A stretch of DNA of 64,000 bases, from contig NZ_CP036295.1 in the NCBI RefSeq assembly GCF_004801255.1, forward strand, positions 1,115,001 through 1,179,000, given 5' to 3'. The notes beneath the pieces are model-generated. The model made no database searches, had not been told where the DNA came from, and was given only the letters and a program-made list of their open reading frames with translations. Positions 1 to 64,000 of the stretch are shown one piece after another (position 1 is the first letter of the stretch; each line of letters starts with the position of its first letter). The position numbers and the translations under genes are program-made. This stretch comes from Desulfovibrio desulfuricans. Its GTDB lineage: Bacteria; Desulfobacterota; Desulfovibrionia; Desulfovibrionales; Desulfovibrionaceae.

Positions 1-310
1 ATGCACATGGCCCAGCCCTGCAGCCTGGTTTCGCCGGCGGTGCGGCACTGGCGGCAAATAGGTTGACCAGGCCCACCCCCGCGATCAACCCGTTGGGCCT
101 CCGGCGGTTGTTCCGTGCGTGCAGTGGAATCAGCCAGGCGATTGATGACTGACGCAAGGCAGAAGCGTGAGGCTGCTAGCGTATGATGCGCATAACGACC
201 ACCGCATTGCCGTGCACCCCACATTGCGGCGCAATGCCGCGTAAGGCGTACAGGCGCAGGCTGGATGGCCCACACAGGACAGACCGTACATTGCGTACAG
301 GAGCCCTGCA
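1..310. other. Left-edge stretch without a supported gene
   Basis: I see no open frame here with a plausible ribosome-binding site or recognisable protein. The short frames on both strands are interrupted and have no family-like sequence. It lies beyond the rpoC terminator on the minus-strand reading, so it probably separates the rpoBC unit from the next unit outside the window. Confidence 0.4.
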
Positions 311-350
311 AAACGCAAAAATCCCCCCGAAAGGATTCCTTTCGGGGGGA
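311..350 (-). terminator. Intrinsic terminator after rpoC
   Basis: A 14-base G/C-rich inverted repeat (arms about 322-335 and 337-350) is followed, on the minus strand, by TTTTTGCG. It sits about 50 bases past the rpoC stop and nothing else on that strand needs it. It implies that rpoBC ends here rather than reading into rpsL/rpsG. Confidence 0.85.
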
Positions 351-399
351 CAGTCGTATGCTTGCCAGCAGACAGCCCAAGGGCGGCCTGCAACGAGGC

Positions 400-4572
<4,173 letters not shown>

Positions 4573-4621
4573 AGTATACCTTGCTTTGTAAAAAGCTCGT
4601 TGAAATCGTTAGCCATGCTGT

Positions 4622-4654
4622 CGCCAGCTGCCGCGATGGTCGCGGCAGCTGGCG
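4622..4654 (-). promoter_or_regulatory. Perfect 15-bp hairpin between rpoB and rpoC
   Basis: Arms 4622-4636 and 4640-4654 are exact reverse complements around a three-base loop. No run of U follows on either strand, so it is not an ordinary terminator. In the rpoBC transcript it would be a very stable stem about 50 bases upstream of the rpoC start codon. An RNA processing or stability element is an inference from position only. Confidence 0.6.
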
Positions 4655-4687
4655 CAACGCGTGTCCGGGGCCGCCAGAAAGGGGGTT

Positions 4688-7600
4688 TTACGCCTCTTCC
4701 TCGCGTTCTTTCATAAAGCCCACGCGTTTGGGCTTTTTCTTGCCTTCTTCCTGGTGCAGGGTCACGTTGAGACCAAGGCTCATGAGTTCCTTCACCAACA
4801 CGTTGAACGATTCGGGCAGACCTGCCTCAAGGAAGTTGTCGCCCTTGACGATCTTTTCGTACATCTTCACGCGTCCGGTCACGTCGTCCGACTTGACCGT
4901 AAGGAATTCCTGCAGCAGATAGGCCGCGCCGTAGGCTTCAAGAGCCCAGACTTCCATTTCGCCCAAACGCTGGCCGCCGAACTGGGCTTTACCGCCGAGG
5001 GGCTGCTGCGTCACCAGCGAGTAAGGGCCGGTGGAACGGGCGTGGATTTTTTCGTCAACCAAGTGGTGCAGCTTGAGCATGTACATGACGCCTGTGGTCA
5101 CGCGGTTCTTGAAGGGAACACCCGTGCGGCCGTCGTACAGGGTGGTTTTGCCGTCGTTGGCAAGACCAGCCTTGTCCATCCAGCCCCAGATTTCCTCTTC
5201 GGTCGCGCCGTCGAACACGGGGGTCTTGGTGACAATGCCGTTGCGCAGCTTGAGCACGGAGGCCTTGAATTCCTCATCACTCATTGTGTCAACCAGCGAG
5301 CTGATTTCGGGCGAGTTGTAAACGCCCTTGAGCTCTTCGCGCACAACCTGCATGGCCGCGCCCGAGTCAACAAGCTCGGCCAGCTGACGGCCCAGTTCCT
5401 TGGCGCCCCACCCGAGGTGGGTCTCCATGATCTGGCCGATATTCATACGAGAGGGCACGCCCAGGGGGTTCAGCACGATGTCCACGGGACGACCGTCGGC
5501 AAAGAAGGGCATGTCTTCTTCCGGCAAGATGCAGGAAACAACGCCCTTGTTACCGTGGCGGCCAGCCATTTTATCGCCCACCGAAAGCTTACGCTTGATG
5601 GCAATGTGCACCTTGACCATCTTGATGACGCCAGGAGGCAGATCGTCGCCCTCGGTGACCTTGTCGCGCTTGGAGTCGTAGATGGCCTTAAGGTATTCAA
5701 CCTGCTGGTCGTACGACTTGAGCGCCTCGGTCACGGCGTCGTTGACTTCCTTGCTCTTGAACAGGCCCGCAAGCTTCTTGACGGGGATCTGCTCAAGCAC
5801 GTCTTCGGTCAGGGCTGCGCCCACATCGGCCAGCACCTCGCCCTTCTTTTTGCCCGGCACTGCGGCCGCGATCTGCTTGCCCAGAACGTGGGGGGCAAGC
5901 TGCACGCGGGTGCGGTCGGAAAGGGCGCGCAGATGATCAGATTCCTTCTGGTCCAGCACCGACGTGTCGTGGCTTTCGATGGCCAGGGTACGGTCATCCT
6001 TCTCGCCGGAGCGGCGGTTGAAGACCTTGACGTCGATGATGGTGCCTTCCACTCCCGGGGGAACCTTGAGGGAGGTGTTTTTCACATCCCTGGCCTTTTC
6101 GCCGAAGATGGCGCGGAGCAGCTTTTCTTCTGGCGTAAGCTGGGTTTCGCCCTTGGGGGTGATTTTGCCCACAAGGATGTCGTCGGGCTTGACGGCCGCG
6201 CCGATGCGGATGATGCCGCTCTCGTCGAGGTTGCGCAGCATGTCTTCGCTGACGTTGGGAATATCGCGGGTTATTTCCTCCGGTCCCAGCTTGGTGTCGC
6301 GAGCCACTACCTCGAATTCTTCAATATGAATGGAGGTAAAGGTGTCGTCGCGCACGGTGCGCTCGGAAATGAGGATGGAGTCTTCGTAGTTGTAGCCGCA
6401 CCAGGGCATGAACGCGACCACCAGGTTTTTGCCAAGGGCAAGTTCGCCCTCGTCAATGCCGGGGCCGTCGGCCAGAATCTGACCTTTTTTAACGGGCATG
6501 CCGGGGTAGCAGGTGGGCTTTTGCCCAAAGCACGAGTTCTGGTTCGACTTGTGGAACTTGAGCAGGTCATAGGCGCGCACGCCGCCCTGCTTGGGAAACA
6601 CGTCGCCCTCGTACGAAACGATGAGGCGGTCGGCGTCCACATATTCCACCTTGCCGGGCGCGGGAGCCACTATGCACGCGCCGGAGTCGCGGGCCACGTC
6701 CACTTCCATGCCCGTGCCCACGAGGGGCTTTTCGGAGCGCAAAAGCGGCACGGCCTGACGCTGCATGTTTGAACCCATGAGCGCGCGGTTGGCGTCGTCG
6801 TGTTCCAGGAAGGGAATGAGCGCGGCGGAGATGGAGACCATCTGGCTGGGCGAGACGTCCATCAGGGTCACTTCTTCGCGCGGGTTCATTTCCACTTCGC
6901 CCTTGACGCGCACGGTCACGTATTCGTCAAGCAGGTTGCCGTCGGCGTCCACGCGGGCGTTGGCCTGCGCCACCACCTGACCGCCTTCGCGCGAGGCGTC
7001 GAGATGCACCACGTCATTGGTAACGCGGCTATCGCGCACAACGCGGTAGGGCGTTTCAATAAAGCCGTAGTCGTTGACCTTGGCAAAGGTGGTCAGCGAA
7101 ACGATAAGACCGATGTTCGGGCCTTCAGGCGTTTCGATGGGGCAGATGCGGCCATAGTGCGAGGTGTGCACGTCGCGCACTTCAAAGCCCGCGCGTTCGC
7201 GGGTCAGACCGCCGGGACCCAGGGCCGAAAGACGACGCTTGTGCGTCACTTCCGAGAGCGAGTTGGTCTGGTCCATGAACTGCGAGAGCTGCGAAGTGCC
7301 AAAGAATTCCTTGAGCACAGCCGCCACCGGCTTGGGATTGATCAGGTCGTGGGGCATGAGCGTGGAAATTTCCTGCAGGCTCATGCGCTCCTTGATGGCG
7401 CGCTCCATGCGCACAAGGCCGATGCGGTACTGGTTTTCAACCAGTTCGCCGACCAGGCGCACGCGGCGGTTGCCCAGGTGGTCGATGTCGTCGGCCGGGC
7501 CGTGGCTGTCCTTCAACTGCACCAGCACCTTGATGGCGGTGAGGATGTCGTTGTCGGTCAGGGTGCGCAGGTCGTCGGCCTCGTTCAGGCTGAGGCGCTG

Positions 7601-8824
7601 GTTGAGCTTGTAGCGGCCCACCGGCGAGAGGTCGTAGTAGTCGGCGTTGCGGAACAGGTTGTCAAAGAAGCTGGCCGCAATCTCGGGGGTAGGCGGAGAC
7701 GACGGACGCAGACGACGGTAGATTTCTTCCTGCGCCTTCTGCTGGTCGGGGATGCGGTCCTGCACCAGGGTGTCGCGGATGGACGACGAGGTGTCGGTGC
7801 CCTTGGTGTGCAGCACGGCGATACGCACGATGCCCGCCTCGCGGATGCGGTCGAGCAGCCCGGCGGTGATTTCGTCGGCGGCTTCGGCCAGCACTTCGCC
7901 GGTCTTGGGATCGGCCACGTCTTCAGCCAAAAACATGGCGTCCAGCGTGTCGGGGCGAACTTCGATGGCTTCAATGCCCGACTCGCAGATCATGCGCCAG
8001 CTGCGCTTGGTGATTGGCTTGCCAGCCTTGACGAGGACATTGCCCTGGGGGTCGCAGATATCGGCGTAGGCGTTGTCCTTGCGGTACAGATCCTTGCGGA
8101 TCTCCCAGAACAGGCTGCTGGCCGACTCGATGCGGTAGTGCTCCTGCGAGTAGAAGTACTCGAGGATCTGCTCCTTGCTCATGCCCATGGCCTTGAACAG
8201 GATGGTTGCGGGCATTTTGCGGCGACGGTCGATGCGGACGTACAGAATGTCCTTGTGGTCGAAGTCAAAGTCGAGCCACGAGCCGCGCATGGGAATGATG
8301 CGGCAGGAGTAAAGCACCTTGCGGCTGGTGTGGGTCTTGCCGCCGTCGTGCTCAAAAATGATGCCCGGCGAGCGCTGCAACTGGTTAACGATGACGCGCT
8401 CGGTGCCGTTGATGATAAACGTGCCCTTTTCCGTCATCAGGGGCAGGGTGCCAAAATAGATATCCTGCTCTTTGATGTCGCGGATGGTGCGGTTGCCCGA
8501 AGCTTCATCGGTGTCATAGACCACCAGGCGCACCTTGATGCGCATGGGAGCCTCGTAGGTCAGCCCCTTTGAAATGCACTCGGCCTGGTCGTATTTGGGT
8601 TCGCCGATTTCGTAGCTGACGAACTCAAGACTGGCGGTCTTATTGAAATCCTCAATGGGGAAGACGGTGTGGAACACACCTTCCAGCCCTTCCTCTGGGC
8701 TGCGGTCGGCATCTGAAACGCCTTCCTGAAGGAATTTCTGGTAAGAATCTATCTGCAGATTCAGCAGATGTGGGATAGGGAGGGAAACCTTGATTTTGCC
8801 GAACTGTTTGGTGAGCTGGCCCAT
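4688..8824 (-). CDS. rpoB: DNA-directed RNA polymerase subunit beta
   Basis: This is the beta subunit of RNA polymerase. With the start at 8824 it is 1378 residues, beginning [18 protein letters not shown], typical of the family. A further-upstream in-frame ATG at 8965 would add 47 residues of non-conserved sequence. The 8824 start is preferred because it has a TTGAGG ribosome site and fits family alignment. The rifampicin region ([13 protein letters not shown], then [13 protein letters not shown]) reads wild-type in style. Conserved C-terminal blocks ([13 protein letters not shown] and [20 protein letters not shown]) are present. It forms an operon with rpoC. Confidence 0.97.
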
Positions 8825-9363
8825 GGGTACCTCAAGATAGGTAGCGGTTGCGCCCCGGCTGCGCGACAAATCAGCATGCCTAAGCCGGCGGGCAAAAAAC
8901 TTGCTGTCACTGCACCCTGAAAGCGTAAGCTGGTGGAGAGGCTGAAAAAAACCTACTGCTGGCAAGGCGTAAAAAACCCATCCCTGTCTGGGTAAACAGG
9001 GCTGGGGATAGGGCTTTACCTTAAGTGTGTATGCTTGGTCAGTAAGTTATTGAAAAACAGAAAGGAGCCTCCCGCACCAATCGTTGAAAGAGGATGCATA
9101 CTAGGAATCCGTGACGTTGGCAAGCAAAAAAGCGGGAGGAAAAAATAAAAACTTCTCTGTCGGCCAATTTACCTCAGCGAGAAGTTCATGACAAGACAAA
9201 AAAAAGGCTTGCAGGGCGGTTTTTACCGGTTGTGCGTCCAATCTGTGTCGTAGCGGCGCAAAAAACAGGCCTGCCGTCATCCCCTGCCGTCTCCGTCGGG
9301 CCCTGTTGTCAGGGGCGTTGCCTGTACTGTTGCGGCCTCATGGCTTACCCGCAGCTGGCACGG
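8825..9363. other. rpoB upstream region
   Basis: These 539 bases contain no gene. No rplJ or rplL remnant is visible, although those genes usually precede rpoB. A minus-strand terminator lies at 9140-9186, so the rpoBC promoter should lie between 8825 and 9140. A weak candidate reading toward rpoB has TTGCTT, 18 bases, then TAGTAT near 9097-9125. Poly-A/T tracts are frequent around 9125-9215. Confidence 0.5.
9140..9186 (-). terminator. Terminator between the signalling operon and rpoB
   Basis: Inverted arms at 9150-9157 and 9179-9186 (AACTTCTC / GAGAAGTT) are followed on the minus strand by TTTTATTTTTTCC. It sits about 180 bases after the stop of the diadenylate-cyclase-like gene and would insulate rpoBC from it. 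Confidence 0.6.
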
Positions 9364-10704
9364 TCAGCCGATCTCAAACAGGGCCTGTCCGGCTTCGGCC
9401 CGGTTGCTCCAGGCGGTGATGTGCCCGTCGTTGGAAACCTTGATGCCGATGCCGTGTTCGGCAAGCGTCAGGGCCGCAGCCTTGCGCCCGCCGCTGGTGC
9501 TGCCCCCGGGAACCTTGAGGATGGCCCCGACGGCAAAGACGCTGCCGTCGTCAAAGATCAGCGTGGCTCCGTCGATGGAGAGCAGCTCGGCCCGCAGCTT
9601 GCGGGGAATTTGCGCAAAGTTCGTGCTGGGCAGGGCAGTGCGCAGCAGTGCTGTCTTGCTGCCGCCCGCGTTGGCCAGCATGTCCTTTTCGTTAACGATT
9701 TCTGCAAGGTGGCGCTGCAGGTGCTCTTGCGAGATGCGCACAAGCTCCGCCTGATCCATATTTTGCGCGATGCGCTGGTTGCGGCGTTCGTTGATCATCC
9801 AGGGCGTGACGGCGTTTTTTTTGAAAAAGCCGATGCAGGCTCCCTTGCGGCGGAAGGATACGTCGAGCAGGCTGAGGTACAGCGCCTCAATAGTGCCCCG
9901 GCTGCCGCCGTGCCCCTGATAGCCAAGCTCGGCAAGGTAGGCCTGGTGCGAAAAGTGCAGCCATTTGCCGCGCCGTTTGGCAAAAAAAAGCTGCCGGTTC
10001 TTGAAGATGAGTATGTCGCCGTTTTTGCTGAGGCAAAAAGCGCAGCGCTGCTGAGAGGTCCAGTAGGCCACCGGCAAAAAGGGCAGAGGCGCGTACACGT
10101 GGGCCGCCTCTTTCTCATCGGGCATGAGGGCCTCGCAGTAGGCTGTTATGCCGCCCTCGGCATTGCACACAAGCAGAGTGTCGCAGCCTGAGGTGAGAAC
10201 CTTGGCGTAGTCCTCCTTGCAGACATCAAAAAAACTGACCTGCGCCGGGCGAGGGTCCGCCTCGTCAATGGCCACGGAAAAGGAAATCTTTTCACCCTCG
10301 TAGGTTTCGCTCGACCAGAAGGACAACAGGTTGAGTATGCCCAGCACTGTGACATGGCGCTTGGGTGAGAGTATCTTGGCAATGCCGATGAGCTGGGCCT
10401 GCCGTATGCACACTGCGGCGTAATCGTCTATGCGGGGGGTGCTGAAGATTTTTTTCCACTCGGCAAGGATGTTGCGGGCGATGTGCTGCTCGGTCTCCGT
10501 AAATGGAATGGCCCGGAATATATAAACGTCGTCCTCCGCGTGCCCGGTAAGGGCCACGCGCATCATGAAGCACCTGCCGTTCATCTCGGCGATGTCGTCA
10601 AAGTTTTCTCTCGTGTACTCATCATCAAGAATTTCCGTGGCAGGCCCAAAGAGCGGGGCGAGAAATTCTGTGACGGCCTGGATGACGGCCTTTTGGGTGC
10701 TCAT
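9364..10704 (-). CDS. DisA_N/diadenylate-cyclase-like protein, probably non-catalytic
   Basis: The product is 446 residues. The C-terminal part (about residues 365-446) resembles the DisA_N (DAC) fold: a DGA motif at 378-380 followed by a strand-loop-helix. The second catalytic motif, normally RHR within GTRHRAA, reads SGGRKAA at 404-410. Two of its three residues are changed, so diadenylate cyclase activity is doubtful and a nucleotide-sensing role is an inference. The first 340 residues are alpha/beta sequence with several Cys, which I do not recognise. The ATG at 10704 has GGAG at good spacing; an ATG 30 bases upstream lacks one. It is the last gene of a partner-switch operon. Confidence 0.65.
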   Translation of the reverse strand: MSTQKAVIQAVTEFLAPLFGPATEILDDEYTRENFDDIAEMNGRCFMMRVALTGHAEDDVYIFRAIPFTETEQHIARNILAEWKKIFSTPRIDDYAAVCIRQAQLIGIAKILSPKRHVTVLGILNLLSFWSSETYEGEKISFSVAIDEADPRPAQVSFFDVCKEDYAKVLTSGCDTLLVCNAEGGITAYCEALMPDEKEAAHVYAPLPFLPVAYWTSQQRCAFCLSKNGDILIFKNRQLFFAKRRGKWLHFSHQAYLAELGYQGHGGSRGTIEALYLSLLDVSFRRKGACIGFFKKNAVTPWMINERRNQRIAQNMDQAELVRISQEHLQRHLAEIVNEKDMLANAGGSKTALLRTALPSTNFAQIPRKLRAELLSIDGATLIFDDGSVFAVGAILKVPGGSTSGGRKAAALTLAEHGIGIKVSNDGHITAWSNRAEAGQALFEIG

Positions 10705-10830
10705 GGCAAATGCTCCGTGCGGCGGCGACGGCATGCGTCGCAGATGTGTGGCCCGTTTGTCGTCCCCTTGCGCGCTGGCGGTTCAGGGGCGGCGTTGCGG
10801 GACGGCCTTTGGCTGCCTGTGGGATGCCGG

Positions 10831-13074
10831 TTACGCTTCTTCCTGTCGCCACAGGGTGAGAATGTTTTTTCCATCCGCAGTGCGCGAGTAGTCCATCCTG
10901 GTCATTATTCTGCGTACCATGGCAATGCCGAGCCCGCCCTCGTCGCGCTGCCCGGCGGGCAGGGTAGTATCCGGCCCCGGCTGCTGCAGCGGATTGAAGG
11001 GACGGCCGCTGTCCTGAAACTGCACAACAAGCTGAAACGGCCCGCTCCGCGCCCGGCAGCGCAGCAGTACCGTGCCCTGATCCGGCGCGTAGGCGTAGTG
11101 GGCTATGTTGGTGAACACTTCTTCTGCGGCCACCAGCAGCAAGGGTAGGGTTTTGGCGGGGCACTGGGCGGCCTTGAGCTTGGTTTCCAAAAAAGCCAGC
11201 ACCGATTCAAGGTGGGCGTCGTCGGCTGTTACCAGCAGCTCATCCCAGGCCATGCCAGCAAATTCAAGCGCCAGAATGGTAATGTCGTCTGACTGCTCCA
11301 CGCCGGAGGCAAAGTCTTCCACCTTTTGCAGCAGGGTCTGCACGGTTTTTTCGGCGCTCATGCCCTCAGTGCCGCTCACGGCGTTTTCTATGCCGCTGAG
11401 TCCCAGGCGGCCTCCCTGGCTGTTTTCCGCCTCGCTGACGCCGTCCGTGTAGAGCAGCAGGCGGTCGCCCGGCGACAGTTGAAACGTCTGCTCGCGGTAA
11501 CTGGAGTTGCCCATGGCCCCAAGAGGCAGGCCGTGGCCCGCCTCAATCCACGAGTAGCGCGCCTCCTGCTGTCTGAAAAGCAGCGGATGCTCGTGCCCGG
11601 CATTGGCGCAGACCAGCCTGCCGGTGGTGAGATCCAGAACCCCCAGAAAGGCGGTGAGAAAAATATCCTGGTCATTCTGGGCAGAGATGCGCCTGTTTGC
11701 CTGCAAAAAAATTTCCGCCGGTGAAAGCCCCGACTCGGCAAGGCTCTTGATGAGGGTTTTGGCCGTCATCATAAACAGGGCCGCGCCGATGCCCTTGTCA
11801 GCCACGTCGGCCACCACGATCACAAGCTGGTTTTTATCCCTGAGATAAAAATCGTAAAAATCGCCGCCCACCACCTTGGCGGCCCGCATGACGGCAAAGA
11901 TGTCAAAGTCCTCCCTCTCCGGATAGGCGGGAAACACGCTCGGCAGCGACGAGCACTGGATGGCGCGGGCAAATTCCAGCTCGGCGTCTATTCTGCCCGC
12001 TGCGGCGTCGATGGCCTGCTTGAGGCTTTGCACCGTTTTGTTGATGCCGTCCGAGAGCAGGCCAAATTCTGGCGTGGTGCGCTCGTTGAGCACCACATCA
12101 AGGTTGCCCGAGGTGATTTTTTGCAGGTCGGCGTTGACGCGGTACACGTCGTTGATGACCAGCCGCTTGACCAGATGTGAGACCATCCAGAAAATGAGGG
12201 CAAACAGCACGATATTGCAGGCCGCAATATACATGAGCATGCTGTCGCGTGAAAAAAACACCTCGCTGCGGGGTAGCAGGGCAAACAGCGTGTAACCGTC
12301 AGCTTCCATACTCTGGCAAAGGTACTGTTTGCCAAGAATGGTAACCATGCCGGACTGTTGCGCCTGTATCAGTCCAAGCGACCTCACGCTGGCCCCCACA
12401 GGCACGGCGGTTTCGCTGCCGCTGCTGATGACGGCCCCATAGATGGCAATGGCCATAAACCCCTGTGAGCCGATATGGTAGCGGGGGGCTATTTCATCCA
12501 CAGCGGCGACGCGCAGGGCCTCAAGCAGGCGGCGGGGTGAATAGCCGATCTGCACGATGCCCGTGCAGTCGCGCCGCGCCACGCCCGCATACTGAAAGGG
12601 CTCGTTGTCCGCGCCCCGGGGGATGATATCCTGCACCAGGGTAAATTCCAGATCGCGCAGAGCGGGCAAAAACGCGGCGGACTGCGGCGAGGTGGCCATG
12701 TCGTAGCCCACGAACGAAGATGTGGAAGCTACGACGACGCCCTGCTCGTCCGTGACGTTCAGTTCTTCCACATCAAGCAGTTTGCGCAAAAAAAACATCA
12801 GGGTGGTGACATTGAGAATGCCGGGGTTCTGCGTGATTATGGCTGCAAAGGCCCGTGCCTTGGCCAGAGCGCCCGCGTCGGATATCTCCCGGATATGGGT
12901 GGCGTTGGTGACGACCATGCGCAGATACTTGGCCCCGTCGTCGAGATTGCTTGAAAGCATGTAGCGGGCGTTTTCTTCGGCCTGTCGGGTCTGCAAAAAA
13001 TAGGACGCCGCCAGTGTGATGCAAAAAGCGGGAAAGATGCAGATAAAGAGCCACTTATGAAACATTTTGTGCAT
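10831..13074 (-). CDS. Membrane sensor SpoIIE-type phosphatase with C-terminal anti-sigma-type ATPase
   Basis: The product is 747 residues. Order: transmembrane segment about 5-27, a periplasmic sensor loop about 28-275, a second transmembrane segment about 277-300, HAMP-like linker to about 353, PP2C/SpoIIE phosphatase about 380-595 (VGGDFYD and VADVADKG metal motifs), and a HATPase_c domain about 610-747 (EEVFTNIAHYAY N-box, GGLGIAMV G-box). The architecture suggests one protein that can both dephosphorylate and, in RsbW fashion, phosphorylate a STAS partner. A STAS gene lies directly upstream in the same direction. No clear Shine-Dalgarno site precedes the ATG; an ATG three codons later is equally possible. 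Confidence 0.85.
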   Translation of the reverse strand: MHKMFHKWLFICIFPAFCITLAASYFLQTRQAEENARYMLSSNLDDGAKYLRMVVTNATHIREISDAGALAKARAFAAIITQNPGILNVTTLMFFLRKLLDVEELNVTDEQGVVVASTSSFVGYDMATSPQSAAFLPALRDLEFTLVQDIIPRGADNEPFQYAGVARRDCTGIVQIGYSPRRLLEALRVAAVDEIAPRYHIGSQGFMAIAIYGAVISSGSETAVPVGASVRSLGLIQAQQSGMVTILGKQYLCQSMEADGYTLFALLPRSEVFFSRDSMLMYIAACNIVLFALIFWMVSHLVKRLVINDVYRVNADLQKITSGNLDVVLNERTTPEFGLLSDGINKTVQSLKQAIDAAAGRIDAELEFARAIQCSSLPSVFPAYPEREDFDIFAVMRAAKVVGGDFYDFYLRDKNQLVIVVADVADKGIGAALFMMTAKTLIKSLAESGLSPAEIFLQANRRISAQNDQDIFLTAFLGVLDLTTGRLVCANAGHEHPLLFRQQEARYSWIEAGHGLPLGAMGNSSYREQTFQLSPGDRLLLYTDGVSEAENSQGGRLGLSGIENAVSGTEGMSAEKTVQTLLQKVEDFASGVEQSDDITILALEFAGMAWDELLVTADDAHLESVLAFLETKLKAAQCPAKTLPLLLVAAEEVFTNIAHYAYAPDQGTVLLRCRARSGPFQLVVQFQDSGRPFNPLQQPGPDTTLPAGQRDEGGLGIAMVRRIMTRMDYSRTADGKNILTLWRQEEA

Positions 13075-13149
13075 GGCGGCCCGCCTTTGCGGGCTTGCCC
13101 GCTCTGCGCAATAAGGCTCTGCACCGCGGCGGAGCTTTGTGGGGTGGGG

Positions 13150-13446
13150 TTATTCGATGGTAAACAGATCCACAAAGCCCGTGATGCTGAACACTTCTCT
13201 CACGGTTTCATTGGCATTGACGATGCGCATGCCCTGGCGCTCGACCATCCGTTTGTGCAGGCGCAGCAGTATGCGCAGACCGGCGCTCGAAATGTAGTCC
13301 ACCTGGCTGAAATCAAGCACCAGCGAGTCCGCCGTGGCGCAGTCCTCCTGCAGCTCCCTGTCCAGCGCAGGGGCTGTGACCGTATCTATCTTGCCCGCTA
13401 TGCTGACATGCAAAACGCCGTCAGCTGTTTTTTTGCAAACCTGCAT
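13150..13446 (-). CDS. STAS-domain anti-sigma factor antagonist
   Basis: This 98-residue single STAS domain resembles SpoIIAA/RsbV. The phosphorylatable serine region reads YISSAGLR with Ser53/Ser54, in the usual place. The ATG has AGAGG seven bases upstream. It is the first gene of a three-gene minus-strand operon with the SpoIIE/HATPase protein and the DAC-like protein. Its likely role is the phosphorylation-controlled partner of that phosphatase/kinase. No sigma factor lies in the window, so the output is unknown. Confidence 0.88.
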   Translation of the reverse strand: MQVCKKTADGVLHVSIAGKIDTVTAPALDRELQEDCATADSLVLDFSQVDYISSAGLRILLRLHKRMVERQGMRIVNANETVREVFSITGFVDLFTIE

Positions 13447-13505
13447 GTGGGGCCTCTCTGTGGAGTTGATGAATGGGCGCTACTATCTCTTACATATTTT
13501 ACGAT

Positions 13506-13594
13506 TACAGCGCCCCGCCCGCAAGGGGAAAATCCCCGGACGCGGCCCGGCCCATCTGCCCGCACCTACAGCGCCCCGCCCGCAAGGGGAAAAT
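13506..13594. repeat. Two 28-bp direct repeats at a 61-bp period (CRISPR-like remnant candidate)
   Basis: An identical 28-base unit occurs at 13506-13533 and 13567-13594, separated by 33 unrelated bases. Read on the minus strand, the unit has TTTTCCCC, eight bases, then GGGG, the same layout as type I-E CRISPR repeats, which also have a 61-base period. There are only two units, no leader is recognisable, and no cas gene lies in the window. It could equally be a small duplicated hairpin behind the MerR gene. Confidence 0.35.
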
Positions 13595-13643
13595 GCCGGT
13601 TGGCCGGCCCTGTGCGCAAGGCTTGGTGCTGGGCAACGCGCCT

Positions 13644-14459
13644 CTATTCTACCAGAATGGCATATTTTAGCGCATAGTAGTCGCCGTTATCCTGCATAAT
13701 ATAGCTCATCATGTCGTAGGCGTAGGCATCGCTTTTTATGGTCAAGCCCGCAGCGCGGATTTTTTGCACCATGCTGGCAAGGGTCTGCCTGTGCGAGTCA
13801 TCCGTGCCAATGTGGGCTAGAACTGCGTATTTTCCTTCATGTTTTGTGTGCACGCGTTCTGGCAATGTGGAATTACGCATCCGGGTGAAATAGTAGCGGT
13901 CGACGTAGTCTCCCTGCTGTATGTCATCCATGCAGTAAACAATGCCAAAGGGGTATCGCGGCTTCACCTCCATTTGGGCATTGGTCCTGTTAAATTCCGC
14001 AAAGCGTTGCACCAGTTCCCATTGCGTCTCTGAAGGGCTGGCGCCCGATGGTGTCATTTCCAGCTGCTCGGCCTTGTGTTGCTGGATGGAAAGGGTGTCG
14101 TACTCGATACTGAGGGCTTCGCGCAGGCAGGTGGTCATGTCTTTCAGCATCAGCTTGCGCTGCGCAACCCTGTGCAGTTCCTCGTCTGCTGCAAGCTGTT
14201 TTTCCTGAAGAAACGACAAAAAATTTTCGCCGTTCATGTTGTGCAGGTGCGCCTTGATTTCCTTCAGCGAGCTGCCAACATCCTTAAGCATGGTAAGCAT
14301 ATCAAATTCAAAAAACTGTTCGATTCCGTAGCGGCGGTACCTGTTTTCTGAAACATATTTTGGTTTCAGCAGCCCTTCCTTTTCATAAAACAGCAGGGTG
14401 CTTTTTTGTGTGCGGCACAGGCTGGCAAATTCACCTGTGGTGAGCAGGTTTTTTTTCAT
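13644..14459 (-). CDS. MerR-family transcriptional regulator
   Basis: The product is 271 residues. The N-terminal winged helix-turn-helix (residues about 4-72, with STLLFYEKEGLLKP and NRYRRYG) is followed by a dimerisation helix and a C-terminal GyrI/BmrR-like effector domain (about 150-271). It diverges from an RND adaptor-pump operon, with a 17-bp palindrome in the shared intergenic region. It most likely activates or represses that operon in response to a small hydrophobic compound, as BmrR and related proteins do; the ligand is not predictable from sequence. Confidence 0.88.
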   Translation of the reverse strand: MKKNLLTTGEFASLCRTQKSTLLFYEKEGLLKPKYVSENRYRRYGIEQFFEFDMLTMLKDVGSSLKEIKAHLHNMNGENFLSFLQEKQLAADEELHRVAQRKLMLKDMTTCLREALSIEYDTLSIQQHKAEQLEMTPSGASPSETQWELVQRFAEFNRTNAQMEVKPRYPFGIVYCMDDIQQGDYVDRYYFTRMRNSTLPERVHTKHEGKYAVLAHIGTDDSHRQTLASMVQKIRAAGLTIKSDAYAYDMMSYIMQDNGDYYALKYAILVE

Positions 14460-14471
14460 TACAATTTTTCC

Positions 14472-14502
14472 TTGACTATAAAGTAACTTTATACTTTACG
14501 CT
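14472..14502 (+). promoter_or_regulatory. MerR-type promoter/operator of the RND operon
   Basis: TTGACT (14472-14477) and TACGCT (14497-14502) are spaced by 19 bases, the over-long spacing typical of MerR-controlled promoters. The spacer is filled by a perfect 17-base dyad, 14477-14493 (TATAAAGT-A-ACTTTATA). It reads toward the efflux genes. The adjacent MerR gene is the obvious candidate regulator. Confidence 0.72.
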
Positions 14503-14567
14503 GGCAAATTACAGACAAATGCGCAAGCCGAATTTTGTTTGCCAATATATGAATTGAGGTGTTTGTA

Positions 14568-15812
14568 ATGCGTTGCCTTACCAAAATTTCCCGCCTGCTG
14601 CGGCTTATGGTCATATGTTGCCTGCCCCTGGCGGTGTTCGGCTGCAGTGATGCAGAAAAGCCAGAGAACACCCTTGTGGAGGTCCTGTATCTTGTGCTGG
14701 GCGAAGAAAAGGTGACGCTGAGCAGCACGCTGCCGGGCAGGGTTACAGCCCTGGTGACGGCAGAAGTGCGGCCCCAGGTAGACGGCATTGTTCTTGAGCG
14801 TCTTTTTGAAGAAGGCACAGATGTAAAAGAGGGGCAGGTTTTATACCGGTTAGACCCGGCCAGCTATCAGGCGGCGTATGCCACGGCTAGTGCATCGCTT
14901 GCAGAGGCAAAAGCCGCAGTAACGTCCATAGCGCTGCTGGAAAAACGCCAGAAGCTGCTGATCAAACAGTATGCCGTAAGCCAGCAGGAGCTGGACAATT
15001 CCATATCGCTGCACGGGCAGGCCCGCGCCCGCGTTGCCAGAGCCGAGGCCGAGCTGCAATCTGCCGCCATCAACCTTGCGCATACCGAAATAAAGGCCCC
15101 GGTTTCTGGGCGTATAGGAGCCTCTGCCTTTACGGTGGGTGCTCTTGTTACGGCAAACCAGCCATCGGCACTGGCCGTGATACAGCAGATTGACCGTGTG
15201 TTTGTGGACATAACCCAGCCCAGCGCCGACAGCGTTCGCCTGCGCCGGGCCATAGCCCAGGGGCGGGTGTCTGCCAACGGCAATAGCACCAAGGTGCGCC
15301 TGATCCTTGAAGACGGCTCGCCCTACACGCCTGTTGCGGCGGCGCAACAGGCTGGTGAACCGGCATGGATACGGGGAGACCTGCTGTTTTCTGAAATATC
15401 TGTGGGGCAAAGCACGGGAAGCCTCATGCTGCGGGCTGTGATTAGCAATCCGGATGGGCTGCTTCTTCCCGGCATGTATGTAAAGGCCGTTATTGAAGAA
15501 GGCTCGATAGACAGGGCCGTGCTGATTCCGCAGGGGGCAGCCTTTGCGAACAGTGCCGGGGGACACGCTGTTTATACTTTGCACAAAGAGGGCGCAAAGG
15601 AGGGTCTTTATGGTGTGGCGCGGCGCGATGTGCGCCTTGAGCGCACCATTGGCAACCGCTGGCTTGTGGGTGCTGGACTGAGTGCAGGCGACATGCTGGT
15701 GGTTGAGGGTTTCCAGAAAGCCGTGCCGGGTGAAACCGTTATTGGCGTACCAGCCCCGGCAGCAAACGCAAACGTCACCCCCGCCCCGGCAGCAGCCAAA
15801 GGGGTGCGGTAA
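14568..15812 (+). CDS. RND efflux periplasmic adaptor (membrane fusion protein)
   Basis: The product is 414 residues with the start at 14568, chosen because TTGAGG lies eight bases upstream; a GTG nine bases earlier overlaps that site. A signal sequence ends in VFGC, giving a probable lipoprotein anchor at Cys24 or nearby. The lipoyl/barrel-sandwich halves flank an alpha-helical hairpin about 80-150, followed by the beta-barrel, as in AcrA/MexE. It connects the inner-membrane pump to an outer-membrane channel. The stop is three bases before the pump start, so the two are co-translated. No outer-membrane factor gene is present nearby. Confidence 0.92.
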   Translation: MRCLTKISRLLRLMVICCLPLAVFGCSDAEKPENTLVEVLYLVLGEEKVTLSSTLPGRVTALVTAEVRPQVDGIVLERLFEEGTDVKEGQVLYRLDPASYQAAYATASASLAEAKAAVTSIALLEKRQKLLIKQYAVSQQELDNSISLHGQARARVARAEAELQSAAINLAHTEIKAPVSGRIGASAFTVGALVTANQPSALAVIQQIDRVFVDITQPSADSVRLRRAIAQGRVSANGNSTKVRLILEDGSPYTPVAAAQQAGEPAWIRGDLLFSEISVGQSTGSLMLRAVISNPDGLLLPGMYVKAVIEEGSIDRAVLIPQGAAFANSAGGHAVYTLHKEGAKEGLYGVARRDVRLERTIGNRWLVGAGLSAGDMLVVEGFQKAVPGETVIGVPAPAANANVTPAPAAAKGVR

Positions 15813-15815
15813 CGT

Positions 15816-18800
15816 ATGGCGGATTTTTTTATCAATCGCCCCATTTTTGCATGGGTTATTGCCATCATTATCATGCTGGCCGGGGGGCTTGCCATCGTTC
15901 GGCTTCCTGTTGCCCATTACCCGGATATCGCCCTGCCGCAGATATCCATTTCGGCGCAGTATCCGGGAGCGTCCGCATCCATAATTGACCGCAGCGTAAC
16001 GCAAATTATTGAGCAGCAGATAAAAGGACTGGACAATCTGCTGCACATGAAATCCTCCAGCAGTTCTTCTGGCGGTACGGAAATCATCCTTACCTTTGCT
16101 GCGGGCACAGATGCAAATACGGCGCAGGTGCAGGTGCAAAACAAGTTGCAGCAGGCCCTTTCGCTGTTGCCCGATGCCGTGCAGCGGCAAGGGGTTCAGG
16201 CTTTAAAGGCTGTGGACAACTCGTTTATGACCGTCGCCTTTTATGACGCCAGAGACACCATGCGGCCCAACAACATCAGCGATTATGTGGCCAGCTCTCT
16301 GGTTGATCCGCTAAGCCGCATTGCCGGTGTTGGGTCCATTACCCTGTACGGTTTTCAGAATGCCATGCGCATTTGGTGCGACCCGGACAAAATGCGGCAA
16401 TACAAGCTAAACCCGCAGGATGTCATTGCTGCCGTTCGTTCACAGAATGCCCAGGTGGCCGGTGGTCAGGTGGGGGCGGCCCCCGCCATGCCCGGTCAGG
16501 AAATCAATATCGCCATCAACGCATCATCAAGTCTGGAAACTGTGGAGGAATTTGAGCAGATACAGTTGAAAGTTGAAGAAAACGGTTCTGTATTGCTGCT
16601 CAAGGACGTTGCCCGCATAGAATTGAATGAAGAAAGTTCCATGGGCAGTACATTTTTTAACGGTCATGCGGGTACTGGTTTGGCTTTTAAACTTGCATCC
16701 GGTGCAAATGTTCTGGAAACAGCCAGGGGCATCAAGGCAGAATTGCAGTCGCTGGCCGGTTTTTTTCCGCCTGGGCTCAAATATGCATATGCCGACGACC
16801 GCGCCCCCATTGTTGAAAAATCCATACGGTCGGTAGTGCGCACGCTGTTTGAGGCCATTGCGCTTGTTGTGGCGGTGATGTTCGTTTTTATGCAAAGTTA
16901 TCGCGCCACGCTTATTCCGGCCATTGCAGTGCCTGTCGTGCTGCTTGGAGTTTTTGCCGTGTTTGCGGCAATGGGGTTTTCCATCAATACCCTCACCATG
17001 TTTGGCATGGTTCTGGCCATCGGCCTTTTGGTGGATGACGCCATTGTTGTGGTGGAAAATGTAGAACGCCTTATGCGCGACGAGGGGCTTGCCCCAAAAG
17101 AGGCCGCCCTCAAATCCATGCGGCAGATAACCGGGGCACTGGTGGGCGTTGCCGTGGTTATTTCTGCGGTATTTGTTCCCATGGCCTTTATGCCCGGTTC
17201 TACCGGGGCCATATTCAGGCAGTTTTCCGTCACCATTGTGGCATCCATGATATTATCTGTGGTGGTAGCCATTGTGCTTACGCCAGCCCTGTGCGCCACA
17301 ATGCTGCAGGCGCATGTTCACGAAACGGGTCAGGGGCTGTTTGGGCATTTCAACCGAGGGGTTGCGGCATTTACACAACGGTATGTGCATGGGGTGGGCG
17401 TGATGCTGCGCAAACCCCTGCCATGGAGCGTGGTATTTGCGGCAATAACCGCCGCAGGCCTTGTTTTGTTTCTGCTTTTGCCCTCAGCATTTTTGCCTGA
17501 CGAAGACCAGGGCTTTTTGTCTGTTGATGTGCTGCTGCCGCCGGGCGCGTCGCTAGAGCGCACAGAAAAAATCGTCAGAGAGATTGATGCCTACTTTCGC
17601 AATGAAGAAAAGGATTCCATAGAAAGCGTTATGTGCGTTGTTGGCTGGGGGTTCAGCGGCTCTGGCCAGAATTCGGCCATGGTGCTTCCCCTGCTTAAAG
17701 ACTGGAGCAAGCGGGGGGCAGGGCAAAGCGCGTTTGATATTATGGAACGCACCACGGCACGGTTTTCATCCATATCAGGGGCAGAAATATTTGTAATGGC
17801 CCCCCCGGCCGTCATGGAACTTGGCAGTTCGTCTGGCTTTGAGATGGAACTGATGGACCGTGGCGGCAGGGGGCATGCTGAGCTGCTCAATGCCAAGAAT
17901 ACGCTGCTGGAAAATGCGACCAAATCGCCCGCCGTTGCCTATGCGCGCTATAGCGGCATGGCTGATACCGAACAGTACGATCTGGTTATCGACAATGGCA
18001 AAGCCGGATCATACGGCCTGACCAGAGGCGAAATAAACAGCGCCCTCAGTGCCTACTGGGGGGGCGAATATATCAACGACTTTTCGGATAAGGGCAGAAC
18101 AAAAAAGGTCTATTTTCAGGCAGAGCCGGCAGTGCGCGCTGGTATAGACGGCCTTGGCCGGTTCTATCTGCGAAACGCCAAAAACGAAATGGTGCCCTTT
18201 AGCAGTTTTATCGGTGTGAAGTCTGTTTTGGCCCCGCCAAGTCTCACCCGTTATCAGGGGATACCCTCTGTAAGAATCGAAGGCGCGGCCGCGCCGGGGC
18301 AAAGCAACGGAAGCGCCATGGCGGCAATGGAAAAAAGTGCGGCAAATTTGCCCCAGGGCTTTGATTATGCCTGGACCGGTCTTTCCTATCAGCAGGTGGT
18401 TGCCTCAAGTCAGGCCCCCTTGCTCTACGCTATTTCGATTGTTGCGGTCTTTCTTTGTCTGGCGGCCCTGTATGAAAGCTGGACCATACCGCTGGCGGTG
18501 TTGCTGGCTGTGCCCGCAGGCGTTGTGGGCGCGCTGGGCGCTGTGTATCTGCGGGGCATGAACAACGATATATATCTGCAGGTTGCGTTGCTGACCATCA
18601 TTGGCCTGTCGGCAAAAAATTCTATCTTGATTGTCGGGTTCGCCAGAGCATTGCACAAGGGCGGCAAGGATCTGGTCGCAGCCACGCTGGAAGCCTCGCG
18701 GATTCGCCTGCGACCAATCATAATGACATCTCTATGTTTTATTCTTGGCGTGCTGCCGCTGGCGTTCAGCAGTGGGGCAGGAGCAGGTGCGCAAAACGCA

Positions 18801-18953
18801 CTGGGTACAGCCGTGCTGGTGGGTATGATTACCGCAACCGGCTTGGGCATTTACTATACGCCGCTGTTTTTCATTATGGTTACGCGTCTGTTCAGCCGGG
18901 GCGCAAAACAGACACCTGCTGCAGAGCCCGTGGCTTCTTTAGAAAAGCAGTGA
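15816..18953 (+). CDS. RND-family inner-membrane efflux transporter (HAE1/AcrB-like)
   Basis: The product is 1045 residues, full length for AcrB/MexB homologues: twelve predicted transmembrane helices and two large periplasmic loops. The proton-relay acidic pair in TM4 is visible in GLLVDDAIVVVENV (about residues 406-407) and the TM10 lysine in SAKNSILIVGFA. It exports drugs, detergents or similar compounds using proton-motive force, working with the adaptor just upstream. The substrate cannot be told. Regulation is probably through the MerR operator upstream. Confidence 0.94.
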   Translation: MADFFINRPIFAWVIAIIIMLAGGLAIVRLPVAHYPDIALPQISISAQYPGASASIIDRSVTQIIEQQIKGLDNLLHMKSSSSSSGGTEIILTFAAGTDANTAQVQVQNKLQQALSLLPDAVQRQGVQALKAVDNSFMTVAFYDARDTMRPNNISDYVASSLVDPLSRIAGVGSITLYGFQNAMRIWCDPDKMRQYKLNPQDVIAAVRSQNAQVAGGQVGAAPAMPGQEINIAINASSSLETVEEFEQIQLKVEENGSVLLLKDVARIELNEESSMGSTFFNGHAGTGLAFKLASGANVLETARGIKAELQSLAGFFPPGLKYAYADDRAPIVEKSIRSVVRTLFEAIALVVAVMFVFMQSYRATLIPAIAVPVVLLGVFAVFAAMGFSINTLTMFGMVLAIGLLVDDAIVVVENVERLMRDEGLAPKEAALKSMRQITGALVGVAVVISAVFVPMAFMPGSTGAIFRQFSVTIVASMILSVVVAIVLTPALCATMLQAHVHETGQGLFGHFNRGVAAFTQRYVHGVGVMLRKPLPWSVVFAAITAAGLVLFLLLPSAFLPDEDQGFLSVDVLLPPGASLERTEKIVREIDAYFRNEEKDSIESVMCVVGWGFSGSGQNSAMVLPLLKDWSKRGAGQSAFDIMERTTARFSSISGAEIFVMAPPAVMELGSSSGFEMELMDRGGRGHAELLNAKNTLLENATKSPAVAYARYSGMADTEQYDLVIDNGKAGSYGLTRGEINSALSAYWGGEYINDFSDKGRTKKVYFQAEPAVRAGIDGLGRFYLRNAKNEMVPFSSFIGVKSVLAPPSLTRYQGIPSVRIEGAAAPGQSNGSAMAAMEKSAANLPQGFDYAWTGLSYQQVVASSQAPLLYAISIVAVFLCLAALYESWTIPLAVLLAVPAGVVGALGAVYLRGMNNDIYLQVALLTIIGLSAKNSILIVGFARALHKGGKDLVAATLEASRIRLRPIIMTSLCFILGVLPLAFSSGAGAGAQNALGTAVLVGMITATGLGIYYTPLFFIMVTRLFSRGAKQTPAAEPVASLEKQ

Positions 18954-18999
18954 GCATGGCCTGAACAGTTGCGACTTTTTGAAAAAAAAGGAGATTGCC

Positions 19000-19533
19000 G
19001 TGGCTAGGTTTGATACAGCTAGGCTTGTCTTGCGGCCCTTTGAATCCAAGGATGCGACTGGGCTGCTTGAAATTTTGTCCCATCCACGAGCCACATGCTT
19101 TGCTGATGACCGACTGGATACCATTGAAGAGGCTGCTGCCGATGTAGAACGGCGGAGTGCAAATATGCTGGAATTTGCCGTTTGCCTCAAGGAACAGGAC
19201 GCTATTATCGGTGTGATGTTTGCGGCCAAGGAAGAGCCGGATAATTACAGCGTTGGCTGGCAGCTGAATGCCAGATATGAAGGAATGGGCTACGCATATG
19301 AGGCCGCAACGGCGTTTTTTGATGTCCTTTTTGCCCAGAGGGGGGCAAGGCGCGTGTATGCCTATGTGGACAATAACAATATTCGTTCGCAAAAATTGTG
19401 CGAGCGGCTATGCATGCGCAAGGAAGGACTTTTTATGGAGTACATTTCATTTGTCAACAATGCAGACGGCACTCCAAGATACGAAAATACATGCATTTAT
19501 GCCGTGCTTAAAAAGGAATGGGATGCAGCCTGA
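19000..19533 (+). CDS. GNAT-family N-acetyltransferase (RimJ/RimL-like)
   Basis: The product is 177 residues starting at GTG 19000, which has AAGGAG six bases upstream. The RLVLRPF start and the acetyl-CoA region with R-x-x-G-like YEGMGYAYEA, followed by VYAYVDNNNIRSQKLCERLCM, match the RimJ/Acetyltransf_3 fold. The family acetylates protein N-termini or small amines; the target is unknown. It follows the RND pump after about 46 bases and may be co-transcribed with it. Confidence 0.85.
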   Translation: MARFDTARLVLRPFESKDATGLLEILSHPRATCFADDRLDTIEEAAADVERRSANMLEFAVCLKEQDAIIGVMFAAKEEPDNYSVGWQLNARYEGMGYAYEAATAFFDVLFAQRGARRVYAYVDNNNIRSQKLCERLCMRKEGLFMEYISFVNNADGTPRYENTCIYAVLKKEWDAA

Positions 19534-19604
19534 TTGCGTGGCTTGATGTCAGATTGCAGCACGCGCTCCACCTGGGTGACAAAATGGCCGGGGTGCGTAC
19601 TGTC

Positions 19605-20828
19605 TTAAATGCAGTCTACATCCGCATACGCTCCCTGCCAGACAACACTTCTATAGATGTTGGGCACGGTGTCGCCCTCGGTGCTTACGAGCAGTACCTG
19701 AGCCTCGGCATCGAGGCCCAGGGCCTCGCGTTGCGCGGCTGCCGCCGGGTTGCACATGAGCCAGTGCAGCGCGCCCGCGCCTGCCGCGCCCGACTCGCCC
19801 GAAACAATGGGCTGGTCGCCCGCGACCGGGGCTGCCAGCATGCGCATGCCGTTGGCGGCCAGGTAATCGGGGCAGGTCATAAAGGCCGTGCTGTAATCTT
19901 TAAGTATATTCCATGCCAGGGTGCTTGGCTCGCCGCAGGCAAGGCCGGCCATGAGGGTTTGCAGGCTGCCGCCCACGGCGTGGGCCTTGCCGTCGCCAGC
20001 AAGGGCGGAGCGGTAAAAGCAGTCGGCGGCGTGCGGCTCTACTATAATGATGCGCGGAGCCTCCGCCCCCAGCGCGGCCACCAAAAAGGCCGCCACCGCC
20101 GCTGCAAACGAGCCCACGCCCGCCTGCAAAAAACAGTGGGTGGCCCGTATGCCGGCTGCCTGCATCTGTTCGAGTATTTCGGCGGCAAGGGTCAGGTATC
20201 CCTGCATGATCCAGCCGGGGATCTGCTCATAGCCGTCCCAGGCGGTGTCCTGCACCATCACATAGCCTTTTTCGCGGGCGAGGTCCCAGCTCATGCGCAC
20301 AGTGTCGTCATAATTGAGATCGGTGACGGTGCACTGGGCGTCCAGCGCCAGAATGTTGTTCTGGCGGGTCTTGTCCGAGCCTTTGGGCATATAGATGATG
20401 CAGGGGTAGCCCAGCTCGCGGGCTGTCCAGGCCAGCCCCCTGCCGTGGTTGCCGTCCGTGGTGCTGATAAACGTGACTTTGCCCGCCTGCGCTCTGGCTG
20501 CGGAGTTTTCAAGCAGGCCCTTTACCAGCCCGGCTTCGGGCAGGTGCATGCGCTCGGCCAGACAGCGGGCCACAGCGTACGAACCGCCCAAAACCTTAAA
20601 GGCGTTGAGGCCAAATCGTTTGGACTCATCCTTGACGCACACGTGCTTAATACCCAGCCTTGCAGCCAGCCCGGGCAGGCTTGTCAGCGGCGTGGGCTGA
20701 TACTGGCTGAACGAGGCATGGAACGCGCGGACGCGCTGCGCCGCCAGAGGGGAAAAATCGGTCACGTCGGAAGCACCGGCATGCTTGGGGGCCTTGCGAA
20801 AGGGGTTGAGCAGCAGCGAGGCGGACAT
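19605..20828 (-). CDS. dpaL: Diaminopropionate ammonia-lyase
   Basis: The product is 407 residues. This PLP enzyme converts 2,3-diaminopropionate to pyruvate and ammonia. The match to E. coli YgeX/DpaL is extensive: KDESKRFGLNAFK with the PLP lysine at residue 78, TTDGNHGRG, IYMPKGS, NYDDTVR, QAGVGS and STEGDT. It stands alone, convergent with the GNAT gene, and no partner genes for purine or diaminopropionate degradation are nearby. Length and motifs are complete, so it should be active. Confidence 0.95.
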   Translation of the reverse strand: MSASLLLNPFRKAPKHAGASDVTDFSPLAAQRVRAFHASFSQYQPTPLTSLPGLAARLGIKHVCVKDESKRFGLNAFKVLGGSYAVARCLAERMHLPEAGLVKGLLENSAARAQAGKVTFISTTDGNHGRGLAWTARELGYPCIIYMPKGSDKTRQNNILALDAQCTVTDLNYDDTVRMSWDLAREKGYVMVQDTAWDGYEQIPGWIMQGYLTLAAEILEQMQAAGIRATHCFLQAGVGSFAAAVAAFLVAALGAEAPRIIIVEPHAADCFYRSALAGDGKAHAVGGSLQTLMAGLACGEPSTLAWNILKDYSTAFMTCPDYLAANGMRMLAAPVAGDQPIVSGESGAAGAGALHWLMCNPAAAAQREALGLDAEAQVLLVSTEGDTVPNIYRSVVWQGAYADVDCI

Positions 20829-21090
20829 GGGCGTATCCTTGCTAGAAGGGGACGGGAGGCTTGCGTGGCCTGCCGGGCGGACTGCATCAGGGTAAAACCC
20901 GGCGGCATACGTGGCTCAGAGGTGGGAGCATTGCGTAAGGCTGCATTGTAAGGGGACGCCGCCCCAGAGGGCAAGGGCAAAAACATTGAGATTGCAGGGC
21001 AATGTCGACGCCGGGTTTTGGGGCTGGGCCGACAGGCCGAAGTTAGGCGGGTTGGCGCCCGGAGGGCCTGCAGCCTGTAGCGCGGGCGCG
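20829..21090. other. dpaL upstream region
   Basis: This intergenic DNA lies between the dpaL start and the terminator of the tRNA operon. I see no gene, and no clear promoter beyond scattered A/T-poor sequence. It must contain the dpaL promoter. Confidence 0.35.
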
Positions 21091-21126
21091 AAAAAAGGGT
21101 TACATCTTTCGACGTAACCCTTTTTT
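21091..21126 (-). terminator. Terminator of the tRNA-Gln/tRNA-Glu operon
   Basis: A hairpin with GGGTTAC / GTAACCC arms lies between AAAAAA (21091-21096) and TTTTTT (21121-21126). It is immediately past the 3' end of tRNA-Glu on the minus strand. The flanking A and T runs make it usable in both directions. Confidence 0.85.
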
Positions 21127-21132
21127 CTCAAT

Positions 21133-21209
21133 TGGCGTCCCCAAGGGGATTTGAACCCCTGTCGACGGCGTGAAAGGCCGTTGTCCTGGGCCGGCTAGAC
21201 GATGGGGAC
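21133..21209 (-). tRNA. tRNA-Glu (anticodon TTC)
   Basis: A full cloverleaf can be folded: acceptor GTCCCCA pairs with TGGGGAC, the anticodon loop is CTTTCAC, the T-loop is GTTCAAAT, and CCA is encoded. It is the second gene of a two-tRNA operon, 11 bases after tRNA-Gln. Confidence 0.96.
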
Positions 21210-21220
21210 GCGAGTTTGGT

Positions 21221-21295
21221 TGGCTGGGCTGCAAGGACTCGAACCTTGATTAACGGAGTCAGAATCCGTCGTCCTGCCAATTGAACGACAGCCCA
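21221..21295 (-). tRNA. tRNA-Gln (anticodon CTG)
   Basis: A complete cloverleaf can be folded: acceptor TGGGCTG pairs with CAGCCCA, the anticodon stem ACGGA/TCCGT encloses TTCTGAC, the T-loop is GTTCGAGT, and CCA is encoded. It is the first gene of the tRNA operon, a few bases after the predicted transcription start. Confidence 0.96.
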
Positions 21296-21307
21296 ACGCG
21301 AGAAACG

Positions 21308-21337
21308 TGTATATGTGAAACAGCGGGGTAGTGTCAA
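21308..21337 (-). promoter_or_regulatory. Promoter of the tRNA operon
   Basis: On the minus strand TTGACA (21332-21337), 18 bases, and TATACA (21308-21313) form a good sigma-70 promoter. It is placed so that transcription starts just upstream of tRNA-Gln. Confidence 0.7.
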
Positions 21338-21768
21338 TAAAAAATCCGAGAAAAATGTTTTTATTGCACTTTTTTCAACAAGGCGACAAAAAGCGTGGTA
21401 TGCTTATAAGAGCAGGTGTGCAAACCAATATGTCAGCATGTGAAGCAATGCGCAGGTCTGCTGACTGAGATTCAGGGAAAAAACTCGATTTCTGGCTTTT
21501 ATCGCCGCAGAAACAGCTTCAAAAGCCCATTACTGGCTGTTATTGTTTGGACTTGAGCTTGACAATATCTTGCATACAGGTATGTTTTTTACAGGCATCA
21601 ACGACCAAGTGGTCATAAATTGGTGCTGCAAGTATCGGTTTCCAGCTGTTTCCGCGGCAAGACGCGTTGTATGGACTGCCCTGTTCTTTATGGTACAAGG
21701 CAGGCTTTGATGCGTAGGTGCGGCTGGAGTTTGTTTTTTTAGCTAAACCTGTACGGAGGAGTTTGGGT
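21338..21768. other. Intergenic region before the sulfate exporter gene
   Basis: There is no gene here. It holds the tRNA promoter at its left edge and a candidate plus-strand promoter at 21559-21586, leaving a leader of about 180 bases. I recognise no riboswitch or strong hairpin in the leader. Confidence 0.4.
21559..21586 (+). promoter_or_regulatory. Candidate promoter of the exporter operon
   Basis: TTGACA (21559-21564), 16 bases, then TATGTT (21581-21586), reading toward the YeiH-type gene. The -35 box is perfect and the -10 box matches four of six. Confidence 0.5.
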
Positions 21769-23208
21769 ATGGCATCAACAAAAGCCTTTAATGAAGACAA
21801 GGTAGCACTGCTTATCGGCTGCTTTATCTTCTTGATGGCCCTGGGCAAATTTGCAGGTCTGGACCTGCTGGGCTGGGGCCTCAAGATGGGCATGTGGGTC
21901 AAAAGCCCGCTTGACTGCTGGGCTTCGGCATCCAAGGGGTTTATGCCCGGCGTGGGGGCGCTGCTCGCCAGCTATGCGTTTATCGCGGCGGTGATGTCTG
22001 TGGGCATCAAGCTCATGAAGGGCGATATTGGTAAATTCCTTTACGGGTTTACCTGCATTTTCTTTATTGCCATCGCCTGCTACACTCTTGGCGCAAATGC
22101 CTTCATTGCCGCCAACCCCACCGAAATCACCAAATTGGGCATAACCTGGTCGCTGGGTTTGAGCACCGAGGCCGGACTTATTGTGGCCCTGGTGGTCGGT
22201 ATTCTGCTGGGCAACCTTACGCCCGGCTTTGCTGAATCCCTGCGCGAGGCCTGCCGCCCCGAACTTTTCGTCAAAATCGCCATCGTTATTCTTGGTGCGG
22301 AACTTGGCGTCAAGGCCGCAGACGCTGCCGGTTTTGCCGGTCACGTTATTTTCCGAGGCCTGTGCGCCATTGTTGAAGCCTACCTGCTGTACTGGTCCGT
22401 TGTTTACTACGTGGCCCGTAAGTATTTCAAGTTCAACAAGGAATGGGCTGCTCCTCTTGCTTCGGGCATTTCCATCTGCGGCGTCTCGGCAGCTATCGCC
22501 ACCGGCGGCGCCATTCGCGCCCGGCCTGTGGTGCCGATCATGGTTTCCTCGCTGGTCGTGGTCTTTACCTGCATTGAAATGCTCATTCTGCCCTTTATAG
22601 CCCAGTACTTCCTGTACACCGAGCCCATGGTGGCCGGCGGCTGGATGGGCCTTGCCGTCAAGTCTGACGGCGGCGCCATCGCCAGCGGCGCCATCACGGA
22701 ATCGCTGATTCTTTCCAAGATGGCTGGCCTTGGCACCAAGTGGGAGCCAGGCTGGATCGTGATGGTGACCACCACGGTCAAGATCTTCATCGACATGTTC
22801 ATCGGCGTGTGGGCCCTCGTCCTCGCCTACATCTGGACTGCCAAGTTTGACAAAACCCGTGGCGAACGCACCATGACCTGGAGCGACGTTATGGATCGCT
22901 TCCCCCGCTTTGTGCTGGGGTACCTTGGCACGTTCCTTATCCTTCTGTTTGCCTGCCTGTCTTCGCCCGAACTGCACAAGCTCGGCAAGTCCATGTCCGG
23001 CGCCATCAACAGCTTCCGCGTCATGTTCTTCCTGCTGACCTTCTTCAGCATCGGTCTGGTTTCCAACTTCCGCAAGCTGAAGGAAGAAGGCATCGGTCGC
23101 CTGGCCGTTGTGTACATTGTGTGCCTGTTCGGCTTCATCATCTGGGTGGGCCTGTTCATCTCCTACGCCTTCTTCCACGGCATGACCCCGCCTGTGATGG
23201 CCGGCTAG
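21769..23208 (+). CDS. YeiH/UPF0324-family putative sulfate exporter
   Basis: The product is 479 residues with the ATG at 21769 preceded by GGAGGA. At least eleven hydrophobic segments span the length. Family signature blocks near the middle (VKIAIVILGAELGVKA and GISICGVSAAIATGGAI) fit the conserved-hypothetical sulfate exporter family. It is longer than the usual 330-350 residues because of an N-terminal extension with extra membrane segments and a longer C-terminal half. The transport direction and substrate are family-level inference. A 54-residue membrane protein follows 20 bases later, ahead of a shared terminator. Confidence 0.8.
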   Translation: MASTKAFNEDKVALLIGCFIFLMALGKFAGLDLLGWGLKMGMWVKSPLDCWASASKGFMPGVGALLASYAFIAAVMSVGIKLMKGDIGKFLYGFTCIFFIAIACYTLGANAFIAANPTEITKLGITWSLGLSTEAGLIVALVVGILLGNLTPGFAESLREACRPELFVKIAIVILGAELGVKAADAAGFAGHVIFRGLCAIVEAYLLYWSVVYYVARKYFKFNKEWAAPLASGISICGVSAAIATGGAIRARPVVPIMVSSLVVVFTCIEMLILPFIAQYFLYTEPMVAGGWMGLAVKSDGGAIASGAITESLILSKMAGLGTKWEPGWIVMVTTTVKIFIDMFIGVWALVLAYIWTAKFDKTRGERTMTWSDVMDRFPRFVLGYLGTFLILLFACLSSPELHKLGKSMSGAINSFRVMFFLLTFFSIGLVSNFRKLKEEGIGRLAVVYIVCLFGFIIWVGLFISYAFFHGMTPPVMAG

Positions 23209-23228
23209 TTTACTATACGGAGTAAATT

Positions 23229-23393
23229 ATGGAAACGAAAACTGAAGTTAAGCTCCACGAAGAAATTGAAAAGATGGAATATGAACCGTTGGATCCCGTT
23301 GAACTCAAGCTCGTACACTGGAGCTGGGGCCTCGGCGTGGTCCTGCTGGTGGTGCTCTTTGTCATCAGCAAGTTTGTCATGACCACGCACTAG
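23229..23393 (+). CDS. Small membrane protein co-transcribed with the exporter
   Basis: The product is 54 residues. A charged N-terminal half (rich in Glu and Lys, residues 1-28) is followed by one strongly hydrophobic segment, about residues 31-48 (WSWGLGVVLLVVLFVISKF), and a short tail. GGAG lies six bases before the ATG. It starts 20 bases after the exporter stop and is followed by a strong terminator, so the two form one transcription unit. I recognise no family. A small accessory subunit of the transporter is a reasonable inference. Confidence 0.75.
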   Translation: METKTEVKLHEEIEKMEYEPLDPVELKLVHWSWGLGVVLLVVLFVISKFVMTTH

Positions 23394-23419
23394 ACGTGTC
23401 TGACAGCCGTTGATATGTA

Positions 23420-23452
23420 CGCCGGGGAGGGTTTTCCTCCCCGGCGTTTTTG
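23420..23452 (+). terminator. Terminator of the exporter operon
   Basis: Arms CGCCGGGGAGG and CCTCCCCGGCG with a GTTTT loop are followed by TTTTT. It lies 27 bases after the stop of the 54-residue protein. Confidence 0.92.
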
Positions 23453-23619
23453 TCTCAACGACAGGTGCGACAACAACAGCCGCGCGATGTGCCGCAGTTG
23501 CAAACCAGCATCTGCATCGCAGTCTGCTTTTGTCCATACGGCACGCAGAACTGCCGTATGGGTGGACTGATAAATTTTTGCCCGGCAGCCGCGGGCGAAA
23601 CCCAGTTAAGGATAAGGCC

Positions 23620-23850
23620 ATGCCGCGTTATCATCTGCGTTTTATGAAAGGCCCCAACTATACGCTGAATCTGGAATATGAAGCGACTGTGGAGGCCCCG
23701 TCATTTGAAGAAGCCCTGAAGCCTCACACCGACTGGCCCATAACCGAAAGTTACGACCACGCCACGGCAACGGCCTGGAACCCCGGAACCTCCATGTACT
23801 ATCAGGAAATGTGGGAGGCGGCTCTGCTGCCTGACAACGAGGGCAAGTAA
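23620..23850 (+). CDS. Small conserved-looking hypothetical protein
   Basis: The product is 76 residues, starting at ATG 23620 with AAGG upstream. It is soluble, rich in aromatic residues (YHLRFMKGPNYTLNLEY; MYYQEMWEAALL) and carries no Cys. It overlaps the next gene by one base (TAATG), so the two are translationally coupled. I do not recognise a family. Coupling to a DUF523 protein is the only functional clue. Confidence 0.7.
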   Translation: MPRYHLRFMKGPNYTLNLEYEATVEAPSFEEALKPHTDWPITESYDHATATAWNPGTSMYYQEMWEAALLPDNEGK

Positions 23851-24284
23851 TGGCCGCGCGCTACATTGTCAGTGCGTGCCTTGCAGGCGAGCACTGCCGT
23901 TACGACGGCGGCGACAATACCTGTGCGCGTGTGACGCGGCTTGTGGAGGAGGGCAGAGCCATCCCTGCCTGTCCTGAACAGCTGGGCGGCCTTGATACGC
24001 CCCGCAGCCCCTGCGAGCGTGTGGGCGATCGCGTCATGAACCGTGACGGGCACGACGTTACCCTTGCCTTTGAACAGGGCGCAGCCCGCGCCGTGGAGCT
24101 GGCCCGCCAAGGTGGCTGCACGGCGGCCATCCTGAAAAGCCGGTCGCCCTCCTGCGGCTTTGACCGCATCTATGACGGTACTTTCAGCCACGCGCTTTGC
24201 GCTGGCGACGGAGTGTGGGCAGCCATGTTGCGGGCAGAGGGGTTTGTTCTTTATAGTGAGGAGCAATTGCCCCCCGAGGCCTGA
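23850..24284 (+). CDS. DUF523 family protein
   Basis: The product is 144 residues with the family's cysteine motifs: CLAGEHCRYDG at the N-terminus, CPEQLGGLDTPRSPCE (cysteines near 41 and 55), and KSRSPSCGFD near residue 105. The conserved cysteines could bind metal or a cluster, but the biochemical role of DUF523 is not established. The start codon shares a base with the preceding stop. It converges on the hydrogenase protease gene. Confidence 0.85.
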   Translation: MAARYIVSACLAGEHCRYDGGDNTCARVTRLVEEGRAIPACPEQLGGLDTPRSPCERVGDRVMNRDGHDVTLAFEQGAARAVELARQGGCTAAILKSRSPSCGFDRIYDGTFSHALCAGDGVWAAMLRAEGFVLYSEEQLPPEA

Positions 24285-24315
24285 TTTTTCAAGCTGTTTG
24301 CATGGCAATACGATA

Positions 24316-24353
24316 CAGGGCCGGGCGCTCCCAAACGGGAGTGTCCGGCCCTG
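24316..24353. terminator. Strong hairpin between convergent genes
   Basis: Nine outer base pairs (CAGGGCCGG / CCGGCCCTG) and five inner pairs (CTCCC / GGGAG) enclose an AAAC loop. It sits between the DUF523 gene and the hydrogenase protease gene, where a bidirectional terminator is expected. Neither side has a real U tract, so efficiency is uncertain. Confidence 0.45.
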
Positions 24354-24419
24354 CTGCTTGCCTGACTTGTGCTCGAAAATAAATGGATATGCGCCCAGCA
24401 GGCCGGGCGTCAGGCGCGC

Positions 24420-24911
24420 TTAGACTTTGGGAGCTGCAAGGGCTATGCCTCGCTGTTCGAGAGCGGCGACCACCTTGGTGCAAAATTCCGGCAGCAGGGC
24501 CTGCGCCTGCGGGGTCAGCCCCACCTGCATGGTGTGGTAGTCAAACGGCTGTAGCCCAAAAACAACAGCCTGAACCTCGTGACCCGCCATGCTGCACGTT
24601 ACCAGGGTGTCCAGCAGGTCTGTCTGGTGCATGGAATCCCTGAAACTCAGACTTTTACGCAGGTCTTCGCCCTCAAGCATGTAGACTGTTCCGGGTTTTT
24701 CCGGCCCAAGCACAACGTCAAGAACAACCAGCGTGTCGCAGTCCATCAGCTCGGTCATAAGCATGAGGCCCTGGGTGCCGCCGTCTTCAAGGCGAACATT
24801 TTCAGGCCACGTGTAGTTGGCCTGCAGGTATTCCACTGCGCGCACGCCAAAACCCTCGTCAGTCAGCAGGATATTGCCGACGCCCATAATCAGTACTTTT
24901 TTTTGTTCCAC
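24420..24911 (-). CDS. hynD: [NiFe] hydrogenase maturation protease
   Basis: The product is 163 residues. It belongs to the HyaD/HybD endopeptidase family, which removes the C-terminal extension of the large subunit after nickel insertion. The nickel-sensing residues are present: Glu19 (in TDEGFG), Asp65 (VVLD) and His95. It starts with GTG after an AGAG-type ribosome site. It lies downstream of the structural genes, but a terminator and about 200 bases separate them, so it may have its own promoter or depend on read-through. Confidence 0.93.
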   Translation of the reverse strand: MEQKKVLIMGVGNILLTDEGFGVRAVEYLQANYTWPENVRLEDGGTQGLMLMTELMDCDTLVVLDVVLGPEKPGTVYMLEGEDLRKSLSFRDSMHQTDLLDTLVTCSMAGHEVQAVVFGLQPFDYHTMQVGLTPQAQALLPEFCTKVVAALEQRGIALAAPKV

Positions 24912-25078
24912 GGTGTGCTCTCATGTGGGATTGCTGCGTTGGTGCCCGGCGTCTGTCAGTATGCGTGTGCGGCACGTCTGTGCAGTATGTCAGAATAAGT
25001 GGTCGCGGTCTATTGCGTTTGCACTGCGGCATAGTTGCGCGCCATGTGGGACGATGCGGATGTTGCGGCGGTGCGGCC

Positions 25079-25109
25079 AAAAAAAGGGCGGGGTAAACCC
25101 CGCCCTTTG
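25079..25109 (-). terminator. Terminator after the hydrogenase structural genes
   Basis: AAAGGGCGGGG pairs with CCCCGCCCTTT around a short loop, followed on the minus strand by a run of seven T. It lies about 20 bases past the large-subunit stop. Confidence 0.9.
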
Positions 25110-25130
25110 TCAATGCTTGTTCAGTGCGTA

Positions 25131-26810
25131 TTACAGCACCTTGAACTTGTGCACTTCGTTGGTTTCTCCATCGATAACGTGCACGGCGCAAGCAATGCAG
25201 GGGTCGAAAGAGTGGATAGTGCGCAGGATTTCCACCGGGCGCTTGGGATCGGCCACAGGGGTGCCGATGAGGGCTTCTTCGGCCGCACCCATAACGCCCT
25301 TGGCGTCGCGAGGTCCGAGGTTCCAGGTGGTGGGCACGACCAGCTGGAAGTTGCCGATCTTGCCGTTTTCAATGCGGAGCCAGTGCGAAAGACCGCCGCG
25401 GGGGGCATCAAGGATGCCCACGCCCTTAGCATTGGCAGGTACGGCGTAGTTTTCGACGATCTGCTTGTCTTTGGCAATGTTGTTTTCGTATTCGTTGAGC
25501 CAGTTTTCGGTCTGCTGGGCGATAACCAGGGTCTGGATACCGCGGGCGGCCGTACGGCCCAGGGTGGAGAACAGCGCTTCGGGACCCACGTTAAGGGCCT
25601 TCAGCACGCCGTCCACAGCGGGCTTGATGGTTTTGTGGTTCTGGCCGTAGGCCACCAGCACCTGAGCGAGGGGGCCGGTTTCCATCGACTGTCCGGCGTA
25701 GCGGGGCGCCTTGAGCCAGGAATAACGGTCGGTATCGCCCATCTTGGTGAAGGCAGGTTTGGTCTCGCCTTCGTAGGGGGTGAGGGCCTTGTCTCCCTCG
25801 TACCAGCTGTGGCGCACGTGTTCTTCAATCTTGGTGGGATCAAAGGGCTGCACCGAGCCGATCTTGCGGTCATAAATGACGCCGGGCTTGTACCAGCGGC
25901 TGTTGAGGTCGCGTTCGCCGCCAGCAGCGGGAAACTCGCCAAAGGCCATGAAGTTGTGCGTGCCGCCAAGGGCGGCCCAGTCTTTGTACTGGCCAGCCAC
26001 CATGAGCAGGTCGGGAATGTAGACCTGTTCAATGAAGGTGCGGGCCTTCTTGTACAGCTCGCGGAATTCCTTGATGCGCTGGGGGGTCAGGGCTTCGTAG
26101 CAGGTCACGCCGCCGGCGACCGTAAACTGGGTGTGCGGGTTTTTGGCGCCAAACACGGCCATGCCCTTGGCAATGTCCACCTGGGCGCGCAGGGCTTCCA
26201 GATAGTGGGTGGTGGCAACCAGGTTGGCTTCGGGCTCAAGGTAGTAGCTCGGGTGGCCGCCCAGGAAGTAGGCGTTGGTGAAGGGGCCAAGCTGGCCGCT
26301 TTCAATAAAGGTCTTCAGTTTTGCCTGCACGGCGGCAAAGTCTTCTGCCTTGGCCGGGCGGGGTGAAATGGACTGGGCAAGCTTGGCGGCCTTGGCCGGG
26401 TCGGCCTGCAGGGCATTGGCCACGTCCACAAAGTCAAGCGCGTGCAGATGATAAAAATGCACCAAGTGGTCATGCATGAACTGCATGGCCATGACAAGGT
26501 TGCGGATGTAGGTGGCGTTGGCCGGGATGGGCTTGTTGATGGCGTCTTCAAGCGCGCGGGTGGAGGCCAGGGCGTGCGTGTATGTGCATACGCCGCAGGT
26601 GCGCTGGGTGAAGTGCTGCGCATCGCGGGGATCGCGGCCCTTCAGGATGACTTCAAGGCCGCGGAAAAGCGTACCGCAGCTGCGGGCGTCTTTGATTTTG
26701 CCGCCTTCAACTTCCACTTCAATACGCAGATGCCCTTCGATGCGGGTCAGCGGGTCCACCACAATGGGCCCGGAGTAACTGCTCTGGGGCGTTTGTTTGA
26801 TCTGGCTCAT
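25131..26810 (-). CDS. hynA: Periplasmic [NiFe] hydrogenase large subunit
   Basis: The product is 559 residues. It carries the Ni-Fe(CN)2CO active site for reversible hydrogen oxidation. The four ligands are Cys72 and Cys75 (RTCGVCTYTH) and Cys538 and Cys541 (DPCIACAVH). All four are Cys, so this is a [NiFe], not [NiFeSe], enzyme. After His544 a 15-residue tail remains for removal by the HynD protease. It starts eight bases after the small-subunit stop, with AGGGGG as ribosome site. It has no signal peptide and should be exported with the Tat-bearing small subunit. Confidence 0.97.
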   Translation of the reverse strand: MSQIKQTPQSSYSGPIVVDPLTRIEGHLRIEVEVEGGKIKDARSCGTLFRGLEVILKGRDPRDAQHFTQRTCGVCTYTHALASTRALEDAINKPIPANATYIRNLVMAMQFMHDHLVHFYHLHALDFVDVANALQADPAKAAKLAQSISPRPAKAEDFAAVQAKLKTFIESGQLGPFTNAYFLGGHPSYYLEPEANLVATTHYLEALRAQVDIAKGMAVFGAKNPHTQFTVAGGVTCYEALTPQRIKEFRELYKKARTFIEQVYIPDLLMVAGQYKDWAALGGTHNFMAFGEFPAAGGERDLNSRWYKPGVIYDRKIGSVQPFDPTKIEEHVRHSWYEGDKALTPYEGETKPAFTKMGDTDRYSWLKAPRYAGQSMETGPLAQVLVAYGQNHKTIKPAVDGVLKALNVGPEALFSTLGRTAARGIQTLVIAQQTENWLNEYENNIAKDKQIVENYAVPANAKGVGILDAPRGGLSHWLRIENGKIGNFQLVVPTTWNLGPRDAKGVMGAAEEALIGTPVADPKRPVEILRTIHSFDPCIACAVHVIDGETNEVHKFKVL

Positions 26811-26818
26811 GATTCCCC

Positions 26819-27766
26819 CTAGTTCTGGTAGAACGGCGACATTTCGTCCCAGAAACCGGGTTCACTGCAACCAATGCAGGGATGCCCGGCAGCCACCGGC
26901 CAGTTGGTCTCGTTAAAGAGAACCTTGGGACAGTTGTTGTACGTCTGCGGGCCCTTGCAGCCCACTTCGTAGAGGCACCAGCCCTTGCGCGCTTCTTCGG
27001 AATTGAAGGAAGGCGCAAACTCGCCGGCGTCGAAGTGCTTGCGGCGTTCGCAAAGGTCGTGGACGCTCTGGCCGAAGAACATGAGCGGGCGGCCCAGTTC
27101 GTCGAGTTCGATCTTCTGGCCCTGCAAAAAGGCCACAAGTGCGCCGACCATGTTGAGGGGGTTGGGGGGACAGCCGGGGATGTTGATGCCCTTTACGCCC
27201 AGGCTGGCGAAGCATTCGTTGACGCCCTTGGCGCCGGTGGGGTTGGGCTTGGCAGCCTGAACGCCGCCGTAGCAGGCACAGGTGCCGATGTTTACCACGG
27301 CCTTGGCCTTGGGCAGAATTTCCTTGCAGATGTCATACATGGTGTGCCCGGCGATGTAGCCGTACTTGTTGTCCATGCCCGTAGGAATGGCGCCTTCGAC
27401 CATGCAGACAAAGCCATTGGGATTTTCCACGGCGGCATGCAGGGCTTGTTCGGCGGCTTCACCGGCGGCGGCCATGATGGTTTCGTGGTAGTCAAGGGAG
27501 ATGGTGTCAAGAATGACGGCATCAATGAAGGGTTTGTAGGTACGCAGCAGCGCTTCGGAGCAGCCCGTGCATTCAGCAGCGTGCAGATACACCACTGAAG
27601 GACGGCGTCCGGTCAGCGCAGCGGCTACCTCGGAGGCGAATGAAGGGCCGAAGCCCATGGTCACCGCCACCGCCGTGCAGAATTTCATGAAATCACGGCG
27701 GCTTATGCCCTGGCGCTCTAAACGCTCTTCTCCGCCTTTTTTGCCCAGACCCACGGCAATACGCAT
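26819..27766 (-). CDS. hynB: Periplasmic [NiFe] hydrogenase small subunit
   Basis: The product is 315 residues with the start at 27766, which has GGAGG upstream; the open frame extends further but without family similarity. The Tat signal SRRDFMKF (Arg23-Arg24) is followed by a hydrophobic stretch. All iron-sulfur ligands of the D. gigas enzyme can be placed: proximal C66, C69, C163, C199; distal H236, C239, C264, C270; medial C279, C297, C300. It passes electrons from the active site, probably to a periplasmic cytochrome c3. It heads the operon with hynA. Confidence 0.97.
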
Positions 27767-28203
27767 AATAGCCTCCTGGCAAAAGTGAGTGAAAGGCTTT
27801 GGGACCCTGCCACAGGGCCCGTGTGCGGCGCAACAAAATCGCGCCAACTCCGCGTCAAGACAGCGGCGCAACGAGGTACGAGGCCGCGCTATCAGCGGCG
27901 CTGTCAGCAAACGAAAATCAGCAACGCTGGCGGTGCGTTGCTGCGTAATTTTTAACGGCAATCCCCAAGAGTGCCACACGCCGCAAGGCGACCACCTGCT
28001 TCATCGAAGCCTATACTTCTCGCTGCAAACGGTCAATAGGAAGGAACTTTTTTTGTTTTCTCTTCATCGGCCGCACAGGGGGCCGACCCCCCCACGTGTC
28101 TGGTGGTTGCCTAGGCTTGTCGCATGGGCTACGGTGCGAGAATCGCGTGGCATTATTGCAAAAAAACGCGGCAATTTCCAACACCAGCACAGCAGAGGAC
28201 GGC
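27767..28203. other. Divergent control region between hynB and the MetY-type gene
   Basis: These 437 bases hold no gene. They must contain promoters in both directions. The only clear structure is a perfect 9-bp palindrome at 27919-27943. I looked for SAM-I, SAM-II and SAH riboswitch signatures before the MetY-type gene and found none. Confidence 0.45.
27919..27943. promoter_or_regulatory. Perfect inverted repeat in the hydrogenase upstream region
   Basis: CAGCAACGC (27919-27927) and GCGTTGCTG (27935-27943) enclose seven bases. It is about 155 bases upstream of the hynB start. It could be an operator or, as CGTAATTTTT follows on the plus strand, a weak terminator. Confidence 0.4.
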
Positions 28204-29466
28204 ATGAAAACGGAATCTCTTTGTCTGCACGCCGGGTACGAACCGGGCAACGGCGAACCCCGCGTTCTGCCTATAGTGCAGAGCACCACCTTCAAATACT
28301 CCACCACCGCCGAAGTGGCGAAACTTTTTGATCTTGCCGAAGCAGGCTTTTTTTATTCCCGCCTGGGCAACCCCACGGTAGACGCCGTGGAGCAAAAGAT
28401 TGCGGCCCTCGAGGGCGGCGTGGGCGCGCTGTGCACCTCGTCGGGCCAGGCAGCGAGCATGCTGTCGCTGCTCAACGTTGCCCAGAGCGGCGACCACGTG
28501 GTCAGCGCCGCCAGCATCTACGGCGGCACGTTCAATCTTTTTGCCGTTACCCTCAAAAAGCTGGGTATTGAAGTAACCTTTGTGGATCAAAACGCCTCAG
28601 AGGCTGAGCTTGAAAAGGCATTTCGCCCCAATACCCGCGCCGTGTTTGGCGAAACGCTCTCCAACCCCTCCATGGATGTGCTGGACATCGAGCGCTTTGC
28701 CAACCTTGCCCACAGGCACAGGCTGCCCTTCATTATAGACAATACCTTTGCCACGCCCGTGCTCTGCCGCCCCTTTGAGTATGGGGCCGACATTGTTGTG
28801 CACTCCACCACCAAATACATGGATGGTCATGCCCTGCAGGTTGGCGGCGTTGTCGTGGACAGCGGCAACTTTGACTGGACTTCGGGCAAGTTTCCCGAAT
28901 TTACCGAGCCCGATCCTTCCTACCATGGCCTGGTCTACGCCGAGGCCTTTGGCAAGGCGGCCTATATCGTCAAGGCCCGCGTACAGCTCATGCGCGACAT
29001 GGGTTGCTGCCAGAGCCCCCAGGGCGCGTTTTACATCAACCAGGGCCTTGAAACCCTGCCCCTGCGCATGGAGCGCCACTGCCGCAATGCCGAGGCCGTA
29101 GCCGCCTACCTTGAAAAGCACCCTGCAGTGGAATTCGTCAACTATCCGCGCCTTCCCGGCCACCCGCAAAAAGCCCTGGCCGACAAATATCTGCCCAAGG
29201 GATGCAGCGGCGTCATCTCTCTCTCCCTCAAGGGCGGGCGCGAAGCTGGCGCGAACTTTATCGACAACCTCAAGATGATTTCGCTCCAGGTGCACGTGGC
29301 CGACATCCGCACCTGCGTGCTTCACCCTGCCAGTTCCACCCACCGTCAGCTGACCGACGAGCAGCTGCACGAGGCGGGCATCACCCCCGGCATGGTGCGC
29401 CTCTCTGTTGGCGTTGAACATGTTGATGATATTATAGCCGATCTCGACCAAGCTCTTACGCGCTAA
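28204..29466 (+). CDS. O-acetylhomoserine sulfhydrylase / methionine gamma-lyase family enzyme
   Basis: The product is 420 residues with the start at 28204, preceded by AGAGGA. It is a Cys/Met metabolism PLP enzyme: SRLGNPTV, SSGQAA, the DNTFATPVLCRP block and the PLP lysine at residue 204 (STTKYMDGH). Length and sequence fit MetY (O-acetylhomoserine aminocarboxypropyltransferase, sulfide to homocysteine). Methionine gamma-lyase cannot be excluded from motifs alone. No other methionine gene is adjacent. Oddly, the last codons and the stop lie inside one arm of the repeat element that follows. Confidence 0.85.
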   Translation: MKTESLCLHAGYEPGNGEPRVLPIVQSTTFKYSTTAEVAKLFDLAEAGFFYSRLGNPTVDAVEQKIAALEGGVGALCTSSGQAASMLSLLNVAQSGDHVVSAASIYGGTFNLFAVTLKKLGIEVTFVDQNASEAELEKAFRPNTRAVFGETLSNPSMDVLDIERFANLAHRHRLPFIIDNTFATPVLCRPFEYGADIVVHSTTKYMDGHALQVGGVVVDSGNFDWTSGKFPEFTEPDPSYHGLVYAEAFGKAAYIVKARVQLMRDMGCCQSPQGAFYINQGLETLPLRMERHCRNAEAVAAYLEKHPAVEFVNYPRLPGHPQKALADKYLPKGCSGVISLSLKGGREAGANFIDNLKMISLQVHVADIRTCVLHPASSTHRQLTDEQLHEAGITPGMVRLSVGVEHVDDIIADLDQALTR

Positions 29467-30020
29467 GGTCTTTTTGGCCGCTGACGGCGTCAGGCGGATC
29501 TTTTACTCGGTCATGCACGTCTGTGTGCACTCCCTGTGCAAAAGATCCGCCTTTCTTGTCAGCGGCCAAAAATCCTCTTAGCGCGAAACGCCCAGCGTCA
29601 TAGCGCGGGGCGTGGTGGAACGGCTGTTGGACGGCGTCAGGCGGATTTTTTGCCCGGTCATGCACGTCTGTGTGCACTCCCGCGCAAAAGATCCGCCTTT
29701 CTTGTCAGCGGCCAAAAATCCTCTTGGCGCGAAACGCCCAGCGTCATAGAGCGGGGCGTGGTGGAACGGCTGTTGGACGGCGTCAGGCGGATTTTTTGCC
29801 CGGTCATGCACGTCTGTGTGCACTCCCGCGCAAAAGATCCGCCTTTCTTGTCAGCGGCCAAAAATCCTCTTGGCGCGAAACGCCCAGCGTCATAGAGCGG
29901 GGCGTGGTGGAACGGCTGTTGGACGGCGTCAGGCGGATTTTTTGCTCGGTCATGCACGTCTGTGCGCACTCCCTGCGCAAAAGATCCGCCTTTCTTGTCA
30001 GCGGCCAAAAATCCTCTTGG
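29460..30020. repeat. Four tandem ~146-bp units with nested inverted repeats
   Basis: The block beginning GACGGCGTCAGGCGGAT recurs at 29483, 29630, 29776 and 29922 (periods 147, 146, 146). Each unit contains GGCGGATCTTTT-like and AAAAGATCCGCC arms around an inner TGCAC/GTGCA stem. Unit 1 also has a perfect 15-bp outer stem (29471-29485 with 29558-29572), and the pairing extends left into the stop codon of the MetY-type gene. Because 146 is not a multiple of three and stops interrupt, it is not coding. It looks like a palindromic extragenic element that has duplicated in tandem. Confidence 0.9.
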
Positions 30021-30154
30021 CCCCTCCCCCCGTCGCGCCAGCTTTTTCGCCGCGCGGCTCCTTTGCCGCGTGCATTCAGGCCGTGACAAGCCCGTCCCAG
30101 AAACAGGGATTTTGGTTTGTCGGTCACCTCTGCCTGCTCCAGTACGGCAAATGC

Positions 30155-30205
30155 AAAAAGGTTGTGAAAACCGGCCAGTAACTGGCCTGTCTCCACAACC
30201 TTTTT
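30155..30205 (-). terminator. Terminator of the carboxypeptidase gene
   Basis: Outer arms AAAAAGGTTGTG and CACAACCTTTTT with an inner GGCCAGT/ACTGGCC stem lie about 27 bases past the stop of the minus-strand carboxypeptidase gene. A and T runs flank both sides, so it can work in both directions and also closes the repeat region. Confidence 0.85.
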
Positions 30206-30231
30206 ATTGGGCACATTTTCTGCGGTAATTG

Positions 30232-31167
30232 CTAGCGTCTATAGCCCATGCTTCTGCGAATTTTTTTGGGATTGCCGTCGCCGTCAAATCCCGCTTCGAT
30301 CAGGCGCTCTGCCATGGCGTCGCGCGCGTTGCGGCTCGTGCCGCCCATGACAACGGCAATCAGGCGCGTGCCGCCGCGCTGGGCAGTAACAATCAGATTA
30401 TATCCAGAAGCCACAGTCCAGCCGGTTTTGAGGCCGTTGACGCCCCGTACCGAGCCCAGCAGGGCGTTGGTGTTGGCCATCTGCCTGTTGCGGTGCGTGA
30501 ACACGCGGGTGTTGTGAAACGTCTGCGCGCCGGGGTGCGCGTGCAGGTAGGCCCGCGTGAGGTTTGCCATGTCGCGGGGGGTTGTGCGCTGCCCTGCGGC
30601 GGGCAGGCCAGTGGGGTTTTTGAATTCGGTGCGGTTCAGCCCCAGGCTGTTGGCTTTTTGGTTCATGGCGCGCACAAACTGTCTTTCGTTACCGCCCACA
30701 CGCAACGCAAGCGCTGTGATTGCGTCATTGCCCGAGGCCACGGCCGCGCCGGTAAGCAGTTGCCGCACCGCCACACGCTCGCCGTTGCGCAGGTGCATGG
30801 ACGACCCGCCAACAGTCGAAGCCGCAGGCGTGATGCGAATTTTTTCATCAAGGCTCACACGCTTGCCGCTTACCGCGTCCATGGTCAGAAACATGGACAT
30901 GACCTTGGTCAGTGAAGCCGGGGGGATGGACATGTCGGCGTTTTTTTCAAAAAGCACCTTGCCTGTGTCCATGTTGATCAATATGGCGGCCCTTGCGCCT
31001 CTGGCAGCCTCAGCCTCTGGCGTTGCCGCAAGCAGCGCTGCAAAAGCGGCGCATAAAAAAACACCGACAACCGCCAGACGCCTGAGGGCGTCTGCGGCCA
31101 TGAATGAAAGAGGCTTGCCGAGAGCGTGCCTGCCTGCGCCGGGGTGTATTATGTCTAGCTTATCCAT
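30232..31167 (-). CDS. D-alanyl-D-alanine carboxypeptidase (PBP5/DacA-like)
   Basis: The product is 311 residues from the ATG at 31167. It has the three serine-peptidase motifs of class S11: SLTK (Ser85, Lys88), SGN (145-147) and KTG (247-249). A signal sequence ends around AEA at residues 52-54, so the enzyme acts in the periplasm, trimming peptidoglycan side chains. The short length, without the PBP5 C-terminal beta domain and amphipathic anchor, resembles minimal DacD/PbpG-type enzymes. The start overlaps the AI-2E gene end by eight bases, implying translational coupling. A later ATG at 31101 also leaves a signal peptide. Confidence 0.88.
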   Translation of the reverse strand: MDKLDIIHPGAGRHALGKPLSFMAADALRRLAVVGVFLCAAFAALLAATPEAEAARGARAAILINMDTGKVLFEKNADMSIPPASLTKVMSMFLTMDAVSGKRVSLDEKIRITPAASTVGGSSMHLRNGERVAVRQLLTGAAVASGNDAITALALRVGGNERQFVRAMNQKANSLGLNRTEFKNPTGLPAAGQRTTPRDMANLTRAYLHAHPGAQTFHNTRVFTHRNRQMANTNALLGSVRGVNGLKTGWTVASGYNLIVTAQRGGTRLIAVVMGGTSRNARDAMAERLIEAGFDGDGNPKKIRRSMGYRR

Positions 31168-32266
31168 TGTGCCTGTAGGTACGGTTGCCTTCTTCCACAG
31201 CTTGAATGGCAAAGGCCAGCAGTACGGGGCCAGCGATAAGGCCCACCGGTCCAAAGCTGGCCATGCCGCAAAGAATGGCGATTATCAGAACAAAAAAAGG
31301 AGCCTTGATGCCCTGCTGCAAAAAGAGCGGGCGCAGTACGTTGTCAACGCCCGCCACAACAATCACGCCCCACAGGGCAAGGCCGATGGCCGCCATGCTG
31401 TTGCCCGTAAACCAGAGCGAGAGGCAGAGCGGCAGCCATACAATGGCTGTGCCGATCGCGGGGATGGGAGCCACAAGCGTGGCCAGCAAACCCCAAAATG
31501 CCGGCTGTCTCACGCCCGCAACCGCAAAGGCTATGCCGCACAACACGCCCTGAGCCGCCGCCACCAGCACTATGCCCAGCAAAATGCCGCGCAGGGCCCG
31601 GTGAATGGCCGACGTAAACCGCACGAGCATGGACTGCGAAATGTGGAAGATCCGCCCGGAAATTTTGCGGATATGTCGCGCGTAGGTTGTAAAGATAACG
31701 GTAAGCGTAAAAAACAAAAAACTCGTCCACAGCACGGTCATCGTGCCGCCCAAAAAGTCCATGCTCCTGCTCAGCAGCAGGCTCATGGCGTCGCCAAAGA
31801 AGGCGTCCAGCTTTTGCAGAAAGTCGCTGACCATCTTTTCTATGCGGGGGTACTCGGCCAGGCTCATCCGCCACTGCTGGATGTTCGCCACCCAGTCGGG
31901 AGGCAGCTGAAAGTTGTTGGCCTGCAATTCGCGCAGGCGCTCAAAGCCTGCGGCGGCCTGCGGCGTAACCAGGAGGGCCAGCATGGCAATGGGAACAAGA
32001 ATGGCGCAAAGAAGCGTGGTAATATAGGCGTAGAGAGGCAGGCTGCTTGAAAGGGCAAGACGAAATTTGCGCCAGCGCGCGCCGCCGGTGGCTCTTTCAA
32101 TCCGTTTGCGCCATGTCCGGCCTTTCATCTGCAGGCCCCGGTAGAGCGGCAGCGAGAGGCACGACAGGCAGGCGGCCATAAAGATGGTCACGGGGTTGCG
32201 CCACAGCAGCAGATACAAGGCGAGCGCGGCCAGAATATAGAGCAGACGCGGCAGCGGTAGTGTCAT
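31160..32266 (-). CDS. AI-2E family transporter
   Basis: The product is 368 residues with the start at 32266, which has AAGG upstream. It is a polytopic membrane protein of the AI-2E/PerM family: paired N-terminal helices, a soluble amphipathic region about 110-180, and a C-terminal cluster with GGVRQPAFWGLLA-type and PIPAIGTAIVWLP sequences that are typical of the family. Members are linked to autoinducer or ion export; the substrate here is unknown. It is followed by the overlapping carboxypeptidase gene. Confidence 0.85.
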   Translation of the reverse strand: MTLPLPRLLYILAALALYLLLWRNPVTIFMAACLSCLSLPLYRGLQMKGRTWRKRIERATGGARWRKFRLALSSSLPLYAYITTLLCAILVPIAMLALLVTPQAAAGFERLRELQANNFQLPPDWVANIQQWRMSLAEYPRIEKMVSDFLQKLDAFFGDAMSLLLSRSMDFLGGTMTVLWTSFLFFTLTVIFTTYARHIRKISGRIFHISQSMLVRFTSAIHRALRGILLGIVLVAAAQGVLCGIAFAVAGVRQPAFWGLLATLVAPIPAIGTAIVWLPLCLSLWFTGNSMAAIGLALWGVIVVAGVDNVLRPLFLQQGIKAPFFVLIIAILCGMASFGPVGLIAGPVLLAFAIQAVEEGNRTYRHNG

Positions 32267-32630
32267 GGCAGACCTTGGGTTGTGTCGGCGCGGGCATTCT
32301 GCTGACGCCGGAACATGTAAACGCGCAAGAGTAGCAAAAGCTGGCAGGTTCTGCCAAGAGGCGCAAGGGCACAAATACGCCCGGCAGAAAAATTGCAACC
32401 CGTACCTGCGGCTGATTGCGCCAGCGTCGGGGATGCCCCTGCGGCATTGGGATCAAGCATTTGGTCGGCGCGCCCCGTACCCTGCAATTGTGCAGAGCAG
32501 CCGGAGCGCGCCGCGTGGTGCACTGCGGAATGGTTTGCGCGTTGCCGCGCTACGGGAAAATATGGAGATAGACCGCATCCGCGAAACCCAAAAGGCGCGG
32601 AACCGGCAGCGGCGGGCAGAAGCCCCGGCC
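32267..32630. other. Gap between greA and the AI-2E gene
   Basis: These 364 bases are on the downstream side of greA. The sequence is GC-rich, with no coding frame I can support and no clear terminator with a U tract. It must contain the promoter of the AI-2E-carboxypeptidase pair. Confidence 0.35.
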
Positions 32631-33128
32631 TTAGTTCAGTACTTTGCTGCCCTTGAAACTGATATTGATCACTTCATAGGTGACGCGGCCGCGCGGAATG
32701 TCCACCGTAACCTCGTCGCCCACCTCTCGGCTAAGCAGGGCCTGACCCACAGGCGAAAGAAACGAGATGGAACCCTTGGCGGGGTCCGCCTCATCAGGGC
32801 CAAGAATGGTAAAGGAGCGGGCTTCGCCGCTGTCAACGTCTTCCACTTCGACAGTGGAGCCAAAGATGACCTTGTCGCCGCTCAGGGCGTCGAGATCAAC
32901 CACCTGGTAGAGCGCCATGCGCGATTCAATGTACTTGATGCGGGCTTCTGCCATGCCCTGGCGCTCGCGCGCGGCATCGTACCCGGCGTTTTCACGCAGG
33001 TCGCCTTCTTCACGGGCTTCTTTGATGGCCTGGATGATGACGGGCCGTTCGCTCTTGAGGCGGGCCAGTTCGTCTTCCAGCTTTTTGTAGCCTTGCACGG
33101 AAATGGGGATGCTTGTCATGGTTGCCAT
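32631..33128 (-). CDS. greA: Transcription elongation factor GreA
   Basis: The product is 165 residues. GreA stimulates RNA polymerase to cleave backtracked RNA. The N-terminal coiled coil carries the acidic tip (AREEGDLRENAGYDAARE, about residues 38-55), and the C-terminal FKBP-like domain ends VTYEVINISF. The ATG at 33128 has GAGGT upstream; an ATG three codons later is possible. A terminator-like hairpin sits immediately upstream in the leader, so premature termination may control it. Confidence 0.96.
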   Translation of the reverse strand: MATMTSIPISVQGYKKLEDELARLKSERPVIIQAIKEAREEGDLRENAGYDAARERQGMAEARIKYIESRMALYQVVDLDALSGDKVIFGSTVEVEDVDSGEARSFTILGPDEADPAKGSISFLSPVGQALLSREVGDEVTVDIPRGRVTYEVINISFKGSKVLN

Positions 33129-33146
33129 AATCTGACCTCACAAACG

Positions 33147-33175
33147 AAAAAAAAGCGCCGCTGCCCAGGCAGCGG
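33147..33175 (-). terminator. Terminator in the greA leader
   Basis: CCGCTGCC (33158-33165) and GGCAGCGG (33168-33175) form a stem that, on the minus strand, is followed by GCGC and eight T (33147-33154). It ends a few bases upstream of the greA ribosome site. No other minus-strand gene lies upstream for about 2 kb, since the next gene is divergent. It can only act on the greA leader transcript. Confidence 0.75.
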
Positions 33176-33532
33176 AGCAAGCAAAGGGGGGGTATTTTTC
33201 CGAAAAAAACGGCTGTACGAGCCGCTGTGAACTGAATGCGGATCTTCGTGATAAATCCGCTATACTTCGTAACAACAATTTCACCCTAACCACTGCGCTC
33301 AAAACGGTCAAGCCCCGAAATACGCGGGCTGGAGAAGACTTGCGCCCTGGCTGCGCCTGTGCAGTTAATTGTCATGAGCTTGAGGCTTGCGCGGTGGTGG
33401 ACCTACGTATATGTTGGAGTTGCGACCTGCACCGAGACCGCCTGTGAAGTACCGTAAGGGCAGGCTGGGCCGTGCGGCTGGAGCGTGCGGCTGGAGCTTC
33501 ATAAAACTCACCTGCATGAACAACGGCAGACT
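33176..33532. other. Divergent region between greA and the flippase-like gene
   Basis: No gene is visible. The greA promoter and leader start, and the promoter of the plus-strand membrane protein gene, must lie here. I could not identify boxes with confidence. Confidence 0.35.
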
Positions 33533-35092
33533 ATGAAAAAATATTTGCGTTATCTTGGAACCGTGCTGATCACGGCAGTGTTTCTTTTGGCCGTATATCT
33601 TTTGTACCACAAGCTCAAAAGTTACAGCATTGCCCAAATCCGCGAGAGCATAAACCAGATTTCGCACGGGCGCATTCTTTTCTCCATGCTGCTCATGGTG
33701 ATCAATTACATTATCCTTGTGGGCTACGACTGGCTGGCGCTCAAGGCCATTCACAAAGATCTGCCTTTGCCCCGAGTGGGGCTTGTTTCGTTTGTGGGTC
33801 AGGCGGTCAGTTACAATTTTGGCGCCCTGCTGGGCGGAACCAGCGTGCGCTACCGGTTTTATTCGGCCTGGGGTTTTTCGCTGGTAGAAATAGTGCGCCT
33901 CGTGCTGATGCTGGCCGTTACCTTTTGGGTCGGCGCGCTGGGGTTGTGCGGGCTTATCTTTATTGTCAGCCCTCCGGCTATTCCTGACGACCTGCTGGCC
34001 AGGATGCCCGTGACCGACGTGCGCATTCTGGGCGTGGTGCTGCTGCTTATCGCCTGCTCGTACCTTATCCTGTGCTGTACGGTACGCAAGCCCGTGCACA
34101 TTTTTGGCAGGGAATTTGTCTTTCCCGCGCCGCACATTGCCTTTGCCCAGGCCCTGGTAGCCGGGGTGGACATTATTGCCGCTGCGGGCTGCATGTACGT
34201 GCTGCTGCCGTGTAACATGGGTATTACCTTTCTTGATTTTCTGCCCAGTTACCTCATGGCTCAGGTGGCCGTGGTGCTTACGCACATACCCGGCGGGGTG
34301 GGCGTTTTTGAGCTTGTCATCCTGCACCTGACCCACACGACCCAGGCGCAGGCCGTTTTTGCGGCGGTGCTGCTGTTTCGCATTATTTACTTTATCATTC
34401 CTCTGCTGGCAGCCGCTGTGCTGCTGGCCGTCTACGAGGTGCGCCAGCGCAGCGACATGCTGCGCGAAACGGGGCGCTGGCTGTCGGTGCTTTCGCACTC
34501 CATTTCCGCCTACATGGTTTTTGCCGCCGGGGTCATACTGCTCGTATGCGCCATGCTGCCGCCAGGCAAGCACATGCTGCACGCACTGCGCAGCATGATT
34601 CCCTACGAGGCGCTGGCCGTGGGGCATTTTCTTACGGCTATCTCTGGCGCGACGCTGCTGTTTGTCTCCTACGGGCTGGAGCGTCGTCAGTCGCGTGCTT
34701 TTGTGCTGGCCGTGGCCTGCCTCGTGCTGGGCGTTGCGGGGGCGCTGCTCAACGGTTTTTCGTGGATCACCGCCTCCATGGTCGGCATTGTGCTGCTGAC
34801 CGTATGCCTGGCGCGGCGGCGGTTTTATCGCTCGTCATTTTTCTGGGAGGAGCCTATCCCCGCCTACTGGCTGTTTGGCGCGATGGGCGTGCTTGCGCTG
34901 GCGGGCTTTCTTGCCTGGGCGCTGTACCATCCATCGTGGAACAGGGCCGCGGCATGGGGATTTGACCGTCCGCACATGGCCGCGCAGACCCTGTTTGACT
35001 TTTTGGGTATTGCCGTGGGGCTGGCGCTCTCGTGGATATGGCGCGTAACCCTGCGCCTGAGGGCCCGCAGGCAAAAGGCGGCGCATCACTGA
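33533..35092 (+). CDS. MprF-like lysylphosphatidylglycerol flippase-type membrane protein
   Basis: The product is 519 residues with the start at 33533 (no strong ribosome site; an in-frame ATG 16 codons upstream is less likely). About thirteen hydrophobic segments cover the protein. The first ~310 residues match the LPG_synthase_TM/UPF0104 family (LGGTSVRYRFYSAWG, LTHIPGGVGVFELVIL). It corresponds to the whole membrane part of MprF but lacks the C-terminal DUF2156 aminoacyl-transferase domain. A phospholipid flippase-type role is inferred; it cannot itself aminoacylate lipids. Confidence 0.8.
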   Translation: MKKYLRYLGTVLITAVFLLAVYLLYHKLKSYSIAQIRESINQISHGRILFSMLLMVINYIILVGYDWLALKAIHKDLPLPRVGLVSFVGQAVSYNFGALLGGTSVRYRFYSAWGFSLVEIVRLVLMLAVTFWVGALGLCGLIFIVSPPAIPDDLLARMPVTDVRILGVVLLLIACSYLILCCTVRKPVHIFGREFVFPAPHIAFAQALVAGVDIIAAAGCMYVLLPCNMGITFLDFLPSYLMAQVAVVLTHIPGGVGVFELVILHLTHTTQAQAVFAAVLLFRIIYFIIPLLAAAVLLAVYEVRQRSDMLRETGRWLSVLSHSISAYMVFAAGVILLVCAMLPPGKHMLHALRSMIPYEALAVGHFLTAISGATLLFVSYGLERRQSRAFVLAVACLVLGVAGALLNGFSWITASMVGIVLLTVCLARRRFYRSSFFWEEPIPAYWLFGAMGVLALAGFLAWALYHPSWNRAAAWGFDRPHMAAQTLFDFLGIAVGLALSWIWRVTLRLRARRQKAAHH

Positions 35093-35233
35093 CTGACGTC
35101 GCCCTCAAATGCCGCGCGAGTTGCCTGCTTGCGGCAGCAGTAGCTTTGCACTGCGGTCTTCCATCTCGCGAGGAAGGTCGCAGTGTTGTTTTGTCTGGGG
35201 CAACCGGGGGCGTTCAGGCTGGTAGCGGGAGGG

Positions 35234-36139
35234 TTATCTGGCGGGGATGGAGGCGAGGCCGTCCCGCCATTTGGCCCGTGCCTCGTGCAAGGCTTCGGGC
35301 AGCTTGCCTATGAGTTCGCCTATCTGCGTGCCGGGGTTGGGGGCGCAGTGCTGGGCCAGCAGACGGGCCATGCGGGCGGCCGCCGTGCAGGCCTCGTTCA
35401 TGCAGGCTCCGGCGCACAAAAAGGCCGTCGCCAGCCCGGTCACCAGATCGCCCGTGCCGCCGATGCACTCCATGGCGGCGACAGCGGGGGCCTCCACCGT
35501 AGCTGTGATGCTGCCATCCGTGACGATATAGTCTTTTGTGCCCTTGATAATCATATTTTTAGGGCAGTTGCCGTGCTCAATGGCGCGCTGCAGCAGGGGA
35601 GTCACGTCGTCCTCGCACGCAAGCAAAAAGCCCCTGGTGTAGAATGGATGCGGGGCTTTTTCGTCCGCCAGAAAGGCCAGCTCGCCCAGATCGGGGGTAA
35701 AAAGGTCGTAGGCGTCGGCGTAGCCGCTCATCTTGGCCACGTACATAAAGCCCGCGTCCGCCACCATGCGGGGCGGCACGGCGATAGCCTGCACGGCCAT
35801 CAACACCCGGTTGTGCCAATCCAGATCAGGAAAAAGATAATGGAAGGTCAACCCCGCCGGAGCGATGCTGCCGAGGTTCTGTTCCAGCCATGCGTAAATG
35901 GCCCGGCTGCCAGCGCCGGAACCGGAGTCGCCTGCCAGCAGCAGACGCGGCGGGGCAACGCCCAGCGCGCCGCAGGCAAGTATGGCTGTGGCTGCCAGAG
36001 CCGCCGTGCCGCGCTGCACCGGCACACGCTGGCCGTCGGGCAGGCGCAGCAGACCGTCGGCAACAGTGCTGTCGCCCTCTAGCCCCGCAGGGCACAAGGC
36101 AAAATCCTGATCGGGCAGAGTTCCCACTATGCACCACAT
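35234..36139 (-). CDS. Ribokinase-fold protein resembling the YjeF C-terminal NAD(P)HX dehydratase domain
   Basis: The product is 301 residues with GGAGG at good spacing before the ATG. The C-terminal GGTGDLVTGLATAFLCAG block is the anion-hole/nucleotide motif of the YjeF-C/ribokinase fold, and IIKGTKDYIVTDG precedes it as in that family. It lacks the YjeF N-terminal epimerase domain. The first ATG overlaps the end of the DUF3343 gene by 13 bases, so it belongs to the yedE-tusA-DUF3343 cluster. NADHX repair or a kinase reaction on a selenium-related substrate are both possible. Confidence 0.65.
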   Translation of the reverse strand: MWCIVGTLPDQDFALCPAGLEGDSTVADGLLRLPDGQRVPVQRGTAALAATAILACGALGVAPPRLLLAGDSGSGAGSRAIYAWLEQNLGSIAPAGLTFHYLFPDLDWHNRVLMAVQAIAVPPRMVADAGFMYVAKMSGYADAYDLFTPDLGELAFLADEKAPHPFYTRGFLLACEDDVTPLLQRAIEHGNCPKNMIIKGTKDYIVTDGSITATVEAPAVAAMECIGGTGDLVTGLATAFLCAGACMNEACTAAARMARLLAQHCAPNPGTQIGELIGKLPEALHEARAKWRDGLASIPAR

Positions 36140-36756
36140 GCGCGTTGCCTCCGCAGTTCCTCAAAGGCCTTTTGCAGGCTGTAGCAGCAGAGCGTCTGAC
36201 CCAGGCTCAGCGGTTCCGGGGCTTCGGCAAGGCGCAGGCCGCAGAGTTTGCTTGCTACCCATGGCACATCGGGGCAGCCGCCGCCCGAAATGTTAACGAT
36301 GCGGTCGTCGGCGGTATCCAGGGTAATTTTCATGTTGGCGGCGCGTACCATGATCCAGCGGTCATCGACGCACCTGGTCTGAAACAGCGAAACCGGCTCC
36401 AGCAGCACATCGTTGGCGCTGACCACCTGCGAGGGAACAAGCCCGTCCTGTTCAAGAACTTCCAGCACGCGAACCTGACGCACCAGCTCAAAAACCACCA
36501 CCATATCACAGCCGGTACGCATCTGCGGCGGCGGCCCTTTTACCTCCACATCCAGCCCGGCGGCACGCAACAGGCGCTCGGCCCTGATCACTTCGCCCGT
36601 GTGGTCAAAGACCAGCAGCCCCCTGTCGTTGCAGGCGCGCCGGTGCTTGTCCGGCTGGCTATGGGCGTTGCTCCTGCCGCGAGGGGGCAAAAAAAGCTCG
36701 TGCAGTTTTTGCGCAATACCGTGCAGCAGTCCGCTTCGGGGTTGGTCCTGTGTCAT
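36127..36756 (-). CDS. DUF3343 (putative Se/S carrier-like) protein with Cys-containing C-terminal half
   Basis: The product is 209 residues; AGGAG precedes the ATG at 36756. Residues about 44-105 match DUF3343 (GLLVFDHTGEVIRAERLL, PPPQMRTGCDMVVVFE), a family repeatedly found with selenium-utilisation genes. The C-terminal half is unusual for the family: it has GGGCPDVPWVASKLCG and TLCCYSL, giving several cysteines that could carry sulfur or selenium. It overlaps the YjeF-C-like gene downstream and follows tusA by 163 bases. Confidence 0.75.
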   Translation of the reverse strand: MTQDQPRSGLLHGIAQKLHELFLPPRGRSNAHSQPDKHRRACNDRGLLVFDHTGEVIRAERLLRAAGLDVEVKGPPPQMRTGCDMVVVFELVRQVRVLEVLEQDGLVPSQVVSANDVLLEPVSLFQTRCVDDRWIMVRAANMKITLDTADDRIVNISGGGCPDVPWVASKLCGLRLAEAPEPLSLGQTLCCYSLQKAFEELRRQRACGA

Positions 36757-36862
36757 TGATTCTCCTGCAAATGCGGCCCACCCGCGCGAAGTGGACGGGG
36801 CGGGGCGAAAATAGGGCGTACAGGTTATGAAAACAGGCTGGCTTTGGCCTTTTGACTGCGGT

Positions 36863-36890
36863 GCGCGGACGCGGTCTGCCGCATCCGCGC
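36863..36890. other. 12-bp hairpin between tusA and the DUF3343 gene
   Basis: GCGCGGACGCGG and CCGCATCCGCGC pair, with one mismatch, around TCTG. It lies about 30 bases after the tusA stop in the same-strand gap. No U tract follows, so it may partially terminate or protect the upstream message. Confidence 0.45.
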
Positions 36891-36919
36891 GCCTGTCTTC
36901 AGACGTGTTGCGCCCCGCT

Positions 36920-37138
36920 TCAGGATTTGCTGATGTCTATGCGGGTTGCGCCGTCGCTTTCGTCCGTGGCGGTCACGGCAAACCCTCGGTTGCGGGCGGC
37001 GCGGCTGACGTTTTCGAGGCTCGCGTCATTGTCTACCAGTACGCTGAAGGGCCCCTGCGCGTCAGTCTTGACTGCGGTAAGAAACATGAGCACGGGCTGC
37101 GGGCAGGAAAGGCCTCGGGTATCAATGGTTGTGGACAT
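36920..37138 (-). CDS. TusA/YedF-type sulfur (selenium) carrier protein
   Basis: The product is 72 residues with the family signature GLSCPQPV; Cys12 is the chalcogen-carrying residue. It is only the SirA/TusA domain, without the DsrE-like C-terminal domain present in many selenium YedF proteins. Its ATG overlaps the yedE stop by one base, so translation is coupled. Together with yedE and DUF3343 it is best read as a selenium or sulfur trafficking protein. Confidence 0.88.
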   Translation of the reverse strand: MSTTIDTRGLSCPQPVLMFLTAVKTDAQGPFSVLVDNDASLENVSRAARNRGFAVTATDESDGATRIDISKS

Positions 37139-38232
37139 TACGCGCCTCGCTTGCAGTTGAAAAATCCGATGCAGATGCAGACGCCAAGGCCGGCGAGGGT
37201 CGCCGCCATGCCATGCGGGCCAACCCCGGCGGGGCTGGAAGCCAGACCAAAGTTGTGCGCCACGGCTGTTCCTACAATAAGGCCCACGGCAAACACGGCG
37301 GCGTCGTTGTCGCCCTCGCCGGCCATAAACAGCTGACGCCCGGGGCAGCCGCCCGCAAGGGCAAAGGCCAGCCCGGCCGTAACCATGCCAAGGAAGTTCC
37401 AGAGGTTGTCGGGCTGGGCGATGGGCTGGTTTTCAAAGCCGGGCTTGAACGCGCCAAAGTACAGGTTGAGCAGCAGGGCCGCGCACAGCATGGCCACAAA
37501 GCCCAGGGCCAGGTGCCATTGTTTGAACAGCAGCACATCGCGCAGCGCGCCCATGGTGCAAAAGCGGCTGCGCTGGGCCAGAAAGCCCACAATCAGCCCC
37601 ACGCCGATGGAAAGGATAAAGGGCGCATGCTGCGCGCCTGGGCCTTTGACGGAGTAGAAAAGCACGCCGCTTTGCGGTTGCTCGGCCACTTGCGGGTTGA
37701 GGAGATACAGCGCTACAAAGGAGAGCATGATGCCGGGCAGCACCAGACCGGAAATCTTGCTCTGGCCCTGACTGCGCCCCAGCGAAAAGCCCATGCGAAA
37801 AAAGACCGTGCCGATGCCCACGCCGCAGACCAGGCCCGCAAGGCCAAACAGGGCAAAGGCGTCGCCGCCGGCCAGGCGCAGGATGACGCGCCACGGGCAG
37901 CCCAAAAAGACCAGCGCGCCGATGCCGGCAATGCCGCCAAGCAAAAAGCGGGTAATGGGGGCCGAGCCGCCGCGCGGTTTGAATTCGCCAAACGCCAGTG
38001 CCGCCCCAAATGCGCCAAGCACCATGCCCATGATCTCTGGCCGCAGATACTGCACAATCGCCGCGCGGTGAAGGCCCAGCGCCCCGGCGATATCGCGGTT
38101 AAAGCAGACCACGCAAATACCCATGTTGCCGGGGTTGCCCGTCTGTTGCAGCAGTACGGCGAGCACGCCGAAAACAAGGCCGGTGGCAATTATGCCCGTT
38201 GTTGTGGAAAAAACATTGAAGCCTGGTTTCAT
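37138..38232 (-). CDS. yedE: YedE/YeeE-family selenium (or sulfur-compound) transporter
   Basis: The product is 364 residues with AAGGAGG before the ATG. About nine to ten membrane helices and the cysteine-bearing motifs of the family are present (CVVCFNRD, LGCPWR, RSRFCTMGALRD, GGCPGRQL). Family members carry thiosulfate or, in selenium-using bacteria, are linked to selenium metabolism (YedE/FdhT). The coupling to tusA and DUF3343 and the neighbouring UGA-containing gene favour the selenium assignment, which stays an inference. Confidence 0.85.
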   Translation of the reverse strand: MKPGFNVFSTTTGIIATGLVFGVLAVLLQQTGNPGNMGICVVCFNRDIAGALGLHRAAIVQYLRPEIMGMVLGAFGAALAFGEFKPRGGSAPITRFLLGGIAGIGALVFLGCPWRVILRLAGGDAFALFGLAGLVCGVGIGTVFFRMGFSLGRSQGQSKISGLVLPGIMLSFVALYLLNPQVAEQPQSGVLFYSVKGPGAQHAPFILSIGVGLIVGFLAQRSRFCTMGALRDVLLFKQWHLALGFVAMLCAALLLNLYFGAFKPGFENQPIAQPDNLWNFLGMVTAGLAFALAGGCPGRQLFMAGEGDNDAAVFAVGLIVGTAVAHNFGLASSPAGVGPHGMAATLAGLGVCICIGFFNCKRGA

Positions 38233-38544
38233 GAAATCCTCCTTTTAAGGGCCAGGGGGCCCGTGGCGAAGCCGATGGGGATACCGGCAGCGCGAACGGA
38301 GGATTTGCCTTATCAGCGGCGCAGTGAACAACCATGCGCCAGCGTCAATCCGGACCGCCGTTCGCGTAAGCTCCACAACGTGAAGCCTTTTGCAGTGCGT
38401 CAGGTTTTGCGCTTGGGCATGGTTTCCTCTGCTATGGCATGGCGCCGCAGTGCGGCGGCAGTGGTATTTGTCTGTAGGGCTGTATCTTGGCAGCCGGAAC
38501 CGGGCCGTACGGCCGCGCAGGCTGCAAAGCCGGGCTCAGCCTGT
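38233..38544. other. Gap between pyrR and yedE
   Basis: These 312 bases on the downstream side of pyrR hold no gene. Short GC dyads (GGGCC/GGCCC near 38247 and GGCCGTACGGCC near 38508) occur, but neither has a U tract. The yedE promoter is probably here. Confidence 0.35.
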
Positions 38545-39081
38545 TTATGAGGCCGTGGTCAGGTTTACACTGTCCTGGCCGTCGCGCTCTGTCAGCATGA
38601 CGTCCACATGTTCCTGCTTGCTGGTGTTGACGATGCGTCCCACATAGTCCGCGTGGATGGGCAGCTCGCGGTGGCCGCGGTCGATGAGCGTCAGCAGCTC
38701 CACGCAGCGCGGGCGGCCGTAGTCGAGCAGGGCCTCAAGGGCGGCCCGTATTGTGCGCCCGGTGTAGAGCACGTCGTCCACCAGAATGATGACCTTTTCG
38801 TCAACGCTTTCGGTAATGCGCGACTGGCCGATGCTGGGTTTGCCCACAAGGCTTGTCCAGTCGTCGCGGTACAGGTTGATATCCAGGGTTCCCAGCGGCA
38901 CGGCGTGCCCGAGGCGCGACTGCAGCAGGGCGGCAAGGCGGCGGGCAAGGTCTGCGCCGCGCCGTTCAATGCCCACCAGCATTACGTCATCGCACGCCGC
39001 GTGGCGTTCAAGTATCTGCGAGGCGAGGCGTTCGAGCACGCGCGCCATTTCGTCTTTTTCCAGCAACCGGGTCGTGGACAT
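38545..39081 (-). CDS. pyrR: PyrR bifunctional pyrimidine regulator / uracil phosphoribosyltransferase
   Basis: The product is 178 residues with the start at 39081 directly after GGAGG. The PRPP-binding loop VILVDDVLYTGRTIRAAL and the PyrR-type segment PSIGQSRI are present. The family has UPRTase activity and, in Gram-positives, binds pyr mRNA leaders. No pyr biosynthetic gene or obvious PyrR-binding leader is in the window, so the regulatory role here is open. It diverges from the HesB-like pair. Confidence 0.93.
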   Translation of the reverse strand: MSTTRLLEKDEMARVLERLASQILERHAACDDVMLVGIERRGADLARRLAALLQSRLGHAVPLGTLDINLYRDDWTSLVGKPSIGQSRITESVDEKVIILVDDVLYTGRTIRAALEALLDYGRPRCVELLTLIDRGHRELPIHADYVGRIVNTSKQEHVDVMLTERDGQDSVNLTTAS

Positions 39082-39206
39082 GGTTCCTCCAAAGGTGGAT
39101 ATGGTCAGCATTCTAGCCGTTTTCCCCTTCAAAGAAAAGCCCTGCGGTAATTGACAAGCCCCACGCATGACCTTAGTTAGTAAAACACCCGAATCATGGA
39201 GGACGT

Positions 39207-39533
39207 ATGATCGAATTGACCGACAGCGCCCGTAAGGAACTGGATTCGTTCTTTACCGGCAAGCAAAAGGAACCCATCCGGGTCTACATGACCGCAGGTT
39301 GAGGCGGACCGCGCCTTGCACTGGCTCTGGATGAGCCTAACGACCAGGATCAAACCGAGGAACAGGCCGGCTACACCTTCTGCATCAACAAAGATCTTTT
39401 GACTGAAGTGCAGGGTGTAAAAATTGATTTAACCTACATGGGCTTTGCGGTTGACCCCGTAGTGCCCTTTGCTTCAGACGGCAACAGCGGTGGTTGCGGC
39501 AGCTGCTCAAGCGGCTGCGGCAGCAACGCGTAA
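39207..39533 (+). CDS. HesB/IscA-like selenoprotein, in-frame TGA read as selenocysteine
   Basis: The product is 108 residues when the TGA at 39300-39302 is read through as Sec32. The frame before and after the TGA aligns along its whole length with the neighbouring gene at 39627, and the TGA falls on its conserved Cys (MTAG-U-GGPR against APGGCSGPH). A candidate SECIS hairpin follows. The start ATG has GGAGG upstream. The C-terminus keeps a Cys-rich tail (GGCGSCSSGCG). HesB-like selenoproteins are a known class in selenium-using anaerobes. The likely role is iron-sulfur or metal binding, or a redox function. A pseudogene with one nonsense change is the alternative. Confidence 0.88.
39303..39337 (+). 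promoter_or_regulatory. Candidate bacterial SECIS element
   Basis: Directly after the TGA, GGCTC (39323-39327) and GAGCC (39333-39337) form a stem with loop TGGAT, 25 bases downstream of the UGA and with a G in the second loop position. A second small stem (AGGCG/CGCCT, 39302-39316) lies between. Distance and loop fit the general bacterial SECIS pattern; no folding energy was computed. Confidence 0.6.
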
Positions 39534-39549
39534 GGCGGGGTGGTTTCCC

Positions 39550-39581
39550 GCTGGCCGGAAGAAGCTGGCCAGCCTGTTTTT
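39550..39581 (+). terminator. Terminator between the two HesB-like genes
   Basis: GCTGGCC (39550-39556) and GGCCAGC (39567-39573) form a stem followed by CTGTTTTT. The Sec gene and its Cys paralogue therefore appear to be separate transcription units. Confidence 0.65.
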
Positions 39582-39626
39582 CGTTACTCTACAATATATA
39601 GCGTGTCGAAAAACATCGGAGGAACC

Positions 39627-39944
39627 ATGCTTGAACTGACCGAAAGCGCCCAGAAGGAACTGGCGGCCTTTTTTGAAGGTAAGGAAAAAAGCACCATTCG
39701 TGTTTATCTCGCTCCCGGCGGGTGCAGCGGGCCGCATCTGGCCCTGGCGCTTGACGCCGCCACGGAAGAGGATATGAGCGAAGATCAGGGCGGATTCACC
39801 TTCTGCATCAACAAGGAGCTTCTTGCTCAGGTTGAAGGCGTGAAGATTGACCTGTCCTACATGGGCTTTACTGTTGAGCCCACGGTGCCCCTGCCCCAGA
39901 CGGGCGGCGGTTGCAGCGGCTGCTCCGGCGGCTGCGGACACTAG
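39627..39944 (+). CDS. HesB/IscA-like protein, cysteine form
   Basis: The product is 105 residues; GGAGGA precedes the ATG. It is a paralogue of the preceding UGA gene, with Cys in place of Sec (GGCSGPHLALAL), a second conserved Cys in FTFCINKELL, and a tail GCSGCSGGCGH in the position of the IscA CxC. The protein belongs to the A-type iron-sulfur carrier superfamily but is divergent. A candidate -10 region (ACAATATATAG) lies just upstream. Confidence 0.88.
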   Translation: MLELTESAQKELAAFFEGKEKSTIRVYLAPGGCSGPHLALALDAATEEDMSEDQGGFTFCINKELLAQVEGVKIDLSYMGFTVEPTVPLPQTGGGCSGCSGGCGH

Positions 39945-39961
39945 AAGCAAATGACTTGCAA

Positions 39962-40002
39962 ACCGGGCGGCGGCCTTCTGCTGCCGCCCGGTTTGCCGTT
40001 TT
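39962..40002 (+). terminator. Terminator after the Cys-form HesB gene
   Basis: ACCGGGCGGC (39962-39971) pairs with GCCGCCCGGT (39983-39992), followed by TTTGCCGTTTT. It lies 18 bases past the stop and separates the gene from mfd. Confidence 0.75.
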
Positions 40003-40080
40003 ATGGCCGCAATTGCGCGGCCGTGCCGGGGGCGGCGCAGGCTGCCCCCGGCCTTGTTTGCATAACCCCCCCACAGGTTC

Positions 40081-43000
40081 ATGGACACTTTCGGCGTACT
40101 GTTTTCAAGCAACGACAGGCAGATATATCTTGAACGTAGCGGCATGGTCACGCGTTGCCGCCTTGCCTGCGAGGCGCTGGACAAGGGGCGCAGCGTGGCC
40201 CTCTTGGCCCGTACCCGCGAAGAATTCAGCGCGGCCCGAGCCCTCGCGGCGCTTTTTTCTCCCGAAATTTCGCTGGCCGATCCAGCTCTTGTGCGCCCCG
40301 CGTGGCAACAGCCCTGTCTGGGACTGCCCCCTCTGAGCCAGTGGCAGGACAAAGCATCGTGGGCCGCCCGTATGGCCGCCCTGTACGCCTTGAGCCTGAA
40401 TCGTCCCCGTGTGCTGGTGGTCAGCGTCGAAAGCCTGCTGCTGCGCTACATGCCGGTCAATTTTTTTCACAGCCGCACGCTCGAGATCGGCAAGGGCAGC
40501 GATTACGCCCCAGAGCTGCTGCTTGAACAGGCGGTGGAGTGGGGTTACGAGCGGGTCGCCATGGTCACGCGCCCCGGCGAAATGGCCCGGCGCGGCGACA
40601 TCCTCGATCTCTTCCCCTCAGGTTATGCGCGTCCTGTACGGCTGGAATTTTTTGGCGACACGCTGGACGAAATGCGGTTTTTTGATGCAGAAACCCAGCG
40701 TTCGCTGCAGGGTTGCGACGAGCTGACCTTGCTGCCAGTGAGTCCGCTTTCCATGGACGCTCGCGAGGCCGAGGCCACGCGCATGCGGTTTGACCGCATG
40801 TTTGCCGAGGGCCGCATTGGCGAGAACGACTGCTACTCTTTTAAAAAAGCCCTGGATGCCGGTGGCGCCGGCCTGTTGCCGGGCTGCGCCGTTGACGCTC
40901 CCAGCCTGCTTGAAGAATGGTTGCCGCAAGACTGTCTGTGGCTGCTGCCCGGCGAGGCCGACAGCGCCGAGGCTCTGCGCGACGGACGCCTTGCCCTCAA
41001 GGAAAAACTGGAGGACGAGGACGCGCCCCTGCCGCAACCGGCCTCGCTGGCCTTGCGCAAAAGCTCGCAGCCCGCACCGTGGAACGCCTTTCAAAGGGTG
41101 TACGCCGAACCTCTTGTCATGGGGGTAGAGGAACGCGGTCTGGATTTTGCGGAGAGAACCCTGCATTCGTTCAGCGATCTTTTTCCGCTTTCCGGTGCGC
41201 AGGATCGCCCCTGGCAGCACCTTGCCGCAGCTCTCAAAGATTGGCAGGGCTCGCGCCGACAGGTGGTGCTGAGTTTTTCGTCGGCCAGAAGCCGGGCCAA
41301 GTTTCTCAAGCTGGCCGAGCAGGACGGCATTGCGCCAGCCCTGCGCTACGCCCCCGACCAGCACGGCCTTTTTGCCCTTGTGTCGCCCTATCGTCAGGGC
41401 GCGGATCTGGCCTGGGACAACGCCCTGGTGCTGGGCGAGGACATTCTGTACCCCAAGGCCGAAAAAACGCCCCGCGTGTCGTCCCGCGTATTCAAGGGGC
41501 TGGATTCCTTTGACGATCTCAATCCCGGCGACCTGCTGGTGCACCGCGATTACGGCATTGGCCGTTTTGCCGGTCTGCACCACATGGATGTGAACGCCGT
41601 TGCCAACGACTTTTTGCTCATCGAGTACTCCGGGCGCGACAAGCTCTATGTGCCTGCCGACCGCATGGGGCTTATCCAGCGGTTCAAGGGTTCGGAGGGC
41701 GTGGAACCGGCGCTGGACCGCCTTGGCGGCGCAGGCTGGGCCTCGGGCAAGGAAAAAGCCCGCAAGGCCATTGAAAAAATCGCCGCCGACCTGGTGGAGA
41801 TGTACGCCTACCGCAAGGTGACAAAGGGTTTTCGCTACGATCCCCCCGGCGAGCTGTACCACGAATTTGAAGCCACATTCGGTTTTGAGGAAACGCCCGA
41901 CCAGGCCAAGGCCATTCAGGACGTGCTGGACGACATGGACAAGTCGCAGCCCATGGACCGCCTGGTGTGCGGCGACGTGGGCTTTGGCAAGACCGAGGTG
42001 GCGCTGCGGGCGGCCTTTCGCGCAGCCTCCGAGGGGCGGCAGGTTGTTTTGCTCTGCCCAACAACTGTGCTGGCCGAGCAGCATTACCAGACCTTTCGCG
42101 CGCGTCTGGCGGGCTTTCCCGTCAATGTGGGGCTGCTCAGCCGCTTTGTGCCGCGCCCCCGCCAAAAGGACGTGCTCAAGGCTGCGGCCTCCGGTCAGGT
42201 GGATATCCTCATCGGCACGCATCGCGTGCTCTCAAGCGACGTCAAGCTGCCCAATCTGGCCCTGCTGATACTGGACGAAGAGCAGCGCTTTGGCGTGCGG
42301 CACAAGGAAAAGCTCAAGGCGCTGAAAAAAAATGTGGACGTGCTGACCCTCACGGCCACGCCCATTCCGCGTACCCTGCAACTTTCCATGTCGGGCATCC
42401 GCGAGCTTTCCATCATTGAAACCGCCCCGCAGGACCGCAAGCCTGTGGCCTCGGCTGTGCTGCGGCGCGACGATTCCGTGCTGCGCAAGGTGCTGGAACG
42501 CGAAATCGAGCGCGAGGGACAGGCATTCTGGGTGTACAACCGCGTGCAGGGGCTTGAGCGGGTGGCCGAATACGTGCGCGCCCTTGTGCCCACGGCGCGT
42601 GTGGGCATGGCTCACGGGCAGATGTCCGAGACGGAGCTTGAGGACACCATGCACAATTTCTGGCACGGCGAGCTTGACGTGCTGGTGTGCACCTCCATTG
42701 TAGAATCTGGGCTGGACTTTCCCCGCGCCAATACCCTGGTAGTGGATCAGGCCCAGATGTTTGGCCTAGGGCAGCTCTATCAGCTGCGGGGGCGCGTGGG
42801 GCGCAGCGACAGGCAGGCCTACGCCTTTTTTGTCGTGCCCGACGCGGAGCGCCTGACCCCTATTGCCGAGGAGCGCCTGCGCATCATCATGGATATGGAC
42901 TATCTGGGCGCGGGCTTTCAGGTCGCCATGGAAGACCTGCGCCTGCGGGGAGCGGGCAATATTCTTGGCGAGGTGCAGTCGGGGCACATGTGCCGCGTGG

Positions 43001-43524
43001 GGCTTGATCTGTACCTCGAAATGCTTGAGGAGGCGGTGGGTCGCCTCAAGGGCACGCCCGAGGCGCATACCGTGGAAACGGAACTTACTTTGGGCTTGCC
43101 TGCGCATATTCCCGCATCGTACATTGAGGACGGCCGGGAACGTCTGCGTTGTTACAAAACGCTCACCTCCGCGGCGGGCGGGGCTGCGAGGGAAGAGGCT
43201 GCCCTTGGCATCCGCGACAGGTTTGGGCCTTTTCCTGAAGAGTTGCGCAATTTTCTCGCCGTGCTCGATTTCAAGCAGTTCCTCACCGAACTGCAGGTGC
43301 AAAAGGCCGACGTGCACATCAACCATGTGCGGCTTGTGTGGCCCGACGGGCAAAATGCCGTGCAGCCCGAGCGCATCGTGGCTCTTACGGCCAGCATGAA
43401 GGATGCCCGCATGCTGCCCCCCGCAGGCCTGCACCTGCCGCTGCCCACCGATGTGCCCTTTGCCGAGGGACTCGACAGGCTGCGGACTGCGCTTGAAGGT
43501 ATTCGGACTCAGGCTGGAGCATAG
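40081..43524 (+). CDS. mfd: Transcription-repair coupling factor Mfd
   Basis: The product is 1147 residues. It displaces stalled RNA polymerase and recruits UvrA. Order: UvrB-homologous N-terminal region (about 1-330), polymerase-interacting CarD-like domain (NPGDLLVHRDYGIGRF near 480), the RecG-like ATPase with Walker A GDVGFGKTE near 631 and DEEQ near 731, and a C-terminal TRCF domain. An AGG-containing weak ribosome site precedes the ATG. It leads a plus-strand run with two SurA-type chaperone genes. Confidence 0.97.
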   Translation: MDTFGVLFSSNDRQIYLERSGMVTRCRLACEALDKGRSVALLARTREEFSAARALAALFSPEISLADPALVRPAWQQPCLGLPPLSQWQDKASWAARMAALYALSLNRPRVLVVSVESLLLRYMPVNFFHSRTLEIGKGSDYAPELLLEQAVEWGYERVAMVTRPGEMARRGDILDLFPSGYARPVRLEFFGDTLDEMRFFDAETQRSLQGCDELTLLPVSPLSMDAREAEATRMRFDRMFAEGRIGENDCYSFKKALDAGGAGLLPGCAVDAPSLLEEWLPQDCLWLLPGEADSAEALRDGRLALKEKLEDEDAPLPQPASLALRKSSQPAPWNAFQRVYAEPLVMGVEERGLDFAERTLHSFSDLFPLSGAQDRPWQHLAAALKDWQGSRRQVVLSFSSARSRAKFLKLAEQDGIAPALRYAPDQHGLFALVSPYRQGADLAWDNALVLGEDILYPKAEKTPRVSSRVFKGLDSFDDLNPGDLLVHRDYGIGRFAGLHHMDVNAVANDFLLIEYSGRDKLYVPADRMGLIQRFKGSEGVEPALDRLGGAGWASGKEKARKAIEKIAADLVEMYAYRKVTKGFRYDPPGELYHEFEATFGFEETPDQAKAIQDVLDDMDKSQPMDRLVCGDVGFGKTEVALRAAFRAASEGRQVVLLCPTTVLAEQHYQTFRARLAGFPVNVGLLSRFVPRPRQKDVLKAAASGQVDILIGTHRVLSSDVKLPNLALLILDEEQRFGVRHKEKLKALKKNVDVLTLTATPIPRTLQLSMSGIRELSIIETAPQDRKPVASAVLRRDDSVLRKVLEREIEREGQAFWVYNRVQGLERVAEYVRALVPTARVGMAHGQMSETELEDTMHNFWHGELDVLVCTSIVESGLDFPRANTLVVDQAQMFGLGQLYQLRGRVGRSDRQAYAFFVVPDAERLTPIAEERLRIIMDMDYLGAGFQVAMEDLRLRGAGNILGEVQSGHMCRVGLDLYLEMLEEAVGRLKGTPEAHTVETELTLGLPAHIPASYIEDGRERLRCYKTLTSAAGGAAREEAALGIRDRFGPFPEELRNFLAVLDFKQFLTELQVQKADVHINHVRLVWPDGQNAVQPERIVALTASMKDARMLPPAGLHLPLPTDVPFAEGLDRLRTALEGIRTQAGA

Positions 43525-43574
43525 GCGGCCTCCCCGCCAGCGTTTTTGTCTGGCCGTGAAGCTGCCGCTAATAT

Positions 43575-44831
43575 ATGAAAATTATGGTGGACGGATTCAT
43601 GCAGTCTCTCGTTGTCCGCGTGCGTCAGGGCAGGGCCGCAGCGCCGCTTGCGCGTGTAACGCGTCAGCTGTGCCTGGCGCTGTCCTGCTGCGTTTGCCTG
43701 CTGCTGGCGGGCTGCTTTGAAGCCCGTTTGCCCGACGGCGTGGTGGCCACGGTCAATGGCGAGCCCATCACCCTGCGCAGGCTGCAGACGCTGCTCGACA
43801 GCCGTTCGCCTTCTCTGGGGGCCATGCGCACGCCGTCGCTGGAGAATATGCGGCGCGAGTACGGCGAGGGCCTGGGGACCCTGATTATCTACGCTCTCGT
43901 GCGCCAGGATTTGCAGCGGCTGCAGATGCCTGTAAGCGACGCCGCACTCGAAAACGCCGTTGCCGAAGTAAAAAACGACTACGGCGGCGGCGAAGGGCTG
44001 GACAAATATCTGGCCGAGGAGTCGCTGGACCCGGCGGAATGGCGGGCGCTACTGCTCGACCATCTTTCCATGCTTACCTTTGAAAAGAGGGTTCTCGCGT
44101 CGGGTATCCGTATTTCGCTGGCCGAGATGCGCGACTATTACCAGACCCACGAGGATGATTTTCAGATGCCTGAAACCCTGCGCGTGTGCCTGATCTCCGC
44201 CGAGTCGCGCAAGGATGTGGAAGGATTCTGCGCGGTTTTTCCCGGCGGAATGGGCGATGCACGCACAAAAGTGCAGCTGCAGTGCCTGAACGTGCGGGCA
44301 ACCGACCTGCCCCAGAGCTGGCGCAAGGCCGCAACCGCCCTCAAGCCCGGTCAGTGCGCCCCGGCGCGGCAGGAGGAAGGCCTGTGGCGCGGTATAGCGC
44401 TGCTGGAAAAACGCCCCCCCGCTCAGATGAACCTGGCTGAGACCTACCCGCTGGTTGAGACCATCCTGCGCGAGCAAAAAATGTCCGAGGCTTTTGAGAG
44501 CTGGCTTGAAAAAGCGCTGGCCGGGTCCACAGTCAGGGTGTCCAGGGACATCGCCCCCGACCTGCTTGCGCAACCCCCTGCGCGCCCTGCCGAGGCGGGC
44601 GGCGACGCGTCTGCCGCCGAGAGCATGCCCGGCGGGCTGGAAGACGGAAAAGTTCCGCCAATGCCGCGCGACGACGTGTACGAAGGGGACATCCCTGACG
44701 GCACAACACCCGGAGGTCTGGAAAACCAGGGGCGCGGCGCGGACAACGGCGCAACCCCAAAACCGGGCGTTAAGTCTGGCGACGACCAGCCCCGCAAACG
44801 CGACAACGGCGGCTCGGGCAAGAGGCGTTGA
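43575..44831 (+). CDS. SurA/parvulin-related lipoprotein chaperone
   Basis: The product is 418 residues. A signal peptide ends in a lipobox LLAGC (Cys near residue 48), so it is membrane-anchored. The mature part starts with a SurA_N-like block (VVATVNGEPITLRRLQTLLD), followed by a helical core and a degenerate PPIase-like region. The last ~90 residues are Pro/Gly/Asp-rich and probably disordered. The N-terminus is ambiguous (MKIMVDGFMQSL). It probably handles exported proteins together with the next gene. Confidence 0.75.
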   Translation: MKIMVDGFMQSLVVRVRQGRAAAPLARVTRQLCLALSCCVCLLLAGCFEARLPDGVVATVNGEPITLRRLQTLLDSRSPSLGAMRTPSLENMRREYGEGLGTLIIYALVRQDLQRLQMPVSDAALENAVAEVKNDYGGGEGLDKYLAEESLDPAEWRALLLDHLSMLTFEKRVLASGIRISLAEMRDYYQTHEDDFQMPETLRVCLISAESRKDVEGFCAVFPGGMGDARTKVQLQCLNVRATDLPQSWRKAATALKPGQCAPARQEEGLWRGIALLEKRPPAQMNLAETYPLVETILREQKMSEAFESWLEKALAGSTVRVSRDIAPDLLAQPPARPAEAGGDASAAESMPGGLEDGKVPPMPRDDVYEGDIPDGTTPGGLENQGRGADNGATPKPGVKSGDDQPRKRDNGGSGKRR

Positions 44832-44962
44832 CGGCGGGGCGGCAGGCCCGCAGCAGGCGGCATTTGCCGGGGTTGCAGCGCTTACATTGCATATTGCTCT
44901 TGTTTGGGATATAATTTTACAGATAAAGCGCGGATTTTTTGTGCGCAATCAGGGAGTATAAC

Positions 44963-45898
44963 GTGAGAAAAACGCTTGTTTTGGCGCTGGTTATCTGTTT
45001 TATGACCGCCTTTGGCGCTCAGGCCGCCCAGATCAACAAGGTGGCCGCCGTGGTCAATGGCCAGGTCATCACCATGTTTGACCTGCAGAAAAACGCCGTG
45101 CCCGATCTTATGCGGGCGCGCATCAATCCCAATGATCCTGCCCAGGCCAAAGCCGTGGATGCCGTGCTGCGCAAGTCGCTCGACGGCATGATTATGGATA
45201 TTCTCGTCGCGCAGGAAGCCAAGCGGCTCAAGGTTACCATCTCTCCCTCCGATGTGGACGCCGAAATAACCAAGATCATGAAGGCGAACAACCTGACCAA
45301 GCCGCAGTTTGAAGAAAAGCTGGCCCAGCAAAGGACCAGCATCGGCGAGCTGCGTGGGAATATCGAAAAAGGCTTGATCCGTCAGCGCGTTATGGCCATG
45401 GAAGTGGGCCGCCGCGTACTGGTTACCCCTGAGGAAATCAAGACCTATTACGATGCGCACAAAGATACCATGTACGACCGTTCGGGGCTGCACATGGGGC
45501 TGCTGGTGTATCCGCCCAACGTCAATGCGGCGGCCATGGCCGCGCAGATCAAGTCTGGCGCGACAACCTTTGAAGAAGTGACGCGCAAGTATTCCATCGC
45601 TCCCAACAAGGAAAACGGCGGCGACATGGGCGCTGTGGAGTGGGACAAACTTAATCCGGAATGGGAGGCCCGCCTCTCCAAAATGAAGCCCGGCGATGTT
45701 ACCGATCTTTTTGACCTGCAGGGTCGCAAGGCGCAGGTGCACCTTTATCGTCCTGGCGGCGGCGAAGTCAAAATGCTCACCTTTGAGCAGGCCAAGCCCA
45801 TGATTGACGGCATCCTGCGTCAGCCCAAGGCCATGGAGCGTTTTGAAGACTACACCAACCAGCTGCGCAGCCGGGCGGTTATCGACATCAGAATGTAG
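44963..45898 (+). CDS. surA: SurA-type periplasmic peptidyl-prolyl isomerase/chaperone
   Basis: The product is 311 residues starting at GTG 44963 with AGGGAG six bases upstream. A signal peptide ends FGAQA. The SurA_N helical domain (INKVAAVVNGQVITMFDL) is followed by one rotamase (PpiC) domain containing YSIAPNKENGGDMGAVEWDKL. E. coli SurA has two such domains, and this one has a single copy. It acts in outer-membrane protein folding. Confidence 0.87.
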   Translation: MRKTLVLALVICFMTAFGAQAAQINKVAAVVNGQVITMFDLQKNAVPDLMRARINPNDPAQAKAVDAVLRKSLDGMIMDILVAQEAKRLKVTISPSDVDAEITKIMKANNLTKPQFEEKLAQQRTSIGELRGNIEKGLIRQRVMAMEVGRRVLVTPEEIKTYYDAHKDTMYDRSGLHMGLLVYPPNVNAAAMAAQIKSGATTFEEVTRKYSIAPNKENGGDMGAVEWDKLNPEWEARLSKMKPGDVTDLFDLQGRKAQVHLYRPGGGEVKMLTFEQAKPMIDGILRQPKAMERFEDYTNQLRSRAVIDIRM

Positions 45899-45980
45899 CG
45901 GTGCCGCCCCCTGGCGGTTGCGGTTTTTTGCTGGCAACAGCTGCCCCTCCGGGTGGCAAGACCATTATCGAGGCTTTAAC

Positions 45981-47021
45981 ATGACCTTAGTGGAATTGGG
46001 CGCTGCCTTACGCGTAGAACGCGAAAAGCGGGGCCTGGACATGGAAGACGCGGCAAACAAGCTGAAAATCAGCGCCCGTCTTCTGCGCGCTTTGGAGGAA
46101 GGGGACGAGCAGTCCTTGCCCCCTCTGGCGTACACCAAGGGGTTTATTCGCTCATACGCGGCGTACGTGGGTCTTTCTGCCGAAGAAGTCAGCGAGGCGA
46201 TCGGGGCGCTTGAGGGCGCGGCAGAGCCTGTCGCACCGCAAAATGTTTATGAGCCCGAGATGGTTCTTACCTCGCGTCGCAACCTCAAGCCCATTTTGGC
46301 CGGGGTTGTGATGGTGGGTATTGTTGTGGCGGCGCTCATAGCCTGGCAGCAGGGCGCGTTGGACTTTTTGGGTCGCCAGACGCGCCGTCTGGCCCAGCCC
46401 GCGCCCATGCAAAGCGCGGAATCGGTGGACCCCGGCAATCTTGCGGTTCGTCCTTCCGCGCCTGCCGCACCTGCAGGTCTGGCACAGGGGGCAAATGCTC
46501 CCGTTGCCGCTCAGGCCCCTGCGGCATCCGCCCCGGCCTCGGCTGCCAGCCAGGCTCAGGGTGCGGCTGCAGTCAAACCTGCTGCTCCCGCCGCCGGTCA
46601 GCTGGCTGCGGCAGCTGGTCAGGCTTCGGGTTTGCCTTCTGCTTTGCCTGCGGGGGCTGCGCCCGCGCGTGGTACGGCTGCTCCCTCGGCGGTTGCGCCG
46701 ACGGCCCCGGCTGCTCCGGCGACGGCCGCATCGTCCACCGCACCTGCGGCGCAGGCTGGCGAAACCCCGGCGGGCGTGCACAAGCTTATTATTACAGCTA
46801 CCGAAGAATGCTGGGTCCATTCCAGCGCTGATAAAACGGACACGCGCCAGTTTTCGCTGCACAAGGGCGATACGTTTGCCCTTACCTTCAGCAAAAGTCT
46901 GGAGCTTAAGCTTGGCAATGCCGGCGGCGTGCGCCTGCGGTATGACGGTGAAGATCTGCCCCCGGCGGGGCAGAGCGGTCAGGTGCGCAATCTGGCGTTT
47001 CCCCCTTCGGACCGGCAATGA
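45981..47021 (+). CDS. rodZ: RodZ-like helix-turn-helix membrane protein
   Basis: The product is 346 residues with the start at 45981 after GAGG. Order: cytoplasmic HTH_25 domain (about 1-75; LGAALRVEREKRGLDMEDAA), one transmembrane helix about 105-125, a long Ala/Pro low-complexity periplasmic linker (about 145-260), and a C-terminal DUF4115 domain with the typical ECWVHSSADKT motif. It links the MreB cytoskeleton to cell-wall synthesis. Its stop overlaps the recO start by four bases. Confidence 0.9.
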   Translation: MTLVELGAALRVEREKRGLDMEDAANKLKISARLLRALEEGDEQSLPPLAYTKGFIRSYAAYVGLSAEEVSEAIGALEGAAEPVAPQNVYEPEMVLTSRRNLKPILAGVVMVGIVVAALIAWQQGALDFLGRQTRRLAQPAPMQSAESVDPGNLAVRPSAPAAPAGLAQGANAPVAAQAPAASAPASAASQAQGAAAVKPAAPAAGQLAAAAGQASGLPSALPAGAAPARGTAAPSAVAPTAPAAPATAASSTAPAAQAGETPAGVHKLIITATEECWVHSSADKTDTRQFSLHKGDTFALTFSKSLELKLGNAGGVRLRYDGEDLPPAGQSGQVRNLAFPPSDRQ

Positions 47022-47770
47022 CCGAATGGGCAGATCACGCGCTTGTGCTGCGCATCGGGCACTTTCGCGAGTCAGATCTGTGGCTGAAAATGCTTTGTCG
47101 CAAACACGGCCTGCTGACGTTGTTCGCCTTTGGCGGCAGCCGCAGCAGGCGTCGTTTTTGCGGCTGCCTGGATGTGCTCAACAGCCTGCATTGCCGGGTC
47201 AAGACATCTGGGCGCGGCAGCTTTCTTAATCTGGAAGAAGCCGTGTTGCTCTGCGGCCCGCAGAGTTTGCGGCGCAACTGGCAGCGTATGGGGCTGGCGG
47301 CCAACTGCCTGCGCTTTGTTGAAGCTCTGGGCGTCAACGACGAGGGCGCGGACGAGGCCTTTTTGCTGGTGGAAGACCTGCGCAAAACACTGGAAGAAGC
47401 GGACAACATACCTTCATTGCTGCCACTTTTTTTCAGACTGCGCTTTGCCGGCGTGCTGGGGTTTGCCCCTGACCTTGGCCGGTGCGGCACCTGCGGCGCA
47501 AGCATTACGGGCCCTGCGCAATTTGTGGTCGACGAGGCCCAGCTGCGCTGTCCCTCATGCCGCGCTGCGGCGGGGCCAGCGCGTTACGGGGTGGAATTGG
47601 GCGCGGGCGGGCTTGACCTTTTGCGCCATGTACAGCAAGAATTTCCCTCCGGCTGGCATGCGGAAGACCTGCCAGCGGCTGACCGGCGCTCTTGCGCCAA
47701 AGTTATTGACGGATTTGTGCAATATCACCTGGGCCTGGCGTGGGAAGGGGGATACTTTCGCCACGTATAG
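47018..47770 (+). CDS. recO: DNA repair protein RecO
   Basis: The product is 250 residues. The N-terminal OB fold and the C-terminal zinc site (CGTCGAS...CPSC, two CxxC pairs) match RecO. It works with RecR to load RecA on gapped DNA. It overlaps rodZ by four bases (ATGA), so translation is coupled. Confidence 0.93.
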
Positions 47771-47879
47771 CGCTGGTGCGACAGGGTTTTGGCTCAGAAT
47801 CAGGGATGGTTTTGGGGCGGCGGTGTACGCAGCCGCCGCGTGTATGGGTCTGAAAAAGGCTACGAACAAAGGACAGCGC

Positions 47880-48758
47880 ATGTATTTTCAGGATGTCATT
47901 TTAACTTTGCAGAACTACTGGGCCAACCAGGGTTGCGTTATCGAACAGCCTTCGGGTGTGGAATGCGGGGCCGGTACGTTCAACCCCAACACGTTTTTGA
48001 GGGTTATCGGGCCGGAACCGTGGAGCGTTGCCTACGTGGAGCCATCCCGTCGCCCCACGGATGGCCGCTACGGCGAAAATCCCAACCGCCTGCAACGGTA
48101 CTTCCAGTTTCAGGTCATCATGAAACCCTCGCCGGACAACGTGCAGGACCTGTATCTGCAAAGTCTCAATGCGCTGGGCATCAACCCCGCGCAGCACGAC
48201 ATCCGTTTTGTGGAAGACGACTGGGAATCACCCACCCTCGGCGCCTGGGGGCTTGGCTGGGAGGTTTGGCTCAACGGTATGGAAGTGAGCCAGTTTACTT
48301 ATTTTCAGCAGGTAGGCGGCATTGACCTTTCGCCCATCAGCGTGGAGCTGACCTACGGCCTCGAGCGCCTCACCATGTATCTGCAGGGCGTTGAATCTGT
48401 TTACGATCTGGCCTGGAACAAAAACGTCACTTACGGCCACATCTATCATCAGAACGAAGTGGAGCAGTCGCGCCATAATTTTGAGGTCAGCAATCCCGAG
48501 ATGCTTTTGCGGCACTTCAGCGATTTTGAGGGGCAGTGCAAGGCCCTGCTTGAGATGGGGCTGCCCTGGCCCGCCTATGATTACTGCCTCAAGTGCTCCC
48601 ATACCTTCAACCTTCTGGACGCCCGCGGAGCGATCTCCATCACCGAGCGCACCGGCTACATCGGCAGGGTGCGCGCCCTGGCGGCTGGAGTGGCGCGACT
48701 GTATGCGGCCCAGCGTGAAGAACTGGGCTATCCCATGCTCAAAAAGGATGCGAGGTAA
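47880..48758 (+). CDS. glyQ: Glycyl-tRNA synthetase alpha subunit
   Basis: The product is 292 residues. The class II synthetase catalytic subunit begins [19 protein letters not shown] and has AAGGA before the ATG at 47880. The long conserved run around [18 protein letters not shown] and [16 protein letters not shown] is intact. It pairs with GlyS as an alpha2beta2 enzyme. The open frame extends upstream into recO but that part is not protein-like. Confidence 0.97.
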
Positions 48759-48761
48759 GCC

Positions 48762-50846
48762 GTGGCGACCTTTGTGCTTGAAATTGGCAGCGAGGAATTG
48801 CCTTCGCGTTTTCTGGCTCCGGAAGAAGGGGAACTGGCCTCCCGTTTTAGCGGCGCTCTGGACGAGGCCGGGCTTGAGCATGGCGCTTTGCGCGTGATGA
48901 GCACGCCGCGCCGCGCCGTGGTGATAGTTGAAAACCTCAACCCCGTGCAGGTGGAGAGGGAAGAAGTGGTCTCCGGCCCGCCCGTGCGCGTGGCTTATGA
49001 CGCCCAAGGCAAACCCACCAAGGCGCTTGAGGGCTTTGCCCGCACCAACGCCTGCTCGCTGGACGACATTTTTCGCGTCGAGACGGACAAGGGCGAGTAT
49101 GTGGCCGTGCGCAAGCGCACCGGCGGCGCTGCCGCTGTTGATCTGTTGGCGCAGATCTGCCCGTCGATCATAACGGCCCTCTCGTTCCAAAAGCGCATGC
49201 ACTGGGGCGCGTACTCTCTGGCGTATGCCCGCCCACTGCGCTGGGTGCTGGCCCTGCTGGACGATGCCGTCGTGCCCTTTACCGTTGGCCCCATGACCTC
49301 AGGGCGTGAAACCTGCGGCCATCGCATCCACGGCCCCGGCCCCTTTGCCGTGCCCCATGCCGACGAATTTCTGGCAACCCTCGCCGGGCCTTGCGCCATC
49401 ACCATCGACCCGGCCCAGCGCCGCAGTGCTATTATTGATGGCGGCAACGCCCAGGCCGCTGCAGCTGGCGGCAAGGTGCTTTGGAAAGACAGCCTGCTGG
49501 ACGAGGTGCAGGGGCTGGCAGAACATCCCGTGCCGCTTCTGGCCGACTTTGACCCCGCCTATCTTGAGGTGCCGCGCGAAGTTCTGCTTACCAGCATGGA
49601 GAGCCACCAGAAGAGTTTTGGCATTGAAGGGGCCAACGGCGAACTGCTGCCGCATTTTCTCACTGTGCTCAATATCACGCCCGAAGACATGGGCGTGGTC
49701 AAGCGCGGCTGGGAGCGCGTGCTGCGCGCCCGTCTTGAGGACGCCCGCTTTTTCTGGCAGGCCGACTTGCGCGATACCTTTGACCACTGGCTGCAAAAGC
49801 TTGATTCGGTCATCTTTATCGGCAATCTTGGCAGCATGGGCGACAAAACCCGCAGGCTTGAGTCTCTGTGCCGCTGGCTTGCCGAAAGCTGCGCTCCCAA
49901 ACTTGCCGACGACGCAGCGCGTGCCGGTCGCCTCTCAAAGGCTGATCTGGTGAGCGGACTTGTGGGCGAGTTTGATACCCTTCAGGGCATTATGGGCGGC
50001 ATCTATGCTGGCCGCAAAGGCGAGAGCGCCGTTGTGGCCGACGCCCTTGGCGAGCAGTATCTGCCCGCCGGGCCGGATTCTCCGCTGCCCAAAAGCCTTG
50101 CGGGCGCGTTGCTCTCCATGGCCGACAAGGCAGATACGCTTGCGGGCTGCTTCGGGCTGGGCATGATTCCTACCGGAGCGGCTGATCCCAATGGTCTGCG
50201 CCGCTGCGCGCTGGGCATTATACGCATCATGCTTGAATTTGGCCTTAACGTGGATGTGCGGCAATTCTTTGCCATGGCGCAGCAGCTGTACGGCGACCGC
50301 CAGTGGAAGCTTGCTCCGCAGGATGCGCTGGACAAGCTCATGGAGTTTTTTGCCGCGCGTTTGCGCAACTACTTCATGAGTCAGGGGCAGGATACACTGC
50401 TGGTGGACGCGGCCCTTGGCGCTGGCGCGGAAGATGTTAAAGACTGCGGCGCACGCCTTGCCGCCCTGGCGGCCTTTAGTCAGCATGCGGATTACGAGGC
50501 TGCGGTACAAACCTTCAAGCGAGTGGCCAATATCCTGCGCAAGCAGGGGCAGACAGAAGATCTGGCCGACCATTGGGATCCGGCCCTGCTGCGCGAAGAT
50601 GCCGAAAAGGCCCTTGCCGCCACGCTTGAAGAAATGCTGCCCCGGCTTGACGCCCTGTGGGCCGCGCACGACCATGCTGCGGCTTTGGCCTGCCTGAGCG
50701 ACGTGCGGCCTGCGGTGGATGCCTTTTTTGCCGGGGTAATGGTTATGTGCGACGAGGCTGACCTGCGCCGCAACAGGCTGAGCATGCTGCACTGCCTGGG
50801 AGCAAGGTTTGCGCGTCTGGCCGATTTTTCGGCCCTGCAGATGTAA
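48762..50846 (+). CDS. glyS: Glycyl-tRNA synthetase beta subunit
   Basis: The product is 694 residues with a GTG start three bases after glyQ; GAGG lies upstream. It begins ATFVLEIGSEELPSRFL, typical of GlyS, and contains the HD-like and anticodon-binding C-terminal parts. It contributes tRNA binding to the alpha2beta2 enzyme. Confidence 0.97.
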   Translation: MATFVLEIGSEELPSRFLAPEEGELASRFSGALDEAGLEHGALRVMSTPRRAVVIVENLNPVQVEREEVVSGPPVRVAYDAQGKPTKALEGFARTNACSLDDIFRVETDKGEYVAVRKRTGGAAAVDLLAQICPSIITALSFQKRMHWGAYSLAYARPLRWVLALLDDAVVPFTVGPMTSGRETCGHRIHGPGPFAVPHADEFLATLAGPCAITIDPAQRRSAIIDGGNAQAAAAGGKVLWKDSLLDEVQGLAEHPVPLLADFDPAYLEVPREVLLTSMESHQKSFGIEGANGELLPHFLTVLNITPEDMGVVKRGWERVLRARLEDARFFWQADLRDTFDHWLQKLDSVIFIGNLGSMGDKTRRLESLCRWLAESCAPKLADDAARAGRLSKADLVSGLVGEFDTLQGIMGGIYAGRKGESAVVADALGEQYLPAGPDSPLPKSLAGALLSMADKADTLAGCFGLGMIPTGAADPNGLRRCALGIIRIMLEFGLNVDVRQFFAMAQQLYGDRQWKLAPQDALDKLMEFFAARLRNYFMSQGQDTLLVDAALGAGAEDVKDCGARLAALAAFSQHADYEAAVQTFKRVANILRKQGQTEDLADHWDPALLREDAEKALAATLEEMLPRLDALWAAHDHAAALACLSDVRPAVDAFFAGVMVMCDEADLRRNRLSMLHCLGARFARLADFSALQM

Positions 50847-51043
50847 TTCTGGCAACGGTTTGCGAGGGGGCAGGGCGCGTAACCATGCGTCCCAACCCCC
50901 GAATTTGAAAAAAGATTTGATAAAATGGCACGAATGCTTGACAGGTAGGCGTGCTGGTGGTAGTTACCCTTCTTCGCGACAACGCGCTAACTTCTGTTTT
51001 CATGGCTTGCGCGGGCAAGCCCAACATATGTGGAGGATTCACA

Positions 51044-51313
51044 GTGGCCAACCATAAGTCAGCCCTCAAGCGTCACAAGCAGAGCTTGCAGCGGGCAGGC
51101 CGCAATCGCGCCGCCCGTACCCGTGTGAAGAATGCCATCAAGCAGGTTCGCGCCGCCATTCAGAGCAACGAACAGAGTCAGGCCAGCGAAGCTCTTTCCA
51201 GCGCCGCCTCTGTACTCGCCAAGGCCGCCGGCAAGGGCGCCATGCACTGGAAGAAGGCCGCGCGTAAAATCTCGCGTCTGGCTCATGCCGTCAACGGCAT
51301 CAGCGCCCAGTAG
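51044..51313 (+). CDS. rpsT: Ribosomal protein S20
   Basis: The product is 89 residues with a GTG start at 51044 and TGGAGGA seven bases upstream. It begins [20 protein letters not shown] and is highly basic, as S20 is. A longer open frame starts upstream but lacks family similarity. A candidate promoter with TTGACA at 50938-50943 lies about 100 bases ahead. Confidence 0.97.
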
Positions 51314-51432
51314 TTTTTTCTGTCGGTTTGAGGCGTGCTTGCCCAAGGGCAAGTACATTCCCTTACAGAAAGTTTTGAAAAATATTTTTAAACAAGTTCA
51401 CAGACTTTTCAAAAATAATTTTGAAAAAAAGG

Positions 51433-51461
51433 TTGACGGCCACTGTGACTTGAGTTAATTT
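51433..51461 (+). promoter_or_regulatory. Promoter of tRNA-Arg
   Basis: TTGACG (51433-51438), 17 bases, then TAATTT (51456-51461) places the start a few bases before the tRNA at 51475. An A/T-rich inverted repeat (TTTTCAAAA/TTTTGAAAA near 51404-51428) lies just upstream and may end rpsT. Confidence 0.5.
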
Positions 51462-51474
51462 CCCCTTCGTCAAC

Positions 51475-51551
51475 GCGCTCGTAGCTCAGCTGGATAGAGC
51501 AACAGGCTACGAACCTGTAGGTCGGGAGTTCGAATCTCTCCGGGCGCACCA
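51475..51551 (+). tRNA. tRNA-Arg (anticodon ACG)
   Basis: A complete cloverleaf can be folded: GCGCTCG pairs with CGGGCGC (one GU), the anticodon stem ACAGG/CCTGT encloses CTACGAA, the T-loop is GTTCGAAT, and CCA is encoded. A terminator follows eight bases later. Confidence 0.97.
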
Positions 51552-51558
51552 TAAAAAT

Positions 51559-51594
51559 CAAGCCCTTACGGTTAATCACCGTAAGGGCTTTTTT
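51559..51594 (+). terminator. Terminator of tRNA-Arg
   Basis: AAGCCCTTACGG and CCGTAAGGGCTT pair, followed by six T. The same hairpin, with two or three changes, terminates tRNA-Thr at 54381-54416 on the other strand. Confidence 0.92.
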
Positions 51595-51624
51595 GCGTCT
51601 TTGTCACTTTTAGCCACATTTTAG

Positions 51625-53015
51625 GGCTCTACACCAAAGAGGGTCTACACCAAAGACGGGGGCAAGCCCCTTCAGCGAGCAGTTTTTCCGACAGGTTTCT
51701 GATCTATTCCCCAGCCATTTCAGCAGCACAAAACACGCACACGCAGGCGGTAGTTTTCGAAGTTACGAAAGCCATACGCACGCCGCTGAATCAACTTCAT
51801 TTCTCGGTGAAAACCTTCTGTGATGCCGTTATTCCGGGTAAAGCGGAACATTCGGGCCACTTCTTCCCGCCAATTATGCAACGTCTTGCCCAGGGTACGC
51901 AACGGCGCGAAGCTAGTTTTTCGAAGTTGATCAATTTTTTTCAATAATTCAGCAACATACTTGCGGCACGAATCGACACTTTGCGCTCGCACACGCAATA
52001 AATCGGCTGTGTCATGCAAAAATTCGTACAGTGATTCAATGTCCGGCCTGTCAGCAAAGTATGTTCGTAATCGCTCTTTCTGTGAGTCTGTTAACCGATC
52101 ACGGCGAGTCAGCAAAAGACGCATCATACCGCCGCGCCCATGGGCAAGTGGTTTTTCATCAATTGCTTTACACAGCTCTGAAAAGTGTTGATTCACCAGC
52201 CTGATAACATGAAACCTGTCCGCAACAATGCGCGCATTGGGAAACCATTCCCGCACCAGACGCCGATACGCAGAATTCATATCAATACAGACCACTTTTA
52301 CTTTGTGGCGGCCTTGCAGTGATTGCAAAAAATCACGCATATCGGCGGCACTGCGCCCTTTAACCACATCAAATACCCTGCGGCGGGCCAAGTCGCAAAA
52401 TGTGGTTGCAAAGCCCTGCCTGCGCGTAAATCTATGCTCATCAATGCCCAGAATGCGCGGGCATGTACGGTTTGCCCAGTGGCTGCTCTTGTGCTGCATC
52501 ATCTGGTGGTAGTACCGCTCCACGCTGGCAACGCCAATCCGGTGCTCATCGGCGATTTCCTTACAGGTAACACCTTTGTTGTAAGCCTGAAATATGTTGT
52601 GCTTAAGCAGCTCTGTTGTCCTGCTCCACACCTTTATTCCTGCAAGTCTGGTATTAAAATATCTGCCGCAGCTCTCGCATCGGTATTTATGGCAGCGAAC
52701 TAACAGACGTGACGCCCTTCCATGAATGGAAATATTACGGATCGTCCGCCAAAATGAGTCCTTGACGCGTAAATTATCGCACGCGCAATGAGGACAAGCG
52801 TTCTTGCCAGTCCATCTGACCTCAAAAACCGGGGGCGTACGACTCACCACTTTTTCGATTGCAAAATCCCGCAAGCCAATTAACAATCTTTCCACAGGGC
52901 CTTCTCTTCTTTTCTTTGGTCGGAAAATAAAGGTTGCCCTGGTGGGCATACCGGCTTTGCTTGGTATGCCCATTTTTTCTTGGAGACGCTATGCCCCCGT
53001 CTTTGAGGTAGAGCC
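51625..53015 (-). mobile_element. ISL3-family insertion sequence, copy 1 (complete)
   Basis: The element is about 1391 bp, bounded by terminal inverted repeats: GGCTCTAC at the left (51625) and its complement ending at 53015. The right end reads TGCCCCCGTCTTTGAGGTAG (52992 on) and the left end carries the matching complement. It contains one intact ISL3 transposase gene. The left inverted repeat contains a duplicated block. It lies between tRNA-Arg and tRNA-Thr and abuts copy 2 directly. Confidence 0.85.
51720..52895 (-). CDS. ISL3-family transposase (copy 1, intact)
   Basis: The product is 391 residues from the GTG at 52895, which has AAGG upstream; an in-frame ATG at 52973 would add 26 residues from a palindromic stretch that looks non-coding. 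The N-terminal zinc ribbon (CPHCACDN...CESCGRYF) and helix-turn-helix are followed by a DDE core: ILGIDEHRF, VVCIDMNSAY and NGITEGFHREMK. The frame is complete and probably active. Confidence 0.9.
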   Translation of the reverse strand: MERLLIGLRDFAIEKVVSRTPPVFEVRWTGKNACPHCACDNLRVKDSFWRTIRNISIHGRASRLLVRCHKYRCESCGRYFNTRLAGIKVWSRTTELLKHNIFQAYNKGVTCKEIADEHRIGVASVERYYHQMMQHKSSHWANRTCPRILGIDEHRFTRRQGFATTFCDLARRRVFDVVKGRSAADMRDFLQSLQGRHKVKVVCIDMNSAYRRLVREWFPNARIVADRFHVIRLVNQHFSELCKAIDEKPLAHGRGGMMRLLLTRRDRLTDSQKERLRTYFADRPDIESLYEFLHDTADLLRVRAQSVDSCRKYVAELLKKIDQLRKTSFAPLRTLGKTLHNWREEVARMFRFTRNNGITEGFHREMKLIQRRAYGFRNFENYRLRVRVLCC

Positions 53016-54181
53016 CAAAACACGCACACGCAGGCGGTAGTTTTCGAAGTTACGAAAGCCATACGCACGCCGCTGAATCAACTTTATTTTTCGGTGAAAA
53101 CCTTCTGTGATGCCGTTATTCCGGGTAAAGCGGAACATTCGGGCCACTTCTTCCCGCCAATTATGCAACGTCTTGCCCAGGGTACGCAACGGCGCGAAGC
53201 TAGTTTTTCGAAGTTGATCAATTTTTTTCAATAATTCAGCAACATACTTGCGGCAAGAATCGATACTTTGCGCTCGCACACGCAATAAATCGGCTGTGTC
53301 ATGCAAAAATTCGTACAGTGATTCAATGTCCGGCCTGTCAGCAAAGTATGTTCGTAATCGCTCTTTCTGTGAGTCTGTTAACTGATCACGGCGAGTCAGC
53401 AAAAGACGCATCATACCGCCGCGCCCATGGGCAAGTTGTTTTTCATCAATTGCTTTACACAGCTCTGAAAAGTGTTGATTCACCAGCCTGATAACATGAA
53501 ACCTGTCCGCAACAATGCGCGCATTGGGAAACCACTCCCGCACAAGTCGCCGATACGCAGAGTTCATATCAATACAGACCATTTTGACTTTATGGCGGCC
53601 TTGCAGTGATTGCAAAAAATCGCGCATATCGGCGGCACTGCGCCCTTTTACCACGTCAAATACCCTGCGGCGGGCCAAGTCGCAAAAGGTGGTCGCAAAG
53701 CCCTGTCTGCGCGTAAATCTATGCTCATCAATGCCCAGAATGCGCGGGCTGTGCGGTTTGCCCAGTGGCTGCTCTTGTGCTGCATCATCTGGTGGTAGTA
53801 CCGCTCCACGCTGGCAACGCCAATCCGGTGCTCATCGGCGATTTCCTTACAGGTAACACCTTTGTTGTAAGCCTGAAATATGTTGCGCTTAAGCAGCTCT
53901 GTTGTCCTGCTCCACACCTTTATTCCTGCAAGTCTGGTATTAAAATATCTGCCGCAGCTCTCGCATCGGTATTTATGGCAGCGAACTAACAGACGTGACG
54001 CCCTTCCATGAATGGAAATATTACGGATCGTCCGCCAAAATGAGTCCTTGACGCGTAAATTATCGCACGCGCAATGAGGACAAGCGTTCTTGCCAGTCCA
54101 TCTGACCTCAAAAACCGGGGGCGTACGACTCACCACTTTTTCGATTGCAAAATCCCGCAAGCCAATTAACAATCTTTCCAC
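53016..54181 (-). pseudogene. ISL3-family transposase (copy 2, frameshifted)
   Basis: The sequence is almost identical to the copy 1 gene, but one base is missing near 53749-53751 (GGGCTGTGCGG against GGGCATGTACGG). This splits the frame between the N-terminal zinc/HTH part and the catalytic core. The last codons are also replaced by the junction with copy 1. It is inactive unless programmed frameshifting occurs, for which I see no signal. Confidence 0.88.
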
Positions 54182-54301
54182 AGGGCCTTCTCTTCTTTTC
54201 TTTGGTCGGAAAATAAAGGTTGCCCTGGTGGGCATACCGGCTTTGCTTGGTATGCCCATTTTTTCTTGGAGACGCTATGCCCCCGTCTTTGAGGTAGAGC
54301 C
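53016..54301 (-). mobile_element. ISL3-family insertion sequence, copy 2 (left end missing)
   Basis: This is the same element in the same orientation, starting directly at the right terminal repeat of copy 1. The first ~103 bp of the element, including its left inverted repeat, are absent. The right inverted repeat is intact at 54278-54301. Nearly every base matches copy 1 elsewhere, so the duplication is recent. Confidence 0.85.
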
Positions 54302-54380
54302 GATATGCTTGATGCTGCAGGTTTTTTTGATCCAGTTGCCCCCAGTTTTATTTGCGGTGGTAGCCCCGTGGTAGCCCAAC

Positions 54381-54416
54381 AAAAAAGCCCTTGCGGTTAT
54401 TCACCGTAAGGGCTTG
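54381..54416 (-). terminator. Terminator of tRNA-Thr
   Basis: On the minus strand AAGCCCTTACGG and CCGCAAGGGCTT pair and are followed by six T. It starts eight bases after the tRNA 3' end and is a near copy of the tRNA-Arg terminator. Confidence 0.9.
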
Positions 54417-54423
54417 ATTTCTG

Positions 54424-54499
54424 TGGAGCCAGCTAAGAGACTTGAACTCTTGACCTGCTGATTACGAATCAGCTGCTCTACCAACTGAGCTAAGCTGGC
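54424..54499 (-). tRNA. tRNA-Thr (anticodon CGT)
   Basis: A complete cloverleaf can be folded: GCCAGCT pairs with AGCTGGC, the anticodon stem GCTGA/TCAGC encloses TTCGTAA, the T-loop is GTTCAAGT, and CCA is encoded. A TTGACA box on the minus strand at 54532-54537 may be the -35 of its promoter; the -10 is weak. Confidence 0.96.
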
Positions 54500-54557
54500 A
54501 ACCGAAATCAATTGCCTGAAAAATAGGCAGTTGTCAAGCAAGCAGGCTCAGATAGGG

Positions 54558-54938
54558 CTAAACGCACTCCACCACAAGGGGGATGACGTGCAGCTCGCGG
54601 CTGACCTCCTCCGTATGGCCGAGTTTCCACTTGGTGGATTCGGCAGGCCAGCCGAGGTGGGCGGCCACATCTCGGGCCACGCCAGCCACGTTCAGGATGG
54701 GGTGGCGCTGAAAAACCTGGGGAAGCCCGTAGGTGAGGTTGCAGGCCAGGCACTTGCCGGGGCGCTGGCGCAGTTCAAAGGCGAGTTTGGCTTTTTGCGG
54801 TTCCACGCCGTGGCAGACAAGGCCTATGTCGTAGGCTCCTTCTTCCGCGCCGCCGAAAAGCGCGTCAAAAAAGGCGTCGGCGCGTCCGGCGGGAAAAATT
54901 TCGTCCAGAAAGGTCTGATCCAGGTCTTGCATGGTCAT
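54558..54938 (-). CDS. Hypothetical protein with conserved-looking Cys motif
   Basis: The product is 126 residues. The ATG at 54938 is preferred because GAGG lies six bases upstream; ATGs at 54944 and 54932 are alternatives. The protein is soluble and acidic at the N-terminus (DLDQTFLDEIF, ADAFFDALFGG). It has Cys near residue 42 and a KCLACNLTYGLP motif near 67, ending in a short hydrophobic strand (LHVIPLVVECV). I do not recognise the family. Confidence 0.75.
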   Translation of the reverse strand: MTMQDLDQTFLDEIFPAGRADAFFDALFGGAEEGAYDIGLVCHGVEPQKAKLAFELRQRPGKCLACNLTYGLPQVFQRHPILNVAGVARDVAAHLGWPAESTKWKLGHTEEVSRELHVIPLVVECV

Positions 54939-54982
54939 AAACATCCTCTGTCTGCATGAGCGGTGTTTGCATCAAATGGCCG

Positions 54983-55972
54983 TCAGGCCACCAGTGTCCG
55001 CAAGGCTTCGCCCGCAACGCGTATGTCCTCGGCAGGAAGGCGCGCAAGCGAAAAGTGCGGCAAAAGTTCTGCGGGGCTGGCAGCGCCGCCGTCAGGATTG
55101 CACCCTGCCAATGTTCCCAAAAAGCCGGTTATACTGCGTGGATCAACGCCAGCTTGCTTCAGGTTGCGCACCGCCAGGCTTTGATGCCGCTTGGCAAGGC
55201 GCTGTCCGTCGGCATCCCGCAGCAGGGGCACATGGGCATAAGCGGGAGCACCATAGCCCAGGAGCTTGAGAAGAGCAATCTGCCTGGGTGTAGAAATGAG
55301 GATGTCGCGCCCGCGAACAACCTGATTTATGCCCATAAGAGCATCATCAACAGCTACCGCCAGCTGATAGGCCACCACGCCGTCCGAGCGGCGCAGGGCA
55401 AAGTCGCCGCCGCAGTCGACAAGCGTGTGCGACTGCTCTCCAAGTACGGCGTCGGTAAACGTGATGGGCTCGGCAGGGCAGCGCAGGCGCAGGCAGGGGC
55501 GGCGTCCTGCAGCAAGCATGGCCTCTTGTTGCGCTGGGCTCAGGTCGCGGCAGGTTCCGGGGTAGGGCGCTCCCGCATCATCCACATGCGGCGCGCCTGC
55601 CAGGCTGCGCAGCTCTTTGCGGGTGCAAAAGCAGGGGTAGGCCAGACCAGCGCTCTCTAGCCGGGTAATGGCCGCAGTATAGCAGGCGGTTCGCTGGCTT
55701 TGTTCAAAGGGACCCAGTTGCAGGCCCGCTGAAGCTGGTTTGTCCGGGCCAAAGTCCCAGTCCAGCCCCAGCCACTTGAGGTCTTCAATCAGGGCTGCAG
55801 TGTAGTGGGGCTTCGAGCGCTGCGGGTCGATATCTTCTATCCGCAGCACAACCTGCCCGGCCACGCTGCGTGCAGCGAGCCATGCCAGCAAAAAAGCCCA
55901 GGCATTGCCAAGATGGATGAAGCCGGTTGGGCTGGGAGCCAGCCTGCCGCGAATAATCGACGCGGCGGACAT
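54983..55972 (-). CDS. gluQ: Glutamyl-Q tRNA(Asp) synthetase
   Basis: The product is 329 residues from the ATG at 55972. It is a truncated GluRS paralogue: class I motif PSPTGFIHLGNA, zinc-binding cysteines in CFCTRKEL and PGTCR, and a KRHQSL version of KMSKS. There is no anticodon-binding domain, as expected. It glutamylates queuosine in tRNA-Asp. The gene starts four bases after the upstream rhodanese gene ends. Confidence 0.92.
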   Translation of the reverse strand: MSAASIIRGRLAPSPTGFIHLGNAWAFLLAWLAARSVAGQVVLRIEDIDPQRSKPHYTAALIEDLKWLGLDWDFGPDKPASAGLQLGPFEQSQRTACYTAAITRLESAGLAYPCFCTRKELRSLAGAPHVDDAGAPYPGTCRDLSPAQQEAMLAAGRRPCLRLRCPAEPITFTDAVLGEQSHTLVDCGGDFALRRSDGVVAYQLAVAVDDALMGINQVVRGRDILISTPRQIALLKLLGYGAPAYAHVPLLRDADGQRLAKRHQSLAVRNLKQAGVDPRSITGFLGTLAGCNPDGGAASPAELLPHFSLARLPAEDIRVAGEALRTLVA

Positions 55973-55976
55973 GCAA

Positions 55977-56489
55977 CTATTTTTTGTTCCAGGGCATGGC
56001 CGAAAGCAGCAGACCCAGACCGCAAAAGCCGGTAACGCCCGCAAATATCAACCCTGCGCCCACAAAGGCCGAAAGCCAGAGCATGGAGGGCCACACAAGG
56101 GAGCCAAGCACCCCGGCGAGAACCAACCCGCCCGCGCCAATCTGTATCTGCCGAAAGATGGGCAGCGGCTGTTTTGATAGCTCAACCGGCAGGCTTTGCT
56201 TGGCCCAGGCGCTGACGCCGCCCTCCATCTGCCATGCGGGGCCTGCGGCCAGCTTTTGCAGCAGGTCGCTGTTCTTGGTGGTGCGGTTGCCGGAATTGCA
56301 GGTAAAGATGATGGGCATATCCGCGTTTGCGGGGGCAAGGCTCATCCATGAAATAACGGAAAGCGGGGCGGCCTCTGCGCCAGCAATGCGCATGGACGCA
56401 ATTTCGTCGGCCTCACGTATGTCAACAATGCGCGCCTTGTTGCCCTGCAGCAGCTTTTGCGCTTCCGCAGGTGTGATGTTGGGAAGCAT
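55977..56489 (-). CDS. Rhodanese-domain protein with C-terminal DUF2892 membrane part
   Basis: The product is 170 residues. The rhodanese domain spans about 1-105, with the active-site Cys64 in TCNSGNRT. A DUF2892-like pair of transmembrane helices follows at about 120-162. It may transfer sulfur at the inner membrane face. It sits between the NlpC/P60 gene and gluQ, almost touching both, so the three probably form one operon. Confidence 0.85.
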   Translation of the reverse strand: MLPNITPAEAQKLLQGNKARIVDIREADEIASMRIAGAEAAPLSVISWMSLAPANADMPIIFTCNSGNRTTKNSDLLQKLAAGPAWQMEGGVSAWAKQSLPVELSKQPLPIFRQIQIGAGGLVLAGVLGSLVWPSMLWLSAFVGAGLIFAGVTGFCGLGLLLSAMPWNKK

Positions 56490-56498
56490 TATTCGATC

Positions 56499-57668
56499 CT
56501 ATGAATTGTTGTCCCGGTTTTTGGCGGGAGTTTTTTTGCTTTTGCCGCTGTCGGACTTTGAGGCGACCTTGTCGGAGTCGCTTTTTTCCTTCTTGGAAGG
56601 TTCGCTCTTGGCTGCGCTGGATTTTGAAGCGCCAGACTTGCTGTCGCTCTTGGTCGCCTCGGATTTGCGCCCTTCGCTCTTGTGCGTGTCCGACTTGGCG
56701 GATTCCTGTTTACGGTTTTCGCTCTTGTGCTCGGATTTTGCGGTTTCGGGCTTGGAAGAGCCCGACTTGGAAACGCCGGAGCTGCTCTTTTTGTCCGACT
56801 TGTCTTCCTTGACCGACGACTTATCTGACGATTTTTCAGACTTGCCCGCCGATTTTGCGGACGACTTGTCAGAAGATTTGCTTGCCTTTTCCACTTCGAT
56901 CTTGCGGCTTGCGCCGTTCTTTTTGTCCAGGCTGGCAACTTCCACAAATTTGTCGCGCGATTTTGAGGGGCTTTTGTCCTTGGAGCGATCTTTGTCTTTG
57001 TCCTTGCCCCGGCTTTTGCCTCGGTCATCGCTGGCTACCGCATTGTGCGAAGGTTTGTGGCTGCGATAGATATCGCGCACGGCTTTTTCTTCGGCGTAGT
57101 CGTTCAGGCGGCTTTCGGCCTCGGCGACGACATTTTCCGACCCGTCCATCTTGATGCGTCGTGCACCAAGAAACGTGCCTTTAAAATAGGGGTCGTCCAG
57201 AGAATTGACGCGTACGGTGGTTCGGCGGTGGGGGCTGTGGATGAACTTGCCGTCACCCACATATATGCCGGTGTGGTAGCCCCGGCGGGGGTGGCGAAAA
57301 GCTACGATATCGCCGACCTGCATGTCTTCAACGTTATTGACGCGCTTGCCGATAACCGATTGCTCGCGGGCCGTGCGGGGCAGATTTACGCCAACGCTTT
57401 TGTAGGCCCAGCAGACAAACCCAGAGCAGTCAAACCCGCCGGGAGACATACCCCCCGGCACATATGGGGTGCCGATTGCAGACCTGGCCTTGCGCAAAAG
57501 CTGCTGGCTGCCCTTCTGCTCGTTGTTGTCAAAAGCTGCCTCGTATGAGCGGCGAAATCGTTGTTCCGCCTGCGAACTGTAGTCATAACGCTGGTTGTTT
57601 TTTGCTGAGCAGCCAAAGGCCATGGCGCATGCCAGAGCCAGGACGCACAGTTTTAGACATTTACCCAT
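56499..57668 (-). CDS. NlpC/P60-family cell-wall hydrolase lipoprotein with Lys/Ser-rich tail
   Basis: The product is 389 residues from the ATG at 57668, preceded by GGAG. Signal peptide and lipobox-like AFGC at about residues 17-20 anchor it to a membrane. The NlpC/P60 domain spans about 55-175: catalytic Cys in GGFDCSGFVCW, His in YHTGIYVGDG, and HSPH. The remaining ~200 residues are almost only Lys, Ser, Asp, Glu and Ala in short repeats, resembling histone H1-like tails. The tail may bind cell-wall polymers. Confidence 0.85.
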   Translation of the reverse strand: MGKCLKLCVLALACAMAFGCSAKNNQRYDYSSQAEQRFRRSYEAAFDNNEQKGSQQLLRKARSAIGTPYVPGGMSPGGFDCSGFVCWAYKSVGVNLPRTAREQSVIGKRVNNVEDMQVGDIVAFRHPRRGYHTGIYVGDGKFIHSPHRRTTVRVNSLDDPYFKGTFLGARRIKMDGSENVVAEAESRLNDYAEEKAVRDIYRSHKPSHNAVASDDRGKSRGKDKDKDRSKDKSPSKSRDKFVEVASLDKKNGASRKIEVEKASKSSDKSSAKSAGKSEKSSDKSSVKEDKSDKKSSSGVSKSGSSKPETAKSEHKSENRKQESAKSDTHKSEGRKSEATKSDSKSGASKSSAAKSEPSKKEKSDSDKVASKSDSGKSKKTPAKNRDNNS

Positions 57669-57718
57669 CGGCGCTCCGTGTGGGTTGCGCCGCAGCACAA
57701 AAGACTACGGCGGGTCAC

Positions 57719-57745
57719 GCAAAAAAACGGGAGAAACCCCGCTTG
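57719..57745 (-). terminator. Possible terminator after the flagellar-type gene
   Basis: A short CGGG/CCCG stem is followed on the minus strand by seven T. The stem is only four base pairs, so the call is tentative. Confidence 0.35.
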
Positions 57746-57756
57746 TCTGTAGTTGG

Positions 57757-58158
57757 TCAGGCCTTGATGTCCAATAGTGTTCCCAGCATGGAATCACTGG
57801 CGCGTACAACCTGCGCGTTTGCCTCATAGGCGTGCTGGGCAGAGATCATCGTGGTGAATTCTCGGGAAAGATCCGTGCCGCTTGGGGCGGATGCTTCCAG
57901 AGGAAGGCCTGAAGTGACATCATAAACCGCTTTGGCGGCAGTCCAGTCAGGGTTTTGGGCGGCGGCTGATCCGGCGTCCTTCAGTACGGCGTCGAAACTG
58001 ACGCCCTGATTGTGCGAATTATTGGCGTAAACAGCGCGCTGCGGCTCAAAGCCAGCCGTATTCACGTTGGCTACATTGTGCGCCGTCACAGCCATGCCCC
58101 ATGAATAGGCGTTCATGGCTGATGCGCCAAGCTGCATGCTGCTGCTAGTACTCATCAT
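57757..58158 (-). CDS. Flagellar basal-body rod-type protein, orphan
   Basis: The product is 133 residues. It has both rod-protein ends: N-terminal MAVTAHNVANVNTAGFEPQ and C-terminal MISAQHAYEANAQVVRASD followed by MLGTLLDIKA. The family (FlgB/FlgC/FlgG) normally sits in flagellar operons, but no other flagellar gene is present here. AAGGTG lies close to two tandem ATGs. It may be a basal-body component encoded apart from its operon, or a paralogue. Confidence 0.82.
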   Translation of the reverse strand: MMSTSSSMQLGASAMNAYSWGMAVTAHNVANVNTAGFEPQRAVYANNSHNQGVSFDAVLKDAGSAAAQNPDWTAAKAVYDVTSGLPLEASAPSGTDLSREFTTMISAQHAYEANAQVVRASDSMLGTLLDIKA

Positions 58159-58310
58159 TCACACCTTACGGCATAACTAGCATAAGTATTACCCGAATGC
58201 AAAAAACTTTTTTTTGGCCCGGTTGTCGGGGAAATACAGCGCATTACAATAGTTGCCAAACATCATTTGTGTCGCGCCGCAGGTTTATCTGGCAGGTGGG
58301 GGGGGGCGGT

Positions 58311-59090
58311 TCAGCGCACGCTGAGGTCGCGCTCAATGCGGGCAAAGGCATTGTGGTTGTGGATGGATTCCATGCTCTCGACTTCAACGCTGAACCATTC
58401 AACCTGACCGTGCTCAGTCAGCCGCTGCGCCACATTGCGCACCACGTCTTCCACAAAGGTGGGGTGGGCAAAGGCGTTTTCGGTAACAAATTTTTCGTCT
58501 TCGCGTTTCAGCAGGGTGTACACGGCGGACGAACCGGATTGTTCGGCGATGTCGATGAAGTCCTCAAGCCACGAAAACGTGCGCATCCGCAGGCGCATGC
58601 GCACCATGGCCCGCTGGCTGTGCGCGCCCTCGCGGCTGATGGCCTTGGAACAGGGGCAGACGGTCATGACGGGCACGTCTGTTTCAAGTACAAACGACTG
58701 TCCCTTGTCGTCAAGCTCGCCGGTGAGGCGGCAGTCGTAGGCCACAGTGGCGGGGCTGGCCGAAGCCGGGGCTTTTTTGACGATAAAATAGGGAAAGCCA
58801 AACCGTGCATAGGCCCGGCGCGCGCCCAGCCGTTCCTTGATATTGACCAGCAGCCGCCGCACGGACTGATAGCTTATTTCATCATTCCACTGTTCGAGCG
58901 CTTCAACAAAGCGGCTCATGTGCGTGCCCTTGAAGGAAGACGGCAAATCTACCCCCAGGTCTACGGTAGCCACGGTCTGTTGCGTGCCCTGGCTGCGATC
59001 GCGCACCAGCAGGGGCAGCTTCAGATCGCGAACGCCCACGCGATCAATGTTCAGTGCAACCTGCGGGGCGTGGCTCTGTACGTCTTCCAT
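58311..59090 (-). CDS. folE2: GTP cyclohydrolase IB (FolE2/MptA family)
   Basis: The product is 259 residues from the ATG at 59090. It converts GTP to dihydroneopterin triphosphate for folate or queuosine-type pathways. The family signature [19 protein letters not shown] carries the metal-binding Cys. It fits the COG1469 family in length. The start shares a base with the nikR stop (TAATG). An ATG 60 bases upstream lies inside nikR. With gluQRS nearby, a queuosine link is possible but not proven. Confidence 0.93.
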
Positions 59091-59506
59091 TATGCCAGAT
59101 CCTGTCCTGTGGTGGTGGCGGTGAATGTGCCGTGCTTTACGCCCCGGCACGAGATCAGTTTGTTGGCCAGCGCGCGCAAGCGCACGGGTTCGCCCTTGAG
59201 CACCAGCACTTCCAGGCAGTTGTAGTGGTCAAGGTGTACGTGCAGCGTGGTGATGATAAGGTCGTGGTCGTCGTGCTGAATGTTCATGAGGCGGCGGGCC
59301 AGATCATTTTTGTGATGGTCGTAAACCAGCGTGAGCGTGCCCGCTCCGGAGGGATCGTTGCTCCAGCGTTCTTCGACCAGCGCCTTGCGGATAAGGTCGC
59401 GTATGGCTTCCGAGCGGTTGGGGTAACTTTTGCGTTTGCACAGTTCGTCAAACGGCTCCAGCAGGTCTTCGTCCAGTGAAACGCCAAAGCGTGCCAGATT
59501 TCCCAT
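59090..59506 (-). CDS. nikR: Nickel-responsive regulator NikR
   Basis: The product is 138 residues. The N-terminal ribbon-helix-helix ([18 protein letters not shown]) binds DNA. The C-terminal ACT-like domain has all four nickel ligands: His78, His89, His91 and Cys97. It represses nickel uptake genes when nickel is plentiful. No nik transporter lies in the window, but a [NiFe] hydrogenase does. It is translationally coupled to folE2. Confidence 0.95.
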
Positions 59507-59561
59507 GGTAGTATCCGTTTTGCGCAGGGGGCGCAGTGCTGTAGTTGTAGAATGCCGCCAA

Positions 59562-60272
59562 TCAGGCCCGGCGGCAGATTTCCCAGACGTGTACGGTAAC
59601 CGGCACTGGCTGGGCGTACAGCGGCTCAACCGTTTCGCGGTACACCCGGCGGCCTTGCCAGCCGCCGCTTTGCAACGCATGCAAAAAAGCATCGTACACG
59701 GTGCGTCCCGGCTCCGCTACCCATGCCGCGCCGTCCGGGGCGAGAGCATGGTCAAGAAAGCGTAGTACAGGGGCCACAAAGCGCTTTTCATACATGATGT
59801 CGCCGCCCCAGATGCGCTGCATGCTCCGCGCACGCACGGCAGGCCGCCGCCAGTCCATGACTGTCCAGAGCGGCTGGGGCACCCCGTTGAGGGCTGCGTT
59901 ACGGGCCGCAAAGCGCAATGCGTCTTCCTCATAATCCATGGCCGTCATGTTTGCGCCGAGCCACTGGCCCACCATGGCGGTAAGCCCCAGGCCGCAGCCC
60001 ATATCAAGACAGGGCCGCCCGGCAATGGCGCTCTGTTGCTGCGCCAGCCAGCCAGCCAGCGCTATGCTTGAGGGCCACAGCTCCGTCCAGTAGGGCAGGC
60101 GTTCGTCTTCAAAATCGTCGGGCTCGGCTGTCATGGCGTCCCATAGCTGCTCAAGGTCGGCTGCTCTGGTCAGCCGCCACAGCCGCCCGGCAGCGCGCAC
60201 TGATATGTGCGGCGTATATTCGGTCAGGCCGTGCGTTTCAGACGGGGAAAACTCGTAAGTCGGTTCGGTCAT
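59562..60272 (-). CDS. Class I SAM-dependent methyltransferase
   Basis: The product is 236 residues from the ATG at 60272 (no clear ribosome site; six residues upstream is an alternative). Motif [15 protein letters not shown] near residue 90 and the AMDYEEDAL motif II fit the Rossmann-fold class I group. The [21 protein letters not shown] segment resembles the METTL21/ETFB-lysine-methyltransferase-like branch. A protein-lysine target is a guess; the substrate is unknown. Confidence 0.8.
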
Positions 60273-60504
60273 TCGGTACGTATAGCGCAACGGGGTTTAG
60301 CTGTACAGACGCGGCAAAGGCCGCGCAGCCTGGGCAGCGGGCGCGTAAACCGTGGGGCATACCCCGCGCGGCGGCAAAACCGGGATTTTTTGAAAGGTAA
60401 GGGGTTGAGAAGCGTTTATTGCAGGTATATGAATACAGGTCTTACAAAAATGCGTTTTTAGACCGCAAGGGCGGCCATGCGCGAAGCCCCGCAAGGACAT
60501 TCTC

Positions 60505-62040
60505 ATGGACAAGCACAGCGAATATCTGAATCGTATCCTCTTGAGCCGCGTGTACGACGTGGCGGTAGAAACCCCCCTGGACGAAGCGGTCAGTCTTTCG
60601 CGCCGCACGGGCAACAACATCCTGCTCAAGCGCGAAGATCTGCAGCCTGTTTTTTCTTTTAAAATTCGCGGTGCTTACAACAAGATGGCGCACCTGTCCA
60701 AGGAAGAACTGCGCCGTGGCGTCATTACCGCCTCGGCCGGCAACCACGCTCAGGGCGTAGCCCTTGGCGCGCGCAGGCTGGGGTGCGAGGCCACCATCGT
60801 CATGCCCGTGACCACGCCCGCCATCAAGGTGGATGCGGTGAAGCGCCTCGGCGGTCAGGTGGTGCTTTCGGGCGAATCTTTTAGCGACGCCTGGCAGCAC
60901 ACCATTGATCTTATTCAGGAAACAGGCTGCGTGTACATCCCCCCCTTTGACGACCCCGATGTCATCGCCGGGCAGGGAACCATAGCCATGGAAATTTTGC
61001 GCCAGCATCCCGGCGACATCCATGCCGTATTTGTGCCCATTGGCGGCGGCGGCATGGCAGCGGGCATTGCCGCGTATATCAAAAACCTGCGGCCAGAGAT
61101 ACGTGTAATCGGCGTGGAGCCGGTGGATTCCGACGCCATGCGGCGGTCGGTCATGGCTGGCCACCGGGTGGAAATGCACGACGTGGGCCTGTTTGCCGAC
61201 GGCGTGGCCGTCAAGCTGGTGGGAGAGGAAACTTTTGCCCTGTGCCGCGACCTGCTCGACGACATCATCACCGTTGAGACCGACGCCATCTGCGGAGCCA
61301 TCAAGGATATTTTTGAAGACACCCGCGTGGTGGCCGAGCCTGCCGGTGCGCTTTCGCTGGCGGGGCTCAGGGCCTACGCCAAGGCTGGCGGTCTGCAGGA
61401 CGCCACGCTTGTGGCCGTGGTCAGCGGCGCAAACATGAATTTTGACCGCCTGAGCCACGTGGTGGACCGTGCAGAAATCGGCGCGCAGCGCGAGGCTCTG
61501 CTGGCTGTGACCATTCCCGAAGCAGTGGGCAGTTTCCGGCAGCTGTGCGCCTCGTTTGGCAGCCGCAACATCACCGAGCTGTGCACGCGTTTTTCCGACC
61601 CGGTCAAGGCCAGGGTTCTGGTGGGCATCAAGATCAATGGCCGCGCCGATGTGGCGCAGGTGCTCGGCGAGCTGCGCAACAAGGGTTTTGAAGCCATTGA
61701 CCTTACGGACAACGAGCTGGCCAAGGTACATGTGCGGCATCTGGTGGGCGGCAACGCGCCTCAGGTTTCGCACGAGCGGCTGCTGCGTTTTACCTTTCCC
61801 GAGCGGCCTGGCGCCCTGCTGGACTTTATGGATGCCATGCGGGTGGATTTCAGCATCACGCTGTTCCAGTACCGTTACCATGGTGCGGATTTTGGCCGCG
61901 TGCTGGTGGGGTTTGAAGCGCCGGAGGAAAAAAAGGACGCTTTTGAGGACTTTCTCAAGCGCGTCGAGGCCATGGGCTACCCGCATGTGGAAGAATCCAA
62001 CAACGACGCCTACAAGATGTTTCTTGGCTGGCACGAATAG
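60505..62040 (+). CDS. ilvA: Threonine ammonia-lyase, biosynthetic
   Basis: The product is 511 residues with AAGGA before the ATG. It converts threonine to 2-oxobutyrate in isoleucine synthesis. The PLP lysine is Lys53 in FSFKIRGAYNK, with SAGNHAQGVA and PIGGGGMAAG following. The two C-terminal ACT-like regulatory domains (from about residue 335) are present, so feedback control by isoleucine is expected. It ends before a bidirectional terminator. Confidence 0.96.
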   Translation: MDKHSEYLNRILLSRVYDVAVETPLDEAVSLSRRTGNNILLKREDLQPVFSFKIRGAYNKMAHLSKEELRRGVITASAGNHAQGVALGARRLGCEATIVMPVTTPAIKVDAVKRLGGQVVLSGESFSDAWQHTIDLIQETGCVYIPPFDDPDVIAGQGTIAMEILRQHPGDIHAVFVPIGGGGMAAGIAAYIKNLRPEIRVIGVEPVDSDAMRRSVMAGHRVEMHDVGLFADGVAVKLVGEETFALCRDLLDDIITVETDAICGAIKDIFEDTRVVAEPAGALSLAGLRAYAKAGGLQDATLVAVVSGANMNFDRLSHVVDRAEIGAQREALLAVTIPEAVGSFRQLCASFGSRNITELCTRFSDPVKARVLVGIKINGRADVAQVLGELRNKGFEAIDLTDNELAKVHVRHLVGGNAPQVSHERLLRFTFPERPGALLDFMDAMRVDFSITLFQYRYHGADFGRVLVGFEAPEEKKDAFEDFLKRVEAMGYPHVEESNNDAYKMFLGWHE

Positions 62041-62092
62041 GCTTTTGCCGGTTATGGGGCCGCGCCTGCTGGGCGCGTGGCCCTTGGCGCAT

Positions 62093-62129
62093 AAAAAAAC
62101 GGCTGTCCTTGCGGGGCAGCCGTTTTTTT
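62093..62129. terminator. Bidirectional terminator between ilvA and the secreted protein gene
   Basis: AAAAAAACGGCTG and CAGCCGTTTTTTT pair around TCCTTGCGGGG. The A and T tracts let it serve both converging genes. Confidence 0.9.
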
Positions 62130-62165
62130 ATGCAGCCGTGTGTCGGCTGCATCAGAATTTTGGGG

Positions 62166-62666
62166 TTACTGGCTCAGCAGTTTGCTCGCTTCGGGCGTCA
62201 GGCCCTTGAGGCTGGCAAAAACAGCTTCGGCGCCGCGCTGCTGGGGATCCTGCACAATGGCGATAAAAACCTTGTCGGACGTGGTGTTGACCTTGGTCAC
62301 GCCAGGTGCGGGAAAGGTCTGGCTGCGCGGCTCGCCGTTAAACGTCCAGAAGGGCCCCTGCGGGCGCGGAGTGGAGGCGTTTGCCTGCAGCGGAGCCAGC
62401 TTGTTGGCCAGAGCGGCGCTGTCGTCCTTTTGCTCGTTGGGCAGCACAAAGATGCTGATGAGGGCGTCGTAGCCGTCGTGCTTTTCGTTTGAAAGCCCGA
62501 GTATCAGCATGCATTCGTCAGGGTTGCCGGATTTGAAGCCCATATTTTCCTCGCCGTCCCAGCCTTGGGGCAGGTCAGCGCTGAAAAGCGTAAATGAGCG
62601 CGGCTCGGCCTGAGCTGTAACGGCCAGGCAAAGAATAAAGAGGGTTAGTAACGTCAAACGCCGCAT
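62166..62666 (-). CDS. Secreted hypothetical protein
   Basis: The product is 166 residues with GGAGG at good spacing before the ATG. A signal peptide ends TAQA at residue 20, so the mature protein is periplasmic or secreted. The mature part has one Cys (DECMLILGL) and mixed alpha/beta character (SFTLFSADLPQGWDGEE, then KVFIAIVQDPQ). I do not recognise a family. Confidence 0.8.
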   Translation of the reverse strand: MRRLTLLTLFILCLAVTAQAEPRSFTLFSADLPQGWDGEENMGFKSGNPDECMLILGLSNEKHDGYDALISIFVLPNEQKDDSAALANKLAPLQANASTPRPQGPFWTFNGEPRSQTFPAPGVTKVNTTSDKVFIAIVQDPQQRGAEAVFASLKGLTPEASKLLSQ

Positions 62667-62742
62667 AGGTTCCTCCTGGTTGCGGAAAAAGCGCGTCCGC
62701 TTGTTCTGTCTTTATACGCTCTGCCTGCTGGGGGGGCAAGCG

Positions 62743-63693
62743 TCAGCGCCATAGCGCCGCAAGGTAAGGGAAACTGGCGCCCAACACCAGCAGCAGGACG
62801 CCGAGCACGTTGAGCCAGTATAGTTTGCGCGGGGCGCGCAGGGTAAACAGCACAACCCAGCAAGCGATGGCCAGCGTCATGGGTACAAGGCCCATGGCCT
62901 GGTCGGCCGTGCCTTGCGGCAACGGCCCCTGACGTAAGGAAAACCCGATTATCAGGCCCCAGCGGTCAATGCAGCGGGGGATAAGCCCCACCATGGCCCA
63001 TAGAGAGCACCAGCGGGCGGCGCGTTGCTCGTCGGCTTGCGTAAACCCGGCCTTGGCGGCTGCGCGTTTTTTGCAGACAAGCGCCATCAGCGCAAGACTG
63101 CCTGCCGGGGCAAGCGCGGTAAAGTATTCGTGCAGCGTGCCCGAAAGCACGGCAAGGGCCACATCCGTCAGGTTCAGGCCCTGCGGCATGCCCGAAAAAG
63201 GCCAGTTGGGCAAAGTCTGAGCGGCAAAAAAGCATAGCGCCGCCGCCAGCGCCAGACCCACGCGCGTGCCTATCTGCCCCGGCTGCCAGCACTCTTGCGT
63301 GGCCGGAGGCCGCATGCCTGCCGCTGCTTTGTCAACGGCAAGGTAGAGCAGCAGGCAGGCTATGCCCGCAAGCCAAGCGCCAACGCTTGCGGTGTAGGGC
63401 AACATGGCGGGCATCCATGGGGATACGCCGTCAAACATATGTTCCGCGCCGCGCAGGCTGAGCAGCAAGGCAAGCACCTCGCCCGCCGCCAGCAGGGGAC
63501 CAAGAACAGCCAGGGCGGCGGCAAAGCCCGCAAGGGCGCGTGCGCCATAGGCGCTGAGGCCAGCGTGCCCGCGCCTGCCCGAGGCCAGTGTCAGGGCGAT
63601 GATGACGGGCATGGCCGAGGCGGCCATGGCGCCCAGATGCAGAATGGCGGCAATCCATTGCCAGCAAAAAAGCCATGAGGGAATAGTTTGCAT
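62743..63693 (-). CDS. Polytopic membrane protein of unknown function
   Basis: The product is 316 residues from the ATG at 63693. Eight or nine hydrophobic helices cover most of it, with a Cys/Trp-containing first helix (WLFCWQWIAAILHLGAM). The pattern of short loops and conserved-looking His/Trp could suit a heme or quinone-linked membrane protein, but I cannot name a family. It lies 76 bases before the secreted protein gene on the same strand. Confidence 0.7.
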   Translation of the reverse strand: MQTIPSWLFCWQWIAAILHLGAMAASAMPVIIALTLASGRRGHAGLSAYGARALAGFAAALAVLGPLLAAGEVLALLLSLRGAEHMFDGVSPWMPAMLPYTASVGAWLAGIACLLLYLAVDKAAAGMRPPATQECWQPGQIGTRVGLALAAALCFFAAQTLPNWPFSGMPQGLNLTDVALAVLSGTLHEYFTALAPAGSLALMALVCKKRAAAKAGFTQADEQRAARWCSLWAMVGLIPRCIDRWGLIIGFSLRQGPLPQGTADQAMGLVPMTLAIACWVVLFTLRAPRKLYWLNVLGVLLLVLGASFPYLAALWR

Positions 63694-63830
63694 GACCAGT
63701 CTTGTATCCTGAGGCAGCCCCGGTCGCAAGCGAAAGACCTCGCTTGCCCCTGTGCCTCGCTTGCCATATAGTTCTGACCGTTCTGCAGGCATTGCCGACG
63801 GCAGTTTTGCGCTGTTACATGAGGGATTTT

Positions 63831-64000
63831 ATGTCGTTTTATGCTGTTTTGCTGCTGGCCGTGGCCCTTTCCATGGATGCCTTTGCCGTGGCCCTGGCTT
63901 CTGGCTGTGCGTTGCGCGCCCCCAAGGCGCGTCACTATTTCAGACTCTCCGCCGCATTTGGTTTTTTTCAGTTCGCCATGCCTGTTGTCGGCTGGTATCT
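63831..64000 (+). CDS. mntP: Manganese efflux pump MntP (N-terminal part)
   Basis: The first 56 residues are in the window; the gene runs off the right edge. They match MntP/Yeb[21 protein letters not shown], with the conserved acidic membrane motif SMDAFAVAL and [19 protein letters not shown] lies about eight bases upstream. No yybP-ykoY-type manganese riboswitch is visible in the 137 bases between it and the divergent gene. Confidence 0.88.

Follow-up and report, generated by a model that had tools for sequence, protein, structure and literature searches.

The window analysed here is a stretch of 64,000 nucleotides from Desulfovibrio desulfuricans (contig NZ_CP036295.1) that carries two HesB/IscA-like genes in tandem on its plus strand. 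The upstream gene (39207-39533) begins with ATG at 39207 and ends with TAA at 39531-39533, and its sole in-frame stop is a TGA at 39300-39302. Read through this codon, it would yield a product of 108 residues (MTAG-U-GGPR around the site) with 62% identity to the 105-residue product of the intact downstream gene (39627-39944). The TGA aligns with the Cys of this paralogue (C33), a residue that is conserved among IscA proteins, and is a putative selenocysteine (Sec) codon, U32; immediately before the site the Sec copy has one residue fewer than its Cys twin. A preliminary description of this DNA had proposed that the frame is broken only by this TGA, on the Cys of the paralogue, which both translation and alignment bear out. 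It had also expected standard gene callers to mishandle the gene, and a standard caller indeed ends the frame after 31 codons.

Each of the two genes is followed by its own intrinsic-terminator-like hairpin with a T-run (39550-39573 and 39958-39996, plus strand), in agreement with the separate terminators described earlier. A sigma-70-like promoter match upstream of the Cys gene (39566-39595, plus strand) is weak, with one match found where 0.5 were expected. A second strong GC-rich hairpin (40025-40052) lies between the terminator of the Cys gene and the start of mfd.

The pair is flanked upstream by the divergent pyrR (38545-39168, minus strand; NF003549, 230.6 bits, cut-off 138) and downstream by mfd (40081-43524, plus strand; TIGR00580, 949 bits, cut-off 800). 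Divergent pyrR marks a conserved locus and stands upstream of the HesB array at 116 of 214 loci; within the genus, the gene conserved on the downstream side is mfd. Outside the pair, the neighbours that the preliminary description had named are present on the minus strand: a putative selenium transporter gene, yedE (37138-38232; TIGR04112, 450.5 bits, cut-off 200), and genes for a TusA/YedF-like protein (36920-37138; PF01206) and a DUF3343 Se/S-carrier domain protein (36127-36756; PF11823). Published work proposes roles in the transport and trafficking of selenium for YedE, YedF and DUF3343 (PMC5322559). These Se-carrier neighbours were seen close by in the window's genus only, with 1.5 kb of flank covered in other genera. 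An open frame beside the DUF3343 gene (35234-36139, minus strand) has a weak match to NAD(P)H-hydrate dehydratase (28 bits, cut-off 129.85) and is conserved with the yedE cluster at four other loci (L050, L051, L052 and L054).

Decoding of the in-frame TGA

We aligned 341 HesB copies cut from about 200 genomes, after searches that took in the genus, the family and the phylum of the window. At the site, 163 copies have TGA, 138 TGC and 24 TGT, and the 16 copies with other codons are degenerate paralogues or partial alignments. The alignment of orthologues suggested in the preliminary description has returned only TGA or Cys codons at this site, bar a few degenerate paralogues. The frames of the 341 copies were split at TAA and TAG, and the absence of these two codons rests on six-frame genome searches in which all three stops were read through; among the HesB matches listed there, TGA is the sole internal stop. 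Past the TGA, dN/dS against relatives in the genus is about 0.07-0.32, and this part of the sequence is thus under purifying selection. With 163 TGA-bearing copies in relatives and this range of dN/dS, the TGA frame is not a product of chance.

Downstream of the TGA lies a candidate SECIS core, GGCTC-TGGAT-GAGCC (39323-39337, plus strand), in which the stem halves at 39323-39327 and 39333-39337 form five base pairs around the loop TGGAT (39328-39332). The stem starts 20 bases and the loop 25 bases past the TGA, matching the stem-loop previously noted about 20 bases beyond the UGA. The RNA fold of 39300-39345 has a z-score of -2.85 relative to shuffles, against 0.10 for the equivalent stretch of the Cys gene. 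Across relatives, MFE z-scores taken over the whole stretch told the Sec copies apart from the Cys copies only weakly, and control stretches differed too; conservation of the SECIS was judged by a position-specific stem test in their place. By this test, the loop of the best stem-loop starts 25 bases past the TGA in 158 of 163 TGA copies, whereas the best stem-loops of Cys copies share no common position. Of 141 TGA sequences that differ from one another, 137 retain the full set of five stem pairs, versus 9 of 150 Cys sequences, and two of the four exceptions (G208 and G255) have the same stem three bases closer to the TGA. Compensatory changes are found among TGA copies at pair 22-32 (C-G in 129, T-A in 9) and pair 20-34 (G-C in 136, T-A in 3), and one species has two adjacent stem pairs changed together (GGTCC...GGACC). 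GCT serves as the Ala codon within the stem in 129 of 141 Sec copies versus 28 of 150 Cys copies. Since the loop bases code for Leu-Asp and many Cys copies share them, the SECIS signal sits in the stem. An Rfam search of the window at the gathering score returned tRNAs only and no SECIS family. A SECIS common to HesB and selD was not seen, the selD of the same genome having a different hairpin.

The genome encodes a complete Sec machinery. A check for selA, selB, selC and selD, as had been proposed, found all four above their curated cut-offs (578.8 bits, cut-off 267.9; 316.8 bits, cut-off 242.25; 74.5, cut-off 47; and 316.1 bits, cut-off 125, respectively). The selD gene (L018) and the fdhA gene (L235) of this genome have one in-frame TGA each. 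Among 148 genomes of the genus and family, the presence of a TGA-containing HesB gene tracks that of selA (p = 2e-15): 111 genomes have both, 23 neither, 10 selA only and 4 the TGA copy only. The last four, in which selA was not detected, comprise three genomes that are 69-82% complete (G181, G175 and G182) and one that is 96% complete (G174). At least one of the ten genomes counted as selA only (G085) does have a TGA copy, absent from the cut-out set. Within the genus, G154, G224 and G240 have selA but were seen with Cys copies only.

The probable selenoprotein of the preliminary description is supported by the alternation of UGA with Cys codons, by a constrained and intact SECIS, by a complete Sec machinery and the association with selA, by selection past the UGA and by membership of a known family. 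Because the SECIS is conserved with compensatory changes and dN/dS is low past the TGA, the gene is probably translated through the UGA. In the mechanism that we propose, SelB and tRNA-Sec would deliver Sec at the stem-loop 39323-39337, and ribosomes would decode the UGA as selenocysteine, placing Sec at U32. The product would be a small A-type (IscA/SufA/HesB-like) protein with Sec in place of the first conserved Cys and the C-terminal Cys cluster retained. Judged as one explanation that takes in product and evolution as well, it is highly probable that 39207-39533 is a functional selenoprotein gene. On the other side stand the four TGA-bearing genomes in which selA was not detected, the three selA-bearing genomes seen with Cys copies only, and Se-carrier neighbours seen close by in this genus only. 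Early termination by the gene caller, after 31 codons, is what would be expected if a nonsense mutation had truncated the upstream copy and left the downstream copy to do the work. The comparative data have already refuted this reading, leaving it a negligible probability: the codon is TGA and never TAA or TAG among the listed HesB matches of hundreds of genomes, the SECIS is invariant, the sequence past the TGA is under purifying selection and TGA-containing HesB genes are associated with selA.

Turnover of Sec and Cys copies at one locus

Tandem Sec/Cys pairs are common in Desulfovibrionaceae, in either order and at one locus beside pyrR. The Sec-Cys arrangement was found at 58 loci and Cys-Sec at 18, along with Sec alone, Cys-Cys-Sec, Cys-Sec-Cys and others; the loci behind these counts were cut with flanks of about 1.5 kb, and a few genomes contribute two loci each. 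The pair that had been singled out as notable is thus real but not peculiar to this genome. Some arrays hold an extra HesB paralogue (x) with Glu, Asp, Ala or Ser at the Cys/Sec site (e.g., SFMSeSGPRL and SPRGsRGPHL), in the arrangement UCx at L037, L039-L044, L046, L048 and L174 and xU at L133, L137 and L153. This paralogue, without Cys or Sec and apparently site-dead, is retained in several related species.

In the window's clade, the Sec copies of 16 species form one group and the Cys copies another (94/76 and 95/91). Because each kind forms a single group, the window's pair goes back to a single old duplication, which at least 16 species of the genus have in common. Other pairs in the family are lineage-specific, unlike that of the window. 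Trees over 26 genomes from the family and beyond rule out that Sec and Cys copies parted just once (log-likelihood lower by 459, p-AU 1e-65). The branches starred on the tree call for at least about 11 changes between Sec and Cys, and Sec and Cys copies of the same genome are sisters in G023, G032, G015, G120, G114 and G212. In the family as a whole, pairs at this locus have repeatedly been made anew or homogenised. For the genus taken alone, the data are compatible with a single Sec clade (p-AU 0.22), and we therefore do not claim independent duplication there.

The same pattern could arise without repeated fresh duplications if one ancient Sec/Cys pair had been homogenised again and again by gene conversion that spared the UGA and the SECIS. 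We lean against this possibility, which remains a serious one. It would fit the permanence of the array at one locus (pyrR upstream and, in the genus, mfd downstream) as well as the single Sec clade within the genus just mentioned, and the Sec and Cys copies of G245 and G212 share 90-93% identity up to the Sec codon and about 65-83% beyond it, with third-base counts too small for a firm claim. However, the order of copies varies between clades (Sec first, Cys first, CCU and CUC), most sister pairs from one genome are evenly similar from one end of the gene to the other, and the Cys copy of G015 lies about 68 kb away. At loci L058 and L202, identity of the Cys copy to the Sec copy drops from 90-93% before the Sec codon to about 65-83% after it, possibly a conversion tract ending before the UGA. 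We found no description of a tandem Sec/Cys array at a conserved locus with repeated turnover in the literature searched, which was incomplete; the array and its turnover go beyond that literature.

In the genus, all 15 sampled genomes that lack selA have a single Cys gene at the locus. This gene is derived from the Cys twin in G214, G218, G258, G257 and G217. In G236, G261, G239 and G243 it lies among Sec-type copies, so the Sec codon would have been changed in place. An intact SECIS stem stands behind TGC or TGT in three of these selA-less genomes (G236, G239 and G243), as well as in G221 and the Cys twin of G010, and a decayed SECIS stands behind the Cys codon in G261, G176, G154 and G114. 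L187 (from G221) and L055 show two tandem Cys copies in a genome with selA, of which one has an intact SECIS behind TGC and the other a decayed one. The Sec-to-Cys duplication put forward in the preliminary description is upheld by fossil SECIS elements in other lineages; none was found in the Cys copy of the window, and for that reason the pair seen here does not itself reveal the direction. Such a conversion is already published for HesB-like proteins: Zhang et al. 2006 (PMC1794560) scored this family with two Sec-to-Cys and no Cys-to-Sec events and reported a remnant SECIS in Desulfitobacterium hafniense.

An ancestral Cys copy with a derived Sec copy would follow the commoner direction among bacterial selenoproteins, 33 Cys-to-Sec versus 15 Sec-to-Cys events in the same study (PMC1794560). 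Its scores for HesB-like proteins run the other way, however, and one identical kind of SECIS throughout the phylum, together with the intact SECIS behind Cys codons in five genomes, also makes this direction improbable here. Faster evolution of the Cys twin than of its Sec partner was considered and rejected as an indicator, looking convincing on a few branches but being small over 108 pairs: identity to outgroup Sec copies is 0.365 vs 0.355 (p = 0.006), the difference against outgroup Cys copies is not significant, and the rate difference was left out of the argument on direction. The reading that we mildly favour is that a Sec-encoding HesB gene repeatedly gave rise to Cys twins at one locus, in both orders, and that with loss of the Sec machinery either the Cys twin was kept or the UGA was converted in place, leaving a fossil SECIS. 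If this is true, nature has provided at this locus a series of Sec-to-Cys changes that runs counter to the general trend from Cys to Sec.

Role of the twins and relation to known proteins

Both copies match NF038090 (NCBIfam IscA_HesB_Se, IscA/HesB family protein; cut-off 85 bits), the Sec copy with 93.5 and the Cys copy with 105.5 bits, so the family is already catalogued, with selenium in its name. Against Pfam PF01521 (Fe-S_biosyn; gathering score 26.3) the Cys copy scores 31.6 and the Sec copy 22.7. A profile built from 32 relatives matches IscA (1s98, 1r94 and 1x0g) and SufA (2d2a) among solved structures, and the predicted structure (mean pLDDT 83, with a 17-residue disordered tail) has IscA 1x0g with its [2Fe-2S] cluster as top fold match (E = 1e-6). 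U/C32, C97, C100 and C104 are invariant in the 32 sequences. Since profile and predicted fold match IscA, Sec aligns with the first of the Cys conserved among IscA proteins and the C-terminal Cys are kept, the likeliest role of the HesB product is that of an A-type Fe-S carrier; the function would be to carry Fe-S (or Se).

The Cys twin, which lacks a SECIS, could serve as a selenium-independent stand-in for the Sec form. A precedent is Methanococcus maripaludis, where Sec and Cys isoforms of methanogenesis enzymes are switched with selenium supply (PMC11097638). Alternatively, the twins might be made simultaneously and serve different clients, having subfunctionalised, in place of forming a selenium-replete and selenium-poor pair. 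Their stable co-existence over 16 species, their separate terminators and an identity of only 62% would suit such a division of labor, and we come close to giving it an even chance. The retention of a single Cys copy in all of the sampled selA-less genomes of the genus looks instead as if one form sufficed, and the isoform switching of M. maripaludis likewise speaks for the stand-in model.

The wider pattern is more useful than the gene itself. At a locus marked by pyrR, and within the genus by mfd too, many species, some of which have selenium machinery and some of which lack it, have Sec and Cys versions of one small protein. In which direction, in what order and at what cost Sec and Cys are exchanged is directly legible there. 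The twins also allow a clean comparison of what a predicted A-type carrier gains from Sec.

HesB-like selenoproteins were known beforehand, as the preliminary description had recognized, and those of Desulfovibrio vulgaris and D. desulfuricans were listed in 2006 (Table 3 of PMC1794560). That report concerns the same kind of organism, protein and codon, a likeness drawn from these descriptions only; tandem pairs go unmentioned in its text, whereas the window gene sits in one. The HesB-like protein of M. maripaludis also contains Sec, by 75Se labelling, and is distantly related to IscA, according to work cited in PMC11097638, where unpublished work is also cited in which its disruption caused no nitrogen-fixation defect. 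The function of this archaeal HesB-like selenoprotein is reported as not clear (PMC11097638), and it differs from the window protein in being archaeal, with SECIS elements mostly in untranslated regions. The E. coli IscA and SufA proteins (1s98, 1r94 and 2d2a) and 1x0g share the fold, the GGC-G motif and the C-terminal Cys; the window protein has Sec for the first Cys and a Cys-rich tail of three or more Cys, and the window copies do not reach the equivalog cut-offs of the IscA, SufA and ErpA models. TIGR01911 (HesB_rel_seleno), the model cited in reviews for HesB-like selenoproteins (PMC13188914), is a related profile with Sec at the same Cys; its cut-off of 66.35 bits is missed by both copies (32.0 and 30.9), and it represents a sister subfamily, not the window genes' own. 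That own family is NF038090, which has Sec or Cys at the same site, and nothing in the window pair sets it outside this family. The window gene is a further example of a known selenoprotein family, ordinary for Desulfovibrionaceae, and lies in a tandem pair whose other member is the Cys form.
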